The notes under the pieces: generated by a model | What the model was told of the DNA's origin: nothing | What the model saw: only the letters and a program-made list of their open reading frames with translations | The model's database searches: none | Made by a program: the position numbers and the translations under genes | Source: Campylobacterota bacterium | GTDB taxonomy: Bacteria > Campylobacterota > Campylobacteria > Campylobacterales > Arcobacteraceae | Reading direction: 5' to 3' | NCBI GenBank assembly: GCA_003643835.1 | Contig: QMKX01000015.1 | Location: 1 to 35,936, forward strand | DNA length: 35,936 nt | In this document: piece by piece, positions 1-35,936 of the stretch | Position numbering within the stretch: position 1 is the first letter of the stretch | How the letters are laid out: the number at the start of each line of letters is the position of its first letter

Positions 1-1446
1 ATCCTCTATCACTGTCTCTACTTCAAGTGTTACTTTGTTATCACTTGACAACCTTGGTTTTATCTTAAGTGTCAAACCTATCTCTTCTCTTTTGTAGCTA
101 TTTGTTGTGCTTGCTGTGCTTGAAGCCTCTTTAGCTGTAGAGGTGACTACTGATTGCGTGTTGCCTACATATATTTCTGATTCTTTATTATTTAGACACA
201 ACAACGATGGCTCACTTAAAACTTCAGCCGCTCCATCTCTCTCAAGCAGCGACAACGTAGCGCCCAATGCTAAAAAATCCTTGATATTAGTTGGTGTATC
301 AATATAACTCATAAGATTATTGTCCACTGCTATCGCTTGGCCGCCCATATTTGCACTCATTGTAACCAGAGCATTGCTAGTAACTTGCCCGCCTGCCAAT
401 CCATACTTCAACCCGATATCGCTTGCTAATTCATTTGATATTTCTACTATTTTTGCTTTGACAAATACTTGTGGTTTTGGTATATCTAATTTTCTGATAA
501 CATCGTATATGTCATCTATGTCTCTTTTCCTTGCACGAACTATCACAGAGTTAAGCTCTTTGTCATTCATAAAGCTTGGTTGATATAAGATATTTTTGCC
601 CTTTTTAGCATAGAATTTCTCCAATATTTTTATCATCTCTTCTGCACTACTATTGTTTATGGGTATGACTTCCATCACTATAGATGATTTATCATCTTGA
701 TTGTCTGCTGCATATATAAGCTCTGCTACCTTGTCTATTTGAGATTGGCGCCCTACAAGTGTTATAGAGTTTGTTTTGTTGTTTATTATGATATCAAGAT
801 TGTTTTTAGCTATTTTAGGATCAAATAGGTTTTTCGTAATTTTTTTGATATCTGGCCCTATAACATCAGCTTTTATATAATCAAGTTTTATCACCTTTGT
901 TTTCAATTGACTTTTACTTGATAGAAGATTTATAATCTTTTTGATACTTTTAATTTTGTCAGGGTAATCAGTAACTATCAACGCATTTGTTTCTTTTGAG
1001 GTGGTTATTTTTGAATTTTTAGTAACCAAGTGTCTTAGCTTTGTCACAAGCAAATCAACATTCATGCCATCTACTTCTATTATCTCTGTAACTATTTGAA
1101 AAGTATCTCTCGTTGTATTTACTGGTAGTCCTGATCTTCCTGCGTCTATTATTTTAACTATTTTTAGATACTTGTGTCCTGTTCTTACAAGTGTGTATCC
1201 TTTTGTTTCTAATACATGATTAAGTAGTGTCATAAGAGATTTCTTTGGTATTGGTTTGACCGATATGAAGTTTATATTTCCGCTTAATTTACTATCTATC
1301 AATATATTTTCATTGCGTATTTTTGCTACCATTTTCACGAAATCTTTTATGCTTAGACCTTTAAAATTTATATCAACAGTATCTCTGCTTGATAAAGATA
1401 CACTAAAAAGTGCTACAATCATCAAAATTTTAAATATTTTACTCAT
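1..1446 (-). CDS. gspD: Type II secretion secretin GspD (3' end cut by window)
   Basis: This is the outer-membrane secretin through which folded periplasmic proteins leave the cell. The frame is open from the ATG at 1446 to the window edge (482 codons), so the C-terminal part of the barrel is missing. The protein starts with a signal peptide of about 19 residues (MSKIFKILMIVALFSVSLSS). A short N0-like domain and repeated N1-N3 KH-like ring domains follow, with segments such as VIKLDYIKADVI and VMEVIPINNSSAEEM. The secretin core begins at PQVFVKAKIVEIS and contains LSEPSLLCLNN. The start overlaps the end of gspC by 4 bp (ATGA type), so the two are translationally coupled. Family assignment is firm; the exact domain borders are estimates. 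Confidence 0.93.
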   Translation of the reverse strand, partial: MSKIFKILMIVALFSVSLSSRDTVDINFKGLSIKDFVKMVAKIRNENILIDSKLSGNINFISVKPIPKKSLMTLLNHVLETKGYTLVRTGHKYLKIVKIIDAGRSGLPVNTTRDTFQIVTEIIEVDGMNVDLLVTKLRHLVTKNSKITTSKETNALIVTDYPDKIKSIKKIINLLSSKSQLKTKVIKLDYIKADVIGPDIKKITKNLFDPKIAKNNLDIIINNKTNSITLVGRQSQIDKVAELIYAADNQDDKSSIVMEVIPINNSSAEEMIKILEKFYAKKGKNILYQPSFMNDKELNSVIVRARKRDIDDIYDVIRKLDIPKPQVFVKAKIVEISNELASDIGLKYGLAGGQVTSNALVTMSANMGGQAIAVDNNLMSYIDTPTNIKDFLALGATLSLLERDGAAEVLSEPSLLCLNNKESEIYVGNTQSVVTSTAKEASSTASTTNSYKREEIGLTLKIKPRLSSDNKVTLEVETVIED

Positions 1447-2396
1447 TTGCTATCCTTGTCTGTTTGGTTCTGTTCTGTTTTTTTCAGTTTTGTTTGGTTT
1501 TGTTCTGCTGTTTGTTCTTCTAATTGGTTTTGTTCTGCTTGTTCTTTTTTTTGTTTTATTGGTTTGTTTGTTTTATTGGTTTGGTTTGTCTGTTCTTTTG
1601 TATTGTTTGATTGTTCTTCTTCTGTTGTTGTATTTATGGTTTCATCTTTTTGTCCTATTATATTAAACTCCAAATCAACATACTCACCATCTCTCAAAAC
1701 AGTTATAGTCATAAACTCAAGTTCATTTATACTTTTATAAAGTTTCACAGCATCGCCATCACTTTGAATATCTTGGCCGTTTACCATTTTGATTATATCA
1801 CCTTTTTTTAAACCTAAAGATGCTATCTTTGAATCTTTCTTGATTTTATCGACCATATAGCCTACTTGTTTTTTGTTTATTGTTATCTCGCTCCACAATT
1901 TTTTTGGGTTATTTTTGTATTGTTGTATATCGCTATACTCTACATCATAGGTAGACAATGGGTCAATTTTTTCTATCTTAAATGAGCTATTTATTTTTTT
2001 GTCTTTTGTATCTTCTATAGAAAGTTCATATTCGTTGTTGTTGTTTGTAAATATTGCTAATATATTTGTTGTTTTTATTAGTTCAAATCCATCATACTCT
2101 TCTCCTATAGATAGAATGCTTGTTTGTTTATTTTTGCTTATGATTACTACACTTTTTTTGCCATCACTATATATGCCTATTAGCTCAAAATTTATACTTT
2201 TTTTGACCGGTTGTTTGGTTTTATTTGTATCGTCATTATAAATATTTTGCAGTGAATAATTAAAAGCAAAATTATAATTGATATCTTTTTGTATTTCCAC
2301 AGAAGTTATCGGCAAAAATATCTTAATTATCGCCATAAACAAATATATAAAAGCTACAACAAATAGCATATTTGCAAACAAACCCCTATTTCTCAT
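1443..2396 (-). CDS. gspC: GspC-like type II secretion inner-membrane protein with PDZ domain
   Basis: GspC links the inner-membrane platform to the secretin. The 317-residue product has a short cytoplasmic N-terminus, one membrane segment (about 9-28), a homology-region-like beta domain (about 68-128, with ELIGIYSDGKKSVVII and a repeat-like FELIKTTNILAIF) and a PDZ domain (about 178-247, with IASLGLKKGDIIKMVNGQ). Residues 250-317 form a charged Gln/Asn/Thr/Glu/Lys tail with repeated EQNQ and NQTNK units, which is unusual for the family. It overlaps gspD downstream by 4 bp and the upstream gspN-like gene by 11 bp. The position just before gspD is the usual one for gspC. Confidence 0.87.
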   Translation of the reverse strand: MRNRGLFANMLFVVAFIYLFMAIIKIFLPITSVEIQKDINYNFAFNYSLQNIYNDDTNKTKQPVKKSINFELIGIYSDGKKSVVIISKNKQTSILSIGEEYDGFELIKTTNILAIFTNNNNEYELSIEDTKDKKINSSFKIEKIDPLSTYDVEYSDIQQYKNNPKKLWSEITINKKQVGYMVDKIKKDSKIASLGLKKGDIIKMVNGQDIQSDGDAVKLYKSINELEFMTITVLRDGEYVDLEFNIIGQKDETINTTTEEEQSNNTKEQTNQTNKTNKPIKQKKEQAEQNQLEEQTAEQNQTKLKKTEQNQTDKDSK

Positions 2397-2970
2397 ATTT
2401 GTATCCGTCTTTTGTTTTGAGCATAAATTTCAACAACTCTTTTTTTGTTTTCATCGTTTCACTTGGGGTTAGGTTTAGTTTAAGCTTATTGCTGATTAAA
2501 TCATATGAACCATTTAGTTTACCAAACTCGCCTGAAGCTACTATTATCACATTCAATGGATTTAAAAGACTATGAGATATGTCTATTTTGTCTATTTTTG
2601 ATGGCATAAAAAATTTATAATCCTTGTCTATGAAAAAATTATTTATTGTTATGTTTGTCTTAAACCAGTATGAGCCTATGGATAAATCACTAAAAAGTCC
2701 TATGAAAATTTTATTGTAACTAATCAAACCATCTTTCAGCACTATGCCAATGTTAGTTGGCTGGACTTTTTCTTGATATATCACGATTTTATTATCTTGA
2801 AGCTTCTGTTCTAAATAAAAATAAAGTTGCTCTTTTGGTGCAAAGAAAATCAAAAAAAATAAAATCAAAATAGTATACAAAAAGAACCTCACTGCTTTAT
2901 TTGCTTGTATGTCGCCTAACTCTTTAAATCTATTTAAAAGCAGCATTAAAATATCTTTTAGCTTAAACAT
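2386..2970 (-). CDS. GspN-like type II secretion protein
   Basis: The 194-residue protein has a cytoplasmic N-terminal helix rich in charged residues, one membrane segment (about 27-45, FFLYTILILFFLIFFA) and a periplasmic beta-rich domain. Its C-terminal part (GEFGKLNGSYDLISNKLKLN, then TPSETM and DGYKYEK) resembles the end of GspN proteins, where a G-x-L-x-G strand pair precedes a Pro-Ser motif. It is shorter than typical GspN (about 250). It lies between gspM and gspC with overlaps of 8 and 11 bp, so it belongs to the secretion operon. GspN is the best assignment; a lineage-specific accessory subunit is the alternative. Confidence 0.68.
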   Translation of the reverse strand: MFKLKDILMLLLNRFKELGDIQANKAVRFFLYTILILFFLIFFAPKEQLYFYLEQKLQDNKIVIYQEKVQPTNIGIVLKDGLISYNKIFIGLFSDLSIGSYWFKTNITINNFFIDKDYKFFMPSKIDKIDISHSLLNPLNVIIVASGEFGKLNGSYDLISNKLKLNLTPSETMKTKKELLKFMLKTKDGYKYEK

Positions 2971-3349
2971 CGTTTATCCTGATTGTTAGCTTGATTTTAG
3001 TTTTTAGTTTTTGTATCTCTATTTCGCCTATAAGCGAATCAGAATTAGCAAGTTTTCTTATAAATGCATTTGCCACATTTAAAGGTGCCTCAAACACAAT
3101 AGTTGTTTTTCTGCCTTTTTTGTCTGTTTGTATGTATTGTTTAAATGCAGGTGAGTTTAATATAGTTTTTGTTGTTTCAAATGTAAACTTGTCTTTATTA
3201 TTTTCTATACTTGATAGCAACTTGTCAATATTTTTATACTTTGAAACTGCTTCACTTCTTTTTGTTTCATATAGATTTGCCAGAACAAAAAGAAGTATAA
3301 AACCAAATAAAAACAACAACATTATGTAGTTTTTGATTGTATTAGTCAT
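2963..3349 (-). CDS. gspM: GspM-like type II secretion protein
   Basis: The 128-residue protein has a single N-terminal membrane helix (about 7-25, NYIMLLFLFGFILLFVLANL), a charged helical stretch (EAVSKYKNIDKLLSSIEN) and a small ferredoxin-like periplasmic domain (from about residue 65). This is the GspM layout. GspM binds GspL in the inner-membrane platform. Sequence similarity to GspM is weak by eye, as is usual in the family. The call rests mainly on topology, length and its place between gspL-like and gspN-like genes, with overlaps of 8 bp on each side. Confidence 0.7.
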   Translation of the reverse strand: MTNTIKNYIMLLFLFGFILLFVLANLYETKRSEAVSKYKNIDKLLSSIENNKDKFTFETTKTILNSPAFKQYIQTDKKGRKTTIVFEAPLNVANAFIRKLANSDSLIGEIEIQKLKTKIKLTIRINDV

Positions 3350-4181
3350 ATATAGACAACTTTTCTTTTGTTATGACTATTTTTTTGATTTTGCCATATT
3401 GTGCGACTTTTATAGAGCTTATTTGTTTGATATTTTTTCTTATATTGATTTGATTTTGTGTATCGGCGTAGCTTTGCTTTTCCAAAGCTTCAAGTTCAAA
3501 CGATGTTTCAGGAAGTTCTAAAGTTTTGATTCTTTGTTTTGTTTTATTTTCCAAATTTGATATTTTTATGTTGTGATCAATTATATTGACGATAAATCCA
3601 AGAGAAAATATGAAACCAATAGCGACCAATACCATAAATATATCTGTGTTTATGCTTATTTGTGTGTCTATTTTTATATCGTTGTTGGAGAGTTTTATAT
3701 TATCTAAAATATCTTTTATATCCACACTATTTGATATCATATTTTGTGGAACCAACACAACCGTGTTGTTTGCTTTTGTGATACAGTTTTGAGAATTTAT
3801 AGATATAAATCTACTTTCATCATCCTCTAATACATCGCCAAATTCATTTTGTGCAAAATACAAAGACTTGATATTTTCTTTGTCGCCACCTATAGTTTCA
3901 ACAAAATTTAAAATATCATCTTGACAAAATGCAAAAAATCTATACAAACCACTTTGTTCTTTTTGCACAAAATATGTCCATTTGCCTTGAGGCAACAAAC
4001 CTTCAAATATAGATGCAGAATACTCTCTCGCTCCATATACAGTATGCACCGGTAATTCTTGAAGTCTTGTCCAATAAAAGCTAGGAGACAATATCAAATT
4101 TACGCTATGGGTTGGGAACTCCTGTGTTTTTTTATCCAAAAAAAAGTTATCGCCACTGCTTGAACTAAAACCGAATGTCAA
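3342..4181 (-). CDS. gspL: GspL-like type II secretion platform protein
   Basis: The 279-residue protein has a soluble cytoplasmic N-terminal half (1-178), a single membrane helix (about 181-201, IFMVLVAIGFIFSLGFIVNI), a probable coiled coil (about 203-240) and a small periplasmic C-terminal domain. GspL has this layout: its cytoplasmic actin-like domain recruits the GspE ATPase and its periplasmic part pairs with GspM. It is shorter than the enterobacterial protein (about 400), mainly in the cytoplasmic part. It overlaps gspK by 17 bp and gspM by 8 bp. gspE and gspF are not in the window. Confidence 0.72.
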   Translation of the reverse strand: MTFGFSSSSGDNFFLDKKTQEFPTHSVNLILSPSFYWTRLQELPVHTVYGAREYSASIFEGLLPQGKWTYFVQKEQSGLYRFFAFCQDDILNFVETIGGDKENIKSLYFAQNEFGDVLEDDESRFISINSQNCITKANNTVVLVPQNMISNSVDIKDILDNIKLSNNDIKIDTQISINTDIFMVLVAIGFIFSLGFIVNIIDHNIKISNLENKTKQRIKTLELPETSFELEALEKQSYADTQNQINIRKNIKQISSIKVAQYGKIKKIVITKEKLSIYD

Positions 4182-5040
4182 AATTTGTTATCTCCTTTTT
4201 TTTGAAATCGTATACGAAGTTAGCTATCTTTTTTCGGTTGTTTGATTCAAACATAATCTCACCAGCAAGCCTTTGCGATTTATATTCTGTGCTATGCTTG
4301 ATACCAAGACTATTTAATTTTGTTTTGACTGTAGAAGTTGGATCAAGACAATCGATATCTTTGCTGTCTACATCATAATCATCAGATATTAGTTTTTTGA
4401 TAGGCTCTGTGATATCTTCACAATACATTGTAGAATTATCATCATCAAAACTAAATATTTTTTCAAATTTTATTTTATCTATCATCTCATCACTTGTGAA
4501 GTATTTATAATAATCAACCATTTCATAAAAATGTTTTAAACTATATATTTTTCCTTCATTATATCTAAAGTTTCCTGAAACTATCTCGCTATTGTGATTT
4601 AGTGTATTTTCAAGTAAAAGTATCAAATAGTATGGTTCGCTTAACTCATATTTCAAACTCAAAGTATCTACAAGCCAGATTCTTATATCGTCTTTGAGTT
4701 TCCACTGCTTAAACTGCTGATTGTATTTAAACATTCTATTTATATTTACCAATGTAGGCACTTCTTTGACTTTGACACTCATGGATATTATATTTTTTTT
4801 GTCTGTTGTTGTTATGCTGCCCAAAACATCGAGCAACTCTTTGTCTGGAACCTCATTGTAAGGAGCCAAAGCCTGTTTGATAGTTGCTTTTATTGAGTTT
4901 ATGGCTGTATTTGATATGATGATATCTTGATATGGATTTTGTTTTATGATATGGCTTGTCCTTTCGACAAAATTCACCACTAAAATAGAAAAGGATAATA
5001 TAAACATAAGCACGAAAGGCAAAACAACTGCTTTTTTCAT
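4165..5040 (-). CDS. gspK: GspK-like minor pseudopilin
   Basis: First gene of the secretion operon. The 291-residue product begins MKKAVVLPFVLMFILSFSIL, a short basic N-terminus followed by a hydrophobic helix like a pseudopilin. It then has a large alpha/beta domain, including an NINRMF segment and an RIWLVDTLSL segment typical of the GspK saddle domain. GspK caps the pseudopilus tip. A clear prepilin peptidase site (G or A followed by F and Glu at +5) is not obvious, which is tolerated in GspK. It overlaps gspL by 17 bp. The assignment relies on length, N-terminus and operon position. Confidence 0.68.
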   Translation of the reverse strand: MKKAVVLPFVLMFILSFSILVVNFVERTSHIIKQNPYQDIIISNTAINSIKATIKQALAPYNEVPDKELLDVLGSITTTDKKNIISMSVKVKEVPTLVNINRMFKYNQQFKQWKLKDDIRIWLVDTLSLKYELSEPYYLILLLENTLNHNSEIVSGNFRYNEGKIYSLKHFYEMVDYYKYFTSDEMIDKIKFEKIFSFDDDNSTMYCEDITEPIKKLISDDYDVDSKDIDCLDPTSTVKTKLNSLGIKHSTEYKSQRLAGEIMFESNNRKKIANFVYDFKKKEITNFDIRF

Positions 5041-5156
5041 ATTATCTTTATATTTAAATTTTGGCTTGTTTTTGATTGTTATTTCCTACAATATCTATAT
5101 ATTCTATTTTCTTATCATTATACATAAAAAACATAAAACTATAAGCAAATTTATGA

Positions 5157-5162
5157 TAGAAT
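5157..5162 (+). promoter_or_regulatory. Putative -10 box of the LolA-like/barrel operon
   Basis: TAGAAT is preceded by TATGA, giving an extended -10 style site, and sits 17 bp before the ATG at 5180. A strong AAGGAG ribosome-binding site lies at about 5169-5174. Campylobacterota promoters often show only a conserved -10. The 5041-5179 gap is divergent and must also carry the gspK promoter. Confidence 0.45.
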
Positions 5163-5179
5163 AACAAAAAGGAGAATAT

Positions 5180-5929
5180 ATGAAAAGTTTGATGATAATG
5201 ATTTTGTCATTTTCGTTGTTGGTGGCTATCACAAACAAAGAGTTATCAAAAAAAAGCGATGCCACAACCGATGGCTTTATAAGTAGCAAATCAGATATGA
5301 CCATGATACTGATAAACGCCAACAATCAAAAAACAGTGCGAAAGATGAAAAGTGTTGTACTCGAAGGCAAAAACGGTGACAAATCACTTATGGAGTTTTT
5401 AACTCCAGCAGATGTCAAGGGCACCAAAATGCTAACACACGAACATATCGATAGCGATGACGACCAATGGTTATATCTACCAGCACTCAAAAGAGCCAAA
5501 CGAATAGCAAGTTCAAACAAATCTGGTTCATTTATGGGTAGTGAGTTTTCTTATGAAGATACAGCAAATAGCTCTTGGGAAAAGTTCACTTATGACAAAA
5601 CTCTTGAAGATGTGGTGCTTGATAGTGTCAAATGCTACAAAGGCACAAGATACCCAACAGATGAAAATAGCGGTTATACCAAACAGATCACATGGATAGA
5701 CAAAACAACATATCTTGTCAAAAAGATTGAATATTTTGATAGAAAAAGTGAATTATTAAAAACTGCTATATTTACCGATTGGAAAAAGATAGATGGTGTT
5801 TATCTTATGGGACGAATTCATATGACAAACCACCAAAACAAAAAACAAACCATACTAAAGTGGACAAACAGACAGATAAAAGTTGCACTACAAGACAAGG
5901 ATTTCACAAAAAGAAAACTCAAACGTTAG
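5180..5929 (+). CDS. Periplasmic LolA-like 'outer membrane lipoprotein-sorting' family protein
   Basis: The 249-residue protein has a cleavable signal peptide (MKSLMIMILSFSLLVAITNK) and a LolA/LolB-like half-barrel. Landmarks are MEFLTPADVKGTKMLTHEH, DDQWLYLPALKRAKRIASS and a SFMGSEFSYED segment, all hallmarks of the family annotated as outer membrane lipoprotein-sorting protein (PF17131 type). In other bacteria this family is usually encoded beside an RND/MMPL exporter and may carry hydrophobic cargo to the outer membrane. Here the partner is the beta-barrel gene 3 bp downstream and no exporter is in view. The start is fixed by AAGGAG 5 bp upstream. Family is clear; cargo is unknown. Confidence 0.86.
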   Translation: MKSLMIMILSFSLLVAITNKELSKKSDATTDGFISSKSDMTMILINANNQKTVRKMKSVVLEGKNGDKSLMEFLTPADVKGTKMLTHEHIDSDDDQWLYLPALKRAKRIASSNKSGSFMGSEFSYEDTANSSWEKFTYDKTLEDVVLDSVKCYKGTRYPTDENSGYTKQITWIDKTTYLVKKIEYFDRKSELLKTAIFTDWKKIDGVYLMGRIHMTNHQNKKQTILKWTNRQIKVALQDKDFTKRKLKR

Positions 5930-5932
5930 CCT

Positions 5933-6919
5933 ATGAGACACACTCTTTTTTTATGTTTTGTGTCTGTGTTTTTATTTGCTTTTGATATACAAACCAAAGG
6001 CGATGTCACAGCTCACTATGAAAAGATAAACTACAAGCACCCTATGATTGACGACAACATATCACGATATGTTAGTATGAATTTTGAGCTAAAAACTTAT
6101 CTTGATGATTATAAACTACTATCAAATATCATAGGGCTTTATGACAAACAATATGAAGATAAGTCATATCTAAAATTCAACGAACTATACATACAAAAGG
6201 AGTTTGAAAATATCACGATAAAACTGGGTCGCGATATCAAGTATTGGGGTGCACTTGAGATAGATAACATAGCAGATATCTACAATCAAAAAAACACCAC
6301 TTTAGATAGATTTGACAAAGACCAAAAATTAGGAACCGATGCTATAACTTTTGAGTATTTTTTTCAAAATGACACTGATATATCGTTTATCGCTTCAAAA
6401 TATGACGACAATATCACAAAATATCTCAAATACTCTGGCGCTATAGATATAGTAAACGGAGTTGATTTTGGTTTTATAGCCAAACACGATGACAACAATA
6501 CACAATACATCAACTACACCACAGCAATAGTAGGCTCAAATATATTTAAACTCGAATATATCAATACAAACACAAAAAATACAAACTTTTATAAAGCAGG
6601 TATAGGATATGAACGAACTTTTTTTAAAGTTTTAAACAAAAACGACATAGTTATCTTGGTAGAGTATTACAAATCAAACATAAAACAGCAAAATACCACG
6701 ACAGGTCAAGATGATATTTTCGCTGGTATAAAATACAACTTCAACGATGTAGATAGTAGCGATATTATCTTTGGTATGATCAAAGATATGGATGATTTGA
6801 GTTATAGTTATACGGCAGAATCAAACACAAAGTTTTTTGATATATTGAAAACTAAGCTATCTTATATACAAAATGACTTTTTCAAACGTTATTATGTATC
6901 GTTTGGTTATCATTTTTGA
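5933..6919 (+). CDS. Outer-membrane beta-barrel protein, partner of the LolA-like protein
   Basis: The 328-residue protein has a signal peptide (about 1-17, MRHTLFLCFVSVFLFAF) followed by alternating hydrophobic/polar strands. It ends in YVSFGYHF, a C-terminal aromatic strand typical of BAM-assembled outer-membrane proteins. A stretch KLGRDIKYWGALEIDNIADI recalls barrel proteins found beside LolA-like genes. It begins 3 bp after the LolA-like stop, so the two form an operon. Its 3' end converges on and overlaps by 10 bp the end of the restriction endonuclease gene. Specific substrate unknown. Confidence 0.72.
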   Translation: MRHTLFLCFVSVFLFAFDIQTKGDVTAHYEKINYKHPMIDDNISRYVSMNFELKTYLDDYKLLSNIIGLYDKQYEDKSYLKFNELYIQKEFENITIKLGRDIKYWGALEIDNIADIYNQKNTTLDRFDKDQKLGTDAITFEYFFQNDTDISFIASKYDDNITKYLKYSGAIDIVNGVDFGFIAKHDDNNTQYINYTTAIVGSNIFKLEYINTNTKNTNFYKAGIGYERTFFKVLNKNDIVILVEYYKSNIKQQNTTTGQDDIFAGIKYNFNDVDSSDIIFGMIKDMDDLSYSYTAESNTKFFDILKTKLSYIQNDFFKRYYVSFGYHF

Positions 6920-7629
6920 CTTAAATTTTCTAGTCTTTTAATCTCAAGCCTTATATCTTCGATGACATCTGTATTGACAATGTTTTTTGTATTGTTTTCT
7001 CTTGCAGAAAATACCACAAAAACTTTACCGCTATATGTTGCACTAAACTCCTCAAAACTTACACTCATTCTGTCACTTATATTATAATTAGCAAAATTTG
7101 CCCCAGCGGTAATAGGTTTTATTTGGATACCAAAAGCATATTTGCCAACATAGCCCAAATAATCAATATCACCTGCATGATCCAATTCAGGGTCGGACTC
7201 CTCAAATTTAATGTCGGTAAAAATTTTTGATAGTCCATCATTTACGACAGATTTTTCTAACAAAAAACCATCATATGTGCGAACGATAGTCACCTCATAA
7301 ATATAATCTTTACAGTCTTGCAATGTTAAGTTTTTAAATGCTTCCGTCCATTCTGGAATAACTACTTCTGTAACTTTTGAATACAACCTCTCGCCAAGGT
7401 CGTCTAATGTTTCTTTTGTAATTTTATCTCTATCTTTTCTTTTTGTATATGCTTCTTTAAAATAATACTCTTCCCATTCAACTATTGTTTTTGGTTGACA
7501 CTCTCTAATGAGTGCCATAACAGCGTCAACTTTATTAGGTCTTGTCAGCTGGTATGTACTGCTCGTATAATTTAATACTTTTTCCTTCTTGCCAAATGCT
7601 TTGGCAAATTTTATTGTTTTATTTGTCAT
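6910..7629 (-). CDS. MjaI-family type II restriction endonuclease (probable CTAG specificity)
   Basis: The 239-residue protein resembles the MjaI restriction endonuclease family by eye (VTEVVIPEWTEAF, YEVTIVRTYDGFL). A PD-(D/E)xK-like active site can be proposed from the acidic GDIDYLGY segment (about 153-160) and QIK (169-171), a Gln-for-Glu variant. It follows the methyltransferase gene with an 11 bp overlap. Such coupling ensures the modifying enzyme is made first. MjaI cuts CTAG; specificity here is inferred from the family only. The gene looks intact. Confidence 0.75.
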   Translation of the reverse strand: MTNKTIKFAKAFGKKEKVLNYTSSTYQLTRPNKVDAVMALIRECQPKTIVEWEEYYFKEAYTKRKDRDKITKETLDDLGERLYSKVTEVVIPEWTEAFKNLTLQDCKDYIYEVTIVRTYDGFLLEKSVVNDGLSKIFTDIKFEESDPELDHAGDIDYLGYVGKYAFGIQIKPITAGANFANYNISDRMSVSFEEFSATYSGKVFVVFSARENNTKNIVNTDVIEDIRLEIKRLENLSQK

Positions 7630-8917
7630 TGAATTGCTCCGCTATTTTAATAAACTTATCTCTATTTTTATAACTACTATCAACATCAATATTTACTAAT
7701 CCTTGTTTGATGAGATGAGCATTTATAAATGTTTTATTTTTCAGATACATATAAACCAGTAAATTATTATTTTTATCATGTTTTATGTCGTCATATTTCA
7801 AAAATATTTTCTGGCTTTTGGTTTTGAGTTTTAAAAATTCAACTGCCTTGCCATTTATTTGTTTGTTCTCTTTTATACCTATCAATCGAACCATAAGATT
7901 ATTGTGCAATTTTAAAATTTCAGGGCTGATTATCTCTTTGACTGAAAAAAATTGCTCTTTAGTATCGTTGTCGCTTTGGCTTATTTTTGAACCAAAATTT
8001 AATTTGTTGGGGTCAATTTTTTTATCAAAATTATGAAAATCTTTAAAAATATAGGGTAAGTTTTTTATCTCATTTTTATAGTCAATTTTAGTATCTTTTT
8101 GTTTGATAAATTTAACCTCAAAATCAAATATACTTTTTTGTTTTGTTTGTAGTTTGTTCTGGATAATCTTTAAAAAATCGTAGTTAATTTCATAACCGAT
8201 TGAGTTTCTATTTTGATTTTTGGCGGCAAGTGATGTCGTGCCACTGCCCATAAAAGGGTCAAGCACAGTATCTCCTACAAAAGAAAACATTTTTATCAAT
8301 CTTTTTGGTAACTCCTCAGGGAACATAGCGATATGTCCGTCTTGTCTTGCACCACCAAAATTCCAGTGACCTGCGAAATATGTTTTCCATTCCTCTTTGG
8401 TCATCTTAGATAACTCTTTTATTTCTTTGTTGGGTTTTATTGGGTCGCCTAATTTTTTGAAAGTTAAAATAAACTCATAATCTATTGAGATTATACCATT
8501 TTTTGGATAAGGATAGCTACCCATAAGCGATGCACCGCCTGTGGTGTTTGAGGTAGTATTTTTTTGCCAAATAATAGCTCCCATATAATCAAACCCAATA
8601 GCTTCGCAAAATTTAATAATTTCAGTTCGTATAGGAATAACTTTGTATCTGCCATAATACACTGCTCGAGCAAATTGATCGCCAATATTTATACAAAGCC
8701 TACTGCCATTTTTTAATACCCTAAAACACTCTTGCCAAACCAAATTTAAATTATTTATATACTGCTCATAGCTATCATTAAAACCTATTTGTTCATTCAC
8801 TCCATAATCTTTGAGTTGCCAATATGGTGGTGAGGTTATCACTAAATCAACAGAATCATTTTGCATCTCTGGCATCTGTCGGCTGTCACCATTTAAAATA
8901 GTATGCTTTGTGTTCAT
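7619..8917 (-). CDS. Beta-class DNA methyltransferase (probable m4C, MjaI type) with SNase-like C-terminal domain
   Basis: Motif IV TSPPYW (28-33) precedes motif I DPFMGSGTT (220-228), the order of beta-class amino-methyltransferases. A Ser/Thr-Pro-Pro-Tyr motif favours N4-cytosine. Residues 1-260 form the catalytic domain. Residues about 343-425 resemble a staphylococcal nuclease (OB-fold) domain: VRLIGI, a GKAVEFL helix, YDDIKHDKNNNLLVYMYL, then FINAHLIKQGLV. The nuclease acidic residues after VRLIGI are replaced (KENK instead of DTPE) and the catalytic Arg of DKYGR is Asn, so the domain is probably a non-catalytic DNA-binding module. It starts 4 bp after the mscS stop and overlaps the endonuclease by 11 bp. 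Confidence 0.88.
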   Translation of the reverse strand: MNTKHTILNGDSRQMPEMQNDSVDLVITSPPYWQLKDYGVNEQIGFNDSYEQYINNLNLVWQECFRVLKNGSRLCINIGDQFARAVYYGRYKVIPIRTEIIKFCEAIGFDYMGAIIWQKNTTSNTTGGASLMGSYPYPKNGIISIDYEFILTFKKLGDPIKPNKEIKELSKMTKEEWKTYFAGHWNFGGARQDGHIAMFPEELPKRLIKMFSFVGDTVLDPFMGSGTTSLAAKNQNRNSIGYEINYDFLKIIQNKLQTKQKSIFDFEVKFIKQKDTKIDYKNEIKNLPYIFKDFHNFDKKIDPNKLNFGSKISQSDNDTKEQFFSVKEIISPEILKLHNNLMVRLIGIKENKQINGKAVEFLKLKTKSQKIFLKYDDIKHDKNNNLLVYMYLKNKTFINAHLIKQGLVNIDVDSSYKNRDKFIKIAEQFNDK

Positions 8918-8921
8918 TGTC

Positions 8922-9965
8922 TTACTTGTCTATCAAAACTGTCTGTGTAGGATAAGCCATATCTATTTTATTTTTATTAAACTGACTTAAAATACTCAAA
9001 TTTATATTATTTTTTATTTTGCTTATATTTTCGCCGTTTTTTATAAGATATATGAAAGATATATTCAAAGAAAAATCACCAAAACTATCAAACCATACTG
9101 TAGGCTCATCTTCTACGCCATCTGTATTTTTGATTATGTTTTCAAGTATATCTATAGCTTTTTGTATTTTCTTTTCATCTGTATCGTATGTGAGCCCTAA
9201 ACTCATAGATATTTTTCTACTTGGTTCGCTTGTTATGTTTTCTATAGCACCATTTGATATGTCGGCATTTGATATCGTCACCAATCTACCTTGTAAAGTT
9301 CTGATTTTTGAGCTTCTCAAACCTATATCCTCTACAACTCCATCAAAACCATTTGTGCCTACTCTATCGCCCACTACAAATGGTTTATCCATAAGTATAG
9401 TAAATCCGCCAAACAGGTTTGCTATGGTATCCTTAGCCGCCATAGCAAAAGCCAAACCACCTATACCAAGACCAGCGAGAAGTGCTCCTATATTGTAGCC
9501 GGCATTGTTCAAAGCCATAAGTATTGCTATAACCCAGATAATACCTTTGAGAATTTTATGCACTATAGGCAACAACTGGTCATCTAAAGTGCCAGATGAT
9601 TTTTCTGCCATAGGTTTTAGGTAGTTTGTCACGATAGCATCAAGAAGTCTTGACAAGAACCAAGCGACACCAAATATGATAAGCATATACACACCGCTAC
9701 TTATGAAAGCGCCTATAGCTTCTGTTTTGTTTAAAGTAGAAAATGCCACTTGTATTCCAGATATTATTATCACAAATACTATTGGCTCTTCTATTATATC
9801 TATGACGATATCATCGAGCTTTGTTTTTGATTTAGTTGCCATTTTTTTAAGTATATTTGTAGTAATCCAAAAGACAATTTTCCCTGCTATTATAAATAGC
9901 GCCAAAATTCCAAAGGCTACAAGCCACTCAAATACCGTATTCATATAAAATGTTTTTTCTAACAT
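8922..9965 (-). CDS. MscS-family mechanosensitive ion channel
   Basis: The 347-residue protein has membrane helices at about 13-38, 60-76 and 90-112, then the pore-lining helix (about 155-188, ALLAGLGIGGLAFAMAAKDT). The MscS beta domain follows (about 192-255, DKPFVVGDRVGTNGFDGVVE, then RTLQGRLVTISNADI) and a C-terminal alpha/beta domain. MscS channels release solutes on osmotic downshock. The ATG at 9965 is supported by AAGGA just upstream; the internal Met8 is less likely. A good extended -10 (TGG-TATAAT) lies about 27 bp upstream. The restriction-modification genes follow by only 4 bp and may share its transcript. Confidence 0.93.
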   Translation of the reverse strand: MLEKTFYMNTVFEWLVAFGILALFIIAGKIVFWITTNILKKMATKSKTKLDDIVIDIIEEPIVFVIIISGIQVAFSTLNKTEAIGAFISSGVYMLIIFGVAWFLSRLLDAIVTNYLKPMAEKSSGTLDDQLLPIVHKILKGIIWVIAILMALNNAGYNIGALLAGLGIGGLAFAMAAKDTIANLFGGFTILMDKPFVVGDRVGTNGFDGVVEDIGLRSSKIRTLQGRLVTISNADISNGAIENITSEPSRKISMSLGLTYDTDEKKIQKAIDILENIIKNTDGVEDEPTVWFDSFGDFSLNISFIYLIKNGENISKIKNNINLSILSQFNKNKIDMAYPTQTVLIDK

Positions 9966-9991
9966 ATCTTTCCTTTTTGTTTATTGTGTCT

Positions 9992-9997
9992 ATTATA
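9992..9997 (-). promoter_or_regulatory. Putative -10 box for mscS (and downstream RM genes)
   Basis: On the minus strand TATAAT is preceded by TTGG and lies 27 bp before the mscS ATG, with AAGGAAAG as the ribosome-binding site between them. Confidence 0.5.
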
Positions 9998-10064
9998 CCA
10001 AAAAATTATAATTAAACTATTTTGATATAGAAAATTTATATAATATCTTAAATCCTAAACTTAT

Positions 10065-10256
10065 TCAAATCTTTGATAAAGTTAAACTTGTTCGGAGTTC
10101 AAAATAGAGTTTTTGTCCTTTCGGAACCCCTGACTTGTCTGGGGCCAAATACTCAACAACTGCAAAAATTTTGAACTTATAGTATCGTGGTTTATATTTA
10201 CAGCTTCTATCGTGTTTTCTGGCATTTTGTATCAGCTCGTAAATGTTAGTTTGAAC
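10065..10256 (-). pseudogene. Protein-like open frame without a start codon (gene fragment?)
   Basis: A minus-strand frame from just after a TAG (10257-10259) to a TGA (10065-10067) encodes about 63 residues. The composition looks like real protein (HDRSCKYKPRYYKFKIFAVV, then EYLAPDKSGVPKGQKLYFEL). It has no ATG or GTG start and its 5' part overlaps the end of the zinc-ribbon gene in another frame. A competing 47-residue ATG frame (10082-10225) covers the same DNA. I recognise no family. It may be the tail of a lost gene or chance. Otherwise the 9998-10231 gap shows nothing. Confidence 0.25.
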
Positions 10257-10420
10257 CTATCAAGCAAATTCATAGGCACTTGTGGCATGATTAGCTTGCA
10301 AGTAGGACATATCTGTTTGGTTAAATCTTTTGGATCTAAACAATCACTTCTAGGTCGCACTGTTGTGCTGTAGTTGCATTTTTCGCATCTTACTTTATAT
10401 GGTTTTGGTTGTGTTGGCAT
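10232..10420 (-). CDS. Small zinc-ribbon protein (62 aa)
   Basis: The 62-residue protein carries two Cys-x-x-Cys pairs, CEKC (12-15) and CPTC (38-41), spaced like a zinc ribbon. Basic and polar residues lie between them (TTVRPRSDCLDPKDLTKQ). Similar tiny two-pair proteins with a V-x-P-(K/R)-S-D motif occur in Campylobacterota as hypothetical proteins. Start ATG at 10420 is preceded by AAAGGAAC. A nucleic-acid-binding or metal-storage role is possible, but none is shown. It is preceded by a 30-codon reading frame. Confidence 0.6.
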   Translation of the reverse strand: MPTQPKPYKVRCEKCNYSTTVRPRSDCLDPKDLTKQICPTCKLIMPQVPMNLLDRFKLTFTS

Positions 10421-10431
10421 ATTTTGTTCCT

Positions 10432-10524
10432 TTATTTTTTGGTCATAGTTGTCTCATTTGTGCTCCTTGTCCCAGATGTAAAATCTGTGCCAATTCCTAA
10501 CAAATGTTCGCCCCGTGGGCTCAT
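10432..10524 (-). CDS. Possible 30-aa leader or orphan ORF upstream of the zinc-ribbon gene
   Basis: ATG at 10524 to TAA at 10432-10434 encodes MSPRGEHLLG followed by 20 polar, Thr-rich residues. It ends 11 bp before the zinc-ribbon ATG. Its first codons and its last codons carry an imperfect direct repeat (TGAGACAAC, C or T, ATGA), and its GC content is above that of the surroundings. No ribosome-binding site stands out. It may be a leader peptide or a fragment of transferred DNA. Confidence 0.25.
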   Translation of the reverse strand: MSPRGEHLLGIGTDFTSGTRSTNETTMTKK

Positions 10525-10540
10525 GGTTGTCTCACTTTTA

Positions 10541-10666
10541 TAGAAACATTTTCACTTCGTGAAAATTAGCTGTGGCGATTTGCCTTGGCAAAACAAGAGA
10601 ATCGCTTTTTTGCTCACAAAAAATGTTTCCTGTAAAAGTTTCTGTGAAAAGCGATTCTCTTGTTTT
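10541..10666. repeat. Incomplete copy of the modular hairpin repeat, with a 20-bp inverted repeat
   Basis: Modules shared with the elements at 16023-16319 and 35672-35936: GAAACATTTTCAC hairpin (10543-10566, stem TTTTCAC/GTGAAAA), TAGCTGTGGCGATT, and a small hairpin TTTGCC/GGCAAA. A perfect 20-bp inverted repeat AAAACAAGAGAATCGCTTTT follows (10590-10609, partner at 10647-10666) enclosing AAAAATGTTTCCTGTAAAA. The terminal inverted repeats of the full elements are absent. The right arm ends 3 bp before the toxin stop codon, so the stem may form in the toxin mRNA 3' end. No U-tract follows, so it is not a classical terminator. Confidence 0.75.
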
Positions 10667-10669
10667 GTA

Positions 10670-10936
10670 TTATTCGTAGTGTTTCCACATTCTGTATATT
10701 TTGATCGTTTTAGATTTCTCAAATATCTCATAAACCAATCTATGTTGTCTATTTATCCTACGACTAATCAAGCCTTTCATGTCGCCTTTTAGATATTCAT
10801 ATTGTGGTGGATACAGCAGTGGGTCTGTAGCTATAAGTTCCAACAATGTCAAAACTTTTGGTTTCAAGCCGCTTGAGCTCAAATTTTTGGCATCTTTTTG
10901 AGCTTGACTCATAAATATCAGCTCGTATTTTACCAT
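10670..10936 (-). CDS. YoeB/RelE-family toxin (type II toxin-antitoxin)
   Basis: The 88-residue protein has the Txe/YoeB pattern: KDAKNL near the N-terminus, LKGDMKGLISRRINRQHRLV in the middle and a YRMWKHYE C-terminus. The His-Arg-Leu-Val-Tyr core and terminal His-Tyr match the ribosome-dependent mRNA endonuclease active site (His and Tyr near the end). It overlaps the antitoxin by 7 bp and is followed directly by the hairpin repeat. Intact length. Family call is firm; naming it YoeB rather than another Txe member is less so. Confidence 0.88.
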   Translation of the reverse strand: MVKYELIFMSQAQKDAKNLSSSGLKPKVLTLLELIATDPLLYPPQYEYLKGDMKGLISRRINRQHRLVYEIFEKSKTIKIYRMWKHYE

Positions 10937-11148
10937 CTTAACTTGTCTAAAGTTACACCATTTTCTATAGGCTCTTGTCTCGCTTCTTGTATGCTTTGAA
11001 CCATACCATCTATGCTTCTTATATAATCATCGTCTAATATATATTTTGATTGGTCCAATACTTTCACATCTTGTTTTGAGAAGTTGTTTATCAGCCATAG
11101 AAATTTATCGTAAATACCATCTTGAACTTGCAAAGTTACTGTCTGCAT
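10930..11148 (-). CDS. Cognate antitoxin of the YoeB/RelE-type toxin
   Basis: The 72-residue product begins MQTVTLQVQDGIYDKFLWLI, a ribbon-like N-terminal strand then a helix, followed by an acidic disordered C-terminal region ending GVTLDKLRW that would wrap the toxin. I chose the ATG at 11148 because AAGGATG sits 6 bp upstream and a TATAAT box lies at 11171-11176; the upstream ATG at 11181 would precede the promoter. It overlaps the toxin by 7 bp. Antitoxin role follows from position, size and overlap. Confidence 0.8.
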   Translation of the reverse strand: MQTVTLQVQDGIYDKFLWLINNFSKQDVKVLDQSKYILDDDYIRSIDGMVQSIQEARQEPIENGVTLDKLRW

Positions 11149-11170
11149 AATCATCCTTTGTTTTTTGGTT

Positions 11171-11176
11171 ATTATA
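11171..11176 (-). promoter_or_regulatory. Putative -10 box of the toxin-antitoxin operon
   Basis: Minus-strand TATAAT preceded by TTGGA, 22 bp before the chosen antitoxin ATG. Upstream, at 11217-11241, an imperfect inverted repeat (CTGGTTGCTAG / CTAGTCTCCAG) is a possible operator for antitoxin autoregulation, though no binding is shown. Confidence 0.4.
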
Positions 11177-11260
11177 TCCAAATATTCTTATTGTGCTACG
11201 ATTGTTATCTATACTTGTCTCTGGTTGCTAGAGGCTAGTCTCCAGTCTCAACTATCCGCA

Positions 11261-11482
11261 TCATCTAAGCTGCATAAAATACTCATTTATCATCATAGAT
11301 TGAGCCTGGGTTAGCTCTATCTTTTTGCCTATCACAAAATCTTTTAGCAAGGTATCCAGCACATTGCTTTTGCCACTTCCGTTGTTGCCTATCAAAACAG
11401 TTATTCCATCTTTATCCGTAAAATCTATTTCAAAATTATTTAGATTTTTAAAACCATCTATCCATAATCTTTTAAGCTTCAT
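11261..11482 (-). pseudogene. Remnant AAA/SMC-like ATPase (internally deleted)
   Basis: ATG at 11482 encodes 73 residues. Residues 1-42 are a perfect N-terminus of an AAA ATPase of the OLD/RloA-like kind: KRLWIDGFKNLNNFEIDF followed by Walker A GNNGSGKS (32-39). After GKSNVLD the protein jumps to TLLKDFVIGKKIELTQAQ and ends MINEYFMQLR, which looks like the C-terminal end of a long protein. Several hundred residues, including Walker B, are absent. An internal deletion near 11350-11360 is the simplest explanation. It overlaps hsdS by 11 bp. Such restriction-linked ATPases are common inside type I loci of Campylobacter. Confidence 0.7.
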
Positions 11483-12821
11483 TAAATATCTCTTTTTCAA
11501 ACTCTTTAAGTGCCAAAGATTTATTTTGAGTGGATTGTTCTTTGAGATTTTGTATATCATCTTTTAGGCTACCGATATGATTTGCTATGTTGTTTTGTGT
11601 TTCTAATGATGGTAAAGGTATTTTTAGATTTTTAAAAGTAGCTTCACTAATACGAGGCATTCTTGCTCCTTTCATGTGGTTTTCTATTTGATTTTGTATA
11701 AAAGAGGAACTTAAAATATATTTGAAATATATTTTATTTATATTTTTTGTTGAAAATACAAAAAATTCTGATGATATAATGATATTGTACTTATCGTGTT
11801 TATTCAAATAATATTTGTTTAAATATGGTCTTAGCTTTCCATAAAGAAAAAAGTTTTTAGGTAGCTTTATTGTTGTACTTTTTATATCAATACCTTTTAC
11901 ATCCTGAAACTGTGATAATTTACCTGTCTCTTTTTCTATATTCTCCATTCCTATATATTTAAAATTCTTAGTAGGATATTTTTTAGAATCTATTCTTAAC
12001 GAATTGTTATCTAAATCTTTTAAAAATGTATTAAGAATATTTGATATAGGAATTAAATTGTATTTTGATTGAATATTGTTACCATCAAGCAAATAAATTG
12101 AATCCCATCTTCCTATATTTTTAAAATTTACAAAATTAAGTAATTTGTTATTATCATTTTTAAATATCTCAATCCCAAGTTCTCTATAAAGATAATTCTC
12201 AATCTCTTTTTCTTTTTCTTGTGCTTGTTGTTCTTGTAAAACTGCTAAATCCAATCTGTCTTGATAATCTCGCACCATCCTTTTTTGGACTTCTAAAGGC
12301 GGCAATGGTATTTTAACATTTAAAAATTTATTTTCTTGTAGATAATGTCGGTTGGTTGTTCCACTACTTGCCATTTGACAAAATCTCATAAATTGCTTTG
12401 TTGTAGTCATTAAAGCCAAAAAGTATGGATTTACTAAGCTATAGTTTACATCATAAGTCCAAAAATTCCCAGTAATAATTGCATTATCAATTTCTTCTTG
12501 AACTACACCAAAAGCACCATTTCTAGCATCTATTTTAGATAAAAGAAATTGTCCTTTTTTTATACTAAACTGCCTTTTTGTTCCTATATTTTTGCCTATT
12601 TCAATATCTCTTAAAAACAAACCATTATTATACTGCTTAATTGTCACTCTTTTATATTTTATTGTATCATTAACCAAAACAGGAGTTTTGTCTCGTGTTA
12701 AAAATTTACCAATTTGAACCAAATTATAATCTTTATTATATTTAAAATCATTTTCCAATAAATGTAAAACACTCCAACTATTTAAATCTTTAAATCCTAT
12801 AAACTCTAGCAATATACTCAT
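11472..12821 (-). CDS. hsdS: Type I restriction-modification specificity subunit HsdS
   Basis: The 449-residue protein has the HsdS plan: first target-recognition domain (about 1-160, with FSIKKGQFLLSKIDARNGAF), first conserved helical spacer (about 160-215, IPLPPLEVQKRMVRDYQDRL, then a Glu/Gln-rich coiled coil), second recognition domain (about 215-395), and second spacer (IPLPSLETQNNIANHIGSL). The two half-repeats each read half of a bipartite site. The ATG overlaps the restored stop of dinD as ATGA. The gene looks intact although its partners are damaged. The two spacers differ strongly in sequence, so recombination between halves is not obvious. Confidence 0.9.
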   Translation of the reverse strand: MSILLEFIGFKDLNSWSVLHLLENDFKYNKDYNLVQIGKFLTRDKTPVLVNDTIKYKRVTIKQYNNGLFLRDIEIGKNIGTKRQFSIKKGQFLLSKIDARNGAFGVVQEEIDNAIITGNFWTYDVNYSLVNPYFLALMTTTKQFMRFCQMASSGTTNRHYLQENKFLNVKIPLPPLEVQKRMVRDYQDRLDLAVLQEQQAQEKEKEIENYLYRELGIEIFKNDNNKLLNFVNFKNIGRWDSIYLLDGNNIQSKYNLIPISNILNTFLKDLDNNSLRIDSKKYPTKNFKYIGMENIEKETGKLSQFQDVKGIDIKSTTIKLPKNFFLYGKLRPYLNKYYLNKHDKYNIIISSEFFVFSTKNINKIYFKYILSSSFIQNQIENHMKGARMPRISEATFKNLKIPLPSLETQNNIANHIGSLKDDIQNLKEQSTQNKSLALKEFEKEIFNEA

Positions 12822-13668
12822 ATTTTATTGTCCTGTAAGCTATCTTTACTATCCAAGGCTTTTTTATTATCTTTTTTTATTTTACTTTGTATCTTTTTTA
12901 TATCTTCACTGGGATTTACATTTTCAGGAGTTATCCTCTGCTCATGAGAGTGTTTCTCACTGCCTTGTTGTTAGTAATATGTTCATTTGATATCTCATTT
13001 TCACTGCACATGCTATTTTCTTTTGCATTGTATATAGTTATCTCTGTAGCAAAATCTTTTGCCTTTAGCAAGAGTGTAGGCATATAGTCAGCTAGTGGAT
13101 TAGTGCCTTTTATATTCCATTTTACTTTCATCTGTGCTGTTGTATGGCAAAAAAGTGCAATATCGCCTTTGCTTCGTATGATAGCAAAATTTTTATCACT
13201 ACATGTGTGCTCATATATAACTTTTGACAACTCTTTTTCAGTGTGTGTTAGTTTTGCCCTTGCTTGAACTCTCTCATACTCTAAAAGTCTTTGCTCTATA
13301 AGTTCTGCTTTTCTTGTCTGGACTGCAAAATATGTTTGAGCAAAAGCGATTTGTTCTTTTTTGCTGTCTCCATTTTGAGCTACGAGATAGCATGCATATC
13401 TCGTGAGCATGATATCGTCTATCTCTTTTGTAGCTGTTTTTGGCATATTTATCGTTTTGCCGACATCGGGAAAATGATCCAATATATCATATCCAGAGAC
13501 TTCGCAAGCTGTTTTGGCTTTTGATATTATATTTTTGAAATTGTCCCATTTGCTATATCCCAACAAATGCTGCAAATCTCTAGCAAGCCAAAATTCTATA
13601 CCCACATCTGTTTTGTTTGAAGCTGACTCAAAAGACGATGTCAATCCGTGTATCTGGGTTAGCTCCAC
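12818..13668 (-). pseudogene. dinD: dinD-like gene with a C-terminal frameshift
   Basis: DinD (DNA-damage-inducible protein D) inhibits RecA filaments in E. coli; homologues often sit inside type I loci. GTG at 13668 overlaps the methylase end by 10 bp. Residues 1-245 match the family ([49 protein letters not shown]) and stop at TAA 12931-12933. In the next frame the protein continues [20 protein letters not shown] and ends at a TGA (12818-12820) that overlaps the hsdS ATG. One lost base (AGAGGATAACT for AGAGGAATAACT) at about 12933-12936 explains this. The truncated form lacks about 38 residues and could still fold. Confidence 0.85.
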
Positions 13669-15809
13669 AATATTTTCTCTTTTCTATACTTTGTAAATAG
13701 TTCTAAAAGTTCTGGCAGTTGATTGTCTCCTGCTGCTCCAGTGGTGGTAATACCTGCTTTTTTTATATCGGATATAGGTATCTCATAGTCAAACCTCTTT
13801 TTGATAGTTTGCTTTATCTCATCATCTCTTTTTGATATTATCTCTTTTAGTTTGATTTTCAAAAGTTTTTTTTCATCTAGTTTCGGTGCTTCTTTGCCTC
13901 TAATTTTCAGTTGTTTTTCTATAGGATTTATCTCATCTATATATTTAGCCTCTATCTCTTTTTTTGTATCATCTTTGATATTTTGATACTCTTGTGCTTC
14001 TTTGTCTGTGAATTTTTTGAAAAATACCAAGCTAGTTTTCACTGTAGCACCTGAACTAATAAATATATCTTGTGGAAGTGAGACGACCAATATAATTTTA
14101 GCACGACTTTCAAAATACTCTCTAGCACTTTGTAGATTTGAGCTATTTAACACACCCTCTGGAAGCACTATACCCATACGACCACCAGCTTTTAGCAAAT
14201 CTATACACCGCTCTACAAATAGCACTTCTGTAGCACCTGAGCTTTTGCCAACCTCAAAAAGTCCTCTGATAGGCTTGTCAATATTATCTGTGACTTGTTT
14301 CATCTCATTTGTATAAATATCGCCATACTCTTTGATATACTTATCTATCATAGCGATATTTGTATATTTATCATCTTCTTCGACTGTTGGAGATTTTTTG
14401 TCAAGATTTGTGCCGAAAGGTGGATTTGTGACTATCAAGTCAAATCTACCTCTAAATATACCGTTGACATTTAGTAGTCCATCGTTGTGGTGTATACCGT
14501 TGTGTCCGTCTCCGTGCATGATCATATTCATCTTTGATACTCTAGCCATTCGTGGGTTTGCATCTGTGCCGAAAATAGACTTGTGAGATAGTTTTTGTAT
14601 TCTGTTTTCTTGGCTTTTGTTTGTTGTCTCTAAAAACTCTTCATATTGGTTTTGTAGTTTTTCATCATCAATATTTTCTAATCTTTCTCCGAAAATCTCT
14701 TTTTGTTTTTCTTTTTTGATAATGATAAATTCATCGTTGATATTTTTTGAAATACTCTCAAAAGTTTTTATCAAAAATCCGCCACTACCAGCACATGGGT
14801 CGCATATAAGCTCACCTTCGCTCGGCTCTAGCAAATCAACCATAAAATCAACTATCACACGAGGTGTGAAAAACTGTCCTAGCTCACCTCTAAATGTTCG
14901 CCCCAAAAACTTCTCAAATGCTATACCCTTGACATCGGCACTAGTAGAAGTGAGATTGTATATCTGTAGTTCTTTTACTATTTGTTCGAAACTTTTTTCT
15001 CTGAGTTTTATCTTTTCGTTTTCATCAAATATATTGTCAGCTTCAAACTCTTTTTTGACATCTTCAAAAAGTCTTTGCATATATGAAGTCTCATGCTCGC
15101 TTGCTCCTTTTACCATATTCCATGCTTCTTTTTGTTTTTCAAACTGCTTAAATGAAAATATAGCTTCTTGTTTTGGATTTCTTTCATACATTATCTTGAT
15201 AAACAATATCTTGCTAATCTCATCAAACGATGCTTCTGGAGACAGCTTGTCGTTGTTTCGTATGATATTGTGGCATTTGTGTAGTAGCTTTGCAAATTCA
15301 TCGCCTGAAAATTCTTTTGTTTTTTTCAAAACCTCTTCAAGTTTTTTATCGTCTAATATATCTTTGGCTATAGGTATATCATTGACTGGCTGAAGTTTCA
15401 ATGGCAATTCATCTTCTATGGTTTTATATACTTGTAGTTCTGTGCCATTTGAGATAGCAAAAAGCTTTGCTCTGCTCCAAGTGGCATAATTGTATCCTTG
15501 ATAACAGTCTTCCACTTTTAGTTTTAGATTGTCAGCTTTTAGTTCTATCACCATAAAGGCAGTTTTGTTTTTCTTTTTTTCTTCTTCACTTTTCCATACT
15601 ATCAAATCAGCACTAGCCCTACCAGTGCCTCTCGATGATGAAGTCAGCTTAACTTCTTCGTCCATCTGTTCCAAACTATAGCCGTATTCGTTTATAAGCT
15701 TACACACAAACTCTTGTCAAACTATCTCTTCTGGTAGGGCATCTAGATATTTATTTCTCAATAGTGAAAATATCTTTTTGTGGTTGTCGTTGTATTTTGG
15801 CTGTGTCAT
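13659..15809 (-). pseudogene. hsdM: Type I methylase HsdM with N-terminal HSDR_N-like domain, interrupted by an in-frame TGA
   Basis: From the ATG at 15809 (AAAGGGAC upstream) 30 codons, ending LDALPEEIV, run into TGA at 15717-15719. The same frame then continues QEFVCKLINEYGYS for 685 more codons. The family reads IVRQEF here, so an Arg codon (CGA or AGA) probably became TGA. Restored, the protein has about 716 residues: an HSDR_N-like fold with ADLIVW and VIELK (a possible D-ExK site), a helical HsdM N-domain, LGQFFTP, motif I DPCAGSGGF and motif IV NPPF. Re-initiation at GTG 15707 would give a 682-residue protein keeping the methylase. No hsdR lies in the window. Confidence 0.88.
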
Positions 15810-15834
15810 CTTGTCCCTTTTGTGAATATTTAGT

Positions 15835-15840
15835 ATTTTA
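15835..15840 (-). promoter_or_regulatory. Putative -10 box of the hsdM operon
   Basis: Minus-strand TGATAAAAT, with TAAAAT at this position, 25 bp before the restored hsdM ATG at 15809 and with AAAGGGAC between them as ribosome-binding site. This supports the ATG at 15809 as the original start rather than an internal codon. Confidence 0.4.
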
Positions 15841-15866
15841 TCAAAATTATCTTTTATTTTCTATAT

Positions 15867-15998
15867 TTATATTTTGTATTTGTCTCGTGGATACTCCCCT
15901 ACTTCGCCAGCCTCAAACCTATCCATCCACTGCTCATATATATCCATAGCTTTTCGGACATTTTTGTCCATATTTTCTATACACTTGTCATCTGTCAT
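15867..15998 (-). CDS. Possible 43-aa acidic small protein upstream of hsdM
   Basis: ATG at 15998 to TAA at 15867-15869 encodes 43 residues starting MTDDKCIENMDKNVRKAMDI and ending EAGEVGEYPRDKYKI. It is helical and strongly charged, like a small regulatory protein or the tail of a larger one. It lies between the hairpin-rich element (from 16023) and hsdM, same strand. No convincing ribosome-binding site. I recognise no family; it could be a C-terminal remnant of a gene truncated by insertion of the neighbouring element. Confidence 0.35.
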   Translation of the reverse strand: MTDDKCIENMDKNVRKAMDIYEQWMDRFEAGEVGEYPRDKYKI

Positions 15999-16022
15999 AC
16001 ATCTCTTGACCCCATATCCTGT

Positions 16023-16319
16023 AGGTCATCTCTAAAATATCTATAGCTTATAGAAGCTGGAAATAAAATAAGATATTTTCACAGAAACTTTTTCGCTAAA
16101 GCGAAAATCGCCACGGCTAGTTTTACAGGAAACATTTTCGCTGAAGCGAAAAGCGATACTCTTGTTTTCACAGAAACTTTTTCGCTAAAGCGAAAAACTT
16201 TCTGTGAAATTTTTATGAACTTTTATTCATCAAAAGTAGCCGAGGCGATTGGACAAAGTCCAAACTTTCTGTGAAAAACTGCTCCTTCTATGAGCTATAG
16301 AAGTTTTTAGAGGTGCCCT
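16023..16319. mobile_element. MITE-like element with about 35-bp terminal inverted repeats and hairpin modules
   Basis: The left end AGGTCATCTCTAAAATATCT (16023 on) continues with ATAGCTTATAGAAG. The complement of the right end reads AGGGCACCTCTAAAAACTTC then TATAGCTCATAGAAG, so the ends form 34/35-bp imperfect inverted repeats. The body has three TTTTCGC/GCGAAAA hairpins, TAGCC(G)TGGCGATT-type modules in both orientations and a GGAC-AAA-GTCC hairpin at 16250-16261. There is no reading frame, so it would need a transposase from elsewhere. No clear target duplication is visible. The right 40 bp is nearly identical to 35897-35936. The 16320-16454 stretch beyond it shows only a short repeated motif (AGTTTCAACTCCA at 16426 and 16459). 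Confidence 0.78.
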
Positions 16320-16454
16320 ATAATATATTGAGGATGTACTGCTAACATATTTTAATCCTTTTGATAAATTTTGACTTATTGTATCAAATTAAACGGACAA
16401 CTCCAAAAAAGGCACTCCAAATCGGAGTTTCAACTCCAGAAATGGTATATAAAA

Positions 16455-17350
16455 TCAAAGTTTCAACTCCAATCCTGACTGGCTTATATATTTGTCTATC
16501 TGTATGTTTAGCTCCTGCTGGAGTGCGACTGGCGATAGTATCTCGATATGCGGTATCCAATACCGCACAAACTTTATCGCCTCTGCTTTATATGAAAACA
16601 CAGCAGATATCTCGTAGTGGTCTGTGTGTTTGGCGACTATGCTTTGGTGAGGTAGTAGCTGGTGTCTATCAAAATACTCTACGACTGATATATTAACCCA
16701 AAGCAACACTTCTATACGGTTTTGAGAGAACCACACTGCTTGGTTTTTCTCTATCAATTTTATAAATTTTTGGTTTGATTTAAATATCTTTTGGGTATTT
16801 ATAAACTTTTTTATCTTTGCAAAACTATATGTTTTGAGCTGTTTATCTTCCTCCGCACTCAAATACCATATACCATAAGTATTGACAAGCTTATATGGAT
16901 GGACGGTTCGTGATTTATTGTTATATGTGAAGTTTATGGTTTGGTTTTTGACTATGGCTATGTTGATATCTGTAAATAGCTGTGTATTTTCGCTGATATC
17001 TTCGTATTTTGTATTTTTTATCATAAAAGCATGGTTTACTTTGGTGTTTAGCAAATCCACCACAAACTCACGATCAAGCGATGGATACAGCTCGGCTATA
17101 CCACTGATACTTGCGAAGTTGTTTATATCTTTGAAGCTTAGCTTACATAGACAATACGGTGCTATAGTATATCTGTCGTGCTTTTTCTCTATAGGTAAAA
17201 ATATGAGTCGTTCGTTGATCGCACGATATATCGTGCGATATGACACTCCAAATTCTAGGGTAGTTCATCTATGGTAAAACTCTCACCTTCGTTAAATTTG
17301 GTCAGTATCATGGCAAGTCTTTTGCCTATAGTATCGTATGATCTTGTCAT
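16455..17350 (-). pseudogene. WYL-domain transcriptional regulator with a frameshift after the N-terminal helix-turn-helix start
   Basis: ATG at 17350 encodes MTRSYDTIGKRLAMILTKFN up to ...TIDELP, then TAG at 17255-17257. In another frame the protein continues EFGVSYRTIYRAINERLIFL and a further 240 residues. One lost base at about 17255-17260 explains this. Restored, it has an N-terminal helix-turn-helix (DELxxEFGVSYRTIYRAINE), a WYL domain (TVHPYKLVNTYGIWYLSAEE) and a WCX-like C-terminus. Regulators of this design (BrxR/CapW kind) often control neighbouring defence genes, here the type I locus. It starts 13 bp after aspS stops. A 22-bp perfect palindrome lies in the helix-turn-helix coding part. 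Confidence 0.85.
17218..17239. repeat. 22-bp perfect palindrome inside the WYL gene
   Basis: The 22 bases read the same on both strands: half-site ATCGCACGATA followed by its complement. They encode SYRTIYRAI of the helix-turn-helix. A perfect 22-bp palindrome is rare by chance in a window this size. It may arise from the repeated R-x-I-Y-R-x-I codons, or it may be an operator, for example for autoregulation. Confidence 0.6.
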
Positions 17351-17362
17351 ATATTGATAGCT

Positions 17363-19111
17363 TTATACCTTTGGTTTTAGTCTCAAACTCAAATCATCTA
17401 ACAACCCCTTGCCTATAGGGCTAGGAGCAGATGTCAGTAGGCACTGGGCTTTTTGGGTCTTGGGAAATGCTATCACATCTCGTATGCTACTTGAGTTAGT
17501 TAGCAGCATTATCAATCTATCCAACCCAAGAGCAAATCCGCCGTGAGGTGGAGCTCCGTATTCCAAAGCATGGAGCAAAAATCCAAACTTATCGTCCGCC
17601 TCGTCCTTGTCTATATTCATCAGTTCAAACACTTTGTCTTGGATATGCTTTTTGTGTATCCTTATGCTTCCGCCACCTAGCTCTACACCATTTAAAACTA
17701 TATCATAGGCTATCGACTGAATATCTTCTATGTGATCAAAGTTGTCTAAATCTTTTGGCATAGTAAACGGATGATGAAGTGCCTTTGTCTTGCCATCCAC
17801 TGTCTCAAACATAGGAAAATCAACGACCCACAGAAACTTGTAGGCATCGGCAGGTATTATATCCATAAGTTGTGATAGATGAATACGAAGTCGTCCCATA
17901 TAGTCCCACACAAGTTTTTTGTTTCCGGCACCAAAGAATACTATATCGCCTACTTGTAGTCCTGTAATTTTGACTATATTGTCTAATTCTGTTTGCTCAA
18001 AAAATTTAGTCAGTGGTCCTTTCAAGCCATCCTCTTTTAACTGAAAATATCCCAGCCCACTAGCTCCAAACTTTCTGACATACTGCTCGAACCCTTTCAT
18101 CTGTCGTTTGGAAAATATGTTATCTCCTCCGGGGCATCGTAGGGCTTTGATACGATTTGTTTTAGTATCTTTAGCGATAGAACTAAATATCTCATTGGAG
18201 CTATTTGCAAATATATCTGCCACATCTACCATAGTCATATCAAACCGCATATCTGGCTTGTCGCTTCCGTATTTTTCCATAGCTTCTTTATATGTAATTT
18301 GTGGAAAATTTTTGTCTATATCTATATTTACAGCATCAAATATATCTATTATAAGCTTTTGGGCTACAGCTAAAACATCCTCTTGAGTGCAAAAGCTCAT
18401 CTCTACATCTATCTGTGTAAATTCTGGCTGTCTATCGGCTCTTAAGTCCTCGTCACGAAAGCACTTGGCTATCTGATAATACCTATCAAATCCACTCACC
18501 ATAAGCAGCTGTTTAAAAAGCTGTGGCGATTGTGGCAAGGCATAAAACTCACCACCATGCACACGACTTGGCACCAGATAATCTCTCGCACCTTCTGGGG
18601 TCGATTTTGTTAGTATTGGTGTATCTATATCTAAAAAGCCTAATTTATCAAGTGTATTTCTCGCTGTTAAAGTTACTTTGTGGCGAAGTTTAAATATATT
18701 TGCCATCTTGGTCGAGCGAAGTTCCAAAAAGCGGTTTTTTAGTTTTATCTCGTCATTTACTTTGGGGTCATCTATATCAAATGGCATAGGCTTTGACCTA
18801 TTTTCTATAACTAAACTATCTACTACTATCTCTATCTTGCCTGTCTTTAGCTTGGGATTTTCTAGACCCTCGCCTCTGTGTCGCACTACACCAGTAGCTA
18901 CAAGCACAAACTCATCTCTCACGGTGTCGGCTGTCTTCCACGATGCTTCATCGTCTGTTGGGTCACAAACTAGCTGAACCACTTCACCTTTGTCTCGCAA
19001 ATCTATAAATATAAGTCCTCCGTGGTCTCGTCTGTTATTTACCCAGCCAGCTACTTGGACTCTTTTGCCTATGTGACTACTTTTAATATCTTCACAATAT
19101 TCTCTGCTCAT
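17363..19111 (-). CDS. aspS: Aspartyl-tRNA synthetase
   Basis: Class II synthetase charging tRNA-Asp with aspartate. The 582-residue protein has the N-terminal OB-fold anticodon domain ([20 protein letters not shown]), the catalytic core with [12 protein letters not shown], motif 2 [18 protein letters not shown], the bacterial insertion (GAD) domain, and motif 3 [14 protein letters not shown]. Length is normal. ATG at 19111 has AAAAAGG upstream. In Helicobacter the orthologue is non-discriminating and also charges tRNA-Asn for later amidation; this cannot be decided here. Last intact gene of a long minus-strand run from gspG. Confidence 0.97.
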
Positions 19112-19143
19112 CTATAACCTTTTTGCCATTTTATCTAAACTAT

Positions 19144-20130
19144 TTAAAATAAGCTACTTTTTTGACATAGCTGTTTTCTTTGGTTTAAAATATTTTTTAG
19201 TTCCTCATTTGACAATCCTATGATATAATTTATATTTTTATCTATATCTATGTTGTCAATCACCTCATCGAAGCTATCAAATCCATCTATGATATTAAGC
19301 TTCAAATACTTAAAATCCTTTTTTATATACTCCAATTGACTTGAATATATTTTCATATCTTTATTTGCGAGCAAAAAGTTGTTTGTCTTGCCAAACTCAG
19401 CTATATGAAGTCTCGTATCTATAAATATAGGCCAAAATATATTTAGATGTTTTAACATACTTATATCAACTTTTATGTCATTTAGATGTTGGGTTTTGAT
19501 AAATTCAAATATATTCAAAAATTGTTTTAGATATATATATGGCAATCTAATTTTATCAAAGTTATAGCTATTGTATATGAAGCTTGTCTCAAACAACGAA
19601 TGACATATCAAGTCGGTGGTGTCATTGATGTCTCCTTGATTTATGGCCTTATGTTGTGACATAAGTTTATTGATATATGATTCTTCACTTGCGATATAGA
19701 TAGTGATAGATGATTTGATATCTATATGGTCAAAATCATCTATTATGTTGCCAGATAAAAATTTAATTTTATTGTTTTTTTTGATCATTGTTGAAAATAT
19801 ATTCAAAGTAATATCATCACAATAAAACCCAGCTATATTTTTGCTGTTTAGTTGAAATCTTTTTAATTTTATGCATACATCTTTTAAGTTGTGTGCTTTT
19901 ATCCAAGCTATATCTTCATCTTGCTTGCTATCTTCTATCTCTATGGTTTGGCATACTATAGCATATGCTCCATTTGCAACAGCTTGTGTTATATCACTTT
20001 TTTGCACCGCTACAAAGAGACTGCCCTCTCCAACTTTATTTATATTTGTAGTGAAATTTGTGACAAATTTGATAGATGGTTTATTGAGAAGTTTTGTTTG
20101 TGTTATATTACAAAATGTTTCTACTTGCAC
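19144..20130 (-). CDS. Degenerate MurF-like protein (Mur ligase N-terminal domain, no P-loop)
   Basis: The 328-residue protein begins with a Mur ligase N-terminal pattern: T-N-x-x-K-VGEGSLFVAVQ, then ANGAYAIVCQT, as in MurE/MurF substrate-binding domains. Where Mur ligases have GTNGKTT, this protein reads AGFYCDDITLNIFSTMI, so the ATP-binding loop is gone and ligase activity is unlikely. The rest is divergent and shorter than MurF (about 450). GTG at 20130 is the start: GGAGGG lies 7 bp upstream, overlapping the mdh stop, while the nearby ATG at 20135 opens only a 4-codon frame. It sits between mdh and aspS. Role unknown. Confidence 0.6.
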   Translation of the reverse strand: MQVETFCNITQTKLLNKPSIKFVTNFTTNINKVGEGSLFVAVQKSDITQAVANGAYAIVCQTIEIEDSKQDEDIAWIKAHNLKDVCIKLKRFQLNSKNIAGFYCDDITLNIFSTMIKKNNKIKFLSGNIIDDFDHIDIKSSITIYIASEESYINKLMSQHKAINQGDINDTTDLICHSLFETSFIYNSYNFDKIRLPYIYLKQFLNIFEFIKTQHLNDIKVDISMLKHLNIFWPIFIDTRLHIAEFGKTNNFLLANKDMKIYSSQLEYIKKDFKYLKLNIIDGFDSFDEVIDNIDIDKNINYIIGLSNEELKNILNQRKQLCQKSSLF

Positions 20131-20142
20131 TTCATATCCCTC

Positions 20143-21084
20143 CTAATCAAAAAAATTGTGTTTGTTTAGTGTGTCTATACTTTCTTTTATAGACAAAACT
20201 GCTTTTTCAAACATTATTTTTGTGTTTGTGTCTAATTTAAGTTTCACTATTTTATTTGCTTTGTTGTCGCCAAATTTTACCGGCACACCAATTGCTACAT
20301 CTTTTGTGTCATATTCACCATCCAACACCATACTACAAGGCAAAACTATATTTTTATTTGTCAAAATTGCTTGTGCTGTTTTAGCTGTAGCACACCCGGG
20401 TGCAAAATAAGCACTTGTTTTTAGATATTTTACTATATTTGCTCCGCCGTTTTTTGTGTTGTTTATAATTTGGTTTTGTTGTTTTTCATTTAAGCTTGAA
20501 AATAAATTTTTTTGGTTCATAAGACTATTTTCAAATATCGATATCATATTTTTGCCATGCTCACCTATGATCATAGTTTTGATTTGATTTATGTTTGTTT
20601 TTGTGTGCTTTGCTATCTCATAAGACATGCGAGCACTATCCAATGCTCCTGCCATACCTATGACCCTACTTCTGTGCCAACCGCTTAATCTATACACAAC
20701 ATATGTCATAACATCAAGCGGATTTGACACACAAAGCAACAGCGCTTTAGGCGAACTTATTGTTATGTTTTTAACTATATCTTTCATGATATTTGCGTTT
20801 ACCAAAAGCAGATCATCTCTACTCATTTCACCTTTTCTTGGAACTCCTGCTGTGATTATAACTATATCACAATTTGTAAGTTCATTTATATTTTTAGCAT
20901 ACGATACTGATGTTGGTTTATCAAAAAACGCAGTGCTTTGTTGTATATCTATAGCTTTTCCTTTTGCTATATCACTATCTATATCATATAGCACAATTTC
21001 ATCACAAAACCCCATGGCACATATAGTATAACATGCCACAGCTCCAACTTGCCCTGCTCCGACTATTGCTATTTTTTTATTCAT
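20143..21084 (-). CDS. mdh: Malate dehydrogenase (LDH-like type)
   Basis: NAD-dependent oxidation of malate to oxaloacetate, reversible, in the TCA or reductive TCA cycle. Landmarks: GAGQVGA nucleotide loop, ITAGVPRKGEMSRDD (the Arg after Pro favours malate over lactate), CVSNPLDVMTYV, GMAGALDSAR, and the catalytic His in GEHGKNM. The mobile loop is GVPRKGEMSRDD rather than the common RKPGMSRDD. I chose ATG 21084 (MNKKIAIVGAG, 313 residues) because it forms an ATGA overlap with the polA stop and GGAG lies just upstream; the frame extends a few codons further to a TTG. Confidence 0.93.
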   Translation of the reverse strand: MNKKIAIVGAGQVGAVACYTICAMGFCDEIVLYDIDSDIAKGKAIDIQQSTAFFDKPTSVSYAKNINELTNCDIVIITAGVPRKGEMSRDDLLLVNANIMKDIVKNITISSPKALLLCVSNPLDVMTYVVYRLSGWHRSRVIGMAGALDSARMSYEIAKHTKTNINQIKTMIIGEHGKNMISIFENSLMNQKNLFSSLNEKQQNQIINNTKNGGANIVKYLKTSAYFAPGCATAKTAQAILTNKNIVLPCSMVLDGEYDTKDVAIGVPVKFGDNKANKIVKLKLDTNTKIMFEKAVLSIKESIDTLNKHNFFD

Positions 21085-23762
21085 TTTAATTCGCTCCAAT
21101 TTTTTCCTATACTTATATTACAAACCAAAGGCACCTCAAGTATAAATATATTTTCCATTATATCTTTTATCTGTTTTGCTTTTTCGTTTATACTTTTTTC
21201 ATCTACTTCAAATATAAGCTCATCGTGTATCTGCAACAACATTTTGATATCATTGGTATTTTTAAACTTTTCATATATTTTTATCATGGCCAGCTTTATG
21301 ATATCAGACGCAGTGCCTTGAAACACAGTATTAACAGCTTCTCTTAAGTTTGATGCTTCTTCATATGGTTTGATATTTTTAAAATCAAAATACCTTCGCC
21401 TACCAATTATAGTTTCTACATAACCATTTGACAAAGCGAACTCTTTTATGCTATTGAGATAATCCTTGACAGTGCCAAAAGAGTCAAAATACTTCTGTAT
21501 ATACTCTTTCGCTTCTTTTGTAGTTATACTCAAAGTTTGAGCTAATTTACTTGAACCCATACCATATATCAAACCAAAATTTATAGTTTTTGCTACCGAT
21601 CTTTTTTCTGCTGCGTTTTTTTCACCAAATATCTTGATAGCAGTTTGCAAATGTATATCTTCACCTGTTCTAAATGCCAACAAAAGTGCTGGGTCTTTGC
21701 TAAAGTGCGCCAACAAACGAAGTTCTATTTGTGAATAATCAAGTCCTAACAACATCTTGCCACTATTTGCTACAAAAGCTTTTTTGATATTTTGACCCTC
21801 TTTGGTTCTTGTGGGTATATTTTGTAAGTTTGGGTTTTTGCTACTTAATCGTCCTGTAGCGGTTCCTGTATGTATAAAAGAGGTGAATACTTTTTGCTCA
21901 AAGTCCTTCAAGCTCAACTCAATAAATGGCTCTACATAAGTGGAGTTTAGTTTTTGTATTTGCCTATACCTTAATAATTTTGGCACTATTGTATGTTCGT
22001 TTTGTAAGCCCACGAGCACTGATTCATCGGTGCTGTAGCCAGATTTTGTTTTTTTTGTCGGTTTTAGTTTTAGTTTATCAAACAATATATTTGATAGTTG
22101 TTGGGGTGATTTTATATTAAATGGTTCGCCAGCAATATCGTGAATATCTGCCTCAAGGTCTCTTAATGTAGTTTTGAACTCTTTATTTAAGTTTAGTAGT
22201 ATAGTTTTGTCTATTTTTATGCCATTTTTTTCCATATCTATCAATACTTTTATAAACTTAAACTCAATATCATGAGCAATACTAAAAAACTTTTCATATT
22301 GTTTTTCATCAAATTTAGTCGCAAATATATTATATAATTTATAAGTAATCAAAGCATCTTCACTCGCATACTCGCAAGCCTTTTCAACCTCTATAGATGA
22401 AAAATCACTTCCTTTTTTGACTATGTCTTTGTATGCTATCATCTCGTGAGACAAATATCGTTTAGATAGTTTATCAAGTCCTACAGCGCTACTGCTATCA
22501 AACAACCATGCCATTATCATAGTGTCAGCAAACAAGTTTAAAGCTATATCAAAGTTATTTTTGATTATCACAAAATCATATTTGAAGTTTTGGGTTATTA
22601 ACTTATGTTTGTTTAATTTTATCACAGCTTTATAGGCTGTGAACATATCTATTTGCTCTGGAACTCCTAAGTAGCTGTGTGTCATAGGACAATAATAAGC
22701 CCTGTCTTTTTCAAAACAAAATGAAAATCCTACAATTTTAGCTTTTTTTGCGTCTATATCGGTAGTCTCAGTATCAAATGCCACAAGAGAATTTTCGGCA
22801 ATACTATCAATAACCTCAAAAAGTTTTTGCTCATCGTTCAACAAAACATAATTAAAATTTGCTTTTGGTTTTGGTTTTGGCTCAATTGTTTTATATGTCA
22901 ATCCGGTATTTTGCAGTTTTTTCAAAATACCATACATATCAAACTCTTGTAATATATCTTGAATTTTAAGCACTGGGTTAATAGCCGGCAATTTCATACT
23001 ATCATTCAAATCAAACTCAAAACAATTTTTATGAAGCGATACTAATTTTTTGCTCATAAAAGCTTCTGTTTTACTTGTTTGCAATAATGTTTTGTGTCTT
23101 GGCTTTATGATATTGTTTATGTTTTCATATATGTTTTCAATTGAATTAAACTTTTTTATAAGATCAACCGCTGTTACTTTTCCAACACCAGCGACACCGG
23201 GTATATTATCAATACTGTCTCCTACAAGTGCTTGATAATCAACAAACTGTTTTGGATTTATTTCATATTTATTTAAACAATACATCTCGTCTATTGTTGT
23301 TTTGTTGATATGGTCGAAAAGATATATCTTATTTTTGTCATCAATTAGTTGATACAAATCTTTATCGTGGCTTACTATTATGGTTTGTATATCTTGGTTT
23401 TTTGTTATATTTGCTATAGTAGCTATGACATCATCTGCTTCAAAACCATCTACTTTGATAGTAGCAAATCCCATAGCTTCTATCCAAGATATAGCTACTG
23501 GAAGTTGTTTTGTCAAATCCCCTGGGGGTGGTTTTCGGTTTGCTTTGTATTGCGAGTATATGTCGTGGCGAAAATTTTTTCCTTTGCTATCAAGGGCAAA
23601 TACTATATAATCAGTTTGAAAATCTTTGCCTATATTAAATACAAAATTCATAAACCCGGTTAGCATACCAGTAGGAAAACTATTTTTAGCTCGTAGTGGC
23701 GGCAAAGCATAAAAACTACGAAACAAAAAACCAAATGTATCTATCAAGGCTATGGTTTTCAA
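21081..23762 (-). CDS. polA: DNA polymerase I
   Basis: The 893-residue enzyme fills gaps and removes RNA primers. It has the 5'-3' exonuclease (1-290, GFEADDVIATIA, DSIDNIPGVAGVGK), a 3'-5' proofreading domain whose first acidic motif is intact (FDTETTD, from residue 329), and the polymerase domain with motif A LGLDYSQIELRLLAHFS, the O-helix segment RSVAKTINFGLIYGMG and motif C QIHDELIFEV. All catalytic acidic residues I can check are present. It begins with a 4-bp overlap with the upstream pseudopilin gene and ends with a 4-bp overlap with mdh, an unusual mix of secretion and replication genes. Confidence 0.97.
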   Translation of the reverse strand: MKTIALIDTFGFLFRSFYALPPLRAKNSFPTGMLTGFMNFVFNIGKDFQTDYIVFALDSKGKNFRHDIYSQYKANRKPPPGDLTKQLPVAISWIEAMGFATIKVDGFEADDVIATIANITKNQDIQTIIVSHDKDLYQLIDDKNKIYLFDHINKTTIDEMYCLNKYEINPKQFVDYQALVGDSIDNIPGVAGVGKVTAVDLIKKFNSIENIYENINNIIKPRHKTLLQTSKTEAFMSKKLVSLHKNCFEFDLNDSMKLPAINPVLKIQDILQEFDMYGILKKLQNTGLTYKTIEPKPKPKANFNYVLLNDEQKLFEVIDSIAENSLVAFDTETTDIDAKKAKIVGFSFCFEKDRAYYCPMTHSYLGVPEQIDMFTAYKAVIKLNKHKLITQNFKYDFVIIKNNFDIALNLFADTMIMAWLFDSSSAVGLDKLSKRYLSHEMIAYKDIVKKGSDFSSIEVEKACEYASEDALITYKLYNIFATKFDEKQYEKFFSIAHDIEFKFIKVLIDMEKNGIKIDKTILLNLNKEFKTTLRDLEADIHDIAGEPFNIKSPQQLSNILFDKLKLKPTKKTKSGYSTDESVLVGLQNEHTIVPKLLRYRQIQKLNSTYVEPFIELSLKDFEQKVFTSFIHTGTATGRLSSKNPNLQNIPTRTKEGQNIKKAFVANSGKMLLGLDYSQIELRLLAHFSKDPALLLAFRTGEDIHLQTAIKIFGEKNAAEKRSVAKTINFGLIYGMGSSKLAQTLSITTKEAKEYIQKYFDSFGTVKDYLNSIKEFALSNGYVETIIGRRRYFDFKNIKPYEEASNLREAVNTVFQGTASDIIKLAMIKIYEKFKNTNDIKMLLQIHDELIFEVDEKSINEKAKQIKDIMENIFILEVPLVCNISIGKNWSELK

Positions 23763-24271
23763 AATGATATCTCCTTTTTTATGGCATCGTTATCAAAAGG
23801 CAACGAACTGTTTTCAAATGGATATTGTATAAAATACTTATCTTTTATCATATACGCATATTTAGTGCAGTACCCACCATTAAACGCCTCAAAACGATAC
23901 AACACTTTATAACTTTTGCTACCTATTATTATATCTTTGAAATTTTTTTCTATCAAATCACTATTTGCATCAAAGGTGAATATATTTTCATAGTTTATTT
24001 TAAATTTTAGTTTTGCTTTTGATTCTAATCCATTTTGTAAAAACTGCGAAACTATTTCGCCAGATTCGCCTTCGTATATGATTAAACTTATTAAATCATT
24101 TGGGTTGTCTATGATTTTTCTAAACTCATAACAGATATTATCATTTGTTACGAGTTTATCTTTTGGATTATAATTTATATTTATATTAGCAAATGAAACA
24201 TACAATAAAGATATCAAAAATACTACTAACAATACCTCAACAATAGTAAATGCTCTTATTTTTTGCCACAT
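23759..24271 (-). CDS. Minor pseudopilin (GspH/I-like) of the type II secretion system
   Basis: The 170-residue protein has a prepilin signature near its N-terminus: a basic leader MWQKIRA followed by FTIVEVLLVVFLISLLYV, with Glu at +5. Prepilin peptidase would cut after Ala7 rather than the usual Gly. The globular part has two Cys (CYEFRK and GGYCTKY) that may form a disulfide. It overlaps gspG by 16 bp. Position directly after gspG and small size suggest GspH, I or J; which one is not clear. Confidence 0.75.
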   Translation of the reverse strand: MWQKIRAFTIVEVLLVVFLISLLYVSFANININYNPKDKLVTNDNICYEFRKIIDNPNDLISLIIYEGESGEIVSQFLQNGLESKAKLKFKINYENIFTFDANSDLIEKNFKDIIIGSKSYKVLYRFEAFNGGYCTKYAYMIKDKYFIQYPFENSSLPFDNDAIKKEISF

Positions 24272-24666
24272 AAAGAGAACTTCACATCAGCGCTTTCGCC
24301 CTCACCGCCCTCTTTTTTATCAGCTCCTAAAGATATAAGGTCAAAACTATCACCAGCTTTGACATATATATAATCATTTTCCCAAGGATCCTTTGGTAGT
24401 TTATTGTCACTAAAATAACCAGTTGAACCGTCAGTTGCCATCAAAGCTGTCAATCCACCATCTGGGTATATTCCATTGTCTACTTTATACATCTTGAGAG
24501 TTTGTGATATTGTGTTCATTTGAACGCAAGTTATATCTCGTTTTGCTTTGCCTGCTTTTCCTATGAGATTTGGTAGCACCAAACCAGCCAACAACCCAAG
24601 TATTAATATAACTATGAGTAGCTCCATCAAACTAAATGCCTTTTTTATATTTGTCTTTTTTTTCAT
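24256..24666 (-). CDS. gspG: Major pseudopilin GspG
   Basis: The 136-residue protein forms the shaft of the type II secretion pseudopilus. The leader KKKTNIKKA is followed by FSLMELLIVILILGLLAGLV with Glu at +5. After processing, PNLIGKAGKAKRD and the GspG core DNGIYPDGGLTALM, LPKDPWENDYIY and the C-terminal calcium-loop region DLISLGADKKEGGEG follow. The residue before the cut is Ala instead of Gly, as in the neighbouring pseudopilin. It opens the long minus-strand run toward aspS, divergent from glmM. Confidence 0.93.
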   Translation of the reverse strand: MKKKTNIKKAFSLMELLIVILILGLLAGLVLPNLIGKAGKAKRDITCVQMNTISQTLKMYKVDNGIYPDGGLTALMATDGSTGYFSDNKLPKDPWENDYIYVKAGDSFDLISLGADKKEGGEGESADVKFSLCGKK

Positions 24667-24711
24667 ATTTTTCCTTTATTTTTAGTATTTTATCGTATAT
24701 TTATAAATTTA

Positions 24712-24720
24712 TGCTAAAAT
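24712..24720 (+). promoter_or_regulatory. Putative extended -10 of glmM
   Basis: TGCTAAAAT, a TGn-type extended -10 with box TAAAAT, 24 bp before the glmM ATG at 24744. It lies in the 77-bp divergent gap with gspG. Confidence 0.45.
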
Positions 24721-24743
24721 ACTAAAAACAAGAGAAAAATATC

Positions 24744-26093
24744 ATGAAAAAATTATTTGGAACAGATGGTGTTAGAGGCAAAGCTGGAGAGTTTTTAGAT
24801 GCAGCAACTGCTATGCGATTAGCGCTTAGTATGGGTGTATATTTCAAACAAAGTAGCTCAAAACAAACTGGCAAAATACTATTAGGCAAAGACACAAGAC
24901 GAAGCGGCTATATGATAGAAAATGCCATAGTAGCAGGACTTACAAGTGTAGGTTATGATGTAGTGCAAATAGGCCCTATGCCAACTCCTGCTATAGCATA
25001 TCTCACCCAAAGTATGCGATGTGATGCTGGAATTATGCTTAGTGCTTCTCACAATCCATTTTATGATAATGGTTTGAAATTTTTCAATTGTAACGGCGAT
25101 AAACTAAGCGAACAAGAAGAGAAACAAATAGAAGAGATATATTTCGATGAAAAAAATCATAAAACCTACCATAAAACAGGCAAAGGTATAGGAAAAGCCA
25201 AACGAATTGACGATGTCATAGGACGATATATAGTATCTATCAAGAGCTCCTTTCCAGTAGATAAAACTCTTTATGGTATCAAAGTTGTGCTTGATTGTGC
25301 CAATGGTGCTGGGTATAAAGTAGGACCTACAATTTTATCAGAGTTGGATGCCAATTTGATAGTCATAAATGACAAACCAAATGGTTACAATATAAATGAC
25401 AATTGTGGTGCTTTGTATCCTCAAAATTTGGGCAAAGCTGTTTTAAAGCACAAAGCTGATATAGGTATAGCGCTCGATGGCGATGCCGATAGATTGGTTG
25501 TCGTAGACGAAAAAGGACAAACAATAGATGGCGACAAGCTCATAGCCACTATAGCTACAAGTTTAAAAGCTCAAAACAAACTTCAAAACAACAGATGTGT
25601 CGTGACTGTCATGAGCAATATGGCGACAGAGAACTATCTCCAATCTCAAGATATAGAAGTGTTTAGGACAGATGTTGGCGATAGATTTGTTTTGGCAAAG
25701 ATGAAAGAGATTAAATCAAATTTTGGAGCAGAACAAAGTGGACACATAATACTCAAAGATATATCCAAAACAGGCGATGGTTTAGCATCTGCTTTGTATG
25801 TTTTGTCGATATTGTGTCAAAGCGACGAAAAAGCAAGTAAATTATTTAATCCTTTTGATTTGTCTTCTCAACTATTAGTTAGCTTGATTATCAAAAAAAA
25901 GTTACCGCTGCAAGAGATAGTTGGTTTAGACAATTTAAAACAAAAGCTCAAAGACAAAGGACTAAGAGAACTCATACGATACTCAGGCACAGAAAACAAA
26001 ATACGACTCTTGATAGAGGGTGCTGATGAAGCTATAGTTAAAAAATCTATGAATGAGCTCGAGACTTTTATCAAAAAAACATTATGCGATTAA
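24744..26093 (+). CDS. glmM: Phosphoglucosamine mutase
   Basis: Converts glucosamine-6-phosphate to glucosamine-1-phosphate for peptidoglycan and LPS precursors. The 449-residue protein begins KKLFGTDGVRG, carries the phosphoserine loop MLSASHNPFYDNG (catalytic Ser102), the metal-binding DGDADR, the GEQSGH-type loop as AEQSGH, and the C-terminal phosphate-binding RYSGTENKIRLLIEG. Full length and normal. It overlaps lspA by 10 bp, so cell-wall precursor and lipoprotein processing genes are coupled. Confidence 0.97.
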   Translation: MKKLFGTDGVRGKAGEFLDAATAMRLALSMGVYFKQSSSKQTGKILLGKDTRRSGYMIENAIVAGLTSVGYDVVQIGPMPTPAIAYLTQSMRCDAGIMLSASHNPFYDNGLKFFNCNGDKLSEQEEKQIEEIYFDEKNHKTYHKTGKGIGKAKRIDDVIGRYIVSIKSSFPVDKTLYGIKVVLDCANGAGYKVGPTILSELDANLIVINDKPNGYNINDNCGALYPQNLGKAVLKHKADIGIALDGDADRLVVVDEKGQTIDGDKLIATIATSLKAQNKLQNNRCVVTVMSNMATENYLQSQDIEVFRTDVGDRFVLAKMKEIKSNFGAEQSGHIILKDISKTGDGLASALYVLSILCQSDEKASKLFNPFDLSSQLLVSLIIKKKLPLQEIVGLDNLKQKLKDKGLRELIRYSGTENKIRLLIEGADEAIVKKSMNELETFIKKTLCD

Positions 26094-26548
26094 AACTATA
26101 TATAAGCTTAGTGATATTTTTATCTGTATTTATCGCTGACCAATACATCAAGTCTTTGTTTGTAGATGGGTTTAGAGCTTCAGGCGAATGCATATCACTT
26201 GTATTAGCTTACAACAAAGGTGTGGCATTTTCTATGTTTGCTTTTCTTGATGAGTATTTAAAATATATCCAAGTATCTATGATATTTGGTATCATTATAT
26301 ATTTGTGGTTAAACAAAGATATATATAGCCAATATTTTGTAGCCATCGCTCTCATACTTGGTGGTGGGATTAGCAACATATATGATAGATTTATACATAT
26401 TGGTGTGGTTGATTATATTTATTGGCATTGTGGGTTTGATTTTGCCATATTTAACTTAGCCGATATTATGATAGATACTGCTATAGTTATCATATTGTAT
26501 CAGTTGTATTTACAAAGAAAAAACGACAAACAAAAAAGCACCAAATAG
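26084..26548 (+). CDS. lspA: Lipoprotein signal peptidase
   Basis: Inner-membrane aspartic protease that removes signal peptides of diacylated lipoproteins. The 154-residue protein has four membrane helices and the family motifs ADQYIK, AYNKGVAFSM, GGGISNIYDR and the two catalytic Asp residues in GVVDYI and FNLADIMID. Start ATG 26084 overlaps the glmM end by 10 bp. Converges on recO with a 4-bp gap. Confidence 0.96.
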   Translation: MRLKLYISLVIFLSVFIADQYIKSLFVDGFRASGECISLVLAYNKGVAFSMFAFLDEYLKYIQVSMIFGIIIYLWLNKDIYSQYFVAIALILGGGISNIYDRFIHIGVVDYIYWHCGFDFAIFNLADIMIDTAIVIILYQLYLQRKNDKQKSTK

Positions 26549-26552
26549 ATAT

Positions 26553-27170
26553 TTATAGTCCTTGAAGTAAAACTTGCCAAATTCTCTCGCACTCATTGTC
26601 GCTTAATTTTGCGGTGCTTTTGTTTTCAAGTAGCTCTTGCATAGCATATCTATTGATAGCTTTTTTATAACTGCAAGCTTCGTGTGTTTGTTTAAATCCG
26701 CGAACCAATGCGATATCGCCTGATATTTTTTGGTCACAAAGCAGACAATCATCTTCAAATGACATTCTACCCTCATAGTGCAACATCTTGACATATGTTT
26801 CTATTATCGCTCTTTTTGGGTTTTGTCTTGTCAGTTTTTTCACACACTCATCAAGCAACATACAATAAAACTTATCTATATGCTCTATATCATATAAGTG
26901 AACATAAAATATCTTGATAAAATTTTGCCAACAATACACTCGAGAATTATCATCAAACCAACTAAATCCAATATCTACGACATCTTTCAATCTATCTATA
27001 GTGCTTTTATAGTTTGTTTCAAGTTCGAAATCTATCTTTTTGCCTATGTTTATAGTAGCATGTCGCACACCATAAAATCTATAAGTAGTATATATTTTGT
27101 TTTTACATAGTATTGTTACTATTAGGTCTTCGTCTCTTGCTTTATTGTAATTTAAAATAAATCCTTGCAT
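26553..27170 (-). CDS. recO: DNA repair protein RecO (short Campylobacterota type)
   Basis: RecO helps load RecA on SSB-coated DNA together with RecR. The 205-residue protein begins MQGFILNYNKARDEDLIVTI, an OB-fold start typical of RecO, followed by a helical domain. It keeps part of a zinc-finger pattern (CLLCDQKI, then HEAC). It is shorter than E. coli RecO (242), as usual in this phylum. It starts 9 bp after prfB ends, so the two share a transcript. Confidence 0.85.
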   Translation of the reverse strand: MQGFILNYNKARDEDLIVTILCKNKIYTTYRFYGVRHATINIGKKIDFELETNYKSTIDRLKDVVDIGFSWFDDNSRVYCWQNFIKIFYVHLYDIEHIDKFYCMLLDECVKKLTRQNPKRAIIETYVKMLHYEGRMSFEDDCLLCDQKISGDIALVRGFKQTHEACSYKKAINRYAMQELLENKSTAKLSDNECERIWQVLLQGL

Positions 27171-27179
27171 ATGGTAGTT

Positions 27180-28274
27180 TTATCTATTTAGAGCTATCAG
27201 AACATCTTCCATAAGTTTATCTAAATCACCATCGAGTATTGCATCTATGTTTGAGTATCCTATATTCGTTCTGTTGTCTTTGACTTGTTGATATGGTTGC
27301 AAAACATATGATCTTATTTGATGTCCCCAGCCTATCTCATTTTTTGGAGTGCCATCTTTTAAGGCTTTTTGTTTTTCAAGTTCTATCTCATACAGCCTTG
27401 ATTTGAGCATCTTCATAGCGCTTGCTTTATTTTTGTGTTGGCTTCTGTCATTTTGACACTGCACTACTACACCGGTGGCTATATGTGTAAGTCTCACGGC
27501 TGATTCGGTTTTGTTGACATGTTGTCCTCCTGCTCCACTGGCTCTGTATGTATCTATTCGTATATCTTTGTCCTCTATAACTATATCTATATCATCATCA
27601 ACTTGTGGTGATACCATAACCGAACTAAACGAAGTGTGTCGTTTGGCATTTGAGTCAAACGGACTAATACGGACTAATCTATGGATACCATTTTCTACTT
27701 TCATATAGCCATAGGCATTGAGACCACTTATTATGAAACTCACATCTTTTATGCCTGTCTCATCTCCTGCTTGATAGTCTAGTAGCTCTATTTTGAAGCC
27801 GCGAATATCCGCCCATCGTAGATACATACGATACAACATATTTGCCCAATCACACGACTCAGTGCCACCAGCTCCTGGGTGTATTGATACGATAGCATCG
27901 AGCTTGTCTTCGTCTGCGCTTAACATCACTTGTATCTCCGTATCAAATACTGACTTTTTTAGCTGTTGTGCCTCTTCATATAACACTTCCAAACTTTCGT
28001 CATCATTTTCACTATTTGATAAGTCATACAACTCTTTAGCATCATTTAATATAGTTGAAGTAGTATCAAATTTTTTAAGCTTGCTTAAAAGCGAATTTTT
28101 ATTTTTTGATAACTTTTTTGCTCTTGTTTGGTCGTTCCAAAACTCTGGGTCTTGCTCTATGGTTTTAATTTTTTCTAATTTTTTTACAATCTCATCTGGT
28201 TTTAAAATTGATTTTATATTTGATAGTTTGTTTTGTAGCTCTTTTAGAAGCTCTGTGTATTCGTATTTGTCCAT
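27180..28274 (-). CDS. prfB: Peptide chain release factor 2
   Basis: Recognises UGA and UAA stop codons. The 364-residue protein has the SPF tripeptide in [15 protein letters not shown], the catalytic GGQ in [20 protein letters not shown], and the helical N-terminal domain. Unlike most bacterial prfB genes there is no programmed +1 frameshift with an early in-frame UGA; the frame is continuous, as known in Campylobacterota. Divergent from ppaC with a 76-bp gap. Confidence 0.97.
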
Positions 28275-28327
28275 GTGGCATTGTATCGTATATTTTTGAA
28301 ACTACCTCTTGTTTTATCTTGTTTAGC

Positions 28328-28333
28328 TACAAT
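28328..28333 (+). promoter_or_regulatory. Putative -10 box of ppaC
   Basis: TACAAT 17 bp before the ATG at 28351, with AAGGA at 28341-28345. Weak, single-element evidence. Confidence 0.35.
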
Positions 28334-28350
28334 AAACAAAAAGGATATAT

Positions 28351-29271
28351 ATGAGATATGTATGCGGACACAAAACTCCCGACAGCGATAGTATAGTAGG
28401 AGCTGTTGCGTTAAGCTATCTATTCAACCAACTTGACATCAAATCTCAAGCAGTGCGAACTGGCGATATCAATGTAGAATCACAGTTTATACTCGATAAG
28501 TTTAGTTTAGATAAACCAACATATAAAGATAGTTTTAAAAACGAAGATATATATTTGGTGGATTTCAACAACTACGAAGAGGGAGCAGATGATTTAAAAG
28601 AAGCTAATATAGTTGGCATAACTGACCATCATAAAATGGGTGGCATAAAAACTTTAAATCCTATCGATGTATGGGTATGTGCCGTTGGGTGTTCAAACAC
28701 TATCATCAAAGAGATGTTTGACTTTTATAATATAAATATACCAAAAAACTTAGCAGGTGCTATGTGCTGTGCTATATTAAGTGATACCGTGATATTCAAA
28801 TCACCAACATGCACCAAAATTGACACCAAAGCTTGTAAAGAGTTAGCAAATATAGCAGGCATAAAAGAACCTAAAAAATTAGGCATAGATATGTTTAATA
28901 TCAAATCAAACATAAAAGGCGAACCTATAGACAAACTTATAAGACGAGATTTCAAAATATTTAATATGTTTGGAAAAAAAGTTGGCATAGGTCAGCTTGA
29001 AGTTGTGGATATAAAGGTATTTAACGATATAAAAAAAGATTTAAAAACAGGTTTAAACTATATCAAAGAGCAAGAAGGTTTTGATACTTGTTTGCTGCTT
29101 CTTACAGATATCATATCAGTTGGTTCAGTGGTGCTTGTAGCTACAGATAGTTTAGATATAGTAGAAAAATCGTGGGATATAAAAGTTAAAGATAGTGAAT
29201 TTTGGCTCAAAGGGTGCTTAAGCAGAAAAAAACAGATAGTGCCATACTTGGAACCAAACTTCAAAAAGTAG
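28351..29271 (+). CDS. ppaC: Manganese-dependent (family II, DHH) inorganic pyrophosphatase
   Basis: Hydrolyses pyrophosphate to phosphate and so drives biosynthesis. The 306-residue protein has the metal-binding GHKTPDSD (His6/Asp11/Asp13 region), the VDFNN Asp, the DHH signature TDHHKMGG (from 91), and the DHHA2 C-terminal substrate loop LSRKKQIVPYLE. No CBS insert, so it is the standard short form. ATG supported by AAGGA. Its stop is 6 bp from the 3' end of the convergent tRNA gene. Confidence 0.95.
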   Translation: MRYVCGHKTPDSDSIVGAVALSYLFNQLDIKSQAVRTGDINVESQFILDKFSLDKPTYKDSFKNEDIYLVDFNNYEEGADDLKEANIVGITDHHKMGGIKTLNPIDVWVCAVGCSNTIIKEMFDFYNINIPKNLAGAMCCAILSDTVIFKSPTCTKIDTKACKELANIAGIKEPKKLGIDMFNIKSNIKGEPIDKLIRRDFKIFNMFGKKVGIGQLEVVDIKVFNDIKKDLKTGLNYIKEQEGFDTCLLLLTDIISVGSVVLVATDSLDIVEKSWDIKVKDSEFWLKGCLSRKKQIVPYLEPNFKK

Positions 29272-29277
29272 CATATG

Positions 29278-29353
29278 TGGTGGAGTCTATCGGGATCGAA
29301 CCGACGACCTCTTCACTGCCAGCGAAGCGCTCTCCCAACTGAGCTAAGACCCC
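29278..29353 (-). tRNA. tRNA-Ala (anticodon GGC)
   Basis: The minus strand folds to a full cloverleaf. The acceptor stem is GGGGTCT/AGACTCC with one G-U pair, the D arm contains GCTC...GAGC, and the anticodon stem is CTTCG/TGAAG with loop CTGGCAG giving anticodon GGC (alanine). The T arm is GTCGG-TTCGATC-CCGAT and discriminator A is followed by encoded CCA. 76 nt. Upstream of psrA, in the opposite direction. Confidence 0.97.
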
Positions 29354-29411
29354 AAAAAGGTATTTTAACTTTTTTATCTTAATTTTACGATTTTATTTTT
29401 ATACAATTTAT

Positions 29412-29477
29412 TGTGAATTTTTCACACGAACACATCATTTGTAACAAAAAGTGTCAAGTCATAATTTAAAATTATGA
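29412..29477. promoter_or_regulatory. Two palindromes upstream of psrA (possible operator sites)
   Basis: TGTGAATTTTTCACA (29412-29426) is a perfect TGTGA/TCACA inverted repeat with a 5-base spacer, one base shorter than a canonical CRP/FNR-family site. TCATAATTTAAAATTATGA (29459-29477) is a perfect 19-bp palindrome. Both sit in the 210-bp gap before psrA and could control anaerobic or sulfur-dependent expression. This is inferred from symmetry only. Confidence 0.4.
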
Positions 29478-29508
29478 AATTTATAAGTAAAAACTAAATA
29501 ACTTTAAG

Positions 29509-29543
29509 AAACTTCTGGCATAATTTCACAAGAAGTTTTTTTT
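29509..29543 (+). terminator. Terminator- or attenuator-like hairpin before psrA
   Basis: AAACTTCT (29509-29516) pairs with AGAAGTTT (29531-29538), followed by a run of T to 29543, 20 bp before the psrA ATG. The stem is AT-rich and the loop is 14 nt, so it is weak. There is no upstream gene on this strand that needs termination except a run-through from ppaC, so attenuation is possible. Confidence 0.3.
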
Positions 29544-29563
29544 ATATTTTCAAAGGAGTTATC

Positions 29564-32023
29564 ATGGATATAGAAGTTTCAAGACGAAAGTTTTTGCAAG
29601 GAACTGTTAGTCTTAGTATAGTTGGTGGCGTTGGGGCTACAGGCTTGTTGGGTTCAAAACAAACAATAAAAGATAAAGCCACTAAAACAGGGCGAACAAA
29701 AGCAAATGAAGTTGCGACTTTATGTGAGATGTGTGTAAATAAGTGTGCGGCATTGGCAAAAGTTGAAAATGGCATCGTTGTTAAGTTAGATCCAAATCCA
29801 CTTTTTCCAAAATCACGAAATATGTTGTGTGCCAGAGGCAATGCAGGTATCCAAGCTATGTATGACCCCGATAGGTTAAAATACCCTATGATAAGAGTAG
29901 GCGAAAAAGGTGATGGTAAATACAAAAGAGTGACATGGGATGAAGCATATGAAGCTATATTAAATGGCACCGATAAATTTAAAGGTCTTAAAACTATATT
30001 GGATGACGAAGAAGATAATCGCTCTACTATAGGGTATTGTGCTGGTGAAGGTATGGCAGAACACACATATAAAAGTTTTGTATCAAATAAAATAGGTTCA
30101 GTAAATTTTGTAAATCACTCCTCTATATGCTTGCAAACTGCGGTTGCTGGCTACGCTTTGACTATCGGCGCTTATGGAAAAGCAGATTTAGAAAATGCAA
30201 AATATGTTATATTGGGTGGAGCAAATGTAGCAGAAGCATTTATCACTCCAGATACCATGGATATATTTAAAAGAACGAGAAACAGAGGTGCGAAGCTCAT
30301 ATGTATAGATCCTCGCTACACTCACACAGCAGCTCAAGCAGACGAGTGGTTGGGTATAAGAGTTGGAACTGATTTGGCTTTTGTTTTAGCTTTGACATAT
30401 GTTGTCATCACAGAAGTTTTATACAATAAAAAGTTTGTCCAGCAAAATGTGAATGGTTTTGAAGAGTATAAAACACATATATTATCAAACAAATACACTC
30501 CTAAATGGGCTGAAGCTATCACAGGTATAAAAAGCAATATGATTGTTAAAATTGCTCGTGATTTTATGGCAAACTCTCCAAGAGCGATATATTATCAAGG
30601 TAGACGCACAGCATGGAGTGCTCAAGATTTTCAACTTCGCCGTGCACAAGCTATATTTACAGCACTGGGTGGTGGCATAGATATCAAAGGTGGCATAGTG
30701 TTTGGCAAACAATTGCCACTTGGCTCACACGATATAAATATACCTATGTACGCAAATGCTTTAGGTAGAATAGACAAAGATGTAGCAGCTATCATAGGGG
30801 CTGCTGGTTCGTGGATAGGTTGGAGAAATAAAATCATAGATAAAAAATCGTCATACCCAATAAGAGCTATGTTTACATACAAACAAAACCCGATGCTAAG
30901 CGTGCCAAATGTAGCAAAAACAAAAAAAATGTTTGAGATGATGGATTTGGTTGTAACTATAGATACTATGCCAAGTGATACGGTGATGATGAGTGATGTT
31001 GTGTTGCCTGAGTGTAGTTATCTTGAAAGAGAAGATCCTGTCAAATCGTTTGGCGGAGTTGAACCAGCGATTGCTATGAGAAACAAAGCAGCAGAACCTC
31101 TTTATGAAAGTCGTCCGGTATTTGATATACTTAAAGGTTTGTCCAAAAAGATAAGCAAACCATTGTGGGAGATTACAAAAAAATATGATGAAGATGTGCA
31201 AGAAGAGATACAAGATAGAAGCGAAAAGGAAGTATATACTGATGATGGATATGACTTGACAGATATGTTTGAGCACTCACAAGAGCATATCAACAAAGAT
31301 CTAATAGTCAGCCAACACGGAGAAGAAGCATATAAGACCCTGAAAACAAAAGGTGTGTTTTATCCAAATATGGATAACTATTTTAAACAAATATCATCAA
31401 ATGAGTTTCAATATTATCCTGAAAACAAAAAATATTACTCGGTTATCACACAAAAAGAACTCACAGATGACGAGATAGGACATGAGGATATATGTGTAGA
31501 CGAAAAAGAGATAGCAGCACTTCAAAAAACTATGAAAACACAGTCTGGTAAAGTTGAGTGTGTATTGGCATCTATGACAAAAAAAGGTGTTGATGCTATG
31601 CCTACTTGGAGAGATGAACTCTTTGAAAAGGTTAAAAAAGACAGATTTATCTTTGTTAGTGGTAGGCATGCACAATTTACCCAAAATTCAACACAAAACA
31701 ATGTTTTGTTATTGGATTTGATGAAAGAGAACTATCTTTGGATAAACAAACAACAAGCAGACAAAAAACAGATAAAATTTGGCGATTTGGTAGAGGTCAA
31801 AAGCTCCATAGGACAGGTTCATATCAAAGCATACCCTACAAATAAAATCATCAAAGATGTGGTATTTTATATACACGGATTTGGAGCTTCGAGCGATGGT
31901 TTGTCCCTAGCACACAGAAATGGTGCAAGCGACAATACTATAATAGAAGACAAAATTGAACATGTGTTTGGCAGTGCTACAATGCATGAAACACAAGTAG
32001 AAATAAAAAAGGTAATATCATGA
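29564..32023 (+). CDS. psrA: Polysulfide/thiosulfate reductase molybdopterin subunit PsrA
   Basis: Catalytic periplasmic subunit of the CISM molybdoenzyme family (PsrA/PhsA), reducing polysulfide or thiosulfate. The 819-residue protein has a Tat signal SRRKFLQGTVSLSIVGGVGA, a [4Fe-4S] motif with Cys54, Cys57, Cys61 and Cys89 (LCEMCVNKC...LCARG), and molybdopterin domains with ICIDPRYTHTAAQADEWLGI-like and PSDTVMMSDVVLPECSYLER segments. HSSICLQ (about residue 186-192) is where the Mo-ligand Cys is expected. ATG has AAAGGAG upstream. It overlaps psrB by 4 bp. Substrate cannot be fixed from sequence; polysulfide is likeliest in this group. Confidence 0.9.
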   Translation: MDIEVSRRKFLQGTVSLSIVGGVGATGLLGSKQTIKDKATKTGRTKANEVATLCEMCVNKCAALAKVENGIVVKLDPNPLFPKSRNMLCARGNAGIQAMYDPDRLKYPMIRVGEKGDGKYKRVTWDEAYEAILNGTDKFKGLKTILDDEEDNRSTIGYCAGEGMAEHTYKSFVSNKIGSVNFVNHSSICLQTAVAGYALTIGAYGKADLENAKYVILGGANVAEAFITPDTMDIFKRTRNRGAKLICIDPRYTHTAAQADEWLGIRVGTDLAFVLALTYVVITEVLYNKKFVQQNVNGFEEYKTHILSNKYTPKWAEAITGIKSNMIVKIARDFMANSPRAIYYQGRRTAWSAQDFQLRRAQAIFTALGGGIDIKGGIVFGKQLPLGSHDINIPMYANALGRIDKDVAAIIGAAGSWIGWRNKIIDKKSSYPIRAMFTYKQNPMLSVPNVAKTKKMFEMMDLVVTIDTMPSDTVMMSDVVLPECSYLEREDPVKSFGGVEPAIAMRNKAAEPLYESRPVFDILKGLSKKISKPLWEITKKYDEDVQEEIQDRSEKEVYTDDGYDLTDMFEHSQEHINKDLIVSQHGEEAYKTLKTKGVFYPNMDNYFKQISSNEFQYYPENKKYYSVITQKELTDDEIGHEDICVDEKEIAALQKTMKTQSGKVECVLASMTKKGVDAMPTWRDELFEKVKKDRFIFVSGRHAQFTQNSTQNNVLLLDLMKENYLWINKQQADKKQIKFGDLVEVKSSIGQVHIKAYPTNKIIKDVVFYIHGFGASSDGLSLAHRNGASDNTIIEDKIEHVFGSATMHETQVEIKKVIS

Positions 32024-32679
32024 ATTATGCGATGGCTTTAGAATATCAAAATTGTATTAATTGCAAAGCATGTGAAGTTGGATGTAAACAAGAAAATGGT
32101 GTGCAACTTGGTGCTGACAAACAAAGAATATGGATAGGACAAAATGAAAGTTTCATATTTGAAAATCCTAATATCAACTTTTATCCATCTCAATGCAATC
32201 ATTGTATAGATGCTCCTTGTGTCAATGTTTGTCCTACAAATGCCAGCTATTTTACAGATGAAGGTTTGGTGCTTACAGATAAACAAAAATGCATCCTTTG
32301 CAAAGGATGTATGGAAGCTTGTCCTTATGATGCGAGATTTGTAGATGACAAATATGTGGCAGTTGATAAGTGCACATTTTGTTTTGATACAAGGATAAGC
32401 AAAGGCAAGACAACAACCGCATGTGAGGTTACTTGTCCTACGAAGGTTAGATTGTTTGGAGATTTGGACGATGAAAATAGTGAATTGGTGCAACTTCTAA
32501 AAAAGAAAAAATTTTTTGTCCTCAAGCAAACGGAAAAAACAGTGCCGAAACTATTTTATATATTTCCAGATGACGAGCAATTTGCTATCAACTCTATAGG
32601 CAAAGATACTACTATACATACATGGGATAGTTTCAAGCCAATTATGGATAAAGCGATGAAAAAAAGAGGTAAACTATGA
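32020..32679 (+). CDS. psrB: Four-cluster ferredoxin subunit PsrB
   Basis: Electron-transfer subunit between the quinol-oxidising membrane anchor and PsrA. The 219-residue protein has four Cys clusters: CINCKACEVGC, CNHCIDAPCVNVCP, CILCKGCMEACP and CTFCFD...CEVTCP, the pattern of DmsB/PsrB/PhsB with four [4Fe-4S] centres. ATGA overlaps with psrA and psrC (4 bp each) couple the operon. Confidence 0.95.
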   Translation: MNYAMALEYQNCINCKACEVGCKQENGVQLGADKQRIWIGQNESFIFENPNINFYPSQCNHCIDAPCVNVCPTNASYFTDEGLVLTDKQKCILCKGCMEACPYDARFVDDKYVAVDKCTFCFDTRISKGKTTTACEVTCPTKVRLFGDLDDENSELVQLLKKKKFFVLKQTEKTVPKLFYIFPDDEQFAINSIGKDTTIHTWDSFKPIMDKAMKKRGKL

Positions 32680-32730
32680 AAACAAGAGAATCGCTTTTTG
32701 GCGAAGAGAAAAATGTTTCCTGCAAAACTT
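32676..32730 (+). repeat. Dispersed repeat module inside the start of psrC
   Basis: AAAACAAGAGAATCGCTTTT (from 32678) then 13 bases then AAAATGTTTCCTGCAAAAC matches the arm and loop at 10590-10639 and, in the opposite orientation, 16125-16170 (AAAACAAGAGTATCGCTTTT ... AAAATGTTTCCTGTAAAAC). The copy is in frame and adds no stop codon. Confidence 0.75.
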
Positions 32731-34001
32731 TTACTATAGCAGGATTAGAGATAAACAAAGTTTCTATAAATGAACTGTTACTAAACAAAACTATGTTGTT
32801 TGTATATGTTTTGTTGGCTTTTGGTCTTTTTGGAATATATGAAGTTATCAACGAAAGATACTTTTTATTAACAGCAAATAGTTTAGATGCTGGACTAAAT
32901 CCTGGTAGTATGGAAGTGGCAAATGCTTTTAGAGAGGCTATATTTGGGGCTGGCGGAGAGGTCAAGAGAGAGAGCCCTTGGACACTTTATATTGTTAATT
33001 ATATCTATATGATATATACTGGTAGTGGTATCATATTTATAGTTACAATTGCAGAACTTTTGGATATCAAACTACTAAAAAAAACAGCGGCAGGATTTTT
33101 GACTTTTGGTTTGTGTATGGTTTTTGGTGGATTGTTTACAATTTTCTTTGACTTAAATATCTTGCATATGCACTGGATGTTTTTGACACCAAATATAGGT
33201 TCTGGTATGTGGCTGATGTTGCCACTTTATATAGTATATATATCATTTGTGTTGTTTGAGATTTATTTGCTTATTAGCAACAACAAACAACTGACCAAAA
33301 AAATAGCAGTTGTGATTTTGGTGCTTGGGATTTTTATAGATATCGCTGAGTATTATATACAAGCAAAGCTGTTTAATATGAATACAGCAAGACACCTTTG
33401 GACAACTTATCCTATGTTGCCTTTGTATTTTATCGTATCATCTTTTTTGGCATCGGCTGGCGTGATGATAGCATACTCCTATATCACATACAAAGATAGT
33501 CTCAAAGAACATTTTGACGAGCTTATGTTGCTACTCAAAAAATTCACTCTATTTATGATAGTCGCTCTTGGAGCTTATGAAGCAGTATCATTTTTATATA
33601 TAGATAAAAAATGGGCAAATGTAATACTCTTTTCTGGGTTTGATTATGAGTTTTATATCTATGTCTTGTTTGCACTTGCGATACCTTTTGGTCTTTTGAT
33701 ATACAGATTTTTTCAAGAAACTATCAGCAATACTTTGACAATAGCATCTGCTATATTTATCATAATAGGCACATATATAGGTAGATTTATATTTGTATAT
33801 GGAGGCAATGCTTATCCTATGAGCGATAGATTTGGCAAAGGTTTTGAGAGATACACACAATACGATGATGTAAAAGATTTTATATTTTTCTATCCGCATA
33901 TGTCAGAAGTGTTTATAGTCATAGGTTCTGTGGGCGTTGTGTTTGCTATGTATAAGGTATTTGATATGTTATTTAGTGTATCAAAATTATCCGAACACTA
34001 A
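32676..34001 (+). CDS. psrC: NrfD/PsrC-type membrane subunit with repeat-derived N-terminus
   Basis: Quinol-oxidising membrane anchor of the complex. The 441-residue protein has about nine or ten hydrophobic segments, starting near residue 45 (MLFVYVLLAFGLFGIYEVIN), and the NrfD-type region ILHMHWMFLTPNIGSGMWLM. Conserved sequence seems to begin at about TFTIAGLEINKVSINELLLN. The first ~18 codons (MKTRESLFGEEKNVSCK) are read from a copy of the dispersed repeat also seen at 10590 and 16k. Start ATG is in an ATGA overlap with psrB. The gene is otherwise intact. Confidence 0.9.
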   Translation: MKTRESLFGEEKNVSCKTFTIAGLEINKVSINELLLNKTMLFVYVLLAFGLFGIYEVINERYFLLTANSLDAGLNPGSMEVANAFREAIFGAGGEVKRESPWTLYIVNYIYMIYTGSGIIFIVTIAELLDIKLLKKTAAGFLTFGLCMVFGGLFTIFFDLNILHMHWMFLTPNIGSGMWLMLPLYIVYISFVLFEIYLLISNNKQLTKKIAVVILVLGIFIDIAEYYIQAKLFNMNTARHLWTTYPMLPLYFIVSSFLASAGVMIAYSYITYKDSLKEHFDELMLLLKKFTLFMIVALGAYEAVSFLYIDKKWANVILFSGFDYEFYIYVLFALAIPFGLLIYRFFQETISNTLTIASAIFIIIGTYIGRFIFVYGGNAYPMSDRFGKGFERYTQYDDVKDFIFFYPHMSEVFIVIGSVGVVFAMYKVFDMLFSVSKLSEH

Positions 34002-34330
34002 ATGTGTCCCAATGCACAACTACATTGTAGAGACTTAAGTATATAGCATAAACTAGTTTGGTGTTCAGTAGAATTGATAACCATGTCTATATTTTTATTT
34101 TATTTAATTGTCTTCAGGAACCCTATACGATAGATTAGGCTTATTGTTAAGTTTACTACAATATAGGTAGTCCAAGTTGTAGTTGGTTTGACGATTTGTC
34201 CCTAATAGATTCTTTAGTTTCAGCAGTCTTCAAATATAGAGCATATTTCTCTATATTTTCACTTTTAGGCAAAATTTATTTTGTTGTGATACAATATAAT
34301 GTTCAAAACCAAATCAAAAAGGAGTTAAAT
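34002..34330. other. 329-bp gap after psrC, no confident gene
   Basis: No intact gene is seen. A minus-strand frame (TTG at 34272 to TAG at 34156-34158) would encode a 38-residue, protein-like peptide (KYALYLKTAETKESIRDKSS), and another minus frame ends at 34104 (KLNNKPNLSYRVPEDN). The two cannot both be real, and neither has an ATG or ribosome-binding site. They may be remnants of a lost insertion. The last 40 bp hold the promoter of the next gene. Confidence 0.4.
34295..34300 (+). promoter_or_regulatory. Putative -10 box of the WG-repeat pseudogene
   Basis: TATAAT, overlapping a second box TACAAT (34290-34295), 30 bp before the ATG at 34331, with AAGGAG between. Expression signals are kept although the gene is broken. 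Confidence 0.45.
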
Positions 34331-35627
34331 ATGACAAACAATATTATATATCGCAAAATTGTTTCACTTGTAGAAAGCCCCTGCTTAAATGAGATAGAAT
34401 ATATCTCTCTTTTATATAACCAAAATAAGAGTTTGCCAGACCTTAAATATATGCGAACAAAACAATTAAAAAGCTATTCAATAAAACTTATGATTTTTAA
34501 TTTATTAATGTTAAATTTATGCACTTGTGTCGAGGCAAGAAAAATTGATGAAGCAAAACATGATAAAGTAGTAGATAAAGTTGTACCAAACAAATAAATA
34601 AAATTTTACAAACAAACAAACCCAAATTACAAAAAATATTTTGTTTTTGATAAATATATTGGTTTTAGAAATAACAATATAATCACAAATGGTAAAATAA
34701 ACAATAAAAATATAGTTGTTGATAGAAATGGAAATTTGTTAAAAGGTTTCGAAAAGTACAAAAGAGTGCAGATACTAAAAAACAATATCATATTTGTCAC
34801 CAAAAATAAAAATAAATATTGGAAGCTAATTGATGAATATGGTAAAGATATAACAAAATGGTATGAATATAATAAAATAAGATTTGACAGAATCATCAGC
34901 AAAGAAAATAATATAATATTTTTGCTTGTATCTAAAAATACTCCAACACCAAAATATCCACATCAAACGGCACATTCAATTATTGATCAAACTGGTAAAA
35001 TAATAATTGGCTACAAATACCAACATTTTAATTATGATGATATGCCAAAAAATTTAATAGGGTTTAGATACGAAACAGACAAAGGCGATACATATTGGGA
35101 TATATATAACACTAAAACATGGGAAAAGATACTGACTCTTGATTCTTCAATAGGTTTGGGATATAATCATTATGGGGATTATATTGAAGTTTACGAAAGC
35201 GGACAAAATACAAGTTTTATGAATATGTCAGGTAAAATTGTCCATTCATATAATAATAAAATGTATTTTTCAGAAGGTTTGTCACCTGTTGTTTATTATA
35301 ATTTATGGTAAAAAATAGAACAAACATATTTATACTCTACAAAACATAATTTTAGTTATGATAAGGGCAAATGGGGTTTTATTGACAAAGATGGCAAAAT
35401 GGTAATCAAAAATAAATTTAGCATGGTTGATAATTTAAAAATGGATTAGCAAAAATTAAAAATAATGTATGTTTGGCTTTATAAATAAAAATTCAAAAAT
35501 AGTTATTCCGACAATTTTTAGCAAAGTCCAAAGGCAAGGCTTTGACAATATGTTAGTAGGGGCAAAATTTGAAACTAAATGGGGTTTTTTAAATAAAACA
35601 GGCAAATGTTTGGAAATAAAACAATGA
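34331..35627 (+). pseudogene. WG-repeat protein gene broken by two stops and two frameshifts
   Basis: ATG 34331 (AAAAAGGAG upstream) opens 88 codons with a hydrophobic helix (SIKLMIFNLLMLNLCTC) ending at TAA 34595. The same frame goes on through IKFYKQTNPNYKKYFVF and WG-like repeats (IIDQTGKIIIGYKYQHFNYD) to TAA 35309. It then continues KIEQTYLY...KGKWGFIDKDGKMVIKNKF to TAG 35447. Removing a one-base loss in an A-run (35437-35441) restores NGLAKIKNNV, and a second one-base loss near 35471 restores FGFINKNSKIVIP and ETKWGFLNKTGK to TGA 35625. WG repeats form beta-rich surface or periplasmic domains. Function of the original is unknown. Confidence 0.85.
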
Positions 35628-35671
35628 AAAACTATTTAAAAAAGCTTATAACTTTAATTTTTTAATATTTA

Positions 35672-35936
35672 AGGTCACCTCTAAAAACCTCTATGCTCAT
35701 AGCTTTAGGATAGCTTTTCATATTGTTGAGTTCTGTTTTGATGGACTACCTGGGTAATTCGAAAGACAGAACTCAACAATATGAAAAGCTATACAAAGCC
35801 CGTAGGGAAGGGTAGTTTTAGCGAAAAAAGTCCATAAAAATTCTTGAATTAACCAGTTAGTACTTCAAAAGTAGCCGTGGCGATTTTGCTTTGCAAAAAC
35901 TTTCTGCGAAAAACTGCTCCTTCTATGAGCTATAGA
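35672..35936. mobile_element. Second MITE-like element (right end beyond window)
   Basis: The left terminus AGGTCACCTCTAAAAACCTC matches the right terminus (inverted) of the 16-kb element. The right part AAACTTTCTGCGAAAAACTG then CTCCTTCTATGAGCTATAGA (to 35936) matches 16263-16302 with one difference. About 17 bp of the right terminus should lie just outside. The body has the AAAAGTAGCCGTGGCGATT module followed by a TTTTGC-TTT-GCAAAA hairpin, and a 26-bp perfect inverted repeat at 35710-35735/35767-35792. No coding sequence; 35628-35671 shows nothing else. Confidence 0.75.
35710..35792. repeat. 26-bp perfect inverted repeat within the second element
   Basis: ATAGCTTTTCATATTGTTGA then GTTCTG (35710-35735) is exactly complementary to 35767-35792. 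With a few more inner pairs the stem reaches about 30 bp around a roughly 22-nt loop that contains ACCTGGGTAATTC. This block has no counterpart in the 16-kb element, so it looks like a nested insertion or inverted duplication. Confidence 0.8.

Follow-up and report, generated by a model that had tools for sequence, protein, structure and literature searches.

The psrC-like gene and its first codons

The window analysed here is a stretch of 35,936 nucleotides from a draft Arcobacteraceae genome (G000), and towards its end lies a psrC-like gene that begins with ATGAAAACAAGAGAATCGCTTTTTGGCGAAGAGAAAAATGTTTCCTGCAAAACTTTTACT (Table 1). Its neighbours are genes for a molybdopterin subunit and a 4Fe-4S subunit. 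We took the product to be an NrfD/PsrC-type membrane subunit from Pfam NrfD matches among the orthologues; the domain was matched by 5/11 aligned PsrC sequences, and the window protein itself gave no match.

Table 1. Features of the window discussed in the text, followed by four copies of a longer repeat on contigs of the same genome.
Feature	Position	Strand	Remark
Three-level nest	10526-10666	.	Module 1 (+, 10594-10637) lies within module 2 (+), and this within an outer module 1 (-)
Module 2 copy (TAGCCGTGGCGATT-hairpin-GTTTCTGTGAAA)	16077-16119	-	
Module 1 copy, perfect inner hairpin TTTTCGCTTCAGCGAAAA	16121-16168	-	
Palindromic unit TTTTCACAGAAAC-hairpin-CTTTCTGTGAAA	16165-16209	.	Two right ends of module 2, arranged head to head
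Module 2 copy with GGACAAAGTCC hairpin	16232-16276	+	
psrC-like gene, NrfD/PsrC-type membrane subunit, 441 aa	32676-34001	+	N-terminus 15 residues longer than that of orthologues
ATGA overlap, psrB stop and psrC start	32676-32679	+	Unchanged here and in both sister genomes
Module-1 repeat behind the psrC start codon, in frame	32679-32727	+	AAAA plus 45-bp stretch (32683-32727) ending in AAAA
Module 2 copy at contig end	35867-35912	+	
Longer repeat with module 2	G000:C1:77563-77716 (L070)		
Longer repeat with module 2	C28:3420-3573 (L071)		
Longer repeat with module 2	C4:6012-6123 (L077)		
Longer repeat with module 2	C9:19394-19498 (L081)		

The first-pass annotation had proposed that about 18 codons at the 5' end of psrC are a copy of a dispersed repeat, in frame, placed ahead of the conserved part of the protein and leaving the overlap with psrB intact. 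The repeat was confirmed: the sequence running from AAAACAAGAG through TGCAAAA is a further copy of the repeats at 10590-10637 (+) and 16121-16168 (-), and the left 20-mer AAAACAAGAGAATCGCTTTT occurs at 18 sites in the 1.43-Mb genome at up to two mismatches (none for the reversed control). The block is absent from all ten PsrC orthologues. In the two nearest relatives, whose proteins are 90-91% identical to that of the window, PsrC starts with MNTFTIAGLEIN and MNRFTIAGLEIN, and the eight more distant orthologues likewise have no block (for example MEKYVIAGLEIN), so that homology begins where the annotation had placed it. The copy in psrC is in frame, and the ATGA overlap with psrB is the same in the window and in the two sister genomes, where the psrC site is empty.

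At the DNA level the empty sites of the two nearest relatives read ATGAATACATTTACT or ATGAACAGATTTACT, against ATGAAAAC...(45 bp)...AAAACTTTTACT in the window, which has exactly 15 codons more. The inserted stretch is therefore exactly 45 bp, positions 32683-32727 or, equivalently because of the AAAA ambiguity, 32679-32723. The proposed length had to be adjusted on this point: two residues (MK) of MKTRESLFGEEKNVSCK belong to the ancestral start, and 15 were added by the repeat. The arrangement fits a single event, in which 45 bp (CAAGAG...TGCAAAA) entered the target ATGAAAACTTTTACT after ATGAAAA, and ATGAAAACTTTTACT (MKTFTIAG) is most likely the ancestral start of psrC.

Between the insert and Met40 there is no in-frame ATG, GTG or TTG, and normal initiation would therefore include the insert. 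From the sequence we infer that translation adds these 15 residues to the N-terminus of the membrane subunit, although initiation further downstream, at an unusual codon, is conceivable. An AlphaFold model placed approximately residues 1-18 in coil with block means of pLDDT of 31-41, in a model that is itself moderate to poor (mean pLDDT 63, 11 sequences); the low values at the N-terminus therefore carry little weight. The extension is probably unstructured, and we regard it as presumably near-neutral.

Two modules with a shared fold

In the fetched loci, to which the survey was confined, we read 50 candidate copies of a module 1 and 39 of a module 2. The family consists of these two modules of about 45 bp, which share one single-strand DNA fold and have inner hairpins that vary in sequence yet remain palindromic. 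Module 1 has the form AAAA-CAAGAGAATCGC-hairpin-TGTTTCCTGY-AAAA and module 2 the form AAAA-(C/G)TAGCCGTGGCGATT-hairpin-(G/C)TTTCTGTG-AAAA, with a unit length of 40-47 bp and an inner stem of mostly 5-9 bp. Module 2 begins with GTAG or CTAG, GTAG being not invariant, and the base after its left AAAA covaries with the base before TTTC at the right end (G..C in 18 copies, C..G in 12, other combinations in 9). The inner hairpins of module 1 comprise 30 distinct sequences in 50 copies; 63% of the distinct hairpins have stems of at least 6 pairs, versus 18% when halves were swapped.

The single-strand fold is common to intact copies of the two modules: an outer stem of 5 bp, a bulge on one side made up of conserved sequence, then the inner hairpin, and a free 3' tail with AAAA at its end. 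Single copies gained little in folding energy over shuffled sequence (z-scores from -0.3 to -2.1), and we therefore base the structural case on covariation and the shared form. The psrC copy has a decayed inner hairpin (TTTTTGGCGAAGAGAAAAA) and no longer takes this fold. Rfam gave no repeat match above the gathering score, and only a tRNA was matched in the window.

Many draft contigs begin or end in modules, for example at 35865-35936 of the window and on G000:C31, C26 and C8; the repeats thus set a limit to assembly, and the true copy numbers are probably higher than those counted. The longer repeat of Table 1 combines module 2 with an adjacent long hairpin (TTGCTTTTTCTTATTTTAAAGTTTTAGCTTGAAGG..CAAAAGCTAAAACTTTAAAATAAGAAAAAGCAA) of which both arms change together between copies, and is possibly a larger relative of the module family. 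Two diverged 33-bp tandem units (CAACTCCAAAAAAGGCACTCCAAATCGGAGTTT) also lie in the window at 16398-16463, with weaker matches at 34153 and 34944.

With exact patterns, which could miss diverged relatives, module 1 was found in all four genomes of the genus (G000 and three relatives, two of which match the public MAGs Arcobacteraceae bacterium GMC7 and GMC3) and in 0/100 other genomes of the family. Module 2, searched in the same way and with the same limit, was found in 3/399 genomes of the order, all three from this genus, and in none of the other 396. A phage or plasmid origin was considered and rejected: the exact patterns were absent from the viral contigs searched, and a BLAST search of plasmids with the repeat gave no match.

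Insertion behind AAAA and nesting

An A-run precedes 46/50 module-1 and 36/39 module-2 copies. Modules also interrupt one another. In the nest at 10526-10666, taking out the innermost module-1 core restores an intact module 2, and removing this module in turn leaves an intact module 1 on the opposite strand with the perfect hairpin AAAACAAGAGAATCGCTTTTCACGAAGTGAAAATGTTTCTATAAAA; each excision step removes a core plus one AAAA. Including this nest, there are four clear cases of module 1 within module 2, all at the corresponding AAAA (in G000, G002 and G003), and module 2 was also found inside module 1, in inverted orientation. An automatic excision test returned similar counts for shifted cuts, given tandem arrays and tolerant patterns, and the nested insertions therefore rest on the individually read cases. 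Since an A-run lies before nearly all copies and the nests obey the same pattern, we conclude that modules enter 3' of AAAA, in a direction that follows the strand of the A-run. Almost every copy has AAAA on either side, as do the nested sites, and these flanking runs may be duplicated target or may be carried by the element.

Copies within genes

The annotation had also suggested that the same peptide might be sought in other proteins of the genome, and a second gene with an empty site came to light. Copies directly preceded by ATG are present in four genes: psrC; a 43-aa ORF (G000:C36) overlapping the next gene, which looks like cytochrome b561; a lipoprotein, PEBP-like by eye (G000:C14); and a putative exported protein downstream of a reverse transcriptase gene (G001:C37). 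At G000:C36 the protein reads MKTREVLFLSKKNVSVKKYIWQ, versus MEKYIWK in the sister G001:C101, and 45 bp are inserted after the ATG; the site is empty in the sister (ATGGAAAAATATATTTGG vs ATGAAAAC..(45 bp)..AAAATATATTTGG). The insertion has thus recurred in another gene. Empty sites are known for these two copies and none is known for the other two. The 45-bp unit is open in the ATGAAAA frame in 4/4 ATG-preceded copies, versus 4/46 others (Fisher p = 3e-4).

Frame is not always preserved. In a helix-turn-helix-like gene of G000:C1, for which G002:C17 is empty, a module-2 copy of 44 bp brings a TAG and a frameshift, and the frame downstream is still open. We therefore conclude that insertion is not aimed at coding sequence and that survival sorts the copies. 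Copies follow ATG in 4/50 cases, against 36/1148 A-runs that do so (p = 0.07); start-codon targeting beyond A-runs was rejected on this non-significant difference, and ATGAAAA, a common gene start, can account for the positions at start codons with no further targeting. Two other candidate coding copies were discarded, as the 253-aa ORF at G000:C2 is read-through of non-coding DNA and the copy at the Fic gene of G002:C25 lies upstream of that gene. Another gene, which by eye resembles a glycosyltransferase, is truncated, with a module-1 copy (L014 1503-1550; G000:C3:83765-83818) at its breakpoint; its longer homologue is in G001:C1 (L145).

Interpretation of the psrC copy

With a probability of about 90%, in our view, the unit of about 45 bp directly behind the psrC start codon is an inserted mobile element, small and non-autonomous, that was tolerated in frame. 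Such an element would have entered psrC 3' of the AAAA run and, ending in its own AAAA, would have left an A-run on both sides. It would have been tolerated because its length was by chance 45 bp and the frame that ATGAAAA sets ran through it without a stop.

The opposite direction, in which the N-terminal block is ancestral to psrC and its copies spread through the genome, would agree with the close match of the psrC copy to the conserved left and right blocks of the family. This reading is nevertheless very improbable, because the sister genomes carry many copies while their own psrC is empty, and because a decayed hairpin is expected of a descendant, not of a source. The orthologues, of which two out of ten are 90-91% identical to the window protein, argue in the same direction: had they shared the N-terminal residues, the annotation would have been contradicted, and none does. 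Somewhat less remote, though still unlikely, is that the start-codon copies represent a selected N-terminal peptide module (KTRESLFxxEKNVSxK) reused on several proteins. The four genes do start with closely similar peptides (MKTRESLFGEEKNVSCK, MKTREVLFLSKKNVSVK, MKTRKSSFFIEKNVSMK and MKIRESLFFTEKNISVK), but any 45-bp copy of this type gives the peptide in that frame, outside genes too (G002:C51, MKTRESLFLAEKNVSCK), and the occurrence next to ATG is not clearly above the A-run prediction given above.

Mitochondrial byp elements (Lang 2014, cited in PMC4478555) are known to be skipped by the ribosome and are of similar size to the modules. If frame-breaking copies such as that of G000:C1 were skipped in this manner, psrC would be a special in-frame case, and the open frame downstream of the 44-bp insert would be accounted for. 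We consider this hardly credible, as a broken gene explains the one frame-breaking genic copy analysed, and skipping does not require that 4/4 start-codon copies be in frame.

How the modules might move

Movement as a folded single strand is what we infer. A single-strand HUH transposase of the IS200/IS605/REP (RAYT) type would be consistent with the shared fold and its one-sided bulge, with insertion 3' of a fixed tetranucleotide that sets the orientation, with the element's own terminal copy of the tetranucleotide, and with the GTAG that adjoins the fold in many module-2 copies. Such a mover is nonetheless doubtful, because Y1_Tnp (PF01797) was found in 0/4 genus genomes (drafts) by a search that was positive in control genomes, and because AAAA is followed by G in some copies and by C in others. 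A reverse transcriptase was rejected as mover, as matches occurred in three genomes and none in G002, the genome with most copies. The reverse transcriptases of G001 and G003 follow a small ORF (L110 24-368 and 307-1509, G001:C37; L222 403-768 and 741-1973, G003:C38) and are possibly of the diversity-generating type, and that of G000 looks different. In G001 the reverse transcriptase stop overlaps the ATGA of the gene that carries a start-codon copy.

We tentatively suggest, as a possibility that the evidence does not yet favour, that the modules represent a new kind of minimal mobile element. A so far unrecognised enzyme would move the unit of about 45 bp in the form of a folded single strand; the unit would enter strictly 3' of AAAA, on the strand bearing this run, would nest within its own copies, and would repeatedly extend proteins because many genes start with ATGAAAA. 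If true, this would be a recurrent natural route to new N-termini. The four small genomes make the mover a well-defined object of search.

Comparison with known repeat families

Selfish repeats tolerated in bacterial coding sequence are known chiefly from Rickettsia. The module family belongs to a different phylum and its units are much smaller; its empty sites are clean, and its target rule, insertion after AAAA, is simple. This rule can account for the occurrence of in-frame copies at start codons and offers a concrete way for proteins to gain new N-termini, and the self-nesting orders insertions in time. No description of the family was found in the searchable literature, which mostly excluded subscription journals. 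In G000, left and right repeat ends pair within about 60 bp, and no longer element with both module ends was seen there, nor a parent insertion sequence with these ends.

Among known repeats, REP/BIME sequences and their RAYT are small hairpin repeats in mosaics, mostly intergenic, with a single-strand fold and a short motif beside the hairpin (PMC3733652, PMC8266576). The modules likewise are mosaic, mostly intergenic hairpin repeats with a single-strand fold and a short conserved motif beside the hairpin, but they occur in a genus in whose four draft genomes no Y1 transposase was found, have in-frame coding copies, and show neither a conserved palindrome (30 distinct hairpins in 50 module-1 copies) nor the invariant GTAG or CGTC tag by which REP are recognised. 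MITEs such as RUP, ERIC, YPAL and others are small, non-autonomous and able to form in-frame fusions with genes (PMC2229807), as are the modules, but the modules are less than half the usual MITE size and seem to have no matching terminal inverted repeats beyond AAACA/TGTTT. The GC42 clusters of yeast mitochondria are 42-nt palindromic elements of an A+T-rich genome, with an AG target, a constrained hairpin and units that merge and shuffle (PMC4478555). The modules too are small palindromic units with a fixed short target, a constrained hairpin and merging units; they differ in residing on a bacterial chromosome, in targeting A-runs, in having two mutually nesting types, and in a stem whose sequence changes while its pairing is preserved; in GC42 most changes fall in the loops.

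The annotation had likened the psrC insertion to Rickettsia palindromic elements (RPE), which are short dispersed palindromic repeats of 105-150 bp, found between genes and in frame inside conserved protein genes, whose product they lengthen (PMC2229807, PMC10969869). The likeness in mode of action stands, as psrC and G000:C36, both with empty sites, show in-frame insertion into conserved protein-coding genes. Membership does not, since the unit is about 45 bp here and has a short variable hairpin with a one-sided bulge in place of the long RPE stem-loop, and since the 4/4 in-frame cases lie at the start codon, 3' of AAAA, in another phylum. As it differs from the described RPE in size, structure, target and host, the family would be one that works like RPE but is not RPE.
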